A stretch of DNA of 42,560 bases, taken from IMG/VR virus record IMGVR_UViG_3300044691_000280, positions 1-42,560 of that record. The stretch is one strand, 5' to 3'. This DNA comes from a virus. The position numbers and the translations under genes are program-made. A model generated the notes under the pieces. That model made no database searches. It was given only the letters and a program-made list of their open reading frames with translations, and was not told the origin of the DNA. Positions 1-42,560 of the stretch are shown in pieces (positions within the stretch are counted from its first letter, which is position 1; every line of letters starts with the position of its first letter).

Positions 1-32
1 TGGATAAGATTTTCGTTCGGTTGCTTGATTGG

Positions 33-40
33 TATATTTG
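33..40 (+). promoter_or_regulatory. Possible -7 box
   Basis: TATATTTG matches the Bacteroidetes -7 consensus TAnnTTTG. No convincing -33 TTTG lies upstream within the window, where only a TTTC-like match is seen. It could drive the three-gene unit beginning at 99. Confidence 0.3.
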
Positions 41-98
41 GCATTTTTTATTTAATTTACGTCATTATTTGTTTACTGAAAAAAAGAACCTTATAGCA

Positions 99-356
99 AT
101 GTCTGAAATAACACCCGGCTTTGAACATAACCAAATTAAAGGCATTACTATAAAGAACATGATCGTGACAGTAGTATGTACTGCATCTATTGTAGCATCT
201 GTTACAACGGCCTATTTTGGTATTACAAACAGTATCTCATCTATCGGCTATAAGCAGGAAGAGCAGAATAAGATCATCGACTTGCGGATACGGACGCTCG
301 AAGATCAGCAGAAGTTAATAAGGGAAGAGATACGCGATTTACAGATGAAGAAATGA
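99..356 (+). CDS. Small membrane-anchored coiled-coil protein
   Basis: The 85-residue protein has one hydrophobic segment (about residues 20-42) followed by a charged helical tail rich in E, Q, K and R that looks like a coiled coil. I chose the ATG at 99 over an upstream ATG at 21 because the extra N-terminus has low-quality coding character and the 33-40 promoter-like box would fall inside it. Its stop overlaps the start of the receiver gene (ATGA), implying coupled translation. Location two transcription units upstream of the lysin suggests an envelope role, possibly spanin- or holin-like, but no family was recognised. Confidence 0.6.
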   Translation: MSEITPGFEHNQIKGITIKNMIVTVVCTASIVASVTTAYFGITNSISSIGYKQEEQNKIIDLRIRTLEDQQKLIREEIRDLQMKK

Positions 357-766
357 CCGACAAACTCCGTATTCTAATCTACATTATTGACGACTGTCAG
401 TCCGACATTGACCTGATGCTGATGTATCTCAAAAGCGATACCTATGACATTCATACCTTTACCGACCCCGATAAGTTTAAAGCGGCGCTGAACGATGATG
501 TAAGCATGGTCATTACGGATATCAAGATGCACAACTATGACGTGTATGAAACAGTGGCGCAGATACGTGCAGAATACCCCGGAATTTATATCATTGCCAT
601 ATCCGGCTACCTTAGCAAAGAGATTTATGAAAAGCTGATGGACTGCCATGTATGGAACGCAGTCGAAAAGAACGCTACGGACTGGCTTGATAAATTGAAG
701 TTAAAAGTGGAACTTACAGTGCCTAAAATGCTTCAAAAAAAGATGGCCTTAAGTCATGACTACTGA
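353..766 (+). CDS. CheY-like stand-alone receiver domain protein
   Basis: The 137-residue protein is essentially one response-regulator receiver domain with no output domain. All signature residues are present at canonical spacing: acidic pair D13/D14, phospho-acceptor D56 in VITDIKM, S84 in the switch position (AISGY) and K106 in VEKN. These spacings match CheY (D12/D13, D57, T87, K109). Known family function is to accept phosphate from a histidine kinase and change partner binding. About 30 residues follow the K motif and complete the last helix. It sits between two small membrane proteins with overlapping ends (ATGA upstream, 11 nt downstream), so it may act at the membrane. No kinase is encoded in the window, so a host kinase would be needed. 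Confidence 0.85.
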   Translation: MTDKLRILIYIIDDCQSDIDLMLMYLKSDTYDIHTFTDPDKFKAALNDDVSMVITDIKMHNYDVYETVAQIRAEYPGIYIIAISGYLSKEIYEKLMDCHVWNAVEKNATDWLDKLKLKVELTVPKMLQKKMALSHDY

Positions 767-935
767 TAACTGGATCGCCCTTGCTGCCCTCATTGTTCCT
801 ACCTTTGGCGCGTTGTGTACCGCTACGTATTACCTCATTAAACTACTGATTAAATCCGCAATGGATGACGCTAAAATAGCACGGTTGGAAGGGAAGGTCG
901 AAAGACTGCAAGCGCAAATAAAGGAAATGAATTAA
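756..935 (+). CDS. Small single-TM protein with C-terminal coiled coil
   Basis: This 59-residue ORF starts 11 nt inside the end of the receiver gene. It has one hydrophobic helix (about residues 7-32) and a heptad-like C-terminal tail (ARLEGKVERLQAQIKEMN). The architecture resembles small phage lysis accessory or holin/spanin proteins, but no family is recognised. It ends directly against the convergent membrane-protein gene at 936. Confidence 0.6.
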   Translation: MTTDNWIALAALIVPTFGALCTATYYLIKLLIKSAMDDAKIARLEGKVERLQAQIKEMN

Positions 936-1085
936 CTACCTGAAAAATATCGTAAAGACCAAGGCCACGCCATAGAGTGCAGTCAGTATCCATGCTACAA
1001 ACAACCAATCCTTAACAGGCCAGTACCTGACAGCCGAAGCGATTGCCACTACGGTCGCTAAAATGATGAAAATATTAATGAGCAT
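936..1085 (-). CDS. Tiny two-TM membrane protein
   Basis: The 49-residue protein has two hydrophobic helices (about residues 1-17 and 27-47) around a short polar loop with KDW. I set the start at the ATG at 1085, because the upstream extension to 1229 would overlap the divergent secreted-protein gene and its promoter and has poor coding character. It converges on the 756-935 gene with no spacer. Function unknown. Confidence 0.5.
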   Translation of the reverse strand: MLINIFIILATVVAIASAVRYWPVKDWLFVAWILTALYGVALVFTIFFR

Positions 1086-1103
1086 GGTAAAGTAACGTAT
1101 GGG

Positions 1104-1135
1104 GTTGTAATATTGTTTTGATTTACATAGATTTG
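1104..1135 (+). promoter_or_regulatory. Bacteroidetes-type promoter, start-proximal
   Basis: GTTG (1104-1107), a 20-nt spacer and a perfect TAGATTTG -7 box (1128-1135). The ATG of the secreted protein begins 3 nt after the box, so the transcript should be leaderless or nearly so. Confidence 0.65.
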
Positions 1136-1138
1136 AGT

Positions 1139-3193
1139 ATGAAAAAACTATTGACCCTCGTTGCACTATTACCCTTGTTTGCAAACGCTCAGTTTTGCGG
1201 GACTTATGTTTCCCACTCACCCATATCATATACAGGACTTTCCAATTTTACCATATCGGGTGATTCTATAAATGGCGGTGGGGCAACTGTCAGGTTGATC
1301 TATCTTACCAATTGCACTAATGTGCATATAACAAAATGCAAGTTCACAAACAATCTTACCTATGCCATTAACCTAAACGGCTGCACTAATGTTACGATTG
1401 ATTCCTGCTTTTTCGATAATGTGGCTTTCGGTGTATATGCAACTCATTCACCAGGCACAAAAACAAATAATAATTATTTTAGAAATATCAAAGGAACCGG
1501 ATCGCCAGTTCTATTTGGACATGCCGTGCAATATGACAATTGCAACGGAGGCGGTATACAGATCAATTACAATAAGGTAAATGAGATACCGGGGCAGTCC
1601 GATTATACGCATGATCAGTTAAGTGTCTATCAATGTAATGGGTTAGTGGGTGATTCGATACAGATAATAGGCAACTGGATTAAAGGCGGGCAATTGTTTC
1701 AGGTTTCCGGCGATGGCGCAGCAGGTATTGTTCCAGGTGATGCAGGTGGTAGCTATCAGGTAGTACGTGGGAATATTCTTGTAAATGCATTGGCAATCTT
1801 AGTTACATCGGACGCAAGCAGTATCAAAGTCGACCATAACAAGATATACGCTTCTGTGGCATCTAATAATTCAGTTGGTATCTTAATTGATGGATCAGGA
1901 GGGAATACGAATTATGTAGGTTATAATCAGATTAACTTTACCAGCGCAAATGGAACCATCATAAACTGGTATATATTCCCAGGAGTTCCGACACCTATTG
2001 GATGGTCAACAAATACAGCACTCCATACGGCTGATGCAGGGGCTTATTTGGCTATGATCCCTACACCAATGGTTACGCCTTGTGCCACACTGCCTAATAT
2101 TTCCTATACCCCATCTTCTAATACATATCGGGCAGGAACAACCATCGGAGTGCTTAATGTAAGCAATACCGGGGGGGCGGTTACTTCAAGCTATACGGTA
2201 TCTCCTGCTTTACCTATAGGGCTTATTTTAAACGCTGTGAGCGGACAAATAAGCGGCACCCCTACTTCTGCTACCTCGACATCTGTTTATGTCGTTACCG
2301 CGTCTAATTCAGGGGGGGTGGCACACTTTAATCTAAGTTTAACAATTACACCGCCACCTGTAGCGTTGCCTGCTTTTACCTATTCTCCCAATAATAATAT
2401 TTATGTGATACCACAAACAGTATCATTGAGTCCGGTAAGTACAGGCGGTGCTATAGTTTCTTATTCCGTTACTCCTGCATTACCATCAGGGCTTTCTTTA
2501 AGCGCCACTACAGGCATTATCAGCGGGACGGTGAGTTCAGTGAGTTCTTTAACTACTTATACTATTGTGGGGATAAACGCAAGCGGATCAGGGCGAACTA
2601 CGATACAATTAACGGTAAATCCCAATCCTGTTACCGCGCCAAATATCAGCTATAGCCCTGCGACCATATCAGCAACCTATGGCGTAGCTATAGCATCATG
2701 GGTGCCTGTTAATCTTGGGTCAGGAGCAACTTGGACGGTCAGCCCTGCGTTACCCTTGGGATTCGGTATTAACCCCACTACGGGCGTTATTAGTGGTGTA
2801 CCTACTAATATACAGGGCAGCACTAACTACGTAGTAACCGCTGCAAATGCATCAGGCAGTTCAAACTTTACTATTAGTATCAGTATAGCGCAGCATCATT
2901 TAACAATAACCGCCTTGGGGCAGCAAAAGTATTTAAATACCCCTAATCCGGCGTTAACCTACGATGTTACAGGCTTGGTAAACGGCGATCAGATAAATAC
3001 CGCTTTAACTACGCTTCCAACTTTAAGCACGACAGCAGTACTTGGGTCACCCGTTGGAAACTACCCTATCACGGCTAATTCAGCGGCAAGCACGAATTAT
3101 TCGATTAGCTATCAGGACGGAACCTTGTCTGTGGTACACCCTAATAACGCGATTAGGTTCAGGGTATTCGGAGGTATAGTACCTATTCCTTAG
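1139..3193 (+). CDS. Secreted beta-helix protein with Ig-like repeats
   Basis: The 684-residue protein starts with a signal peptide (MKKLLTLVALLPLFANAQ). Residues about 20-310 are rich in N, T and short hydrophobic strands (for example TNVTIDSCFFDN), typical of a right-handed parallel beta-helix of the pectate-lyase or tailspike type. Then come three putative-Ig (He_PIG-like) repeats at about 315-400, 405-490 and 497-580, each with a PALP.G motif and an SGxx turn. The C-terminus resembles an MBG-type domain (LTITALGQQKY). The start at 1139 is set by the signal peptide and by the promoter 3 nt upstream. A beta-helix suggests glycan binding or cleavage, but a signal peptide is unusual for a virion tailspike, so secretion from the infected cell or lysogen is plausible. 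No catalytic residues could be assigned. Confidence 0.75.
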   Translation: MKKLLTLVALLPLFANAQFCGTYVSHSPISYTGLSNFTISGDSINGGGATVRLIYLTNCTNVHITKCKFTNNLTYAINLNGCTNVTIDSCFFDNVAFGVYATHSPGTKTNNNYFRNIKGTGSPVLFGHAVQYDNCNGGGIQINYNKVNEIPGQSDYTHDQLSVYQCNGLVGDSIQIIGNWIKGGQLFQVSGDGAAGIVPGDAGGSYQVVRGNILVNALAILVTSDASSIKVDHNKIYASVASNNSVGILIDGSGGNTNYVGYNQINFTSANGTIINWYIFPGVPTPIGWSTNTALHTADAGAYLAMIPTPMVTPCATLPNISYTPSSNTYRAGTTIGVLNVSNTGGAVTSSYTVSPALPIGLILNAVSGQISGTPTSATSTSVYVVTASNSGGVAHFNLSLTITPPPVALPAFTYSPNNNIYVIPQTVSLSPVSTGGAIVSYSVTPALPSGLSLSATTGIISGTVSSVSSLTTYTIVGINASGSGRTTIQLTVNPNPVTAPNISYSPATISATYGVAIASWVPVNLGSGATWTVSPALPLGFGINPTTGVISGVPTNIQGSTNYVVTAANASGSSNFTISISIAQHHLTITALGQQKYLNTPNPALTYDVTGLVNGDQINTALTTLPTLSTTAVLGSPVGNYPITANSAASTNYSISYQDGTLSVVHPNNAIRFRVFGGIVPIP

Positions 3194-3201
3194 CACTTCA
3201 C

Positions 3202-3279
3202 AGCCTTGCGCAATCAGTCGCGGCTTTTTAATTGGTTTATACACGGAAGCAAATTGGCGAGATGCAGGTTTGCTTTTTT
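3202..3279 (+). terminator. Tandem terminator hairpins
   Basis: Two hairpins follow the secreted-protein gene. The first (3202-3225) pairs AGCC/GGCT and GCG/CGC with a TT bulge, followed by T5. The second has stem AGCAAA (3248-3253) with TTTGCT (3269-3274), followed by a T run to 3279. The 3' arm of the second also contains the TTTG -33 box of the next promoter. Confidence 0.65.
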
Positions 3280-3300
3280 CATTCCTAACAATTATCTTTA
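3269..3300 (+). promoter_or_regulatory. Bacteroidetes-type promoter, start-proximal
   Basis: TTTG (3269-3272), a 20-nt spacer and TATCTTTA (3293-3300, one mismatch to TAnnTTTG). The ATG at 3305 begins 4 nt later. Confidence 0.6.
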
Positions 3301-3304
3301 GCTA

Positions 3305-3385
3305 ATGAAACTCATCACAATTATATTTGTCATTGCCTTAGTGGTTATTACGGCGATTTGCGTAAAGGGGGCATTATCGATATGA
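3305..3385 (+). CDS. 26-aa membrane peptide
   Basis: The protein is almost entirely one hydrophobic helix (MKLITIIFVIALVVITAICV...). It has its own promoter 4 nt upstream and overlaps the next tiny gene by ATGA. It could be a lysis-related or host-membrane-acting peptide, but the family is not recognised. Confidence 0.5.
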   Translation: MKLITIIFVIALVVITAICVKGALSI

Positions 3386-3471
3386 GCAAGCAAAATGCAT
3401 ACGACTGGTATGTTGGATTAGGAGTTTCAGCTACGCTTCTTATTGCTATTTTTTTATATATTATTGCATAA
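3382..3471 (+). CDS. 29-aa single-TM protein
   Basis: A short polar N-terminus (MSKQNAYDWY) precedes one membrane helix to the C-terminus. It overlaps the preceding peptide by 4 nt and is followed directly by the hairpin shared with the converging methyltransferase gene. Function unknown. Confidence 0.5.
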   Translation: MSKQNAYDWYVGLGVSATLLIAIFLYIIA

Positions 3472-3472
3472 A

Positions 3473-3495
3473 AAGCCCCGCGTGATGCAGGGCTT
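3473..3495 (-). terminator. Terminator of the methyltransferase gene
   Basis: Stem AAGCCC (3473-3478) with GGGCTT (3490-3495). Read on the minus strand it is followed by a T run, and it lies about 45 nt past the stop of the methyltransferase gene. Confidence 0.6.
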
Positions 3496-3538
3496 AGTAA
3501 AACCTCACTTTATCAACCACGATTAGTGGGGAATAAGT

Positions 3539-4570
3539 TTACCATGATGAAGGGATATTTTTAAACAACTCTATAACTCCCCTGCACTCCCATCCGTTTC
3601 CTATCATTCTATATCTTTGAGTTTCGCTAACATGATTGGTGTAATTGTCAGGAAGTCCGTGTATACGCTCGCATTCAATAGGTGTGAGCCTGCGCCAAAG
3701 TTCATCATCTAATGCTATTTTTGCATGATGATGGCCTCCTTGATGCGTTAATAGTGTCGGACATTTGCCTTTCGGATCGTAAACCCTGCGTTTGCTTTCA
3801 TATCCTTTAATATCGTTCGCCAAGCCTACCTGAATTAACGTAGTTCCGGCATCGATACTCATTTGGCTTGAATTATTTTTAGTATTCATTGTTCCCATTT
3901 TTTCAGGATTAAATCTTGGCTTTGAATACGTTTTTCTCAGTCCTCTGGCTAATGCATTTTGAGAGATCAGATAGTTATATGAAACTTCATTCTGTAATAT
4001 ATCATTAACTGTTATATTATTTTTATTAGGCTGCTCAATACCGTGTATATTAGTCCAATAATAACGGCTTCTTTGGGTTGGAGAGCATATTTCGTGGTTG
4101 ATTAAAATAGGCTCAACGCCCAATTCTTTTGAAATTATATCGCGCCATTCCTTCTTCATTTTTACATTTTCCAAAAAAAATAAAACGCCAGGATTACCAG
4201 ACTGTATTTGTCTTAATAAATGAACAAAATTCCAAAATAATTTACTACGGGGATCCTCAAAATTCATCCCTAACCCCGCATTGCTAAAACCCTGACACGG
4301 GCTTCCTGCTATAACTAAATCAATATTGTCATTTAGCATTATTACACCATCTTCATATGTAATATTGGTGTGCCCTTTATACCAAGTATTATCAACGTCC
4401 AATTTCTCAACATTGCCAATATGCTTAATATCAGGCCAATTTGACTTAGCTACCTTAATGGCATGTTTATCAATTTCAGAAGCGTAATAGTTTTTTACTT
4501 TAATGCCGGCTTGTTGCAGACAATAGCGACCGCATGATTTGCCGTCGAATAGGGAAATTACATTAATCAT
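3539..4570 (-). CDS. DNA (cytosine-5) methyltransferase
   Basis: The 343-residue protein transfers a methyl group from SAM to C5 of cytosine. Motifs are in order: SAM site SLFDGKSCG (motif I, 6-14), catalytic GSPCQGFS with C92 (motif IV), FLENV (E134, motif VI), QRSRYYW (166-172, motif VIII), and C-terminal YRMIGNGW (motif X) preceded by LTPIECERIHGLP. The target-recognition region lies between VIII and the C-terminal motifs. Length is normal for a phage Dcm-like enzyme. No cognate restriction endonuclease is adjacent, so self-protection against host restriction is the likely role. It is transcribed on its own, divergent from the lysozyme gene, with a terminator downstream. Confidence 0.93.
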   Translation of the reverse strand: MINVISLFDGKSCGRYCLQQAGIKVKNYYASEIDKHAIKVAKSNWPDIKHIGNVEKLDVDNTWYKGHTNITYEDGVIMLNDNIDLVIAGSPCQGFSNAGLGMNFEDPRSKLFWNFVHLLRQIQSGNPGVLFFLENVKMKKEWRDIISKELGVEPILINHEICSPTQRSRYYWTNIHGIEQPNKNNITVNDILQNEVSYNYLISQNALARGLRKTYSKPRFNPEKMGTMNTKNNSSQMSIDAGTTLIQVGLANDIKGYESKRRVYDPKGKCPTLLTHQGGHHHAKIALDDELWRRLTPIECERIHGLPDNYTNHVSETQRYRMIGNGWECRGVIELFKNIPSSW

Positions 4571-4603
4571 AATCGTGGTTGTTTTATACCGCTAATTTAC
4601 TAT

Positions 4604-4634
4604 TTTGAAATATAAATACCAAATCTTATCTTTA
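4604..4634 (+). promoter_or_regulatory. Lysis-gene promoter, start-proximal
   Basis: TTTG (4604-4607), a 19-nt spacer and TATCTTTA (4627-4634). The lysozyme ATG starts 4 nt later, again suggesting a leaderless transcript. Confidence 0.6.
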
Positions 4635-4638
4635 GAAG

Positions 4639-5271
4639 ATGCTAAAAGGTTGTGATTTATCTCATTTTAATTACCCGTTCCCGTGGCAAAGTCTGTCACC
4701 CGACTTTAAGTTTGTCTATTGTAAGGCAACTCAAGGTGCTACCTATAAAGATTCCCGCTTCAATGAGTACTGGCAACACCTTAAAATCACAACACTTCTT
4801 AGGGGCGCATATATTTTCTGGGATTGTCGATATACCGCTCAACAGCATTGGGACAATATCGCATCGTTTGGTATAGACTTTTCAAAACCGGGAGTACTGC
4901 CATTAGTTTTAGACTTAGAGAACCAGGCAACGGACGAACTTGACCAATTCGTTATCCATAATTCAGCACAATGCATAGCCAGTATCACACAATTACTGGA
5001 TTTAATAAAACTGAATACAGGCAGAAAGCCGATGGTGTACACCTATGCCAATTTCTTGAAAGAGTATTTAGCCGGACATTCATGGCCTGACTGCTATCTT
5101 TGGCTTGCTGACTATGATGGAACGGCACCAGTTAGTCATTGGGATTTTTGGCAAAGCAGTGAGCACGGAACATTGGGAGGGGAGTTAAAGGGCGGCCAGC
5201 TTGATATAGATTTATTTAACGGCACCTTGCAAGAGTTACAACAATTGGCAAATATTAAAAACATAGTATAA
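4639..5271 (+). CDS. GH25 lysozyme (endolysin)
   Basis: The 210-residue protein is a complete glycoside hydrolase family 25 domain cleaving the beta-1,4 MurNAc-GlcNAc bond of peptidoglycan. Visible are GCDLSHFN with D6, FVYCKATQG (25-33), GAYIFW (56-61), catalytic DLE at D92/E94 in LPLVLDLEN, then PMVYTYANF, LWLADYDG, WDFWQSS and a final DIDLFNG strand. There is no signal peptide or cell-wall-binding domain, so it needs a holin or other release route. The stop overlaps the start of the next gene (TAATG), pairing it with the holin candidate. Confidence 0.93.
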   Translation: MLKGCDLSHFNYPFPWQSLSPDFKFVYCKATQGATYKDSRFNEYWQHLKITTLLRGAYIFWDCRYTAQQHWDNIASFGIDFSKPGVLPLVLDLENQATDELDQFVIHNSAQCIASITQLLDLIKLNTGRKPMVYTYANFLKEYLAGHSWPDCYLWLADYDGTAPVSHWDFWQSSEHGTLGGELKGGQLDIDLFNGTLQELQQLANIKNIV

Positions 5272-5612
5272 TGGCAACAGACACTTCAAAAACAGCTTTC
5301 GGGTTAGATCAGATAAATAATGAAACCCCGGCCTACGCCAATTGGATATTCCGAAGCTACTTTATTATTTCAAAGGCTGCTATAGGGTGGATTGCTGCCG
5401 TAGGGTTGTTTGACAGTCATATACAGTTTGTTACCGTAACTACGGTTTCGCTTTTGCTTGACCCTATCGTGCTTGGCTTTTCAAAATTGTTTGGCATTGT
5501 GCCTGAACCGGTAGACCCTACCCAACAGTTTGTGGCCTCACAGCAGATAGATGATAAAGGTAATGTTAATGCTATACCTGATACTATTTTACCTGCTAAA
5601 AAGGATAGTTAA
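5271..5612 (+). CDS. Holin candidate, two-TM protein
   Basis: The 113-residue protein has two hydrophobic segments (about 27-47 and 51-75) flanked by a polar N-terminus and a charged, proline-containing C-terminal tail. Its start shares one base with the lysozyme stop (TAATG), so the two are co-translated. Small size, two membrane spans and a lysin partner support a holin role. Sequence alone does not assign a family. Confidence 0.6.
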   Translation: MATDTSKTAFGLDQINNETPAYANWIFRSYFIISKAAIGWIAAVGLFDSHIQFVTVTTVSLLLDPIVLGFSKLFGIVPEPVDPTQQFVASQQIDDKGNVNAIPDTILPAKKDS

Positions 5613-5711
5613 TTCAGCATTACCGAATCCTTACCCAACCCTTACCAAGTTTATATCGGAACTCACGGTATTGAGTAAGGCGTAGCTTGTATGGGTAGTA
5701 TAGGTAGGGGG

Positions 5712-6254
5712 TCATAACCAACCTAAATTAGCTGAACGCCATAAAACTATGTCAACAACTGAAACTTTATCACTTGTTTCTTTGCTTAATTGCTCACACA
5801 TATCCTCACAATTCATGCCGTATGTTTTGGCTATTCTTACTAAATGCCTGTCAGGTTTAACACAGTCGTGACCTAAATTTTTAGCCAAATGATATTTTGT
5901 TATTGACCCTATAAATGGTATTTCTTGTAGGTATTCAATTTTATGAGATGCTTTTAAATATCCGTCAAACATTGAATTATAATCAGAAAGTATTTGCTTT
6001 ATTGCTTTTACTTTACCTATATGCTTAAACACTTCTGAAATATCGCGCCCATCAACCACAGCTTGCCAAATACGAGTATGTATAAGCCGAGCAATTTGTG
6101 CTTTCATTCCACTATTAAGTATCACCCATATAGCTTCGTTCCTGAAAACTATAGGATCGTTTACTGGCTGTAAATTAGTCTGCCAATCAATTTCATCGGC
6201 ATATCCTTCTTCAACAAGTGAAAGTTTAAGCTGTAGATAATATTCTTTTTTCAT
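5712..6254 (-). CDS. HhH-GPD superfamily DNA glycosylase-like protein
   Basis: The 180-residue protein has the core of a helix-hairpin-helix base-excision glycosylase. The hairpin is IPFIGSITKYHLAKNLG (112-128), followed by the conserved Asp in VKPDRHLVRIA (D135), equivalent to the catalytic Asp of Nth/MutY in V-D-x-H-x-x-R. At the position of the Nth catalytic Lys there is Ile, so a monofunctional glycosylase is predicted. The N-terminal stretch FRNEAIWVILNSGM resembles Tag-like enzymes. No C-terminal FeS cysteines are present. It overlaps the upstream small membrane gene by ATGA. Substrate is unknown; a role in repair or in attack on modified host DNA is inference. Confidence 0.65.
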   Translation of the reverse strand: MKKEYYLQLKLSLVEEGYADEIDWQTNLQPVNDPIVFRNEAIWVILNSGMKAQIARLIHTRIWQAVVDGRDISEVFKHIGKVKAIKQILSDYNSMFDGYLKASHKIEYLQEIPFIGSITKYHLAKNLGHDCVKPDRHLVRIAKTYGMNCEDMCEQLSKETSDKVSVVDIVLWRSANLGWL

Positions 6255-6460
6255 ATTTTACTCCTTAATTTATACCCTCTCTTATCCCAGTTATCAGGGC
6301 CACAATCAACCCACATACGTAACTGTGGGTGCCAGTACTGCTGCTCTTCCTTGATTGTTGAACCAAAGAAAGCCGTCAGCAAAAGCATACCTACAATAAT
6401 AAACGGCATGGTAATGAATAGGGCGATGGTTATGAGGATGGGGTATATGTAGTGTTTCAT
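6251..6460 (-). CDS. Small membrane protein
   Basis: The 69-residue protein has a long hydrophobic N-terminal region (about 4-33, one or two helices) and a soluble C-terminus with aromatic and charged residues (QQYWHPQLRMWVDCGPDNW). It overlaps both neighbours by ATGA, so it belongs to one minus-strand operon with the glycosylase-like gene. No family recognised. Confidence 0.65.
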   Translation of the reverse strand: MKHYIYPILITIALFITMPFIIVGMLLLTAFFGSTIKEEQQYWHPQLRMWVDCGPDNWDKRGYKLRSKI

Positions 6461-6627
6461 TTTTTACGTGTTAAAGTGTGGTATAAATCTATAAGTGAAT
6501 ACCAGTTAATTTTAAACATAAACTCACCGCCAAAAATAAGCATACAAATTAAGAAAAGTATAGTTAAGGTTCCGATTAGCTTACATCACCCGAACCAAAT
6601 TAAATCGATTACGTCCTTTACTTTCAT
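6457..6627 (-). pseudogene. Small membrane protein gene interrupted by in-frame TGA
   Basis: Read from the ATG at 6627, the frame encodes MKVKDVIDLIWFG, then TGA at 6586-6588, and continues in the same frame through a hydrophobic helix (CKLIGTLTILFLICMLIFGG) to a TGA at 6457-6459 that overlaps the next start by ATGA. The end-to-end coupling and membrane-protein character on both sides of the stop indicate one 56-codon gene with a nonsense codon at position 14. TGA is an ordinary stop elsewhere in the window, so general reassignment is unlikely. Alternatives are restart at the internal ATG at 6543 (28 residues), readthrough, or an assembly error. Confidence 0.5.
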
Positions 6628-6666
6628 CTCAATTCAAAATTATCATTGCATGACACTTCGGATTAT

Positions 6667-6697
6667 AAAGCGGCCATATTTCAGACCGCTTTTCTTT
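6667..6697 (+). terminator. Hairpin terminator
   Basis: Perfect 7-bp stem AAAGCGG (6667-6673) with CCGCTTT (6686-6692), then T-rich sequence on the plus strand. On the minus strand, the direction of the surrounding genes, the tail is weaker. It may isolate the 6867-7340 gene from the operon that begins at 6627. Confidence 0.5.
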
Positions 6698-6788
6698 CTA
6701 CTAAGGGCAGTTCCCTGAATCTATCAGGGGGGTTACAACACCTTGTGCGTAACCGAGGTCGCCATGCTCTACCTTAAATTATTTTTTG

Positions 6789-6857
6789 CGCTATAGTGCA
6801 GTTACGACCCGCTGACACTGCCCATTTATGCCCGGCTATCTTATAGCCACTATAGCG
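6789..6857. repeat. Inverted repeat and nested hairpin in an intergenic region
   Basis: CGCTATAGTG (6789-6798) and its reverse complement CACTATAGCG (6848-6857) flank 49 bp. Inside lies a second hairpin, GGCTAT-CTT-ATAGCC (6834-6848). The region directly follows the 6867-7340 gene on the minus strand. It could be a transcript end structure or a protein-binding site. Confidence 0.5.
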
Positions 6858-6866
6858 ACCATTTAT

Positions 6867-7340
6867 TTATGCTGTAGCCGGGGCTTTAACAAAGTGCTGA
6901 AATGCCCATTCAATCAACCCCATTGCAAGCGATACCCAATTAAGCGACCCGGTAGATAACCATTGCGCGGCTGAACTTGCTACGGTCTGCCATAAGCTAT
7001 TCCAGTTATTATCCGTAACGCCTGATTGTAGCTTATCGGCAAGCTTTGCAAAGCCTGTTTGCAGGTCGGCTTCATTTATACCTATATCCTTTAAGGCTGT
7101 TTGTAATAGCTGCGTTGCCACATCTTCGGGTATATTCAGTTTGGCCTCAATTTCTGAAAGCACGAAAGCAACGCCTTTAGTGTATCCATCTTTTAAAATC
7201 TGCGAGATATTTACCCCCTGGATTATTGCATCCTGCTGCTGCTTGGGTAGTTCATCAAAGGCGCTTTTGGCACCGTTTAGTAAATGGGCGAAAAATCCAC
7301 CGATTGCCGCTATTAAGCGTCCGAAAAATGTTTGTGTCAT
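6867..7340 (-). CDS. Hypothetical protein with C-terminal hydrophobic helix
   Basis: The 157-residue protein has an amphipathic N-terminus (FFGRLIAAIGGFFAHLLNG), a helical middle part, and a C-terminal hydrophobic or amphipathic segment (WVSLAMGLIEWAFQHFV). No catalytic motif is seen. It has its own promoter about 23 nt upstream and stands between lysis and nuclease genes. A membrane-associated role is possible but unproven. Confidence 0.65.
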   Translation of the reverse strand: MTQTFFGRLIAAIGGFFAHLLNGAKSAFDELPKQQQDAIIQGVNISQILKDGYTKGVAFVLSEIEAKLNIPEDVATQLLQTALKDIGINEADLQTGFAKLADKLQSGVTDNNWNSLWQTVASSAAQWLSTGSLNWVSLAMGLIEWAFQHFVKAPATA

Positions 7341-7363
7341 GTTGATTGTTTTTAATGTAAGTT

Positions 7364-7395
7364 TAAAGATAATGAATTTATAATTTTATTTCAAG
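7364..7395 (-). promoter_or_regulatory. Promoter of the 6867-7340 gene
   Basis: On the minus strand, CTTG (7392-7395), a 20-nt spacer and TATCTTTA (7364-7371), leaving 23 nt to the ATG at 7340. Unlike the start-proximal promoters elsewhere, this one leaves a short leader. Confidence 0.5.
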
Positions 7396-7470
7396 TTCGG
7401 CGCCTCCGCTAAGCGAAAAAAAGAGATTTTGCATGCCTATAATGGTATATGTATTGTAATTTTAGATTCT

Positions 7471-7632
7471 TCATAGTTGCATTAAAATTATTCCCATTAA
7501 CACAGCACCAATGATTGCAAGCGTTAATTGAATACGTATGTTTTTAGGTTGCTGCCAAACAGGCCATAGTCCTATACCTGATGATGTCCCTATTGCGGAC
7601 CCGGCTATGATACATAGGATTATTAGTTTCAT
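7471..7632 (-). CDS. 53-aa two-TM protein
   Basis: This short ORF encodes two hydrophobic helices (about 1-25 and 32-53) joined by a WQQPKN linker. It lies between the GIY-YIG gene and the 7364-7395 promoter on the same strand. Function unknown; small phage membrane protein. Confidence 0.55.
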   Translation of the reverse strand: MKLIILCIIAGSAIGTSSGIGLWPVWQQPKNIRIQLTLAIIGAVLMGIILMQL

Positions 7633-7666
7633 GGTTGGTTATTTAGGGGTTGCTTTGTTTTGCATG

Positions 7667-8125
7667 TTAGGTGGTGCGATGTGGAGCGGACAGGTCATCA
7701 TCAATCAGTTTATTAACATAAGCCGAAAAGCTCATGTAAGCTAACTTCCCAGCATCCTCAATTACTTTTATTTTGGTATCCAAAAGAGTAACGTTCTTTT
7801 GCGTTGCCGGTTGACCTGCGATTTCCTTAGCCATCAATTTTTCTTTAATACCTATTTTTTTATTACAAAGAATAAACCCTTTATCTTCAAAGTGTTTTAT
7901 CCAAAACTTTTCAGCCTTTGAAAAATCAGAAAATTGGCAATGTTGAAGTATATTAAATATTGGCAACCTGCCTGATTTTATTATTCTCTTTATATTTTTT
8001 CTAAGTTTAGTATTATGGGAACCGTAAAGGTGCTGTTTTTCGCGCTGATCTATATTTTTGGTTTTGCCAACATATAAAACATCATTTGTTTCCGGGTCGA
8101 CTATGCTATATATAACGTTGCCCAT
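7667..8125 (-). CDS. GIY-YIG nuclease with RHH-like C-terminus
   Basis: The 152-residue protein opens with a GIY-YIG core: IYSI (5-8), LYVGKT (17-22), R28 in the helix after it, and E72 in AEKFWI, the expected metal ligand. The C-terminal part (about 110-145) reads VTLLDTKIKVIEDAG, then MSFSAYVNKLIDDD, which resembles a ribbon-helix-helix fold with a strand followed by two helices. Its start overlaps the stop of a separate RHH gene (TAATG). Known GIY-YIG proteins cut DNA as homing, repair or restriction nucleases; it is not inside an intron here. A site-directed nuclease using the RHH part for binding is inference. Confidence 0.8.
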   Translation of the reverse strand: MGNVIYSIVDPETNDVLYVGKTKNIDQREKQHLYGSHNTKLRKNIKRIIKSGRLPIFNILQHCQFSDFSKAEKFWIKHFEDKGFILCNKKIGIKEKLMAKEIAGQPATQKNVTLLDTKIKVIEDAGKLAYMSFSAYVNKLIDDDLSAPHRTT

Positions 8126-8289
8126 TACAAAATACCTTTTTGTTTTAAATCAGTTTTAATCAAGTCTCCTATATACCAATTTAAAGACCTCTCCATCTTT
8201 TTAGCCTCAACTTCAGCCAGTGCTTTAACTTCTTTATTGATGCGCAATAAGAAGGTTTCTATTGCTTTTTCTTCATTAACCTCTTCCAT
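8125..8289 (-). CDS. Ribbon-helix-helix (Arc/CopG-like) regulator
   Basis: The 54-residue protein carries a short strand (TFLLRIN, 12-18) followed by two helices (KEVKALAEVEAKKM and SLNWYIGDLIKTDLK), the pattern of RHH dimers that bind DNA with a beta ribbon. It is the first gene of a minus-strand unit with the GIY-YIG nuclease. A perfect promoter lies 5 nt upstream of its ATG and an AT-rich palindrome at 8337-8350, so autorepression is likely. Confidence 0.7.
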   Translation of the reverse strand: MEEVNEEKAIETFLLRINKEVKALAEVEAKKMERSLNWYIGDLIKTDLKQKGIL

Positions 8290-8294
8290 GACCA

Positions 8295-8324
8295 CAAAGT
8301 TAATGATATAATTTATATTTCAAA
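8295..8324 (-). promoter_or_regulatory. RHH gene promoter, start-proximal
   Basis: On the minus strand TTTG (8321-8324), an 18-nt spacer and a perfect TAACTTTG (8295-8302), 5 nt before the ATG at 8289. Confidence 0.7.
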
Positions 8325-8336
8325 ACAATATTTGAT

Positions 8337-8350
8337 TTATTTTAAAATAA
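8337..8350. promoter_or_regulatory. 14-bp palindrome, operator candidate
   Basis: TTATTTTAAAATAA is a perfect palindrome just upstream of the RHH promoter and within the divergent region serving 8417. It is a candidate operator for the RHH protein, but its AT-only content makes chance more likely than for mixed sequence. Confidence 0.35.
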
Positions 8351-8416
8351 TATCACTTTGCTATTGCACATCCCAACTCTTTTACTTTACTTTGCCTTGA
8401 ATCAATTGGAGGAATC

Positions 8417-8551
8417 ATGAAAACAGAAATCTATAAAACCTATTCAGACTTCTTAAACAGGGAAGACAAGCGGGTAAATGGCGTATCGCCTGAAACGGCT
8501 ATGAAGGATATAGTAAGATGCGCTGAGGAAGAAAAAGCTTTATCGATATGA
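8417..8551 (+). CDS. 44-aa hypothetical protein
   Basis: The ORF starts 5 nt after the end of a strong Shine-Dalgarno GGAGGA (rare in this window), which supports the ATG at 8417. The protein is charged and helical (YSDFLNREDKRVNG, AMKDIVRCAEEEKA). Its stop overlaps the next start by ATGA. It is the first gene of a coupled three-gene plus-strand unit ending at the tRNA-like gene. No family recognised. Confidence 0.6.
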   Translation: MKTEIYKTYSDFLNREDKRVNGVSPETAMKDIVRCAEEEKALSI

Positions 8552-8736
8552 CACCCCCAACCCAACAATCCATAACCGACCTCTACAATGAGTTAGTAGA
8601 CACGCGCGACAGAATACAGAATGCTCAGCTATACGAAGATGCCAAAACAGGCATTATTGGCGGCCTTGAAATGGCATTAGACAGGATAGCGATTAAGTTT
8701 TTTGTGGTTTGTCCGAAGGAGCATAGGAAGATATGA
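8548..8736 (+). CDS. 62-aa helical hypothetical protein
   Basis: A helical, charged protein (YNELVDTRDRIQNAQLYEDA) coupled by ATGA overlaps to both neighbours. No motif allows a function call. Confidence 0.6.
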   Translation: MTPPTQQSITDLYNELVDTRDRIQNAQLYEDAKTGIIGGLEMALDRIAIKFFVVCPKEHRKI

Positions 8737-8957
8737 GCAAGCTACAGGTAGGACAACGGATAAGGGTGTTTGAGGTGGTAAGGAACGGCAGCTATGGCGG
8801 CAATGAGATATATGCCGAGCATCACGAAACAGACTACAGTCATAATGAATACGGAACGGACTTAATATCTGAATACTCGCATCCATTAGCGGCATTACAT
8901 GTAAACGCATCTCACATGAAACAAGTCGGCACATTAATAATTAAGAAGATAAAATGA
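8733..8957 (+). CDS. 74-aa hypothetical protein
   Basis: Strand-rich start (GQRIRVFEVVRNG) suggests a small barrel. The stop codon overlaps the first bases of the tRNA-like gene by 2 nt, so gene and RNA share a transcript. Function unknown. Confidence 0.6.
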   Translation: MSKLQVGQRIRVFEVVRNGSYGGNEIYAEHHETDYSHNEYGTDLISEYSHPLAALHVNASHMKQVGTLIIKKIK

Positions 8958-9113
8958 ACAGATGGCGGAATTGGTAGACGCTTAAAATATGATAAGATAC
9001 ACGAGATAGGATAAGTCCGAGAAGATAAGTGAGAAATAAATCGGCCATTGTGAATCAATGATCTTTTATATTATTCAGTTTGTATCGTGCAGGTTCGAGT
9101 CCTGCTCTGTTCA
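8956..9113 (+). tRNA. tRNA-Leu-like gene with oversized middle region
   Basis: Outer parts are those of a class II tRNA. The acceptor stem is GAACAGA (8956-8962) with TCTGTTC (9106-9112) and discriminator A9113. The D-arm runs GCGGAATTGGTAGACGC (8965-8981). The T-arm is GCAGG-TTCGAGT-CCTGC (9089-9105). CCA is not encoded. The D-arm sequence is typical of tRNA-Leu. Total length is 158 nt against about 85 for a normal tRNA-Leu. No ordinary 17-nt anticodon arm is found. TAAAA (8983-8987) can pair with TTTTA (9064-9068) exactly where anticodon-stem bases 27-31 would be, leaving about 76 nt in the loop. Alternatively GATAC (8996-9000) pairs GTATC (9082-9086). The insert also holds CATTG-TGAAT-CAATG (9046-9060). 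It may be an intron-bearing tRNA, a decayed tRNA or a tRNA-like RNA. Confidence 0.55.
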
Positions 9114-9153
9114 CTTACTCACCCCCTAACAAGGATGGCTATAATTGATAAAC

Positions 9154-9318
9154 TTAAAGTCCATCATTAAAGACATTAAACCTTTTATACTTTCTTTCCC
9201 CATTAGTCCAAAGACCACAGTGGGAGAGTACAGCCCTTATTACGCATCCTAAGATACGTTCGTCTGCCTTTTGATAGTGGACTACCTGGAAGTTTTTGAT
9301 GTGTTTACGTGTGGTCAT
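9154..9318 (-). CDS. 54-aa basic hypothetical protein
   Basis: A lysine/arginine-rich small protein (MTTRKHIKNFQVVHY, NGERKYKRFNVF). Its ATG overlaps the stop of the RusA gene (ATGA), so it is coupled to it and is the last gene of the long minus-strand array. It may bind nucleic acid because of its charge; no family recognised. Confidence 0.55.
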   Translation of the reverse strand: MTTRKHIKNFQVVHYQKADERILGCVIRAVLSHCGLWTNGERKYKRFNVFNDGL

Positions 9319-9995
9319 AAGCTTTCAATTTTAAATGAAATATATTCCTGTCCTTTTTTAACAATTGCCTTCCTTACAGTTGCTTCCATAATCCGGCTAT
9401 CGTTGAACTTATATTTCTCCTGTATAATATCTTGGAACGGCTTAACGGGGTTATCCCAATCTCCACCATTGCTGCTCAATCCAAATTCGTAGTATACGCG
9501 TAATAAGCCCTCTGGAATGATTAAATTGTTTGGCAGCAGTAAAGATACCGCCAAAGCATATTGAGTGTACTGGTCGGTCTTAAATCGCCTCCCTTTCCAA
9601 ACATCGTTTACGGACAGTGGCTTAATATTTACCTTTGTCTTTTCGGTGAGTATTTTACAACTATAGAATTTAGCTACATCTATCAATTCCTGCAACAATT
9701 TATCATCTTTGATATAGGTACGCACAGGGGTGTTAATAGTAGCAACTGGGTCAATGCCTAAACTCATTTGGTGCTTAATATGCATAGCGTATGCTGTAGC
9801 CAATCCCCTATCTTTTGTTTGGCGTTCTGTGCCCGATAGATATTCCCCTACAACCTGTTTTATGGTTACCATATTATTAGCCTCTATCTTTTCTACTTTT
9901 TTAGCTACTAAAGACTTTACCGGCACATAAACACCATCTTTTTCAACTAACCCTAATTTCTTTAATTGTTCTACGGAGTATTGGACGCGACTCAT
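9315..9995 (-). CDS. RusA-like Holliday junction resolvase with N-terminal extension
   Basis: Residues about 115-226 match the RusA family, metal-dependent resolvases of four-way junctions in phage recombination. Seen are PLSVNDVWKGRR (126-137), the acidic signature GDWDNPVKPFQDI with D179 and D181, then NDSRI with D199, and a following KKGQEYISFKIE strand. RusA itself is about 120 residues, so the first ~110 residues are an extra domain. Its start (VEQLKKLGLVEKDGVYVPV) looks like a small helix-turn-strand region. The start overlaps the 9992-10216 gene by ATGA. It likely works with the NinB-like, HNH and SSB-like proteins of this phage. Confidence 0.8.
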   Translation of the reverse strand: MSRVQYSVEQLKKLGLVEKDGVYVPVKSLVAKKVEKIEANNMVTIKQVVGEYLSGTERQTKDRGLATAYAMHIKHQMSLGIDPVATINTPVRTYIKDDKLLQELIDVAKFYSCKILTEKTKVNIKPLSVNDVWKGRRFKTDQYTQYALAVSLLLPNNLIIPEGLLRVYYEFGLSSNGGDWDNPVKPFQDIIQEKYKFNDSRIMEATVRKAIVKKGQEYISFKIESL

Positions 9996-10216
9996 TTTAT
10001 TGGATTGCTAAATTCTTTTATAAGTTCATTTACCCTCTTGGTAATTTGTTCTTTTGGATAATGATCGCCCATGTATGTAAGTGTTATATTCCCATTGGAT
10101 ACAACTACTCGGATGCCTCTTAATAAAGGGAACTCTAATGCTATTAAATCCTCCCACATTATTTCCAGATGCATGTTATACGTTCTTAATATATGTCGTT
10201 TATCTCCGATACTCAT
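9992..10216 (-). CDS. 74-aa hypothetical protein
   Basis: A mixed alpha/beta small protein (RGIRVVVSNGNITLTYMGD, then KRVNELIKEF) coupled to RusA by an ATGA overlap. Likely an accessory of the same recombination module by position only. Confidence 0.6.
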   Translation of the reverse strand: MSIGDKRHILRTYNMHLEIMWEDLIALEFPLLRGIRVVVSNGNITLTYMGDHYPKEQITKRVNELIKEFSNPIK

Positions 10217-10218
10217 AG

Positions 10219-10410
10219 CTATGATTTTTTAAAGAAAGGGATAAAGTTCTTTTTGGTAAAGTCTATCAAGGCATCGGGCACCTCTGGTCTTACCCGTTGA
10301 ATAAATTCTTTGGTTTCCTGTTCCGGTCTGCCGGTAATCTCTGCCATTGTTTTAAAATGTAGTGGCTTTTCATTTTCCTCGGGGACTATAGCACGTAAAT
10401 TTGGTTTCAT
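10219..10410 (-). CDS. 63-aa hypothetical protein
   Basis: A charged helical protein with the stretch MAEITGRPEQETKEFIQRV, which could be a small DNA-binding helix-turn-helix but is too short to call. It overlaps the upstream gene by ATGA. Confidence 0.55.
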   Translation of the reverse strand: MKPNLRAIVPEENEKPLHFKTMAEITGRPEQETKEFIQRVRPEVPDALIDFTKKNFIPFFKKS

Positions 10411-10592
10411 ATTAATTGTATTTTGGTTTCTATTAATAATTTATTGTAAGCCCGTATAATATCAGCAATAACATAAGTAAGGTTACAGCTTCCACCTTCA
10501 AAGTCTGCGGATATAACGCCAAACTGATTTTGTTGCCACCCTTCTTTAAGTAGTTCGGTATGGATGAACTTTTCTAATTCTGTATGGTTCAT
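10407..10592 (-). CDS. 61-aa hypothetical protein
   Basis: A small helical protein (ELEKFIHTELLKEGWQ) coupled on both sides by ATGA overlaps, immediately downstream of the HNH-like gene. No family recognised. Confidence 0.55.
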   Translation of the reverse strand: MNHTELEKFIHTELLKEGWQQNQFGVISADFEGGSCNLTYVIADIIRAYNKLLIETKIQLI

Positions 10593-11035
10593 ATTGCTTT
10601 ATTTAATCTGTCTAAGCTTAACCCTCTTGCCTTTGCTTCTGCTGGGTTGCGTTCGATATACTCATGGCATACCATGCAACAAGGTAGCCAAAACCTTTCG
10701 TCCAGTAGATATTCACCCATCCTTCCAATTTTATGATGAACCGTAGTTGCCTCAAACTTGCAATTAGTCAAAGCTGCTTCACATATCCTATAGTTCTTTA
10801 AATATACTTTCCTTTGTGCGCTATAAGCGGCATTAAGTTTCATCTGTCTTGTACTTACAGCTTTTATAGCTTTAGTTGAATATACTTTAAAAGGTTTAGC
10901 TACCTTACCGTTAGTTGTCTGTTTAAGCATACTTTTAGCCCTTTGGTGGCATTCTTTACAAGCAGAAGGAGTTGACACCCATAGGTACGACTTCTCTCCG
11001 CACGTACCACAAATCTTAAGTTTAGGTTGTATCAT
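10589..11035 (-). CDS. HNH-type nuclease with zinc ribbon (NinG-like?)
   Basis: The 148-residue protein begins with a zinc ribbon (C9xxC12, C26xxC29). The C-terminal half has an HNH-like site: HH (100-101) in the beta-hairpin, then CCMVCHEYIERNP with H124, and paired cysteines C85/C92 and C120/C123 that can hold a structural zinc. Such proteins act as nicking or recombination nucleases; NinG/Rap of lambdoid phages has a comparable Cys-rich plan, and closeness to RusA fits recombination. The exact subfamily is not certain. Confidence 0.65.
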   Translation of the reverse strand: MIQPKLKICGTCGEKSYLWVSTPSACKECHQRAKSMLKQTTNGKVAKPFKVYSTKAIKAVSTRQMKLNAAYSAQRKVYLKNYRICEAALTNCKFEATTVHHKIGRMGEYLLDERFWLPCCMVCHEYIERNPAEAKARGLSLDRLNKAI

Positions 11036-11036
11036 G

Positions 11037-11423
11037 TTAATTTTTCATTAATTCAAAATACACACTTTCAGAATAGTAACCATTGCTTGAACCATACCAC
11101 CTGATTGTTACATATCCTTTAACGGTTGCCAGTTTATAAAAAGTCCATGTAAAACTATCTTGGTATTGTTTTACTACACCATTCGGGTTTTCATCGCTTG
11201 TGCTCTCTTCTGCCTGTAATATTGGCGAACCTATTAAATCATCTAAATCGCCTTCAATGTCATCAATAGTTACACTCTCGCAACAATCCTGTGAATGATA
11301 CATTATATATTTTTCACCGTTATCTACATGAAAAATAATTTCATCATAATCCTTGGACTTTTCAATTTTAGTAAGTGTTTCGCCTTTTAAGACAGCAATA
11401 CCTCTTCTTTCTTTGTATCCCAT
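11037..11423 (-). CDS. DUF7448-like phage protein
   Basis: The 128-residue protein contains YHSQDCCESVTIDDIEGDL followed by an acidic loop and SFTWTFYKL, VTIRWYGSSNGYYSESV, a pattern I associate with the DUF7448 phage family. I chose the ATG at 11423 (MGYKERRGIAVLKG) over 11474 because the longer form overlaps the upstream gene by 23 nt and adds a family-atypical N-terminus. Molecular function is unknown. Confidence 0.6.
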   Translation of the reverse strand: MGYKERRGIAVLKGETLTKIEKSKDYDEIIFHVDNGEKYIMYHSQDCCESVTIDDIEGDLDDLIGSPILQAEESTSDENPNGVVKQYQDSFTWTFYKLATVKGYVTIRWYGSSNGYYSESVYFELMKN

Positions 11424-11451
11424 AATCTTATACTTTAAACGTCTGTTTATT

Positions 11452-11628
11452 TTATTTTCTAAATTTAAGTCCACAAGTCTTTTTACATTCTGCCCTTGTT
11501 GTAGGTGTTGACTGATAGTCGCACTTTATTTTATCCTTGGCTAATAGCTTTGCTTCATCCCTTGTTTCTGCTTCTACTATAACACTACCGAAGTAATGCT
11601 TGCATGAATAATGTAGGTTATGTATCAT
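11452..11628 (-). CDS. 58-aa Cys-containing hypothetical protein
   Basis: A small protein with four cysteines (for example KKTCGLKF at the end) and a helix rich in acidic and basic residues (VEAETRDEAKLLAKDKI). I chose the ATG at 11628 because the longer ORF would begin inside a TATCTTTA promoter-like box (11647-11654). Function unknown. Confidence 0.5.
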   Translation of the reverse strand: MIHNLHYSCKHYFGSVIVEAETRDEAKLLAKDKIKCDYQSTPTTRAECKKTCGLKFRK

Positions 11629-11661
11629 ACTTATTTTATTAATATTTAAAGATAGCAAGGT

Positions 11662-11760
11662 CTATACTCCTGATGGGGCGGTTATGCCCGTCTTAGAGTT
11701 TAATGACTTAATCAGGGTTGCCCCTCTGCATTCGTCATTCTTGCCTATTAACCTACTCAT
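11662..11760 (-). CDS. 32-aa hypothetical peptide
   Basis: A short ORF (MSRLIGKNDECRGATLIKSL...) with a GAGGAG ribosome-binding site directly upstream of its ATG, in line with neighbouring genes. The RBS is the main support. Function unknown. Confidence 0.4.
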   Translation of the reverse strand: MSRLIGKNDECRGATLIKSLNSKTGITAPSGV

Positions 11761-11791
11761 TACTCCTCGGTACAGCGCGTTAGTGTAGTAC

Positions 11792-11986
11792 CTATTCTAA
11801 TGACCGTCTGTTCTTTTTGTTTCCCATCAGTTCGCCCGTTGACACCTTGTAAGTCAGTGCGGGACTATTTTCGAACAGCGTAGCTTTCAACCCTTGTTTT
11901 TGTGTGGAATTTTGCATAGTTCCTATCGGTACAATCGACATACAACCGATTACCAAATATAATAAAGTTATTTGAATAATTGGCAT
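11792..11986 (-). CDS. Small lipoprotein-like or single-TM protein
   Basis: The 64-residue ORF from the ATG at 11986 starts with a hydrophobic stretch ending in LVIGC, a possible lipobox with Cys16, followed by a polar tail (GTMQNSTQKQG). A longer ORF to 12067 exists but its extra N-terminus overlaps the upstream gene and a hairpin-like region. If acylated, it would sit in the envelope, as superinfection-exclusion lipoproteins do, but this is inference. Confidence 0.45.
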   Translation of the reverse strand: MPIIQITLLYLVIGCMSIVPIGTMQNSTQKQGLKATLFENSPALTYKVSTGELMGNKKNRRSLE

Positions 11987-12056
11987 AATAATTGTAGTTT
12001 TGTACTTGCATAGTTCCAAAATATTAAGGCTCTTACCTCTCCGGTGGGGGCTTTTC

Positions 12057-12257
12057 TTATTCATCATTCCATCTTCTGTTAGCCATTTTTACATTTTTCT
12101 TATAACTAACAGCCGCTTTTTTAGTTCCTTTTCGGTTTGCCCAATACCTGTTACAAAAAGCTTCAATATTATTTACATGAATAAACTTACCCGATTTGGT
12201 GTTTAAAAACCAGTTATCTGACTTCTTTACTATGTGGTCGGGTAAGTTCATAATCAA
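12057..12257 (-). CDS. 66-aa basic hypothetical protein
   Basis: A Lys/Arg/Asn-rich protein (FCNRYWANRKGTKKAAVSYK), coupled to the upstream gene by an ATGA overlap. It may bind nucleic acid; no family recognised. Confidence 0.55.
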   Translation of the reverse strand: MIMNLPDHIVKKSDNWFLNTKSGKFIHVNNIEAFCNRYWANRKGTKKAAVSYKKNVKMANRRWNDE

Positions 12258-12457
12258 TCATCGTCTTCCGTAATAAAAGCAGCCCATTCATTTTGAGTTA
12301 TCCCCGAAATAATAAACTCCCTTTGGTCAGCACTAAGGTGAGGCATAGCAAACTGTATGTGCTTGCCTTTCTCCCATACCTGTAGCTGTTCTTCAGTTAC
12401 GGGTATCTCCATGGTGCGGGTAATACCTGTTATTGCGCTTTTACGTGTTATTTGCAT
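12254..12457 (-). CDS. Conserved phage small protein
   Basis: The 67-residue protein matches a widespread conserved small family seen in many phages and bacteria, by the pattern MEIPVTEEQLQVWEKG, then MPHLSADQREFIISGITQNEW. Its function is not established. It sits in a coupled chain of small minus-strand genes. Confidence 0.7.
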   Translation of the reverse strand: MQITRKSAITGITRTMEIPVTEEQLQVWEKGKHIQFAMPHLSADQREFIISGITQNEWAAFITEDDD

Positions 12458-12681
12458 GGTTTAAATTCTATTGCTTTAATACCTTTTACCATTGACTTAG
12501 CTAAATGTTGGATGTTCTCATACGCCATTTCGATAGTTTCTTCAAAATCTAAACCATAATCTCCCTTACAATCGCGCCTTAATTGGCTTGGAGTTTGATA
12601 GTCCTTGTGAATTTGGATTAACGCCATTCTCATAAGATTAAATTGCTGTCTCTGATTTTCAGTTATTTCTATCTTTTTCAT
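12448..12681 (-). CDS. 77-aa helical hypothetical protein
   Basis: A helical charged protein (ENQRQQFNLMRMALIQIHKDY). It overlaps both neighbours, 10 nt downstream and ATGA upstream. No motif allows a function call. Confidence 0.6.
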   Translation of the reverse strand: MKKIEITENQRQQFNLMRMALIQIHKDYQTPSQLRRDCKGDYGLDFEETIEMAYENIQHLAKSMVKGIKAIEFKPCK

Positions 12682-12851
12682 TTCTTTTTAATATTAGATT
12701 CGTAAATTCTTATCGCTCTTTGTTTAGCTTCTGATGGCCTCCATTCTCCTTTAGCTAAAGCCCTTAAGTAAGGTATGTCACCAGGTAAGCTACTTTCTAA
12801 CAGGGCATCATAATAATGTGTTACCCATGTAGCAGAGGTTCTTGTTCCCAT
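12678..12851 (-). CDS. 57-aa hypothetical protein
   Basis: Short ORF (MGTRTSATWVTHYYDALLES) with a basic C-terminus, overlapping the next gene by ATGA and lying 1 nt from the ATPase gene stop. Coupling and composition support it as real. Function unknown. Confidence 0.6.
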   Translation of the reverse strand: MGTRTSATWVTHYYDALLESSLPGDIPYLRALAKGEWRPSEAKQRAIRIYESNIKKK

Positions 12852-12852
12852 T

Positions 12853-14124
12853 TTACAGCTTCACTGCGTTTTTATCTAATAGTGTTTTGGTAAACAGGTT
12901 AATAAAGTGTTGCTGAAAGTTACGGGTACAATCGCTGAACCCGCTTTTAAAGTGCTCATTTTCCTCAATGATAACAGCAATGAAATTGAATAGGCTTTTT
13001 TCTAAAAGACTATCCGATAACATTACCTCTTTGGTATCCATATTTACCTGCCCCATGATGTTCTTATCACCAAAGGCACCGAAAATAAATTTCAGTTCAG
13101 GGTGTACGGCATACTCGCATACTTCAAGGATAGCAAGTACCTCGTTCATCCTGTCAGCTAATAGCTGTGAATGTATCTCATAAAACTCGTTTATCTTATC
13201 GGCTGTACGAAGTGCGCCAATCCCCTTAAATTCGACTGTAAGGAAATTATATACCTTCAGTGGTAGTATGATAGTTCCGGCTGCATCAAACTCCGCTCCG
13301 CGTTCCTTTATGGTATCTACAGCCTTTTGATGGATGATCTTGGCATTACCGATGGTTTCTCTCCAAATCTCTCCAAAGCTTTCATACCATTTGTAATCCA
13401 TTGTTCCCTCGTAATGCTCATCGGTAACATTTTCAAGGAAGTGGGTAATAACATTAGGTGTGGTATTCTTTAATGCCCTCACAATTTCGGCAGCTGTAAC
13501 GCCCTTAAATTCCCGTAATTCATTAATGCTTGCATTTTTTACATCATAAGAAAACAATCCCGGACTATCAATGGTATGAATCAGTACTCCTTGTTTATAG
13601 ATGCGTGTTTTTTCGCCACCGTGATAAATCCTATGATTTGGCCCATCATACAACGGGGCATTGTCATGGATAAAGTAATCACCCCAATTATCCAGCACAT
13701 TTTGAAAATCCTTGTCAATCTGAATGTAAAAGATCGTTTTACCGCTTTCAGTCAAGGTGTCAGTAACCACCTCATATATTGCTCCGCCCTCGTCTAAGGC
13801 ATTACACCAAAGTTCGCGGATAATCATCCAAGCATCCCAATCGGCACCCATACGGGTAGTTATAGAGGTTCTGTTGCCATTGATGCATATGATGTCAAAG
13901 TTTTCTTCCTTGATAACTTCGGTTTCAATAGAAAGTTCAACTTCTTTGTCGCCAACAAATATTTTAAAGTCTATATTGTTACGAAACAGGTAGGCTAAAG
14001 TATATTTTAAGCCAGTCCCAAATTGACCTATCTTATATTTATCATTGGCTTTGGTAGTACCACCCATTAAGGCAACCAGCCTGATGTCTAATTCTCCGTC
14101 ATTCTGTATCTTCAAGTATTTCAT
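12853..14124 (-). CDS. GHKL-type ATPase with unusual motif order
   Basis: The 423-residue protein has ATP-binding motifs of the Hsp90/MutL/MORC (GHKL) superfamily. An IQNDGELD segment (6-13) resembles motif I, and KIGQFGTGLKYTLAYL (31-46) is a close match to the G-rich motif seen in MORC and Hsp90. The N-box-like sequence IRELWCNALDEGG (102-114) comes after it, although in GHKL proteins it normally comes first. This suggests a circularly permuted ATP site. The C-terminus has IIEENEHFKSGF, slightly like a degenerate metallopeptidase helix. Nearby genes are small phage proteins. A chaperone, DNA-remodelling or anti-defence role is open. Confidence 0.65.
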   Translation of the reverse strand: MKYLKIQNDGELDIRLVALMGGTTKANDKYKIGQFGTGLKYTLAYLFRNNIDFKIFVGDKEVELSIETEVIKEENFDIICINGNRTSITTRMGADWDAWMIIRELWCNALDEGGAIYEVVTDTLTESGKTIFYIQIDKDFQNVLDNWGDYFIHDNAPLYDGPNHRIYHGGEKTRIYKQGVLIHTIDSPGLFSYDVKNASINELREFKGVTAAEIVRALKNTTPNVITHFLENVTDEHYEGTMDYKWYESFGEIWRETIGNAKIIHQKAVDTIKERGAEFDAAGTIILPLKVYNFLTVEFKGIGALRTADKINEFYEIHSQLLADRMNEVLAILEVCEYAVHPELKFIFGAFGDKNIMGQVNMDTKEVMLSDSLLEKSLFNFIAVIIEENEHFKSGFSDCTRNFQQHFINLFTKTLLDKNAVKL

Positions 14125-14157
14125 TTTCAGTTTTAATTTTTTTAATGTTTTTTAATA

Positions 14158-14188
14158 AAGCCCCCTTACTATCGCAGTGCAGGGGCTT
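14158..14188 (-). terminator. Terminator hairpin overlapping a gene end
   Basis: Perfect 7-bp stem AAGCCCC (14158-14164) with GGGGCTT (14182-14188). It overlaps the stop codon of the 14169 nuclease gene and precedes the ATPase gene on the minus strand. Confidence 0.5.
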
Positions 14189-14822
14189 CAATTTTTATTT
14201 TTCTGTTTTTATGATATTCGTATTCATAGCTCTTGCCTGTGATATTAGATATTTCACGGGCAGTTAGGAGTTGGTTATTGAACTGGAACTTTCTATTGTC
14301 TTTCCTATTGTTTTGTTGCTCACTTCTCGTCGCCCATCGGCAATTTAATGGGGAATACCCTTCATTGCCATTGATTCTGTCTAAAGACAAATTGTTTTCG
14401 TATCCATTATCAATAGACCACCTATGGAAAACACTAAAATCAAATTTCCACTCTTGGCATACTCCTATCCCTTTAAGACCATAGTATTTATAAGATATGT
14501 GATTTTGGTTATAACATCTATCTTTCATCTTATGCCAAATTGCTTTTAGTCTTTTATTTAAGATTGGTTTTAGCGATCGATGAAGAGATAAATTATTTCG
14601 CAATTTTTCTGATCCTATTATTTGGCCACATTTTACACATGGCCTATCGTGCTTTATTGCTCTTGTATTTCTTTTGAATGCAGTCCCGCAATTACAGATG
14701 CAATACCACATTCGGGTTCTACGAATACTTCCATTGGGATTGATTGTCAAAACAGATGGCGCGGAATTAACCACTTTAAAATTTGTAAATAGTCGCCCCG
14801 TGTAGTCAATTATTGCATGCAT
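14169..14822 (-). CDS. HNH (AP2-type) homing-like endonuclease
   Basis: The 217-residue protein is a typical free-standing phage HNH nuclease. N-terminal cysteine pairs (CICNCG, CVKCG) form a zinc finger. The core reads WHKMKDRCYN, YYGLKGIGVCQEW, then LSLDRINGNEGYSPLNCRWAT with the D and N of the HNH site, followed by SEQQNNR. A C-terminal helix-turn-helix-like segment (LLTAREISNITGKS) could contact DNA. It lies alone between the ATPase gene and the 14890 gene with a terminator at its end, as expected of a mobile insert. Confidence 0.85.
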   Translation of the reverse strand: MHAIIDYTGRLFTNFKVVNSAPSVLTINPNGSIRRTRMWYCICNCGTAFKRNTRAIKHDRPCVKCGQIIGSEKLRNNLSLHRSLKPILNKRLKAIWHKMKDRCYNQNHISYKYYGLKGIGVCQEWKFDFSVFHRWSIDNGYENNLSLDRINGNEGYSPLNCRWATRSEQQNNRKDNRKFQFNNQLLTAREISNITGKSYEYEYHKNRKIKIEAPALR

Positions 14823-14889
14823 AAATTTATAATTTTAAAAAACCTTATCTATAATTGAAGTTTTTGATGGAACTACTTAACCAGTATTG

Positions 14890-15408
14890 TTATAGTATTT
14901 TTATAACAGGTGCCATTTTACCCGACTTTACAGGCTCGTAAATTGTTACTACTTCGCCAGTTTCTTCTATCAGTTCCGATTTTGACCCTTTAATGGTTTT
15001 TAAAAAGGCTTCCCTGTTAGTAATCTTTTCTTTCAGTTCATTCCAAACAGGATCACCACATTCTTTGAATGAATATTTTACCCCCACCATTTGTGAATTG
15101 ATAACACAACCAAAAAGATTGGCTTTATCACCTTTGCCTAACTTTAATTCATTATTGGCGGAATCTTGCAGATTGTTCTTGATCTGTTCGGACATATCTG
15201 CTAACTTCTTAGCTAATATTAAGCCCTCTGCCGGATTATTATAGCCGTCGGTATAGTAATCCACTATCTGTTTAGCTTTCTCGCTTATGCCCTCTGCTGT
15301 GAGGTTAAGGATGCTCTTTGGCGAAAACGTAACTCCTGTTTGTGTCTCGGTCGTTTCGCTTTGTTCCTGCTCTCTTAATTGCATCATTGCATCTTCTGTT
15401 CTTTTCAT
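14890..15408 (-). CDS. Hypothetical early phage protein next to SSB gene
   Basis: The 172-residue protein has an acidic Q/T/E-rich N-terminus, a long helical middle part (AKQIVDYYTDGYNNPAEGL, KKLADMSEQIKNNLQDSA) and a C-terminal part ending in PVKSGKMAPVIKIL. It follows the SSB-like gene on the same strand, separated by a hairpin. Similar early proteins in siphophages accompany recombination genes, but I cannot assign a family. Confidence 0.6.
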   Translation of the reverse strand: MKRTEDAMMQLREQEQSETTETQTGVTFSPKSILNLTAEGISEKAKQIVDYYTDGYNNPAEGLILAKKLADMSEQIKNNLQDSANNELKLGKGDKANLFGCVINSQMVGVKYSFKECGDPVWNELKEKITNREAFLKTIKGSKSELIEETGEVVTIYEPVKSGKMAPVIKIL

Positions 15409-15424
15409 TGGTTTAAGTGTTTAA

Positions 15425-15454
15425 AATAATCCCAGCTACTTCACCGGGATTATT
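15425..15454 (-). terminator. Terminator after the SSB-like gene
   Basis: Perfect 9-bp stem AATAATCCC (15425-15433) with GGGATTATT (15446-15454), loop 12 nt. Read on the minus strand it follows the SSB-like stop by about 40 nt and continues into TTTAAAC. Confidence 0.6.
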
Positions 15455-15495
15455 GGGGTTATTAGTTAATTAATTGAGATTAATTTAATTATAAG

Positions 15496-16134
15496 TTAAA
15501 ATGGTAAATCATTAAAGTCATCCTCTATTGGCTGGCCTTTTTCATCAATGAAAGTGTTATTTTGAGGATTTTTTAGTGCTTGATATTCTACACTTGTTTT
15601 CATTTTATCGGTAATGAAAGAGGGTAATGTATTAAACTTTGCTTCGTCCCATTCATCATAAGATAATACGAAAGTTGGGTTTACCTGTGGCGGGCAAGTC
15701 ATCCCCTTCATTAAGGGTGTAATACCACTTATTTCCTCATAGATTTTGGTAGCATCTGATTTACTCGGCTTATGAGTGAGGTTAATTAAGCAGGGAACGC
15801 CCAAAAGCTTAGTTATATCGAAACTTTTTGCTTCCTCCTCGGTAAATGCCTTACCGCGCCACGAGGTCAGCACAGCGCGTAAATTAGCCTTGTCAGCCAT
15901 TGATAAAGTGTACTCTTTACTGAACACAAAAGGTTGTGGCCCATTTTCTTCCTTGAATACTTTAGTAAGTTCAGGAAATTCAAAGCCGATACGCACTTTC
16001 TGCATAGTTTTCATTTCTCCTTTAAACTCCTCTTTGATGGTTCCTATCTGAACCATTGAGTAGCATCGAGCCAAGTGTAGCCCTGCTTCGATTAGCTCAC
16101 GTGGAGCCGAATTGTTTGTTGCGTTTATTGCCAT
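15496..16134 (-). CDS. ssDNA-binding protein-like phage protein
   Basis: The 212-residue protein has the form of a phage single-stranded DNA-binding protein: a strand-rich body (KVRIGFEFPEL, FVFSKEYTLSM), then a disordered acidic C-terminal tail ending DDFNDLPF. That ending is very close to the SSB C-peptide D-D-x-x-P-F that recruits replication and repair partners. The start ATG at 16134 gives MAINATNNSAPREL. It likely coats ssDNA during replication and recombination with the RusA and NinB-like proteins. Confidence 0.7.
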   Translation of the reverse strand: MAINATNNSAPRELIEAGLHLARCYSMVQIGTIKEEFKGEMKTMQKVRIGFEFPELTKVFKEENGPQPFVFSKEYTLSMADKANLRAVLTSWRGKAFTEEEAKSFDITKLLGVPCLINLTHKPSKSDATKIYEEISGITPLMKGMTCPPQVNPTFVLSYDEWDEAKFNTLPSFITDKMKTSVEYQALKNPQNNTFIDEKGQPIEDDFNDLPF

Positions 16135-16179
16135 GATTTGTTCATTTTACTGCCTTTGTTGGCTTTTTAATGTTTATAT

Positions 16180-16494
16180 TTATTTAGTTAATTCAAGTAT
16201 TCTAAAGTAAGTTTTAATCGGCCTGTCCTTTTTCTCCAAAGCAAAATATTGCTTTACAAATGACAGTGGCACCAGTGGCACATTATAAGCCTTACACGTG
16301 CTACTTTCAATTTTACGACACCTTTCCCTGCTTACCGGATTAAATGCTATCTGTACTCTTATAAATGGCTGTAGTGCCGCGTTAATATAATAATCCATAG
16401 CCTCAATAGGTCTATCCGAGCAAAAGTAAATATGTTCCTCGCTTTCGGGTGTCTGTTTAAAGCTTACTATAGTTGTTTCAAGGTTCATTTGCAA
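16180..16494 (-). CDS. 104-aa hypothetical protein
   Basis: An alpha/beta protein with two cysteines close together (ERCRKIESSTCKAYN). No recognisable motif. It lies between the SSB-like gene and a hairpin at 16513-16530. Confidence 0.55.
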   Translation of the reverse strand: MQMNLETTIVSFKQTPESEEHIYFCSDRPIEAMDYYINAALQPFIRVQIAFNPVSRERCRKIESSTCKAYNVPLVPLSFVKQYFALEKKDRPIKTYFRILELTK

Positions 16495-16512
16495 TTATTT
16501 TCTACTGCCAAA

Positions 16513-16530
16513 GGCTACCCTAAAGTAGCC
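16513..16530 (-). terminator. Hairpin after the 16555-16947 gene
   Basis: Perfect stem GGCTAC (16513-16518) with GTAGCC (16525-16530), loop CCTAAA. On the minus strand it lies 25 nt past the stop of the upstream gene and is followed by TTTGG, so termination is likely weak. Confidence 0.4.
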
Positions 16531-16554
16531 AATAGACAAAGCGTTTATAAATAA

Positions 16555-16947
16555 TTAATCCTGTACTTTAGCCCATACTCTGCTAAAATGTTTTTTACGT
16601 TGTTGAATACCAATAAAGAAGGTATCTCCTTCTGTATAAATATTGGGTTTATGGTCAGCAACTTCTTTCGCCTCATTGCGTTCCATGGCTTCTTTAGTTA
16701 GTGATTTTATGGCACTATGGTTAAGGGTGCAACCTTCTTTTCCTACCACGACAAATACACCGTCAACGCCTTCTTTTTCGTACATTTCGTATTCGCCGCA
16801 AAGAACATGTACATGCCCGGAGCGTTCAGATGCAGCTATGAAACGCTTTTCAATCTTTTTTACTCCATCAGGTAATTTAGCTATACCGAATAGCTGTACA
16901 TCTCCTTGGTGGCTGTTTTCTCCTGTGAACTGTAATTTATTTTCCAT
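16555..16947 (-). CDS. Hypothetical protein paired with DUF6745-like gene
   Basis: The 130-residue protein is strand-rich (GDVQLFGIAKLPDGV, GHVHVLCGEYEMYE) with a C-terminal DTFFIGIQQRKKHFSRVW. It starts 21 nt after the repeat-containing gene. The partnership with a DUF6745-like gene is positional only. Function unknown. Confidence 0.6.
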   Translation of the reverse strand: MENKLQFTGENSHQGDVQLFGIAKLPDGVKKIEKRFIAASERSGHVHVLCGEYEMYEKEGVDGVFVVVGKEGCTLNHSAIKSLTKEAMERNEAKEVADHKPNIYTEGDTFFIGIQQRKKHFSRVWAKVQD

Positions 16948-16968
16948 TTTTTTTATTTGTTTAAATTG

Positions 16969-18357
16969 TTAATTTCTTTGTAACCAGTTATATTCTAATT
17001 CTTGCGGTACTATGGTAGGGCGTGCAAATTTAGCCGCATCTATAGCACTTGTAAAACTACTGTCCGTGGGGATTAAATAATTAGTTCCAGTACTCGGACA
17101 GCACATTTTTATCCATGCCAACGGCACATTCGTACGCCCATTTAAATCTTCTTCTTCTTTAAAACATTCAGTTGTTTTGTATAAAATCAATTCTTCTACA
17201 CTTCCATCCCCATGAATAACTGATTTCTTATCTGCCTCTTTCGCACCTAAAAAGGTAAGCATTGTACCCTCTCCTTTGGACTCAATTACTTCATAAATAC
17301 CGGCTTTTATATCTTCGTTTTCTTCATTTATAAATTGTTCTTTAGTTATTTCAGAAGAAAATATCCATTCAGGCATATTGCGCCCATTGATATAATACCC
17401 ATTAAATTTAGTCATATCTGTTGAGTTCGACCATTCAGCGGCGTGGCCATCAGTTCTGTGCATGTCATTATTTTCATTAAGGTGAACCTTTTTAGGGTAT
17501 TTAGATACCACACAAAGCAATTCAGAAAAAATAGCCGAATAGACATTGGATTTTTGATAAAGATCATTCCAGCTATTCAACATTACATTGATAGGCGTGT
17601 CTATTTTTAATTCGTCAGCCAGAAACTTGTAATATCCTCCATATGCGCCGGAATAAACATTTGATGTAAATAGGTAATCTGGATTTTTCGTTTTCAACTG
17701 TGAGTCCAACTGTGAGTCCAACTGTGAGCGCAACTGTGAGTTCAACTGTGAGTCCAACTGTGAGCGCAACTGTGAGTTCAACTGTGAGTTCAACTGTGAG
17801 TACAACTGTGAGCGCAACTGTGAGTCCAACTGTGAGTCCAACTGTGAGTACAACTGTGAGTCCAACTGTGAGTACAACTGTGAGTACAACTGTGAGTCCA
17901 ACTGTGAGTACAACTGTGAGTACAACTGTGAGTCCAACTGTGAGTCCAACTGTGAGTACAACTGTGAGTCCAACTGTGAGTACAACTGTGAGTACAACTG
18001 TGAGTCCAACTGTGAGTACAACTGTGAGTTCAACTGTTTATTTTCTATTTTAGGTATATTCAAGTTCACCTCAATACCATTTCTAATGCAATAAATAGTA
18101 TATATAATCGGTAAAAAAACTTTTTCATTAGCTTTGATATAATTAAAAAATATTTGTGCCTCGTATGGGTTTTCAGCCACTAAGACACATGGTTTTTTAT
18201 ATTTGCATTGTTCATAATTCCAGTCTATAAGCGCAACCGCAGCATCATATTTGAAATTATTATAGCGTTCGCCATCAAATACGCCTTTGGTATATTTGGC
18301 GATATATTCAGGTATTTTAGCAGATATTTCAGGTGTTAAATCGGATAATGTTTTCAT
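16969..18357 (-). CDS. DUF6745-like protein with 28 SQL tetrapeptide repeats
   Basis: The 462-residue protein has three parts. The N-terminus (1-109) includes YNNFKYDAAVALIDWNYEQC and KKPCVLVAENPYEAQ. Residues 110-221 are 28 tandem copies of xSQL, where x is Y, D, N or R. The C-terminal part carries GHAAEWSNSTDMTKFNG and ends LIPTDSSFTSAIDAAKFARP, resembling DUF6745. In the repeat block nine of twelve bases per unit are invariant and all variation is in the first codon (TAC, GAC, AAC or CGC). The array probably changes length by slippage. It may form a solenoid or fibrous spacer. Molecular function is unknown. Confidence 0.65.
   Translation of the reverse strand: MKTLSDLTPEISAKIPEYIAKYTKGVFDGERYNNFKYDAAVALIDWNYEQCKYKKPCVLVAENPYEAQIFFNYIKANEKVFLPIIYTIYCIRNGIEVNLNIPKIENKQLNSQLYSQLDSQLYSQLYSQLDSQLYSQLDSQLDSQLYSQLYSQLDSQLYSQLYSQLDSQLYSQLDSQLDSQLRSQLYSQLNSQLNSQLRSQLDSQLNSQLRSQLDSQLDSQLKTKNPDYLFTSNVYSGAYGGYYKFLADELKIDTPINVMLNSWNDLYQKSNVYSAIFSELLCVVSKYPKKVHLNENNDMHRTDGHAAEWSNSTDMTKFNGYYINGRNMPEWIFSSEITKEQFINEENEDIKAGIYEVIESKGEGTMLTFLGAKEADKKSVIHGDGSVEELILYKTTECFKEEEDLNGRTNVPLAWIKMCCPSTGTNYLIPTDSSFTSAIDAAKFARPTIVPQELEYNWLQRN
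17695..18030 (-). repeat. 12-bp minisatellite, 28 units
   Basis: 28 in-frame units of 12 bp inside the DUF6745-like gene, each encoding xSQL. The order of x from the N-terminus includes a repeated YYDYDD block, showing higher-order duplication. The opposite strand has an open frame over the array, which is only a by-product of the repeat. Confidence 0.95.
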
Positions 18358-18536
18358 CTTATAAATTTTACTATTGTATTCTTTAATTGATTATCTTTTA
18401 TAAACTTATGGCAGAAAGCCGGGGAAGATGCTCTGTATATTTCCCTACAATACTGTTCTACTATACAGTACTTCCAGTTAGGCCATTGCTTTACTGGATG
18501 ATGCTTGTTAAAAACTTGTCTGTCAAGCTGATTCAT
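18354..18536 (-). CDS. 60-aa hypothetical protein
   Basis: A basic protein with aromatic and cysteine residues (PNWKYCIVEQYCREIY). It overlaps the DUF6745-like gene and the upstream gene by ATGA. No family recognised. Confidence 0.55.
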   Translation of the reverse strand: MNQLDRQVFNKHHPVKQWPNWKYCIVEQYCREIYRASSPAFCHKFIKDNQLKNTIVKFIR

Positions 18537-18745
18537 AATTCACTATTATGAAACTCCTGGCAATAACTACAAAATTCGTATGATCCCTCACGATATAAGG
18601 GCATCGCACAACAAAGGGATAGAGGGCTGTTAAAGCTTATATTAAAAGCATCTTCTGTTTTTAATCCGACTCCAACTAAAACGGCGTGGTTAAATACCCT
18701 GCTCAAGTGGTCATTGAGTGGCTTGGTTGAGGTTAAACTTTTCAT
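18533..18745 (-). CDS. 70-aa protein with Cys cluster
   Basis: The C-terminal half has CCAMPLYREGSYEFCSYC, so CC plus CxxC could bind zinc. Coupled to the next gene by ATGA. It may be a small zinc-ribbon adapter; function unknown. Confidence 0.55.
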   Translation of the reverse strand: MKSLTSTKPLNDHLSRVFNHAVLVGVGLKTEDAFNISFNSPLSLCCAMPLYREGSYEFCSYCQEFHNSEL

Positions 18746-18777
18746 TGTGTGGTAATTTTATTTTGGTTTTTGTTTAT

Positions 18778-18939
18778 TTATGTATTAAAACTAGGGTTTT
18801 GCCTATGAATAATGGCTTCTAAAATTAGAATATTTACTACGTTGCTGTTACTCCTTTTCTCCTTTTCGGCTATTTCTAAAATAGCTTTTTTTGTGTCAGC
18901 ATCGACATATACCTGTATTTTAGTCTTTTGTTCTTCCAT
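18778..18939 (-). CDS. Ribbon-helix-helix (CopG-like) regulator
   Basis: The 53-residue protein has the RHH order: strand TKIQVYVDA (6-14), helix TKKAILEIAEKEKR and helix SNVVNILILEAIIHRQ. Its promoter lies 4 nt upstream of the ATG, the same close arrangement as the other RHH gene at 8289. It is positioned to regulate the repeat-protein segment of the minus-strand array, possibly with autorepression. Confidence 0.7.
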   Translation of the reverse strand: MEEQKTKIQVYVDADTKKAILEIAEKEKRSNSNVVNILILEAIIHRQNPSFNT

Positions 18940-18943
18940 GATT

Positions 18944-18975
18944 CAAATGTAGTCATAGCAATTCATAAAAACAAG
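18944..18975 (-). promoter_or_regulatory. RHH gene promoter, start-proximal
   Basis: On the minus strand CTTG (18972-18975), a 20-nt spacer and a perfect TACATTTG (18944-18951), 4 nt from the ATG at 18939. Confidence 0.65.
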
Positions 18976-18994
18976 TGACTTACTAAATTTATTT

Positions 18995-19141
18995 TTACTC
19001 TGTTTTAAAATCAATAGTGTGCTGCAAGATTTCGGCTTGCTGCTGGCACCATTCTAATTTAGCCGAAAAGTCAAACAGGTTAGTAAATTCTAAAATGCAG
19101 TCTACATTTAGGAAAGTGTAGGATAAAATGTATTTTTTCAT
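18995..19141 (-). CDS. 48-aa hypothetical protein
   Basis: A small protein (MKKYILSYTFLNVDCILEF, then EWCQQQAEILQHT) coupled to the upstream gene by ATGA. No family recognised. Confidence 0.55.
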   Translation of the reverse strand: MKKYILSYTFLNVDCILEFTNLFDFSAKLEWCQQQAEILQHTIDFKTE

Positions 19142-19314
19142 GATTTTGAGTTGTAAAAAAGTTCAAGCTCCATATATAGTTTACAATCTATTATCCGTCC
19201 CAAAATATCAACAAATAAAGAATAATCATTTGTGGCGGCATCCAATATACTGTTAAGTTCTAATACAGAATTAGCCTTATTTAGTAAACTCATATATTCT
19301 TCTTCCGTTTTCAT
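19138..19314 (-). CDS. 58-aa helical hypothetical protein
   Basis: An acidic helical protein (MKTEEEYMSLLNKANSVLEL) coupled to both neighbours by short overlaps. Function unknown. Confidence 0.55.
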   Translation of the reverse strand: MKTEEEYMSLLNKANSVLELNSILDAATNDYSLFVDILGRIIDCKLYMELELFYNSKS

Positions 19315-19403
19315 AATGCTGCTATTAATCCTAAAATAAGGATGGTTACTAAAATGATTAAGGTACGGTGTTGGTCTTTGGGCATATGGGTGTAGCTGCT
19401 CAT
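19311..19403 (-). CDS. 30-aa single-TM peptide
   Basis: A polar start (MSSYTHMPKDQHRT) and one hydrophobic helix to the end. It overlaps the next gene by ATGA. Its role is unknown; tiny membrane peptides recur across this phage. Confidence 0.5.
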   Translation of the reverse strand: MSSYTHMPKDQHRTLIILVTILILGLIAAL

Positions 19404-19408
19404 AGTTT

Positions 19409-19579
19409 TTATCTATCTAAATTATTATAGGCAGCCTTCCATGCACTTTTAGCTGACTTACCTTGTCCTAACATATAAGTTCCCCTGTATATATGATAAT
19501 AATTTTTAGCGCCCTTGCCGACATTTTCAGCATGTGCCGTTGGGTAATGCTGTATTACTATTTCGCGCGGAGTTTTCAT
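19409..19579 (-). CDS. 56-aa basic hypothetical protein
   Basis: The protein (MKTPREIVIQHYPTAHAENV, then GKSAKSAWKAAYNNL) is basic and Ala-rich. Similar short phage ORFs often carry the K-SA-W-AA motif, but I cannot name a family. Confidence 0.55.
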   Translation of the reverse strand: MKTPREIVIQHYPTAHAENVGKGAKNYYHIYRGTYMLGQGKSAKSAWKAAYNNLDR

Positions 19580-19594
19580 CCTTCTTTAGTTTGG

Positions 19595-19765
19595 TTAATT
19601 ACACAATTCTTCTCTATTATCACTTCGCCAATCTTGGTAACATTCTTCAGAACACACGTCCGTTTCCTCATAGCTGCCGACTTCGCCAAATCCCCAATCT
19701 TCGTATCTATCCCAAGGCTCAAATGACTTTCCGCATTGCGAGCAAATTAGTCCTTCCGTTTTCAT
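19595..19765 (-). CDS. Small zinc-finger-like protein
   Basis: From the ATG at 19765 the 56-residue protein has CSQC near the start and CSEEC later, a CxxC...CxxxC arrangement suited to zinc. The longer ORF to 19948 was rejected because it overlaps the 19791-20075 gene for its whole extra length. Function unknown. Confidence 0.55.
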   Translation of the reverse strand: MKTEGLICSQCGKSFEPWDRYEDWGFGEVGSYEETDVCSEECYQDWRSDNREELCN

Positions 19766-19790
19766 TACTTTGTGGTTAAAGGGGTAAATG

Positions 19791-20075
19791 TTATACATCT
19801 GGGAATAATTCATATTTATGGCACATATCAACCATATCGGGTATGCCTCTAAATATTCCATACGATCCGTCATAAATTGATATTTGTTTAATATATCGCT
19901 CACCTTTAAGTATTCTAAAGTTATGCGATTTAGCCAGTTCAAATGCATTGCGCTCTTTTTCTGGCAAGGTCGCTATGTCGGCATCGTTCCACGCATCGCG
20001 GACAAATTCACTTGCCTGGCAATGATATTCTTTTCTCGCTATTGGCGTTGTTCTTGGGTACCAATGATCGCTCAT
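19791..20075 (-). CDS. Hypothetical phage protein
   Basis: The 94-residue protein has WYPRTTPIARKEYHCQASE at the start and KGERYIKQISIYDG in the middle. This order resembles a phage family with a zinc-knuckle after an ARKEH motif, although only one Cys remains here, so the metal site may be lost. Confidence 0.6.
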   Translation of the reverse strand: MSDHWYPRTTPIARKEYHCQASEFVRDAWNDADIATLPEKERNAFELAKSHNFRILKGERYIKQISIYDGSYGIFRGIPDMVDMCHKYELFPDV

Positions 20076-20103
20076 CTCTTTCCTTTATTTAAATGTGAGG
20101 GGG

Positions 20104-20301
20104 TTAAGCAATGTAAAGCAGATTTTCAGACTTGAATAGCCATGTAAATCCATTTATGACAACCTCGTATGGAAGTGCCCTATTCGTATTTATACCTATA
20201 ATATATCCTTCGCTATTTAATGGCACGCTCCCGACTGTTATTTGTGTTTGGTTAAGATTGATTATTTTAACCAGGTCGCCTTTTTCTAAAAGTGTTTTCA
20301 T
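20104..20301 (-). CDS. 65-aa small barrel-like protein
   Basis: A strand-rich protein (GDLVKIINLNQTQITVGSV, EGYIIGINTN) that looks like an SH3-type barrel. AGGAGAGA lies just upstream of the ATG and supports the start. Function unknown. Confidence 0.6.
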   Translation of the reverse strand: MKTLLEKGDLVKIINLNQTQITVGSVPLNSEGYIIGINTNRALPYEVVINGFTWLFKSENLLYIA

Positions 20302-20320
20302 AATCTTCTCTCCTTACTTT

Positions 20321-20698
20321 TTATTTATCAGTTAAACAGTAATCAGCACTTGTCTTGCCTGTCTTTACAATCACATCACAAAGTTGTTTTTTTGGCGTAA
20401 ATAATAAGACTATTTTAAGCGCTTTTACAGCACTTTTAGTTTCAGCGATACAAAGATACTCTGTAGCGGTATATCCTTCGTCTTGAAGCTCTGGTGAGCC
20501 TGTACGGACAATGGTATACACTTTATCATCTACGGTAATAGATTTATCAGTAATCTTTACATTACCTGGCTTGTACTTAATGGTTTTAGAGGTGATGTTT
20601 CCCTCTTTGCCGAAATGGGATACTTCGATCTTTTGGTAAGTTTGTGCCGAAGCTATTAAAACAAATAACAGGGATGGCAGGAGTAGTAATTTTTTCAT
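20321..20698 (-). CDS. Secreted or periplasmic hypothetical protein
   Basis: The 125-residue protein begins with a signal peptide (MKKLLLLPSLLFVLIASAQ, cleavage after SAQ probable) and a strand-rich mature domain with two cysteines. It is the second secreted protein in the window. It may act in the envelope of the infected cell, for instance in exclusion of other phages, but no family is recognised. Confidence 0.65.
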   Translation of the reverse strand: MKKLLLLPSLLFVLIASAQTYQKIEVSHFGKEGNITSKTIKYKPGNVKITDKSITVDDKVYTIVRTGSPELQDEGYTATEYLCIAETKSAVKALKIVLLFTPKKQLCDVIVKTGKTSADYCLTDK

Positions 20699-20722
20699 GT
20701 TTGTGGTAATTAGTGGTTTTAA

Positions 20723-20839
20723 TTAGTTATATTTATATATCAGTTCTTTGAAATTATTAGTCTGTAAATTATACGTTTTCTTCGATCCATGTGGCAATTT
20801 CGGGGAATTATTTAGATGGTTCAATTCCTTTTTAACCAT
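20723..20839 (-). CDS. 38-aa hypothetical peptide
   Basis: A short ORF (MVKKELNHLNNSPKLPHG) whose start overlaps the end of the 20832 gene. It fills an otherwise empty space in a compact operon, which is the main support. Function unknown. Confidence 0.4.
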   Translation of the reverse strand: MVKKELNHLNNSPKLPHGSKKTYNLQTNNFKELIYKYN

Positions 20840-21119
20840 CTATTTTATCTTGGTCATCTGCTGCTAATTTAGCCATCAGGAAACCAGAACACGGTTTGTC
20901 AGCACATTTATAATCATGGGTATGGCACATAAATTCGCCACCGTTCATCAATTTGTCGGCTGCATTGTCGGCAGCAATGAAATAAAATAAGTTGTGTTCC
21001 TGTTCCCATTTACACGCGCATTCGCTGCACATTTTACCACAATCAATACCTTTATCCTTTGCTATTTTAGCGCCCTTTTTGGCTAAGTCGCTCAATGGTT
21101 TTGCGTAACTTGCTATCAT
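20832..21119 (-). CDS. Cys/His-rich hypothetical protein
   Basis: The 95-residue protein has many possible metal ligands: CGKMCSECACKW, then CHTHDYKCADKPCSG. Two zinc sites or a structural cluster are possible. Spacing is unlike the simple zinc ribbons here. Function unknown. Confidence 0.6.
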   Translation of the reverse strand: MIASYAKPLSDLAKKGAKIAKDKGIDCGKMCSECACKWEQEHNLFYFIAADNAADKLMNGGEFMCHTHDYKCADKPCSGFLMAKLAADDQDKIDG

Positions 21120-21125
21120 GTGTGA

Positions 21126-21335
21126 TTACTTCCAATGATTAAATAATAGTTCACCATTGCATTCAGCATATCCGCTTTTAAGCCATGCCCCAACTTGGTC
21201 AGTACCTAAATGGGTGTGACTATCCCTTACAAAATCTAATTCTACGGTATTGGATAGGCTGCTGTCTTTAGCTTTTGCGGATTTTGCATTTTTTACTATC
21301 CGTTCCAGCATTTCTATTGATACTTGGTATTTCAT
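21126..21335 (-). CDS. 69-aa hypothetical protein
   Basis: A charged protein with a helical N-terminus (SIEMLERIVKNAKSAKAK) coupled to the upstream membrane peptide gene by ATGA. No family recognised. Confidence 0.55.
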   Translation of the reverse strand: MKYQVSIEMLERIVKNAKSAKAKDSSLSNTVELDFVRDSHTHLGTDQVGAWLKSGYAECNGELLFNHWK

Positions 21336-21466
21336 TTCTTTACACCCTTTCTTACTTTAAATAAGTTAAACATATCCCGGCATTCATTAGACCAGTTAAC
21401 ATTTAAAACTAATAAGCCTAAACCCACTATGAGTACTAAGGCGATAATAAATTGAATTAAGTTCAT
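21332..21466 (-). CDS. 44-aa single-TM protein
   Basis: A hydrophobic N-terminal helix (FIIALVLIVGLGLLVL) followed by a basic tail (FKVRKGVKK). Function unknown. Confidence 0.55.
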   Translation of the reverse strand: MNLIQFIIALVLIVGLGLLVLNVNWSNECRDMFNLFKVRKGVKK

Positions 21467-21483
21467 GATCGATAGTTTTTAAT

Positions 21484-21578
21484 AAGACTTCATTGTCTTA
21501 TACCTTGTAAAGCCCGAACCTGTAAATTAATACAAGTGTCGGGCTAAACTGCTACCTGAACTATCAGGAAACAGGTAG
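21484..21578 (-). terminator. Cluster of three hairpins
   Basis: Three stems lie between minus-strand genes: AAGAC/GTCTT (21484-21499), AGCCCGA (21511-21517) with TCGGGCT (21539-21545), and CTACCTG (21552-21558) with CAGGTAG (21572-21578). The last abuts the stop at 21581. On the minus strand the middle stem is followed by TTTAC. They likely end or process the transcript. Confidence 0.5.
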
Positions 21579-21580
21579 TA

Positions 21581-21847
21581 TTATTTAATCAGTTCTAATA
21601 TTGATTGTTCAGTATCTTTAAGATTATAAGACTGAAATACGATGCCGCCGCCATACTGTTTGTTATGAAAGCGTTTGCCCCCTATCTTATTAGCGCGTTT
21701 AACAGCAAGATCATAGCGTTCTGATATGGATAAGCCACTACTATAGCTTTCTTCTGCCTTGAGCAGATTAAAGAAGTGACATACATAACGGGGATTGCCA
21801 TTAACGTCATTATTAACGCGGGTAAATTCAATTGTTGTAGTTTCCAT
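21581..21847 (-). CDS. Conserved Bacteroidetes phage protein
   Basis: The 88-residue protein has VNNDVNGNPRYVCHFFNLL, SERYDLAVKRANKIGG and KQYGGGIVFQSYN, a pattern familiar from small conserved proteins of Bacteroidetes mobile elements. Function is not known. Confidence 0.65.
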   Translation of the reverse strand: METTTIEFTRVNNDVNGNPRYVCHFFNLLKAEESYSSGLSISERYDLAVKRANKIGGKRFHNKQYGGGIVFQSYNLKDTEQSILELIK

Positions 21848-21876
21848 GATTTTTGATAGTTTTTAATATTATAAAA

Positions 21877-22071
21877 TTAATTTAAGTTAATAGGTAAACA
21901 GCTAACAACTGATTTAAGGGGTAAATAAGCACCGTCAATGAGTTTATAGTTAAAGGATATACATAACACGTCTGCTATCTTTTTAGCTGACTGTAGGGCC
22001 TGTAAATGACTTATGCCATAAGCATTCCATATATGCCCATTGCTGTAAGTGATTTGTGTTACCTGATTCAT
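21877..22071 (-). CDS. 64-aa hypothetical protein
   Basis: A small alpha/beta protein (ITYSNGHIWNAYGISHLQAL) coupled by ATGA to the upstream gene. No family recognised. Confidence 0.55.
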   Translation of the reverse strand: MNQVTQITYSNGHIWNAYGISHLQALQSAKKIADVLCISFNYKLIDGAYLPLKSVVSCLPINLN

Positions 22072-22385
22072 GATAGTTTTTGATTTATTGTTGGATTATC
22101 TTTGTATTGATATATTGCTACCCTCTTACCGTTTACAGCCTCATAACCTACGCATTTACGCATTTTATTCAACTGGCTGTTAACTGTACGTAACCGGCTA
22201 AACATCATATCATATTCATGCTTAGCCTTGCGCCATTCAGGCGTTTTAGAACTATCTAAGGTTAAACCCATTGCCCCGCGCTCTGCCTTATTAATAATAT
22301 CGTGCAACCTATCAATATTAGCGTTTATTATTTCAGCTTGGTTAATTAGTAGTAATGCAGCTAATGAAGGCTCTAACGTTTTCAT
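22068..22385 (-). CDS. Coiled-coil hypothetical protein
   Basis: The 105-residue protein is helical (AEIINANIDRLHDIINKAE, MMFSRLRTVNSQLNKMRKC), then a short strand-rich end. It lies close to the RHH-like gene. Function unknown. Confidence 0.6.
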   Translation of the reverse strand: MKTLEPSLAALLLINQAEIINANIDRLHDIINKAERGAMGLTLDSSKTPEWRKAKHEYDMMFSRLRTVNSQLNKMRKCVGYEAVNGKRVAIYQYKDNPTINQKLS

Positions 22386-22389
22386 AATC

Positions 22390-22581
22390 TTATTTACTTA
22401 TTTGTTGTAACTGTTTAGTAACTGCTTCACACTGATTCCAAAGGTCTATGTAAGGAATGCCATGTTTACCCATAGCTTCTAATTGCCGCTCTATCATATT
22501 CTTTGTGCTGCGGTCTTCTTCCAGTGCCAAGCGATTAAATACTTTCACCGTTGCTTCTGTTATATCTATTATTTTTCTCAT
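22390..22581 (-). CDS. RHH-like DNA-binding protein
   Basis: The 63-residue protein has a short strand or first helix TEATVKVFNRLALEEDRS followed by TKNMIERQLEAMGK, which resembles the RHH helices of Arc/CopG proteins. It would be a third small regulator in the minus-strand array. The match is weaker than for the 8289 and 18939 genes. Confidence 0.5.
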   Translation of the reverse strand: MRKIIDITEATVKVFNRLALEEDRSTKNMIERQLEAMGKHGIPYIDLWNQCEAVTKQLQQISK

Positions 22582-22589
22582 AATCTTAT

Positions 22590-22760
22590 TTAAACTATTT
22601 CCATTGAAATGATAAGGTTCATATCTGCAACAGTATAATGCTTTTTAAGCACTTCTATAACATCAATAATACTGTTTACATTCTCAACATAATCCATATT
22701 ATTGGCATGAACATTTAACGACTCTGTTTTACCGCTGAATTTAATAATACAAGTTTTCAT
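22590..22760 (-). CDS. 56-aa hypothetical protein, first gene of the leftward arm
   Basis: From the ATG at 22760 the protein (MKTCIIKFSGKTESLNVHAN) is alpha/beta. A longer form starting at 22790 is possible but less typical of the MKT starts around it. It is the promoter-proximal gene of the leftward operon next to the long non-coding region. Confidence 0.55.
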   Translation of the reverse strand: MKTCIIKFSGKTESLNVHANNMDYVENVNSIIDVIEVLKKHYTVADMNLIISMEIV

Positions 22761-22950
22761 AACCCATGTTTTACAAGCTGCACCATGCAACCATGATAAT
22801 ACATATGCAATAACTATGCCAAACGTATATATATATATGATATACTAACACCAAGCCACATAATCATAAATCAATACTATGTAAACTATTCCCCATTATT
22901 CTACAATTGAGTAAAAACGGGTAATTAATACCACAATACTATTCTATTTA

Positions 22951-22964
22951 TATAAGCGCTTATA
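22951..22964. promoter_or_regulatory. Perfect 14-bp palindrome
   Basis: TATAAGCGCTTATA is its own reverse complement. With a GC core in AT-rich surroundings it is a good operator candidate for a dimeric regulator. Confidence 0.5.
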
Positions 22965-23107
22965 CTAAGATGGCAATGAAGCTTTAATGATCGCATAGAT
23001 AACGGCTTTACCCTATACATGCTCCTATCACCCATTTATCTGCCATTATCAACAATTTACTATCAAGTAATAATCCTATCAGCTTTTTTAAGGGGTTTTG
23101 GAGGTGT

Positions 23108-23179
23108 TTATCCGTCATTTTGACCACTAAAACAGCTATAAAGTGTCCACTTTAGCAGAATAATCCGTGTTTTTGACCA
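23108..23179 (+). repeat. Direct repeats flanking a hairpin
   Basis: TTATCCGTCATTTTGACCA (23108-23126) and TAATCCGTGTTTTTGACCA (23161-23179) match at 16 of 19 positions and are 53 bp apart, about five helical turns. Between them lies TAAAGTG-TC-CACTTTA (23139-23154), a perfect inverted repeat. This resembles an iteron or operator layout. Confidence 0.55.
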
Positions 23180-23586
23180 ATTGTTGGATTGAGTGATAAA
23201 TGAGCTGTAAGAGAGGTAAATTGTTGTAGCTATGATAGCTAAGTGAGACGAGATAAGACAGCTTACAAGCCATAACGATAAGTGATACTGATCCTTTAAA
23301 GCCAGGCAACAAAAGGAGACAGCGTTCTACCATTGTCACCATTTCAAAAAGATTATCACCCCACCCCGGTCGTTACGATTCCATCGGCTTCGACCCAGGG
23401 GGTTGTTGGTTGAGTGAGGGGTAATCCCACAGGTGTACCCAGACAATAAATTTTGGTGTTAAATATCCTTTTATATTAATATGGATGCTGAGATGTCTTT
23501 TTTCTATAGGTAAATTAAGTATAAATGATGGGTGTCAATACAGTGACGAAAGGGGTAAAATGATTTATATATAATAAATTAATGAG

Positions 23587-23596
23587 TTGACGTCAA
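23587..23596. promoter_or_regulatory. Palindromic operator candidate
   Basis: TTGACGTCAA is a perfect 10-bp palindrome ending 3 nt before the -33 box of the rightward promoter, a place where a bound repressor would block transcription. Confidence 0.45.
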
Positions 23597-23599
23597 AAA

Positions 23600-23631
23600 T
23601 TTGATAGTATTAAATAAAGTAGTTATCTTTG
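23600..23631 (+). promoter_or_regulatory. Rightward early promoter, start-proximal
   Basis: TTTG (23600-23603), a 20-nt spacer and a perfect TATCTTTG (23624-23631). The ATG at 23635 starts 3 nt later; an alternative in-frame ATG at 23665 would give a short leader. Confidence 0.75.
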
Positions 23632-23634
23632 TAT

Positions 23635-24108
23635 ATGGGCAAACCGGAGATAAATGAGGAAGATATGGGTATCAACCCATTTACAAAAAAGTTAGAGATA
23701 TATGTTTATAAAAAAGAGCAATATGTTTTAAATAAGTTTGGCAAGCCTGATATTAAGGAGTTTGATTTAGAGGTAGCTAAGTATACCAAGTTATTTGATG
23801 TACCGGGGGATAAGAAGTTATTGTCGTTTATGCCAATTAGGAGTAAGGAGTTGTATTTGTTTATCATGTACAGCTTAACATCTTCGAAGGATTACGTTTG
23901 GGTGGATAAGAAGTCATATATGAAGACGATGGGTATAAACTCTATCAACACGTACAAGACTGCTATTAATGGGTTGTGTGACGCGAGTATTATTTATAAG
24001 CACCATTGGATACCTGATGTATTCTGGATAAATCCTCAGTACTTTTTCAAGGGATCAAGGATTAATAAGTACCCCGATAATATAATTATAAAAGAAAACC
24101 AAAAATAA
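23635..24108 (+). CDS. RepL-like winged-helix protein
   Basis: The 157-residue protein opens the rightward arm. Its C-terminal part has a helix-turn-helix region (MGINSINTYKTAINGLCDAS) followed by a wing and the sequence VFWINPQYFFKGSRINKY. The WINP-FFKG-R pattern resembles RepL-type plasmid replication initiators and related winged-helix proteins. Start is uncertain: the ATG at 23635 lies 3 nt from the -7 box, and the ATG at 23665 (MGINPFTKKLEI) is an alternative. It could be a replication initiator or the early transcription regulator. Confidence 0.65.
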   Translation: MGKPEINEEDMGINPFTKKLEIYVYKKEQYVLNKFGKPDIKEFDLEVAKYTKLFDVPGDKKLLSFMPIRSKELYLFIMYSLTSSKDYVWVDKKSYMKTMGINSINTYKTAINGLCDASIIYKHHWIPDVFWINPQYFFKGSRINKYPDNIIIKENQK

Positions 24109-24109
24109 A

Positions 24110-24397
24110 ATGACTATAGAAATTAAATTAAACGGTAATGACTATGCTATTGGCGTAGACGGTAATTGTTTTACGGCCATAAGGTATGGCGTAAATGATA
24201 CAGATGGCTCTAAAAACTTTGGCGAGCGTACTTCTAAGGAGTTGGGATACTTCAATAAACTGTCAAATGCTGCCTTACGCCTCTGTAGAGAGGAGATCGC
24301 TTCATCTGACGATGTGATTACCCTGAAAGAGTTTGCCTCGCGTGTAGAGGCTATTAATAAGCAATTATTAGAACAGTTAGAAAACATACCGGTATGA
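24110..24397 (+). CDS. Conserved small phage protein (DUF5405-like?)
   Basis: The 95-residue protein has a strand start (MTIEIKLNGNDYAIGVDG), then GYFNKLSNAALRLCREEI and a helical C-terminus. This resembles the DUF5405 family, but the match is from memory and weak. The end overlaps the next gene by ATGA. Confidence 0.5.
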   Translation: MTIEIKLNGNDYAIGVDGNCFTAIRYGVNDTDGSKNFGERTSKELGYFNKLSNAALRLCREEIASSDDVITLKEFASRVEAINKQLLEQLENIPV

Positions 24398-24786
24398 ATG
24401 GATATAATTTATCTGAAAAACAGGATTCAATGACTAATGATGCCGTTGTTATCGATGTTAGTATTACTGTGGCGAGATATGACTATTCAGGTAAGCGAGA
24501 TAAGCGGTTTAAATCAGGATGGAGAGTACTACCGGAGTCAGGGATAAATACGATTATTAATTATATTATTATCGAACGTGACGACAGGTATCTTGTTTCT
24601 CAGATTTGGCAAATAGGAGAGCCTAACAAAGAAGATGACCTTGGATTATTTATGGTTGTGTTTATGTCACCTGAAACGGTGAAGCTAATCCCTTTATCTT
24701 TATCACAAAACAAAAATAAGGTGCACTTTAATATAAAAAATAAACTAAAGTGTATTTATTATGGTGCAATCTATAAAGAAAATTAA
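24394..24786 (+). CDS. 130-aa hypothetical protein
   Basis: An alpha/beta protein (VVIDVSITVARYDYSG, NTIINYIIIERDDRY) coupled to the upstream gene by ATGA. No family recognised. Confidence 0.55.
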   Translation: MNGYNLSEKQDSMTNDAVVIDVSITVARYDYSGKRDKRFKSGWRVLPESGINTIINYIIIERDDRYLVSQIWQIGEPNKEDDLGLFMVVFMSPETVKLIPLSLSQNKNKVHFNIKNKLKCIYYGAIYKEN

Positions 24787-24810
24787 ATTACAAGTTTAAC
24801 CAAAAACAAA

Positions 24811-25137
24811 ATGAGCAATAACCCAAACAAACTGGCATCAAAACATACTCCAGGCCCGTGGGAGGTAGATAACTTTATACCACACTGGATAAAAGGTAAA
24901 AAAAATGTAGGTGATATTTGCATGATTAGTAATCACTCATGGTATGATAAATTACAAGGAGCCGATTTGGCCAATGCTCATATTATCAGCGCAGCCCCGG
25001 AAGCTATTGAGTTTATAGCTGACCTGTTGGATACCATAAGAGGAAACAGGGATTTCAATAGCCCTATTTCTAAAACCACTATGGAAATATTTTATAATCG
25101 CGGTGAGGAAATTTTAAAGAAAGCCTATAACCTATGA
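24811..25137 (+). CDS. Conserved phage protein with HTPGPWEV motif
   Basis: The 108-residue protein carries KHTPGPWEV near the start and ADLANAHIISAAPEAIEF, a combination found in many phage early proteins (Ea22-like group). The function of that group is not known. It overlaps the following tiny membrane gene by ATGA. Confidence 0.75.
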   Translation: MSNNPNKLASKHTPGPWEVDNFIPHWIKGKKNVGDICMISNHSWYDKLQGADLANAHIISAAPEAIEFIADLLDTIRGNRDFNSPISKTTMEIFYNRGEEILKKAYNL

Positions 25138-25229
25138 AAGCACTGAGTATACTATTTATGGGAGCATCTATCATTTCTTTAGGAGTGATGGTCTATGGTA
25201 TTTTAAAGTATCAGTTTAACTTGTTTTAA
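25134..25229 (+). CDS. 31-aa membrane peptide
   Basis: One hydrophobic helix spans most of the protein (LSILFMGASIISLGVMVYGI). Coupled to the previous gene by ATGA; DUF3307 protein follows. Function unknown. Confidence 0.5.
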   Translation: MKALSILFMGASIISLGVMVYGILKYQFNLF

Positions 25230-25242
25230 TCAAAAAAAATAT

Positions 25243-25611
25243 ATGGTTCAATTATTACTTCATTTATGGGGAGATTATATTTTCCAAAATGATTGGATGG
25301 CTACCAATAAAGTTAAAAATAATTTAATTGGGTATTTAAGTTGCCTCATTCATTGTGTTCTTTATTCGCTTCCATTTTTACTGATATGTAATGTTTCACA
25401 AATCGGTATAATATTTATAACCCATTTTGTTATCGATAAATATAGATTAGCAAAATATCTATGCCGATTAAAAAATATTCATTTCAAAGGGAATGGATTC
25501 CCGGATAGTACTCCAATTTGGTTAAGTACTTGGGTAACTATCATAGTTGATAATGTATTACACGTTACAATTAACTACCTTGTATTAACCAATATTTTAA
25601 TCAACCTATGA
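25243..25611 (+). CDS. DUF3307 membrane protein
   Basis: The 122-residue protein matches DUF3307, a phage and bacterial integral membrane family: HLWGDYIFQNDWMA near the start, ITHFVIDKYRLAKYL in the middle and WLSTWVTIIVDNVLHVTIN at the end. Three to four hydrophobic segments are present. The role of the family is not established. Its stop overlaps the start of the interrupted gene at 25608. Confidence 0.8.
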   Translation: MVQLLLHLWGDYIFQNDWMATNKVKNNLIGYLSCLIHCVLYSLPFLLICNVSQIGIIFITHFVIDKYRLAKYLCRLKNIHFKGNGFPDSTPIWLSTWVTIIVDNVLHVTINYLVLTNILINL

Positions 25612-25865
25612 GGCGCGCCAAAAGAATATTCACCGCTTCAAGGTTTATGCTTGATGATAAGTAGCCTTCTTTTAACAGACGTAAAGAACGTGATGCATTT
25701 CATGGCGATACTATTAAAACAGTAGTTAAATGTACTAAATATAAATCAAAATTACCAGTAAAAATGGAGTTATTTACCGATCGTATTAACAATTTAATAG
25801 CTACAGGTAAGGTTAAATATTATAAGTCTTTAACTGATTTTAAAAATAGGCATGCAACAGTTTAA
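25608..25865 (+). pseudogene. Gene interrupted by in-frame TAG
   Basis: From the ATG at 25608, coupled by ATGA to the DUF3307 gene, the frame encodes MRRAKRIFTASRFMLDDK, then TAG at 25662-25664, and continues for 66 codons in the same frame (PSFNRRKERDAFHGD, then MELFTDRINNLIATGKVKYY) to TAA at 25863-25865. It overlaps the NinB-like gene by 14 nt. The basic, coherent composition on both sides suggests one 85-codon gene with a nonsense codon. TAG is used as a normal stop elsewhere (3193, 27875). Readthrough, decay or an assembly error are all possible. Confidence 0.5.
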
Positions 25866-26277
25866 CCTACATAAACAAGAGGGAGTCTTAAAAGGCAACA
25901 GACCATTGTATGAGGCGCTGAAATCGCTTAACGACGGGCGATATTTAATTACTATTGCCAACGCAAAAAAGAAGCGTAGCCTACAGCAAAATAATTATTA
26001 TCACGGAGTGGTGTTGAACGAAGTTAAGGACGGACTAATCAATATGGGCTTTGAGCGGCATCTGCTTGACAATGAAACGATACACGAGATGTTAAAGAAC
26101 AAGTTTCTTAAAAAAGATGTCGCTAATGATGATGGACAGTTTATCACTATCGTTCAATCAACCGCTTCATTGTCAACAGTTGAATTTAACGATTTTATTG
26201 CAGAAATACAACAATGGGCAGCAGAATTTTTAGGGATTACTATTCTCGACCCCGGCGAACAAAAAGAAATTTTTTAA
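25852..26277 (+). CDS. NinB-like recombination protein
   Basis: The 141-residue protein has YLITIANAKKKRSLQQNNYY, then HEMLKNKF and a STASLSTVEFNDFIAEIQQW stretch, ending LGITILDPGEQ. This order fits NinB-like phage recombination proteins. Known members bind ssDNA and assist recombination. It fits with RusA and the SSB-like protein across the control region. Confidence 0.7.
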   Translation: MQQFNLHKQEGVLKGNRPLYEALKSLNDGRYLITIANAKKKRSLQQNNYYHGVVLNEVKDGLINMGFERHLLDNETIHEMLKNKFLKKDVANDDGQFITIVQSTASLSTVEFNDFIAEIQQWAAEFLGITILDPGEQKEIF

Positions 26278-26406
26278 TTTAAAAACCAAATAAAACAATC
26301 AAGTATGGAACTACTATCATCGTTCATTCAGTTGAACATTAAACATAATTTCACGAAATAATCCCCTATATTTACACCGTTTTCATAATCAAAAGTGGTT
26401 TATTTT

Positions 26407-26441
26407 AGCCGTACAGAGGTGGTAATCTGTGCGGCTTTTTT
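26407..26441 (+). terminator. Strong rho-independent terminator
   Basis: An 11-bp stem AGCCGTACAGA (26407-26417) pairs with TCTGTGCGGCT (26426-26436) with one G-T pair, followed by T6. It ends the early unit after the NinB-like gene. Between 26278 and the stem there is only an unsupported 18-codon ORF. Confidence 0.8.
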
Positions 26442-26510
26442 GTTAACAATGTGTTGAAAAGTTATGTTTAAAACTGACGTATTCGTATGTGTACAATGTC
26501 CATTTATAGC

Positions 26511-26518
26511 TATATTTG
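26511..26518 (+). promoter_or_regulatory. -7 box, start-proximal
   Basis: TATATTTG is a perfect -7 match; the -33 region has only a TGTG-like sequence. The ATG at 26523 lies 4 nt downstream. Confidence 0.5.
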
Positions 26519-26522
26519 AACC

Positions 26523-26696
26523 ATGAACAAATCACAATTACTACCATTAAAGGTTGATCGGACTAAACTGATTACACAGGCCGAATATGCCAGGCAGAAT
26601 GGAACCAGCAGGCAACGTGTCAATGACATGGTAAAGGCAAAAACAGTTACTACAGTTGAAATAAAAGGCGGAGTGCTTATTCTTTTGGAAGAATAG
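26523..26696 (+). CDS. Small helix-turn-helix protein
   Basis: The 57-residue protein has TKLITQAEYARQNGTSRQRV followed by a beta wing (TTVEIKGGVLILLEE), the plan of excisionase/MerR-type winged HTH. It has its own promoter after a strong terminator, so it may be a regulator or Xis-like protein. Confidence 0.65.
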   Translation: MNKSQLLPLKVDRTKLITQAEYARQNGTSRQRVNDMVKAKTVTTVEIKGGVLILLEE

Positions 26697-26758
26697 GTGT
26701 TTTGTCGGCTTAATACTTTTTACAACGTACAATTTTAAATTACCTAAATTAATTAGCT

Positions 26759-27094
26759 ATGCCCGATATTACATGTCAACATTGCGGTAGCATCAACGAT
26801 TACCGAACCGTTATGAAGTCAAACCAAAACACCGCTTGGTGTAATGGCTGTGACGGATTTATTAAAAACATCCCTCAAGGTAAACCTATTCAACTATACT
26901 TTGGTAAGTATAAAGGAAGGTTACTGTCTACAATGGATGATGAAACTGAAATATTATACCTTAAATGGGTCATATCTCAATCATGGTGCAAAAGTCTTTT
27001 AAAAACACAGATAGAAGAGCATCTTAAATCAGTTAAACTTACCGATCCAAACGATGATTGGAACGACTATCATGGAGGTCAAAATGACAGATAA
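26759..27094 (+). CDS. Zinc-ribbon protein with DUF3820-like domain
   Basis: The 111-residue protein starts with a zinc ribbon (CQHCG, then CNGC). The C-terminal half has YFGKYKGRLLSTM and YLKWVISQSW, matching the small DUF3820 domain that also occurs next to exonucleases. Function is unclear; its end overlaps the initiator gene. Confidence 0.65.
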   Translation: MPDITCQHCGSINDYRTVMKSNQNTAWCNGCDGFIKNIPQGKPIQLYFGKYKGRLLSTMDDETEILYLKWVISQSWCKSLLKTQIEEHLKSVKLTDPNDDWNDYHGGQNDR

Positions 27095-27875
27095 AAAGGT
27101 GTTTGAAATAAACATTGGAGACTGGGAACAGGACACGGGTTTTGTTAGGGTTTTGTTAGAGGGTTGTTTGCTAAAATTGCTGTTTCAGCTCCATAAATCG
27201 GAAGAAAGAGGGGTATTTACTGCCAATATTAGGGCAATTTCGATACTTTTTAAGACAAATATAGAAGAAAGTAGGGAACTTTTGGCCGAAATATCGGAAA
27301 ATAACCTACTAAATATTGAAGAAATAGCACCCGATAAATTCTGTATAAAAAGTCGCCGTATGGTTCGTGAAGGCAATATTTCAACCAAAAGAGTAGAGGC
27401 AAGATTAAGCTACTTAACAAAACCCCTATCAAAACCCTCAACAAAACCTTTGACCAACCCTCAGACCAACCCTCAACAAAAGTGGGGTTTTGTTAAGGAC
27501 GACAATATATCTTTATATATTAAAGAAGTAGTTGAACTATTAAATAAGAAGAGTGGTAAAAATTTTTCTTTAAAAACGACCAAAACGAAAGACCTTATAA
27601 AAGCAAGGTTTAACGAAGGGTTTACAAAAGAAGATTTTGAAAAGGTTATTTCACAAAAATGTAACGAATGGTTGGATGATGCTAAAATGGTTTTATACCT
27701 AAGACCTGAAACACTTTTCGGAAATAAGTTTGAGGGATATCTTCAATCAATACCAAAAAATAAAATAGTGTCGTTATCAACTATTCCACTTTCTGATGAA
27801 CAGAACAGAATAAATTTAGAAACTTACGGCAATGACCCACGTAGAAAAGTAAAGTCTGTATATGGAAATGATTAG
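27084..27875 (+). CDS. Replication initiator with Phg_2220_C domain
   Basis: The 263-residue protein joins an N-terminal winged-helix-like domain (GFVRVLLEGCLLKLLFQLHK, then TNIEESRELLAEISENNL) to a proline/threonine-rich linker (KPLSKPSTKPLTNPQTNPQ) and a C-terminal conserved phage domain (VVELLNKKSGKNFSLKTTKT, then RPETLFGNKFEGYL) of the Phg_2220_C type. These are replisome organisers that load helicase at the origin. I chose the ATG at 27084, with GGAGG 7 nt upstream, over 27054. The linker DNA contains repeat structure (27413-27497) that could be the origin itself. It overlaps the prim-pol gene. Confidence 0.8.
   Translation: MTDKKVFEINIGDWEQDTGFVRVLLEGCLLKLLFQLHKSEERGVFTANIRAISILFKTNIEESRELLAEISENNLLNIEEIAPDKFCIKSRRMVREGNISTKRVEARLSYLTKPLSKPSTKPLTNPQTNPQQKWGFVKDDNISLYIKEVVELLNKKSGKNFSLKTTKTKDLIKARFNEGFTKEDFEKVISQKCNEWLDDAKMVLYLRPETLFGNKFEGYLQSIPKNKIVSLSTIPLSDEQNRINLETYGNDPRRKVKSVYGND
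27413..27497. repeat. Inverted repeat around tandem 12-mers (origin candidate)
   Basis: CTTAACAAAACCCC (27413-27426) and its exact reverse complement GGGGTTTTGTTAAG (27484-27497) flank 57 bp. From 27418 five 12-bp units follow in register: CAAAACCCCTAT, CAAAACCCTCAA, CAAAACCTTTGA, CCAACCCTCAGA, CCAACCCTCAAC. The array lies in the linker codons of the initiator gene, as lambda iterons lie in gene O. Confidence 0.65.
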
Positions 27876-29889
27876 CTACTCACAACTTCAAAATACAGTT
27901 GGGATACAGGTCATTCCAATAAACGAAAAAAAAGTTCCAATAGTAAAGCAATGGGAGCAATCAAAATTAAAGCACGATGTAAGCCAGTGTTATGGGATTG
28001 GTATAGTTTGCGGCAACATAAGCGGAAACCTTGAGGCTATCGATATTGATTTGAAGTACGACCTAACTGGAACTTTATTCAACGAATATCAAAAAACAGT
28101 AATAAAAGTTTGCCCCGGACTATTACAACGTTTGGTAGTTCAGAAAACCACAAGCGGTGGGTATCACCTGATTTACAGATGCGAGGTTATTGATGGGAAT
28201 AAAAAACTTGCGCAAAGGTATGCTAATGAAGCCGAGCAACTGGCAGGTGAAAAGATAAAAGTTTTATTTGAAACCCGTGGCAATGGCGGATACATAGCCT
28301 GTTACCCTACACCGGGATATGAACTGATTAATGGGGCTTTCGATAGCATACCTACAATTTCAGTGCAGGAACGAGAGGCACTGTTGAGTATTGCTTACAG
28401 CTTCAATGAAGTTGCCAAAGAATTTAAGCCACCGGTTGTAGAGCAAAGGAAACAAACAAAGGGCTTAAAGCCAACAGAAGATTTTAATGATCGCGGCGAT
28501 GTTGTTTCGTTGCTTGAGGAATACGGTTGGACTGCTGTAGGTAAAAAAGGCTCAAAGATTTTGATGAGAAGGCCGGGCGATACTAAGGCGGCAAGTTCAG
28601 GGAATTATGATGAGCAGAAGAAATGGTTTAGCGTTTTTTCTACGTCAACAGAGTTTGAAGCGCAAACACCGTATCAGCCATATGCAGTATACGGTGTTCT
28701 GAAATGTGATGGGGATTGGAATAAAGTGCCCAAGATGCTTTATGATGCAGGGTATGGTGACAGGATAGAAAATCAGCGCGACAACGACATAGTTATCCCG
28801 AGCAGAATTGATTTATCAGATGATGACCTGTCATTCCTTGCGGTAGAAGAAGATTACGACGGCTATCTTAACGCATGGAGAACAGGAATTTTTGAGTTAG
28901 GTAAAAGCACAGGGATACCAACATTAGACAAGCATTTTCTTTTCAAAGAAGGTAATTTGGTGATAGTAAACGGACTTGATAATGTTGGTAAATCAAGCGT
29001 AATATGGTATTTTGAAATGCTTGCTGCTATTTTCCATGGTTGGAAATGGCTAATATTCAGTTCTGAAAATAGAGTTGGTGGTGTAGTTAGGAAACTTATA
29101 GAATTTTATTGGTGCGAGCAGATAGATCATATGAGCCAAGAAAAATATTTAAAGGCAAAGCAATTTGTGAAAGACCATTTTGATATTATAAAATGCGGTG
29201 ACAAACTGTATAACTATCAGGATATTTTAAATATGACCACCAAAGCAATGAAGCATAAAAAATATAATGGGTTGATGATTGATCCATACAACTCATTGAA
29301 GATAGATATACCCGTAAAATCAAGGCAAAGCGGATATGATTACCACTATGAGGCCGCAAGTGTTATACAACTTTACTGCAAACAAAATAATATTTCAATA
29401 TACCTGAATTGCCATGTTGGAACAGTAGGCGCAAGGAATAAAGGCAAGGATGGTTTTACTATGGCGCCTCAAAAGGAAGATACTGAAATGGGTGTAATGT
29501 TCGCAAATAAGGCGGATGAATTTTTAACAATACACCGTGTTACTCAGAATGAAAAGGCATGGATGTTTACTGAGATTCATGTCAGGAAAGTAAAGGAAAT
29601 AGAAACAGGAGGCAGCGTAACATGGATAAACAAACCAGTTTATTTGAGAATGATAAATCACTTAACTGGCTTTGAAACATCTGAAAATAGGGACTTAATG
29701 GAACCTGGATTTAATCCAATTTTAGAATATCACAGGGTTAAGCAAAAGTCAGTTCAGGTTAAAATAGATATTACCGAAAGTGTTCGTGAAAGAGATTTTG
29801 AGCCAATAAATCATCAATTAATAATGGCTTATGCCCGAAATATAAAAGATGAATATTCGCAAGTAAATGATGATCCATGCCCTTTTTAA
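27862..29889 (+). CDS. Bifunctional prim-pol and replicative helicase
   Basis: The 675-residue protein combines an N-terminal primase-polymerase domain and a C-terminal RecA-fold helicase. Prim-pol features are EAIDIDLK with D61/D63, TSGGYHLIY and ETRGNGGYIACYPTPGYEL. The helicase has Walker A GLDNVGKSS (K377) and Walker B LMIDPYN (D474), with LNCHVGTVGARNKG downstream. It is a self-contained primer-making and unwinding enzyme for phage replication. The start at 27862 overlaps the initiator gene by 14 nt; an ATG at 27868 is a second option. Confidence 0.88.
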   Translation: MEMISYSQLQNTVGIQVIPINEKKVPIVKQWEQSKLKHDVSQCYGIGIVCGNISGNLEAIDIDLKYDLTGTLFNEYQKTVIKVCPGLLQRLVVQKTTSGGYHLIYRCEVIDGNKKLAQRYANEAEQLAGEKIKVLFETRGNGGYIACYPTPGYELINGAFDSIPTISVQEREALLSIAYSFNEVAKEFKPPVVEQRKQTKGLKPTEDFNDRGDVVSLLEEYGWTAVGKKGSKILMRRPGDTKAASSGNYDEQKKWFSVFSTSTEFEAQTPYQPYAVYGVLKCDGDWNKVPKMLYDAGYGDRIENQRDNDIVIPSRIDLSDDDLSFLAVEEDYDGYLNAWRTGIFELGKSTGIPTLDKHFLFKEGNLVIVNGLDNVGKSSVIWYFEMLAAIFHGWKWLIFSSENRVGGVVRKLIEFYWCEQIDHMSQEKYLKAKQFVKDHFDIIKCGDKLYNYQDILNMTTKAMKHKKYNGLMIDPYNSLKIDIPVKSRQSGYDYHYEAASVIQLYCKQNNISIYLNCHVGTVGARNKGKDGFTMAPQKEDTEMGVMFANKADEFLTIHRVTQNEKAWMFTEIHVRKVKEIETGGSVTWINKPVYLRMINHLTGFETSENRDLMEPGFNPILEYHRVKQKSVQVKIDITESVRERDFEPINHQLIMAYARNIKDEYSQVNDDPCPF

Positions 29890-29919
29890 TCATAAATAAA
29901 AACCAAAAAAAAAGCAAAA

Positions 29920-30156
29920 ATGAAAAAGAAATTACTAAGAACAATTCTAATTGAGCGAACTGAAACAATTGAGTACCGGGAGATCAGGAAAGCGCTGATG
30001 ACCGTAGCGCAGAATAACAAAGACAACAACCCTGAAAGAAATTGCTATCGGGTACTAAAAATGAAACAGGATACCCTGATAAAATTACAGAACGAAGGAT
30101 TAACCGTTGAAAAAATTAAAGATAATGGCTACGAAAAGTACAAAATACGTTGGTAA
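29920..30156 (+). CDS. 78-aa basic hypothetical protein
   Basis: A basic helical protein (RTILIERTETIEYREIRKAL, then VEKIKDNGYEKYKIRW) following the prim-pol gene. It may bind nucleic acid or a replication partner. No family recognised. Confidence 0.55.
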   Translation: MKKKLLRTILIERTETIEYREIRKALMTVAQNNKDNNPERNCYRVLKMKQDTLIKLQNEGLTVEKIKDNGYEKYKIRW

Positions 30157-30568
30157 TGGCTATTGGGAAAATGCTTCAAAGCAATTGAAGTGGGCGGTTA
30201 ATATACCTGAAAAATATATTTCAGTCCCCGAAACAGAATTGAATGAAGCAAAGGAAAGCCTGATGATTCAGCACTTTTGCAACAATGGGTTCCACATTCA
30301 GTCCTGCATCCCATCCTTTAATGAAAACCGAGTATTCGACCCGGAAATACGATTAAAGATGGCATCGGTGAAGATTGCGCCGGATGACTCTGCTTATCAT
30401 GTAGGGGACAGGTTTATGGTAGTTTCAACCTATTGCGAACTGGAAATAACCAATGTTGAGTCCAAAAAAATACATTTAAAATATCTCAACCGGAATAAGC
30501 ACAATCTTTTGCAATCCGATGATTTATTAAATCACAATCTTGATTTTAAGCTATGGAAACGGATATGA
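30125..30568 (+). CDS. 147-aa hypothetical protein
   Basis: I set the start at the ATG at 30125 (MATKSTKYVGNGYW) over an upstream TTG. It overlaps the previous gene by 32 nt. The protein is strand-rich (RLKMASVKIAPDD, DRFMVVSTYCELEITNV). Its end overlaps the next gene by ATGA. Function unknown. Confidence 0.55.
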   Translation: MATKSTKYVGNGYWENASKQLKWAVNIPEKYISVPETELNEAKESLMIQHFCNNGFHIQSCIPSFNENRVFDPEIRLKMASVKIAPDDSAYHVGDRFMVVSTYCELEITNVESKKIHLKYLNRNKHNLLQSDDLLNHNLDFKLWKRI

Positions 30569-30729
30569 CCATAAAAAAACTAAAGAGCGTCCCTACTGGA
30601 CAATGGTTCTCTGTAGTGAATAAAGCCGGAGTAAATTTGACAAATATAATTTGCGATTTAATTGACGCTGGGGATCATTTTCAAATAAGTTCTGATTGGA
30701 CAAAATTTAAACGATTAGATGATTTTTAA
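30565..30729 (+). CDS. 54-aa hypothetical protein
   Basis: A short ORF (MTIKKLKSVPTGQWFSVV, then AGDHFQISSDWTKF) coupled by ATGA to the gene before it. It is the last gene of the replication arm. Function unknown. Confidence 0.55.
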   Translation: MTIKKLKSVPTGQWFSVVNKAGVNLTNIICDLIDAGDHFQISSDWTKFKRLDDF

Positions 30730-30733
30730 TCAC

Positions 30734-30741
30734 TATATTTG
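30734..30741 (+). promoter_or_regulatory. -7 box before the broken endonuclease
   Basis: TATATTTG matches the consensus; no good -33 box is visible. Downstream, TGCTC-ATGCCG-GAGCA (about 30757-30772) can form a hairpin in the leader. Confidence 0.35.
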
Positions 30742-30843
30742 AAGTATAAAATAACTGCTCATGCCGGAGCAAATCGAAAACACTTTAAACCTGTTTGGGG
30801 GATTCTGCGGCATCGGATGAACCTGAACGGGTTTTTTAAATTT

Positions 30844-31391
30844 ATGGAAATAAACAAATGGAATCCATTAATTGGATTTGAAAACGAGCACGAATGTTTT
30901 TATGATGGATCGGTAATGAGAATTAGATCAATTACAAGAAAGATAACGTATGAAAATAAATATGGGTCTAAAACTATTACTGTAAAATCTAAAGAATTAA
31001 AGATTTTTGTATCATCTCATGGATATTTGTACCTTAAATTAAAGGGAATAGTAAGACAATACATCAATTTGTTGGTAAGATGTTTATCCCAAATCCTGAA
31101 AGTAAACCTCATATAAACCATATCAATGGTATTAAAACAGATAATCGAATTGAAAATTTAGAATGGTGCACGCATCAAGAGAATATGAACCATGCAGTAA
31201 AAATGGGGTTTTTAAATAATAGGGGAGAAAAAAGCGCTCATGCTCAATTTACAAATGCGCATGTTGCTGAAATTAGGTTGTTTTGTAAAAGGTACTCATT
31301 TATTAGAATTGGCGAAATAGCCAAATTATTAAACTGCGAGCGTGGCGTAATTGGGTTAATGATTAGAAATATAACATATCAAGATGCGTAG
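30844..31391 (+). pseudogene. Frameshifted NUMOD4-HNH homing endonuclease
   Basis: Two overlapping frames encode one protein. The first has a NUMOD4 domain (WNPLIGFENEHECFYDGSV, then SSHGYLYLKLKG). The second has HNH_3 sequence (FIPNPESKPHINHINGIKTD, then LEWCTHQENMNHAV), and a C-terminal helix-turn-helix. The join needs one extra base near 31056-31061: with it the reading becomes VRQIHQFVGKMFIPNP, as in intact relatives. I take the ATG at 30844 as start. The lesion suggests decay of a mobile nuclease, unless it is a sequencing error. Confidence 0.7.
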
Positions 31392-31641
31392 TATTTACTT
31401 TCGAGTTATCAGACTGTCACCAGAGATTTAGAAGACTCTATGACCCGTTTTTAACGCCGTAGATCAATTTAAATCTTAAAATGGTATATTGGTATGGTAA
31501 GAAAATAAAAGTGTCTTAGGATTGATTAAAATAGGGTTTAAAATAAAACAATAACTTTGAATTATTTTTTTGTAAAAATGAAATATAAATTATACTTTTG
31601 GTTATTCGGAATTACCCGGCATTCAAAACCCATACAAAAAA
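31392..31641 (+). other. Non-coding region upstream of the late genes
   Basis: About 250 nt without a supported gene. It holds a lone TAACTTTG box (31552-31559) and the full promoter at 31569-31600. No clear terminator was seen. Confidence 0.5.
31569..31600 (+). promoter_or_regulatory. Promoter of the late region
   Basis: TTTG (31569-31572), exactly 20 nt, and a perfect TACTTTTG (31593-31600). The leader to the ATG at 31642 is about 35-40 nt, unlike the start-proximal promoters of early regulators. Confidence 0.75.
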
Positions 31642-31887
31642 ATGGACACTACGGCACTTGAAGCAAAAATAACGTCACTACAGGCAGCTATTGCTAACGA
31701 TGAGACTACGCTGGCAAATGACCAGTCTGAATTAGCACTGGCACAAAAAGAACTGGCACAGGCGACCTTAATCAATTCATTGGAGGTATTGACAGCCGAC
31801 GAGGTAGCTACGATCAATGCAGCCTTAGCAGCTGACGGGTCACCGGTTATTATTTCCTTACCCTCTGCTGCCGCACCACAGGAATAA
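31642..31887 (+). CDS. 81-aa coiled-coil protein
   Basis: The protein is an almost continuous coiled coil (ALEAKITSLQAAIANDETTL, DQSELALAQKELAQATL) with an Ala-rich tail. It is the first gene after the late promoter. A virion or scaffold role is possible but unproven. Confidence 0.6.
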   Translation: MDTTALEAKITSLQAAIANDETTLANDQSELALAQKELAQATLINSLEVLTADEVATINAALAADGSPVIISLPSAAAPQE

Positions 31888-31916
31888 ACACAAGCGGCAT
31901 AAAACAAAAAACAATG

Positions 31917-32195
31917 ATGAAAAAACCGACAGATGGTGGTAAACCAAGACAGTTAAAAGGCGTAACCATCACCGCAAAACGTACTACTAAACCGGCAGCA
32001 AAGGCACCATACAAGGCATCGTCAGTAGTTCAGGGGAAGCAGATTCCAAGTTCCAGAATAGATTCGGCACGTAAAGCCAATCCTGCCTTAAACAGGGCAT
32101 TGGGTACAAATAATAAGGGTTCAGGTGGTATGGATACCTACCGAGATAGCAAAGCCGATCTGATAAACTCCGCCCTAAAGAGAAAGAAGGCATGA
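31917..32195 (+). CDS. Basic, disordered small protein
   Basis: A Lys/Arg/Pro/Ser-rich protein (KPTDGGKPRQLKGVTITAKR) with little hydrophobic core, likely disordered and nucleic-acid or capsid binding. An adjacent ATG at 31914 is an alternative start. It overlaps the next gene by ATGA. Confidence 0.6.
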   Translation: MKKPTDGGKPRQLKGVTITAKRTTKPAAKAPYKASSVVQGKQIPSSRIDSARKANPALNRALGTNNKGSGGMDTYRDSKADLINSALKRKKA

Positions 32196-32452
32196 TCGTA
32201 CCTCCGCAGAGCTACTTAGTAGAATTAGAGAACGAACGTCATAAAAAAGAACTTGCCGCCATTGAGCGGTTTTGTTCGTTTATGTATCTTTTTGAGAGCA
32301 CGGGACAGATAAACGGGGTAGAATACAGGTTACAGGGGATCAGTGTTTATGACCGTGTAGCCTCATTCAAGTCGGTTAGCCCTGCTCATAAAGATTATTT
32401 CTTTGATGCCCATAAAAATACCGCCCTTGTTTCAGAGGCGGCTCCTGAATAA
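32192..32452 (+). CDS. 86-aa hypothetical protein
   Basis: A helical start (LVELENERHKKELAAIERF), then a strand-rich part (GVEYRLQGISVYDRV). It lies between the basic protein and a minus-strand gene. Function unknown. Confidence 0.6.
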   Translation: MIVPPQSYLVELENERHKKELAAIERFCSFMYLFESTGQINGVEYRLQGISVYDRVASFKSVSPAHKDYFFDAHKNTALVSEAAPE

Positions 32453-32468
32453 TAAAATAACCAACTCC

Positions 32469-32753
32469 TTAAAACGCGCCCTGAACTGTTGCTAAGTTCT
32501 GCGAAGTCAGTATGTAACCGTTCTGATGCTGGTTCCCTGTCCAGTACTGCACGTTAACCCTGCAATTTGCCGTAGGATAGGCTGCAATATCAGCCGCAGT
32601 AGCCGCATAAGCACTCTGTACCTGCTGCGTCAGCAAAGCGAACTGCGGTGACGGAGAGGTTGAGGTAATAGGCGGAAACGGTGAGGTACTGTAGGGCGTT
32701 GCGCCATCCGGTGAAGCAAGGACATTTACGAGTTGTGAGCCATTTAAAGCCAT
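32469..32753 (-). CDS. 94-aa hypothetical protein on the opposite strand
   Basis: A lone minus-strand gene among plus-strand late genes. The protein has a Ser/Pro/Thr-rich stretch (TSPFPPITSTSPSPQF) and a helical Ala-rich part, ending in an aromatic strand region. ATTG-N19-TACCTTTA upstream may be its promoter. Function unknown; a virion decoration protein would fit the composition. Confidence 0.55.
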   Translation of the reverse strand: MALNGSQLVNVLASPDGATPYSTSPFPPITSTSPSPQFALLTQQVQSAYAATAADIAAYPTANCRVNVQYWTGNQHQNGYILTSQNLATVQGAF

Positions 32754-32844
32754 AATAGTAATCTTTTTATATAGTGAACATTAATTGAGATTAAAGGTAA
32801 TTATTTATTTGTAATTGTCAATAGTTAATCCGATACTTGTCAAA

Positions 32845-32917
32845 GCAGAACGTAAAACATGAGAACAAGATATTCAAGATTCCCCGCCAGTCATTTCATG
32901 TTTTGTAAACGTTCTGC
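32845..32917. repeat. Large interrupted hairpin
   Basis: GCAGAACGTAAAACATGA (32845-32862) pairs with 32896-32917 through two 9-bp perfect stems (GCAGAACGT with ACGTTCTGC, AAAACATGA with TCATGTTTT), separated only by a 4-nt GTAA bulge on the right arm. The loop is 33 nt. It lies between divergent genes at 32753 and 32960. Confidence 0.7.
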
Positions 32918-32931
32918 GATGCTTACCTTTC
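32902..32931 (+). promoter_or_regulatory. Promoter candidate for the glycan cassette
   Basis: TTTG (32902-32905), an 18-nt spacer and TACCTTTC (32924-32931, one mismatch). The -33 box lies in the right arm of the hairpin. A second box-like sequence, TATTTTG (32948-32954), lies 5 nt before the ATG. Confidence 0.4.
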
Positions 32932-32959
32932 ATTTGGCTGCGCGGGTTATTTTGACAAT

Positions 32960-33685
32960 ATGGCCTTAATCGCAATGTGTTCCTATTCCACCGAAGAAAA
33001 TGGTAAGCTTAAATACATGAAGCAGACCGTGGAAAGCCTGTTTAATACAGTTGATTTCACCAAACACAGGTTATTTATTATCGACAATAATTCCTGCAAA
33101 GAAGCGGTAGAATGGCTGATTGATATGAGGTTAAAATTAAATTTTAATCTTATATTGAATGATAAAAACCTCGGCACAGCAGGAGGCATTAACGTTGCTT
33201 TAAAGGAGAGAAACCCGGGAGAGATGTGCCTGAAATGCGACGACGATCTGACATGGTCAGAAGCAGGGTGGGTTGAAAAGTTAGAAGAAATTATTTTTTC
33301 TGATAAAAATGTAGGCATTTGCGGTCTTAAGCGCGACGATGTATACGGAAATTTCAGAAAAGAAGGCAATATATGGTGGCAGGAAGATATATTCGGAACC
33401 TGTACTGCTTATAACCCTTTAATGTTAGATAAATGCGGCTTCCTTTCGCAGCCATCATGCTATGGGTTTGATGATATTTTAATTTCTGTGAGGTCAGAAG
33501 CAGCGGGATTTAAAAACTGTTTCAGGGTAGATATTCCTATTGTAAACTTAGATGAGGGAGGTACGGAATATACCGAATGGAAGAAGCGTGAAGCAGGAGT
33601 ATACTTACAGGAAGTAGGCATCATGTGCGATATGATCCGTAACGGTGATTTAAGTTACTATTATGATGGAGGTTTCAATGATTAA
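32960..33685 (+). CDS. Family 2-like glycosyltransferase
   Basis: The 241-residue protein has the GT-A fold signature: N-terminal MALIAMCSYSTEENGKLKYM, FIIDNNS (39-45), LNDKNLGTAGGINVAL (66-81), and a DDD metal site (94-96, LKCDDDLTW). The second half has GTCTAYNPLMLDKCGF and YGFDDILISVRSEAAGF, the acceptor/catalytic part. It transfers a sugar from a nucleotide sugar. It is the first of five genes in a glycan-type cassette and is overlapped by the next gene. Confidence 0.85.
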   Translation: MALIAMCSYSTEENGKLKYMKQTVESLFNTVDFTKHRLFIIDNNSCKEAVEWLIDMRLKLNFNLILNDKNLGTAGGINVALKERNPGEMCLKCDDDLTWSEAGWVEKLEEIIFSDKNVGICGLKRDDVYGNFRKEGNIWWQEDIFGTCTAYNPLMLDKCGFLSQPSCYGFDDILISVRSEAAGFKNCFRVDIPIVNLDEGGTEYTEWKKREAGVYLQEVGIMCDMIRNGDLSYYYDGGFND

Positions 33686-34286
33686 TTTCCAGGGTGACAG
33701 CGGCGAGTATGAAATGCTGACAACGGGTATAGAACTATCTAAAGACGTAGATGGGTTATGCTTGGAAATAGGGACACGATTAGGCATGTCTGCTAAAACT
33801 ATTCTTGATGCTATAAGGCTGTATTGCCCAAATAAAACATTGGTTTGTGTAGATCCTTACGGTTCTTTGCTTTACGAGGGTAGGGAGGGTCAGATATGCA
33901 GGCTTGACTATGACAATCCAATGAAAGCAACATGCATGGGTAATATTTGGATGGATGTAAAAGAAAGCCCTGTATCATTCAAATACTTTGACCTTACAGA
34001 CTCCGATTACTTTACTTATTTCGCAGATGGAGTTCCTATATACGAATTGGAAAGGCGAGTTGAAACCAAGTATAGCTTTGTCTTTTTTGACGGGCCGCAT
34101 TCGGTTGCTCATATACGCGAAGAAATGAATTTCTTTTACCCGCGTACTTCGGTTGGGGGCGTATGGGTTTTTGATGATACTACTCCTGACTTTTATGACC
34201 ATAAAGTTATACATGTCGACCTGATAGACATGGGATTTATATTAGTTGAACAGGGAGTTAAAAAAGCGATATATGTTAAACTGTAA
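33678..34286 (+). CDS. SAM-dependent methyltransferase
   Basis: The 202-residue protein is a class I methyltransferase of the Methyltransf_24 type: LEIGTRLGMSAKT (29-41) for SAM, VCVDPYGSLLY, FFDGPHSVAHIREEM and GGVWVFDD (160-167). GGAGG lies just upstream of the ATG at 33678, inside the end of the GT gene, and decides the start. Neighbours suggest a sugar or small molecule as substrate. Confidence 0.8.
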   Translation: MINFQGDSGEYEMLTTGIELSKDVDGLCLEIGTRLGMSAKTILDAIRLYCPNKTLVCVDPYGSLLYEGREGQICRLDYDNPMKATCMGNIWMDVKESPVSFKYFDLTDSDYFTYFADGVPIYELERRVETKYSFVFFDGPHSVAHIREEMNFFYPRTSVGGVWVFDDTTPDFYDHKVIHVDLIDMGFILVEQGVKKAIYVKL

Positions 34287-34290
34287 ACTT

Positions 34291-35001
34291 ATGAACGAAG
34301 GTATTTGCATAATAACCGTCACTAATCAGCCAGAAAGGGCTAAAACATTAATCGAAAGTGCCACTAAACAGGATTGGCCTATATATGTTTTGCAGACGGA
34401 ATGGAGAGGATTCGGAACTAAACTTATCGCTACATATGAGTTTTTGAAGGCGCATCCTGAAATAACTCATTTTGTTTTTTGTGATGCTCACGATGTTGCC
34501 GTTCTTGGTACACCCGAAGAGTTTTTATCAAAGTTAAAATCAAAGCATAATATCATATTCAATGCAGAACGGGGATGCTGGCCGCCACCGGTTCAGCAAT
34601 TCCAATATATGTATAAGGAACAGGTTGGTGGTTTTAACTTTCTGAATAGTGGTGTTTATTTCGCACCTTCAAAATTATACATGGAAATATTTGAATATAA
34701 TCCCCCACAGTACTCAATTGACGACCAGTGGCTATGGAGCATGATTTATTTATTTGGAAGGTGGCCTGTAGAATTGGATAGTAATTGTGATATTTTTCAG
34801 TGCTATTCTTTTTTTGAGGGAAATGATGACAATAACGATTATAATTATTGTGCTCACATGACAAATCAAAATACACTAAGGAATGCCCTTCATAATAAAA
34901 AAACAGACACTTTTCCTATATTCATTCATGCCAATGGTGGTGGCGGAATGCAAAAAGTATTGGAGTTACTCAACCCTATAGAATTTACCAAAACCATATG
35001 A
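34291..35001 (+). CDS. PLOD/GT25-like glycosyltransferase
   Basis: The 236-residue protein resembles the glycosyltransferase part of procollagen-lysine modifying enzymes (PLOD/LH3-like): FVFCDAHDVAVLGTPEEF with D65 and D68, IIFNAERGCWPPP, FLNSGVYFA and IDDQWLW (D144/D145). The ATG at 34291 follows the previous stop by 4 nt; an upstream TTG/ATG would overlap it. In known proteins this domain links glucose or galactose to a hydroxylysine; phage acceptor unknown. Confidence 0.75.
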   Translation: MNEGICIITVTNQPERAKTLIESATKQDWPIYVLQTEWRGFGTKLIATYEFLKAHPEITHFVFCDAHDVAVLGTPEEFLSKLKSKHNIIFNAERGCWPPPVQQFQYMYKEQVGGFNFLNSGVYFAPSKLYMEIFEYNPPQYSIDDQWLWSMIYLFGRWPVELDSNCDIFQCYSFFEGNDDNNDYNYCAHMTNQNTLRNALHNKKTDTFPIFIHANGGGGMQKVLELLNPIEFTKTI

Positions 35002-35699
35002 CCTTATCTGAACTTAAAAGCAATTACACCGATACCCCTGAATTTCATAAACATGTTCATGAATTATTTATTGAACTGGTTAATGGCACATGGGGGCTTA
35101 ACGATCATAGAACCTATGTTGAAAACAATGTTTTTGGGATGGGTGAACGTTCCTTTTGGTGGGTATGGAAACTGATACTTGAGGAGTTGCCCGCTAATCC
35201 AAAACTATTAGAAATTGGCGTTTTTAAGGCTGCCTCACTCTCCCTTTGGAAGATGCTTAGGGAAGATGCACAGGTATTTGGCGTCACGCCATTAGACGGT
35301 CGAGGCACTGGATGGACGGAAGATGATTATTGGGCACATATTCAGAAGATACATAATGACTTTGGACTACCTTACCCTAAATTATTTATTGGTGGTAGCG
35401 AAGAACCTGAAATGATTCAGTTGTCATTGGATTCAGGCCCGTATGATGTAATTTATGTGGATGGTAATCACAGCCACAACGGGGCTTTATCAGACCTAAA
35501 TAACTACTCACCCATGGTAAAGTCAGGCGGTTGGTTAATAGTTGATGACGCGGCTTGCCGTACCTCTCAACCATTTGGATATTTCCAAGGAATATCAAGT
35601 GTTTGTGACGCACTGGAAGAATGGGAAAGTACAGAAATAGCCAAAGAATTTGATTTTCAGTTTAATGTAGTTCACCTGATGTGTTACAAGCGTATATGA
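34998..35699 (+). CDS. SAM-dependent methyltransferase, cephalosporin-hydroxylase-like
   Basis: The 233-residue protein has KLLEIGVFKAASLSLW (69-84), VIYVDGNHSHNGALSDLNNY and GGWLIVDDA (177-185), a class I methyltransferase pattern shared with sugar and macrolide O-methyltransferases and CmcI-like proteins. It overlaps both cassette neighbours by 4 nt. It would methylate the same product as the other cassette enzymes build. Confidence 0.75.
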   Translation: MTLSELKSNYTDTPEFHKHVHELFIELVNGTWGLNDHRTYVENNVFGMGERSFWWVWKLILEELPANPKLLEIGVFKAASLSLWKMLREDAQVFGVTPLDGRGTGWTEDDYWAHIQKIHNDFGLPYPKLFIGGSEEPEMIQLSLDSGPYDVIYVDGNHSHNGALSDLNNYSPMVKSGGWLIVDDAACRTSQPFGYFQGISSVCDALEEWESTEIAKEFDFQFNVVHLMCYKRI

Positions 35700-36667
35700 A
35701 GAAAATACTATACTATTCTTTTTACCCTACAGACGCAAGCGGATGGTATCGCTCTACAGGGGTACTTCCCTTCATAAAATCAGATGACTTCACGCTTATC
35801 AACCTTTCCCATATCAGGGATATATCCTTTGCCAATCTTTGCGGGTACGATGCCATATTTATTCAGCGTCCTTGCGAGGATGAGCACTTAAAGATGATTA
35901 AGTCTGCTAAGGACGTCGGACTAAAAGTGATCATTGACCATGACGACAACCCGCTATGCGTCCCGGATACCAACCCGATGCATGGTTTTTTCGAGGCACG
36001 TAAAAAAGTGATATTGGAAAGTATTGTTCTGTCCGATGAGGTATGGGTGAGTACCCCTGCTATAAAACAAGCATTCAGGCTGTACAACAAGAACATTCAC
36101 GTTATCCCTAATGCCCACAACGACTATATCTTCAAAGAGAAAGATAAAAAGCCATTTGTATATAATGAAACGGCTATGTTCAGAGGCGGGCACAGTCACC
36201 TGGGGGATATGTATGAGGGCAATACCCCCGATACCGTAGTGGACTTCATCAACGGAAACCCGAACTGGAAATTTTATATGCTTGGGCAGCGGTTTGAGTA
36301 TATTGAAGTCAGGCTAAAGCACCCCAACTATTACAGGCATGATGGGGCGACAACGGTACAGTTCTACAAATTAATGCATGGGTATAACCCCTGTTTATTC
36401 TTTTACCCGCTATCGGCAAGTTTATTCAACCATAGCAAATCAAACTGTAGCTGGCTTGAGTCCACATACGCAGGTGCGGCGGTATTCGCCAATAAAGAAT
36501 TGCCGGAATTTGATAAGCCATTTATAGGCAATTTTTCGGCGGACATATTAAAAACTTCAAAAGGTAAACTCAAAAAGATGCATGACGACAGTTGGAAATA
36601 TATCCAAAAAAACTTATTATTGAGCATAGTTAACGAAAAACGCAAAGAAAGGCTTGAAAAAATATGA
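35696..36667 (+). CDS. GT-B glycosyltransferase
   Basis: The 323-residue protein has a Rossmann-type N-terminus (KKILYYSFYPTDASGWYRST), a middle DEVWVSTPAIKQAF and VIPNAHNDYIF, then a C-terminal Rossmann half with WLESTYAGAAVFANKELP, where the E and G-rich loop resemble the nucleotide-sugar site of GT4-like enzymes. The ATG at 35696 overlaps the previous stop (ATGA), and the stop overlaps the GroES-like gene start. Confidence 0.75.
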   Translation: MKKILYYSFYPTDASGWYRSTGVLPFIKSDDFTLINLSHIRDISFANLCGYDAIFIQRPCEDEHLKMIKSAKDVGLKVIIDHDDNPLCVPDTNPMHGFFEARKKVILESIVLSDEVWVSTPAIKQAFRLYNKNIHVIPNAHNDYIFKEKDKKPFVYNETAMFRGGHSHLGDMYEGNTPDTVVDFINGNPNWKFYMLGQRFEYIEVRLKHPNYYRHDGATTVQFYKLMHGYNPCLFFYPLSASLFNHSKSNCSWLESTYAGAAVFANKELPEFDKPFIGNFSADILKTSKGKLKKMHDDSWKYIQKNLLLSIVNEKRKERLEKI

Positions 36668-37542
36668 CCCCGCTATCTAACCGAATACTGGTAAAATTTG
36701 AAGAAAATATAGAAACCCCGCTCAACCTGATCATCCCTGAAAGGTATGTGGTGCATGAGCAGGGCGATGCCACGGACAATGAGACGCGGACAGGGGTAAC
36801 TACCGACCGCAGGCTAATCAACCCGCAGAACGTAACTATTTTAAGCGGGGAGCATACAGGAAGAACCGCCTTTGTATATTATGGGTCATACGAGGTAGCC
36901 AAGTGGATTGATGGCAATGCGCTGATACCCGACCATATGCTGTTATTTTTTACAAACCCGATAGAAATGATGCCCGAAACTTATTTAGGGGACGAGATAT
37001 TTATCGAAGGAGATAAAACCCCGTCAGGCATCTATACAACGCCTGTAACGGAACAAAAGGATGGTATCCGTATAAGGTTAACCCATGTACCTGAAAATTG
37101 CGTAGCAAGCGCGGGTGATACTGTTATTACGATGGATGACAAGCAGTACTGGCTTATCTATGGCGGTCAGCGGATGATCAAGCTTCGGGAGAGTGAGATC
37201 GTGGCGGTAGTCAGGGATGAGGAAATAATACCGACACGGGACAACCTGCTGATAGAATACCTGCCTGACCCTGACGAGGAAAAAAGGATGGCAGAGAACG
37301 AGAAAATATACAATCACATGGACTTCGCCCGTAAGCATAACTGGCATATCGAGGGGATGCAGTTTAAGCCCGTGCCCGAACCAATGACCATCCACGCCCG
37401 TATACTTAAGGGGAAACACGAAGGATGTGAGTGTATTGTTTTCAGGAAATATGGTGTATCTTTACCTAACAAGCAATGGATAATAGCAAGGGAAACATTG
37501 ATAGCAATAGTTCAGGACAGAATACTGACCCCAGTGGCGTAG
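36664..37542 (+). CDS. GroES-like protein with repeated barrel modules
   Basis: The 292-residue protein begins like a co-chaperonin (MTPLSNRILVKFEENIETPL, then LIIPERY). A second GroES-like portion follows at about 150-200: GDTVITMDDKQYWLIYGG, IKLRESEIVAVVRDEE and IPTRDNLLIEYLPDPDE; a third partial strand set (CIVFRKYGVSLPNK, ETLIAIVQDRIL) ends it. GroES is about 97 residues, so this looks like repeated modules. It could help host GroEL fold capsid proteins. It overlaps the next gene by 67 nt. Confidence 0.55.
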   Translation: MTPLSNRILVKFEENIETPLNLIIPERYVVHEQGDATDNETRTGVTTDRRLINPQNVTILSGEHTGRTAFVYYGSYEVAKWIDGNALIPDHMLLFFTNPIEMMPETYLGDEIFIEGDKTPSGIYTTPVTEQKDGIRIRLTHVPENCVASAGDTVITMDDKQYWLIYGGQRMIKLRESEIVAVVRDEEIIPTRDNLLIEYLPDPDEEKRMAENEKIYNHMDFARKHNWHIEGMQFKPVPEPMTIHARILKGKHEGCECIVFRKYGVSLPNKQWIIARETLIAIVQDRILTPVA

Positions 37543-38231
37543 AAAGGAACGAAAAGGGGCAATTCATCAAAGCCCCGCCATGGTTAAAGCCTTGGACTCA
37601 CAATCATAACGTAAAGGGGAAGCAAAAGATGAGTCCTAAGATTAAAGCCAGGGCGAAGGCAATGGCTGACAGGACGCTTATTATCCATAAGGAGACTATA
37701 AAAAAACAAAACAATAAAATAACTATACTACAGGCAAAGGTAAGTGCTGAAAAAAATAGAACAGCAAAGAAAGCTGTTCTTAATAAAATAAGGCTAATAC
37801 AGAAAGCCCCCAAGTACTACTGGTCTGTGATTGGATACCCCGTATTAATGCAGTGGTGCAGAGATAATTCGATAACGATAAGGATGGCTAATATCATGGT
37901 CATCATGTCTTATAACAGATTTATGGTTAAAACGGACTTCCCTTTGTGGAGAATATCGGTCGGCAAGTCATTATACTATTTAATGAAAATGGGACTGGTT
38001 CAGTCGATGGAATTGCCGTCAAAAAACGGGTTATCAAGGGGTAGAATATCATATCTTTTAAGCCCGTCAGGGGCAGAGATGGTGAAAGCGTACGAAAGGC
38101 ACCATGACGAAGTATTTGAAATGATGGCTAAATCACCCAATTTTAATATGTCCAAGTATAACATGAAAAACAGAATCGGCGTAGTGAAAAAGAAATTAAG
38201 CTACAGAAACGTATCATCACCACTGGCATGA
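37476..38231 (+). CDS. Winged-helix protein, terminase small subunit or regulator candidate
   Basis: The 251-residue protein has an acidic/polar start, RNEKGQFIKAPPWLKPW, a basic coiled-coil region (60-105), and a MarR-like winged-helix domain (VIMSYNRFMVKTDFPLWRI, LYYLMKMGLVQSMELPS, LSRGRISYLLSPSGAEMV). The ATG at 37476 lies within the GroES-like gene and no later ATG precedes the conserved-looking RNEKGQF segment. A DNA-binding role in packaging fits its position two genes before terminase. Confidence 0.6.
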   Translation: MDNSKGNIDSNSSGQNTDPSGVERNEKGQFIKAPPWLKPWTHNHNVKGKQKMSPKIKARAKAMADRTLIIHKETIKKQNNKITILQAKVSAEKNRTAKKAVLNKIRLIQKAPKYYWSVIGYPVLMQWCRDNSITIRMANIMVIMSYNRFMVKTDFPLWRISVGKSLYYLMKMGLVQSMELPSKNGLSRGRISYLLSPSGAEMVKAYERHHDEVFEMMAKSPNFNMSKYNMKNRIGVVKKKLSYRNVSSPLA

Positions 38232-38644
38232 AAAGACCCGACTTAGAAACCGCAGAAAAAGTTGAACTTATAAAATATATTGAGTATCTTGAGGGGTGCC
38301 TTAATGGGAGCAGTGAACTTATTTTATCGTTAAATACGGCATCAAGGGTATTTGCCAAAGACCTTAATATGATATGCGAAGGAGAGGCGACAGAATGGGT
38401 GGCTGATGAGGATAAAGATGTGATAAAGTCAAACCTTACTTTACTGTCCGGGGATGCTAAGGACAAGACCTTTGAGCGTATCATGGTTTTATTTGATAAG
38501 TTTGATAAAATAAAGGCATTAAGTCAGTATTTTAAAGGGATGCCGATACAGCAAACAGAGGCTAAAAGACTAAAGTTACCACCGGGTGGAAATATATATG
38601 AACACGTAGTAAAGGAATTAAAGAATGGCCGTACAAGAGTTTGA
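38228..38644 (+). CDS. Helical protein upstream of terminase
   Basis: The 138-residue protein is helical (KVELIKYIEYLEGCLNGSSE, RIMVLFDKFDKIKALSQYF). It overlaps both neighbours (4 nt and 20 nt), so translation is coupled to the terminase large subunit. By position it could be a small terminase or its partner. No family recognised. Confidence 0.55.
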   Translation: MKRPDLETAEKVELIKYIEYLEGCLNGSSELILSLNTASRVFAKDLNMICEGEATEWVADEDKDVIKSNLTLLSGDAKDKTFERIMVLFDKFDKIKALSQYFKGMPIQQTEAKRLKLPPGGNIYEHVVKELKNGRTRV

Positions 38645-40712
38645 GGTTTATGAAAATTTAATTTATACTACACCCGAAATCCCTAAAAAAATACGTGGAC
38701 AGAAACTTAAACCTGTAGACCAGGTATGGACAAGGCATACTGAATATGAACAATGGGGATGGAACGATGACCCCAAGAATGGCACCGTTTGGTGGGAAGA
38801 CCCTGAACCAGGTCAATTAGAATGGTACTATGCCGAGATCGACCGTATCCTGAACGGGGAATGGGTAATGATCGAAGGCAATCCCACCTTTCTTAATAAT
38901 TTCGCTTACTTTTATTTTCAGTGGTTTGTGACCAAGGAAAATACACGCCCTGAATACAAAGACACCTGTTTACTTTTTATGCGGTTTTTGGAACTTGTTT
39001 TTAAAGACCCTAAATGCCGTGGCGGGAATACCATGAAAGGGCGAAGAAAGCACGTATCCACTATGTGCATGTCGGTTATTCTGCAATTTGGACTCATAAT
39101 GACCAATATTGAGCAGGGCATCACTTCAAAGTCTGCGGTAGATGCTGAAAAGATTTTCCAACTGATGTTCGTTAATGGGTATGCGGGACTTCCAAGTTTC
39201 TTGAAGCCGAGGATCAGTGGCAACGATTTACCTAAAACCCGTATGCATATTATTAAAAAGGCGGGCAGTATCACCAAGGGGCAGTCTACAGGGGCATCAA
39301 AAGAGGGTTTAAATAATAAGGTGGAATGGCGGGCACCGGGATTAAACGTATTTGACGGTGACGGATTGTGGATATTACTTTTGGACGAAGCGGGTAAATG
39401 GGAAGAAATTGCTATAGATGAATATTTGGTTACCGCTTCACAGATTATCCATGCCGGTAAACAAGTGGGCAGGATACTGATTATTACTACCGTAAATAAA
39501 GGGGATAAAGGCGGGGAAAGCTATAAAGTAGTTTGGAAGGGTTCGGATCAAACCAAACTAAATATTTTAGGGCAGACCGATAATAAACTCTATAGGTTAT
39601 TCATTCCCGGATACATGGGCGGAAGGGATGGGGGATGGATTGATAAGTACGGGAACAGCGTTTGGGATACACCCACTGCCGAACAGACCGAATGGCTAAA
39701 GAATGACCCCAATACCCTTGACCCTTATATGGGGTGTAAGGCTTATTGTGAGTTGCAAAGAAAACTACTTGCCAATGATCCTGAAAAGCTACAGGAAGAG
39801 ATACGCATGTTCCCGTTTAACCCCGAAGAGGTCTTTAACACCGCAAATAGCCAGTGCCATTTTAATATTAAAGACTTAAATGATCAGATAGAACTCATAG
39901 AGTCGCGCTGCGATGGTAAAAAGGAGAACGGCAGACGCATGTCATTTAAAATGAAGGATAGCGGAGAAAAGTACCCTGTAGATGACCCCAACGGCATGTG
40001 GTATATTTTGGAACTCATAGAAACGCCCAATAAATCTGTTTTTAAAGGAAGTATCAAATGCCCTGATAATGTTGCTTATGGCGCAGCGGGATTAGATACC
40101 TATGCCAATTCAAGGACATCGGTAGAAAAAGGGTCAGATGCCTGCTTGGTGGTCACATCACGATATAATTATCTTGACCCCGAAAAATCATATATGCCGG
40201 TAGCTATGTTTTTGGGTAAACCGGAAACAAAAGAAATTTTTCATACGCAGATACAGTACGGATTGGAGTATTACGGGATAAAGATGCTTGCCGAGCGTTC
40301 CCCTACCGATTGGGAGGACTGGTTTATAAAATACCGACTTGCCTCACCGCTGGATGCCCATAAAAAACAGGGCTATTTAATCACCACTAAGCGATATGAT
40401 GATTCAGAGGTGTATGGTGCCACCACTTCCGGCAAGGAAACCATGGAGCAGCACCTGACGGTCATGGTGGAGTATGCGCTGAATAATATGCATAAGATTC
40501 AGTTCTTAAGGATACTTAAGGATATGCTCAAATTCAATATCAAAGACCGAACCGACTATGACGGATGCATGGCTTTTGGATATTCTCTCATGGCGTTACT
40601 GGCAACAGTTAAAGTGAGTAATAAAATAGAGGAAAGCAAAATGTCTATACTACCTGTGTGGAAACCAACAGAAAAAAGTCCCCAAAAGAGCTATTTTAGA
40701 AAAGTTTCATAA
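38625..40712 (+). CDS. terL: Terminase large subunit
   Basis: The 695-residue protein is the ATPase-nuclease motor that packages phage DNA. The ATPase half shows a degenerate P-loop region (GRRKHVST, 139-146) as seen in divergent large terminases, and a clear Walker B LWILLLDEAGKWE (D254/E255), followed by LIITTVNKGDKGG as the coupling motif. The C-terminal half has an RNase-H-like nuclease with GAAGLDTYANSRTSVEKGSD as first acidic strand and YDGCMAFGYSLMAL near the end. The ATG at 38625 lies 20 nt inside the preceding gene. The portal gene follows. Confidence 0.87.
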   Translation: MAVQEFEVYENLIYTTPEIPKKIRGQKLKPVDQVWTRHTEYEQWGWNDDPKNGTVWWEDPEPGQLEWYYAEIDRILNGEWVMIEGNPTFLNNFAYFYFQWFVTKENTRPEYKDTCLLFMRFLELVFKDPKCRGGNTMKGRRKHVSTMCMSVILQFGLIMTNIEQGITSKSAVDAEKIFQLMFVNGYAGLPSFLKPRISGNDLPKTRMHIIKKAGSITKGQSTGASKEGLNNKVEWRAPGLNVFDGDGLWILLLDEAGKWEEIAIDEYLVTASQIIHAGKQVGRILIITTVNKGDKGGESYKVVWKGSDQTKLNILGQTDNKLYRLFIPGYMGGRDGGWIDKYGNSVWDTPTAEQTEWLKNDPNTLDPYMGCKAYCELQRKLLANDPEKLQEEIRMFPFNPEEVFNTANSQCHFNIKDLNDQIELIESRCDGKKENGRRMSFKMKDSGEKYPVDDPNGMWYILELIETPNKSVFKGSIKCPDNVAYGAAGLDTYANSRTSVEKGSDACLVVTSRYNYLDPEKSYMPVAMFLGKPETKEIFHTQIQYGLEYYGIKMLAERSPTDWEDWFIKYRLASPLDAHKKQGYLITTKRYDDSEVYGATTSGKETMEQHLTVMVEYALNNMHKIQFLRILKDMLKFNIKDRTDYDGCMAFGYSLMALLATVKVSNKIEESKMSILPVWKPTEKSPQKSYFRKVS

Positions 40713-40719
40713 AATCAAT

Positions 40720-40727
40720 TATATTTG
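40720..40727 (+). promoter_or_regulatory. Possible internal -7 box before the portal gene
   Basis: TATATTTG lies 17 nt before the portal ATG. A TTTA at 40695-40698 is a weak -33 with 21-nt spacing. Confidence 0.35.
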
Positions 40728-40744
40728 ATAGCAAATTACATAAA

Positions 40745-42560
40745 ATGCAGCCACTTACACAATTAACAGAGAGCCCTTTATCGCCCGATAAAAAGAAAGA
40801 TACAGAAGATTTTGGTTTAAAGGTAATCCGTAGTTGTTACAACAGGTGGAAGAACGGGTATGGCGGTGAAACCTATGTCAACCGTATTGCCCGTATATCA
40901 AAGAACAGGCTATATGCAATGGGCAAACAACCTACGGAGCAGTTCCGGGATATGGTAAAGATAGAAGGGCAGATACAGGTATTAAATCTTGACTATACCG
41001 CCTTAGCGGTCGCTGTACCGCTCTTAAATGCCAAGATAGACCGATACATGCAGCGCGAAGAAAAGATCAAGTGCAGGGCGTTTGGGCCGGTTAGCCAGAA
41101 TAAAAAGAAGAAAGATAAGGACGAGGCCAAGTTTAAGATGAACTACCGACCGGCCATACAGCAACTGCAACAATCCGCAGGGTTGCAATTAGAACAGTTT
41201 TCAGACGATGACCCCGCCTCTGAAATGGAACTCAATCTTAAGTTTAAGACCACCTACAAACAGAAAGAAGAGATCATCATGCAGATGGGCATGGAACTGG
41301 TATTCGATCAGAACGAGTGGGCGGACGTAATAAAGCCACGCTTGCTCATGGATGTGTTCTGTGCAGGATATAGTATCACAAAGACCGAACTTGACGGCAA
41401 TGGTTGGATAAAAACACCGTGGGTGTCACCGGAAAGCTTCATCACCTCCTATTCTGAATATGACGACTTCCGCGACTGGCAGTGGCAGGGGCAGCGTATA
41501 TCTATCAGCATTACCGAAATCAGGCTGCGTTACCCTAAAAGATTTACCGAAGAGGAACTGTGGTCGCTTGCTAATCGTTTTAAGGGCAAATATGGCAACT
41601 CCACGGAATGGTACTGCGAATGGTCGGATTATTTTAACACCGCCGCCGCACGTCCTTATGATTCCGTTAGCTGTGAAGTAGTTGACCTCTACTATAAAAC
41701 ACTATACAATCTTACCTACGAGAAAAAAGAAAACAGCTTTGGCCGCGAAATATTTAAAGAGGCGGAAACGATAAAGCCGGGGCGTAACTATGAAAAATCG
41801 TCTCCTTATTATGTGGCTTACCATGGCGTTTGGATAATCGATACCGACTATGTATTGGAGTGGGGGCTTGCCAAGCACATGCTTAAGCCAAACAGCAACT
41901 TAGTTGAGGTAAAAAGCCCGTATGTATGCCATATGTACGCAAATAATAAGTGCCGCAATACACCACTGGTAGAAACCATGTGCCCCCTTATTGATTTGAT
42001 GCAGAACATTCATATGCAGACGCAGAAGATCATCGCCATGACTGCCCCGGATGGCTTTAATATCGATATTTTAGGGCTTTCCAATATGGATATGGGGGAA
42101 GGTGTAGGTGTTATTTCACCGATGCAGGCATTTGGTATCTATCTGCAAACAGGTAACCAGTACTTTAGGAGCAAAGAACCGGACAGCGACGAAGAGTCAA
42201 AACCACCCATACAGCCGCAAAACAACCAGTATTCCAATAAGATAGAGCAGTTAGACGCACAGTGGTGGTCTGCCTATAAAAAGCTACAGATCATCACCGG
42301 GGACAATAACTTAGCGCAAGGCAATATCACCAATCAGGGAGTGGCTAATTCCACCTTGGATGACGCAAGGGAAATAGCAGACAATGCCTCAAACTATGCC
42401 TATAAGTCCTACCTGATGAACTTCAAGGGCACGGCAAAGAACGTGGAACTATTGCTATTGGATAAGTTCTTCCTGAAAGACGACAGTTTTGACGGCTATA
42501 CTAAAGCATTAGGTGAGGAAGATATTAAGTATATGAGGGAATTAGGGGAGGGGGATATTG
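40745..42560 (+). CDS. Portal protein (3' end beyond window)
   Basis: An open frame from the ATG at 40745 runs through the right edge (605 codons seen). Position after terminase and large size fit the portal, the dodecameric DNA entry ring. Features are VIRSCYNRWKNGYGGETYVN and later PYVCHMYANNKCRNTPLVET, MCPLIDLMQNIHMQTQKI, and NIDILGLSNMDMGEGVGVI, ending DNNLAQGNITNQGVANST with a helical portal-type stretch after. A small ORF in another frame at 41460-41681 is a shadow of this gene. Confidence 0.75.
   Translation, partial: MQPLTQLTESPLSPDKKKDTEDFGLKVIRSCYNRWKNGYGGETYVNRIARISKNRLYAMGKQPTEQFRDMVKIEGQIQVLNLDYTALAVAVPLLNAKIDRYMQREEKIKCRAFGPVSQNKKKKDKDEAKFKMNYRPAIQQLQQSAGLQLEQFSDDDPASEMELNLKFKTTYKQKEEIIMQMGMELVFDQNEWADVIKPRLLMDVFCAGYSITKTELDGNGWIKTPWVSPESFITSYSEYDDFRDWQWQGQRISISITEIRLRYPKRFTEEELWSLANRFKGKYGNSTEWYCEWSDYFNTAAARPYDSVSCEVVDLYYKTLYNLTYEKKENSFGREIFKEAETIKPGRNYEKSSPYYVAYHGVWIIDTDYVLEWGLAKHMLKPNSNLVEVKSPYVCHMYANNKCRNTPLVETMCPLIDLMQNIHMQTQKIIAMTAPDGFNIDILGLSNMDMGEGVGVISPMQAFGIYLQTGNQYFRSKEPDSDEESKPPIQPQNNQYSNKIEQLDAQWWSAYKKLQIITGDNNLAQGNITNQGVANSTLDDAREIADNASNYAYKSYLMNFKGTAKNVELLLLDKFFLKDDSFDGYTKALGEEDIKYMRELGEGDI

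Follow-up and report, generated by a model that had tools for sequence, protein, structure and literature searches.

The window, which is the whole 42.6-kb virus record analysed here (42,560 nucleotides, completeness unstated, from a virus of bacteria), contains at positions 8956–9113 a complete tRNA-Leu outer frame that encloses a 107-nt middle and lacks an anticodon arm. The segment probably encodes a phage RNA that is tRNA-like and non-decoding, in which the frame of tRNA-Leu scaffolds another structured domain. It has the intact tRNA frame, long middle, missing anticodon arm and tRNA-type end context that define a broad class of phage RNAs, which favors the tRNA mimic that a preliminary description of this DNA had listed among its options. 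Computation establishes the frame, the existence and conservation of the class, and the end signals that are shared with ordinary tRNAs.

The tRNA-Leu frame and the middle of the window RNA

The acceptor stem, D-arm and T-arm of the window RNA are well formed, as had been described, with 7/7, 3/3 and 5/5 base pairs, respectively. Along with the D-arm (GCGGAATTGGTAGACGC) and the T-arm (GCAGGTTCGAGTCCTGC), the elbow residues U8, A14, G18G19 and U48 are present. The RNA also carries A73, the LeuRS discriminator, at A9113. The features of the locus are as follows.

8733–8957, plus strand: small open reading frame of 74 amino acids, unmatched by any family; the RNA starts within its stop codon TGA (8955–8957)
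8955, plus strand: U at position -1; the RNase P cut is expected 3' of it
8956–8962, plus strand: 5' strand of the acceptor stem, GAACAGA, paired with TCTGTTC
8963, plus strand: U8
8965–8981, plus strand: D-arm GCG-GAATTGGTAGA-CGC of the tRNA-Leu type, with A14, A15 and G18G19
8982–9088, plus strand: middle of 107 nt, found where a tRNA-Leu has its anticodon and variable arms
8983–8987, plus strand: TAAAA, which can pair with TTTTA (9064–9068) at the position of the anticodon stem (27–31/39–43)
8996–9086, plus strand: predicted long rod-like variable arm, best nested fold
8996–9001/9081–9086, plus strand: predicted rod helix GATACA/TGTATC
9009–9014/9071–9076, plus strand: predicted rod helix GGATAA/TTATTC
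9020–9026/9061–9067, plus strand: predicted rod helix AGAAGAT/ATCTTTT
9088, plus strand: U48, the Levitt partner of A15; U in 127/134 relatives and 58/58 ordinary tRNA-Leu
9089–9105, plus strand: T-arm GCAGG-TTCGAGT-CCTGC
9106–9112, plus strand: 3' strand of the acceptor stem, TCTGTTC, paired with GAACAGA
9113–9116, plus strand: A73 followed by C74, T75 and T76; CCA is not encoded
9154–9318, minus strand: convergent downstream open reading frame, so that the RNA lies between converging genes

The check with tRNA models that had been proposed found no standard anticodon arm. ARAGORN reports zero tRNAs over the whole window, and the Rfam tRNA model matches only positions 9019–9113, with a wrong 5' half and a score of 24.5 bits (cut-off, 29). 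The search of the window with Rfam families gave no match beyond tRNA, neither to a group I intron nor to tmRNA, and ARAGORN did not match a tmRNA either. The middle of 107 nt compares with 31–34 nt in most ordinary tRNA-Leu of related contigs, which bears out the estimate of about 73 extra nucleotides.

Both pairings that had been pointed out in the middle, TAAAA/TTTTA and GATAC(A)/(T)GTATC, are located where they had been placed, and the pairing of TAAAA with TTTTA is mutually exclusive with the rod. The 20 nt after TTTTA form a stem of only two base pairs and no class II variable arm, and position 33, in the loop next to TAAAA, is A and not U. The TAAAA/TTTTA pairing is judged to be a product of chance. 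The giant variable arm, proposed initially as the alternative, is the favored fold of the middle according to structure prediction. The predicted rod stops 2 nt short of the T stem, and many relatives are alike in this respect; a 6-bp helix ending at this distance arises in 7% of shuffles of the window middle. The folding energy of the middle is ordinary when compared with shuffles (z about -0.6 to -1.0), and the RNA has no hairpin loop with a 6-nt palindrome. The proposed search for relatives succeeded for the build of the RNA and failed for its middle: the viral contigs yielded no homologue of this middle, and the rod thus has no support from covariation. A pattern close to the window frame retrieved two more RNAs with unrelated middles, and searches of the viral contigs with the 226-aa and 74-aa proteins of the window phage returned no close relatives.

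Because the stop codon of the 74-aa open reading frame overlaps the start of the RNA, the RNA sits at the 3' end of that gene. The terminase of the window is nearest to those of Bacteroidota phages (Flavobacterium, Cellulophaga and Maribacter) and of MW202828, which is the nearest database phage by terminase. MW202828 encodes an RNA of the alpha subfamily described below, located between converging genes as is the window RNA, and followed by a second short tRNA-like sequence and by a hairpin and T run that resemble a terminator. This second sequence (L218, about 637–697) is about 61 nt long, follows the alpha RNA directly, scores 37.2 bits with the Rfam tRNA model, and has a D-arm and a T-arm without an anticodon arm. 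Elsewhere in the window, segments 7667–8125 and 10589–11035, both on the minus strand and flanking the tRNA-like RNA, show weak similarity to families of homing endonucleases and HNH endonucleases, and a 462-aa open reading frame (16969–18357, minus strand) contains a long run of repeats of the LYSQ/LDSQ type.

A class of phage RNAs without an anticodon arm

The class was retrieved by scanning viral contigs with a pattern of a window-type D-arm, a long gap and a T-arm, and ordinary tandem tRNAs were recognized and removed by curation. The curated class comprises at least 159 distinct RNAs from at least 131 contigs. Up to five copies occur in one contig, with nearly the same frame and unrelated middles (L158). 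Throughout the class, the middles are 46–138 nt long and mostly unrelated between RNAs. The acceptor stem is paired 7/7 (6/7 in a few members) and the T stem 5/5 (4/5 in a few), and the 64 different acceptor sequences are all kept paired. The D-arm belonged to the search patterns, and its conservation is therefore partly a selection effect; acceptor pairing, U48 and the end context were outside the selection criteria. A control scanner that combined a 7/7 acceptor stem, U8, D-arm and T-arm found 232 matches in register in the retrieved loci, compared with 0.0 when the 3' acceptor strand was slid, which excludes chance as the origin of the window's outer frame.

Structure is kept between related middles. 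The pairing GTCAAC/GTTGAC of L090 corresponds to ACCAAC/GTTGGT in L133, three acceptor pairs have changed together between L158 and L159, and between L088 and L126 both partners of base pairs have changed in one hairpin and one loop-loop helix. On average, middles of the class fold better than their shuffles (mean z -0.86, standard error 0.12), whereas the genomic control has a z of -0.08. There is an excess of helices that stop 2 nt short of the T stem, and middles are conserved and structured within lineages. Several candidate traits of the whole class were rejected. A pseudoknot between the A-helix and the variable arm is present in some RNAs (24/119 beat all 20 shuffles) and is not general. 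Sequence motifs common to the middles amount to weak k-mer enrichments. No neighbor gene is common to the members, the largest family being found in six contigs, and palindromic loops outside the alpha subfamily number 12 compared with 7.9 expected, with significance in alpha only.

Members are found within tRNA arrays, as tandem copies and among various kinds of genes, and about 60% of the contigs that carry them have no ordinary tRNA in the sequence examined. They occur in a 735-kb phage (L219), in the cultured Leuconostoc phage phiLM33_01 (L213) and in genomes of Bacteroidota (such as Sphingobacterium and Christiangramia); a member from Riemerella adjoins terminase-like genes.

The ends of the class resemble those of tRNAs. 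U-1 is present in 73% of members, C74 in 88% and A76 in 76%, and CCA is rarely encoded. The corresponding values for ordinary tRNAs from contigs of the AGTCAGG type are 70%, 98% (132/135) and 73%. Since U-1, C74 and A76 are shared with ordinary tRNAs of the same phages, we infer that RNase P, the 3' processing of tRNAs and the CCA enzyme act on the RNAs of the class, which are probably cut out and CCA-tailed like tRNAs. The window RNA has both U-1 and C74. A73 is present in 77% of the class, compared with 58/58 ordinary tRNA-Leu, and charging with leucine is therefore not a universal requirement; it is possible, judging from the sequences, that many members including the window RNA could be charged.

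The best-defined part of the class is the alpha subfamily, which was found by a pattern with a shorter D-loop and a 3' motif and includes 48 loci with 35 distinct sequences. Instead of an anticodon arm, these RNAs have a helix of 8 bp that encloses an inner hairpin. The 27-pair structure of alpha is paired in 97.8% of cells, with double changes in 19/27 pairs and none of 500 shuffles as good; a de novo MAFFT alignment of the first 14 members, made independently of a model, has double changes in 16/27 pairs. A73 is present in all aligned members. The inner loops vary in sequence, and a 6-nt palindrome occurs in 12 of the 18 distinct loops (1.5 expected; 0/3000 shuffles), which suggests that alpha RNAs may form homodimers through self-complementary loop-loop contacts. 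The window RNA does not have the 8-bp helix with inner hairpin at the position of the anticodon stem and is not a member of alpha. It scores 37.8 bits with the alpha model (R1), compared with 85–131 bits for true members; ordinary T4 tRNAs reach 34–35 bits, and the match of the window RNA thus reflects its tRNA frame only. Three alpha RNAs (L266 at 3151, L267 at 168 and L281 at 1316) have a hairpin-like expansion of the D-loop by 20–30 nt.

Relation to known RNAs

The closest known counterpart of the window RNA is T4 rnaC (species 1 RNA), a stable phage RNA of 139 nt from a tRNA region, with a terminal stem, a T-arm, a long variable arm and a long arm at the anticodon position. Its function is unknown (PMC3014915), and it is expressed late and is visible on Northern blots (PMC9697503). 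Homologues of rnaC in 720 phage records support this fold by double changes in 12/44 pairs, with 0/500 shuffles as good; the fold includes a pairing between the loops of the variable arm and the central arm, for which there is little support because just one loop-loop pair varies. A loop-loop layout of the rnaC type is suggested in some members of the class (L088/L126, L115 and L118), and the class may share its architecture with rnaC. Of the features of the rnaC type, the window RNA has the paired ends and the T-arm, and by analogy it may work like rnaC. Unlike the window RNA, which has the full tRNA-Leu frame and is predicted to fold into one rod and not two arms, rnaC lacks a recognizable D-arm and has two U-U mismatches in the acceptor stem of most homologues. 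There is no sequence relation between them: the alpha model gives rnaC just 17.5 bits, and a search of phage records with window positions 8700–9400 matched no T4-like phage. By sequence, the window RNA is outside the T4 rnaC family.

With tRNA-Leu, a class II elongator tRNA, the window RNA shares the acceptor stem, D-arm, T-arm, U8, A14, A15-U48, A73 and the U-1/C74 context; however, its long middle and missing anticodon arm do not allow decoding. Extra sequence between the D-arm and T-arm is also found in tRNA-Leu genes with group I introns from cyanobacteria and phages, but the known introns of this kind leave the anticodon arm in place and are longer, about 200 nt or more. The likeness to tmRNA consists of the tRNA-like ends, the absence of an anticodon and the structured insert. 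By contrast with tmRNA, the window RNA has a complete D-arm, is of the Leu and not the Ala type, and probably has no conserved reading frame. Engineered tRNA scaffolds for recombinant RNA, reportedly developed by Ponchon and Dardel, are similar in that the anticodon part gives way to a foreign structured RNA, which gains stability through tRNA processing; they are man-made, whereas the arrangement in the window and the class is natural and evolving. A literature search limited to open-access papers found no description of anticodon-less tRNA-like RNAs of phages, which does not prove their absence from the literature. The class is thus apparently undescribed, although T4 provides a precedent for stable phage RNAs that resemble tRNAs.

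Alternative explanations and proposed function

The TAAAA/TTTTA stem lies exactly at positions 27–31/39–43, and a novel small intron was among the options of the preliminary description. The anticodon-loop insert of a tRNA-Leu would in this case be removed by a self-splicing or protein-dependent route of unknown type. A layout with this stem and a class II variable arm was sought among the relatives from phages and bacteria and fits 6/119, compared with 0.7 expected, with good variable arms in L007, L035, L101, L197 and others. However, most relatives entirely lack such geometry, no group I or other known intron family matches, and the window RNA itself fails on its 2-bp variable stem and its A at position 33, which makes splicing very unlikely here. 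Decay of a tRNA-Leu gene after a random insertion, the other option raised at the outset, would agree with a middle that has no known homologue and folds no better than its shuffles, and with the lack of ordinary tRNAs found by ARAGORN in the window phage. Against it, every element of the frame is intact, including A14, A15, U8, U48, A73, U-1 and C74, and the class is widespread, with compensated acceptors, conserved U48 and middles that are conserved and covary within lineages. The compensatory changes in 19/27 base pairs of alpha rule out decay for the class, and a pseudogene is a very improbable description of the window RNA as well. A remnant of an integration site was also considered but would leave the intact 5' half unexplained.

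The position of the RNA, starting in the stop codon of the upstream gene and preceding a convergent one, invites the explanation that it is a cis-acting element with a largely irrelevant middle. Its tRNA-like fold would then label or shield the 3' end of the mRNA from the upstream gene, or direct the cleavage of that mRNA. The RNA of MW202828 is placed alike, before a terminator-like hairpin. Terminator-like sites are not enriched after members of the class (14 compared with 23 expected), so that another 3'-end device would be useful. Nevertheless, the diverse locations of members, which include tRNA arrays and tandem copies, together with conserved and structured middles that a pure end tag does not need, renders this explanation unlikely. 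The plan of an anticodon-less tRNA-like RNA with an insert, combined with A73 in the window RNA, would also suit a miniature tmRNA that is charged with leucine and rescues stalled ribosomes by a short reading frame in its middle. This is hardly credible, given the tRNA-type D-arm and the absence of tmRNA matches in the window; moreover, a 2-nt insertion breaks the sole long frame of the middle in the L103/L160 lineage.

Other tRNA genes with inserts were encountered in the course of the analysis. The tRNA-Leu genes in L007 (8714), L035 (6383) and L101 (4435), two of them in phage tRNA arrays, have anticodon-loop inserts of 50–75 nt, are reported by ARAGORN as intron-containing, and have inserts too short for known group I introns. 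Contigs L178, L184 and L197 (Trichormus, Paraprochloron and Prochloron) contain arrays of several tRNA isotypes that share the same insert of about 48 nt between the D-arm and T-arm, approximately ATCCTTATTCATTCCTTGCCTxATGGGCCGAAGAATTGAGGATTATCG. It lies apparently in the anticodon loop and would be a small intron or a recurrent mini-insert of cyanobacterial tRNA genes. In another set of tRNAs, long inserts follow the anticodon stem; these are in L047 (7160 and 7408, minus strand), L124 (195 and 2808) and L132 (1642); several of these share AGCCTACAAGC or a close variant near the 3' end and possibly represent another family of tRNA inserts. In the crAss-like phage cr4_1 (L212, about 520–630), there is an unannotated tRNA-like sequence with a D-arm, a T-arm and an apparent 9-nt anticodon loop.

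As a non-decoding tRNA-like RNA, the window RNA would be transcribed together with the upstream gene set, at its end, and cut by the host RNase P between 8955 and 8956. Its 3' end would be trimmed after A9113, and CCA would then be added by the host CCA enzyme. The acceptor stem, the elbow of the D- and T-arms and the A15-U48 pair would fold as in a tRNA and protect the RNA, and the middle would form a long rod that projects where a tRNA has its anticodon and variable arms. Lacking an anticodon, the RNA cannot read codons, and it would act in trans as a stable RNA. Its most likely role within the class, proposed tentatively, is that of a decoy or ligand of a host protein that handles tRNAs. 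A regulator that pairs with other RNAs is a more doubtful role, and a structural role is possible.

The class as a whole may have a wider meaning. It is quite conceivable, though as a combined statement still conjectural, that phages of several host groups keep a large repertoire of non-decoding RNAs with the tRNA-Leu frame, several per genome, which are matured by the tRNA machinery of the host and carry a fast-changing structured cargo. In such a toolkit for counter-defence or host takeover, T4 RNA C would be a distant instance, and at least the alpha RNAs would homodimerize by their loops. If this is true, standard tRNA finders discard or mislabel a widespread class of phage RNAs, whose members they would miss altogether or list as ordinary or intron-containing tRNAs. 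The class would also provide a natural precedent for the scaffolding of functional RNAs by tRNA, and the role of the stable T4 RNA C would become testable by comparison and in cultured phages.
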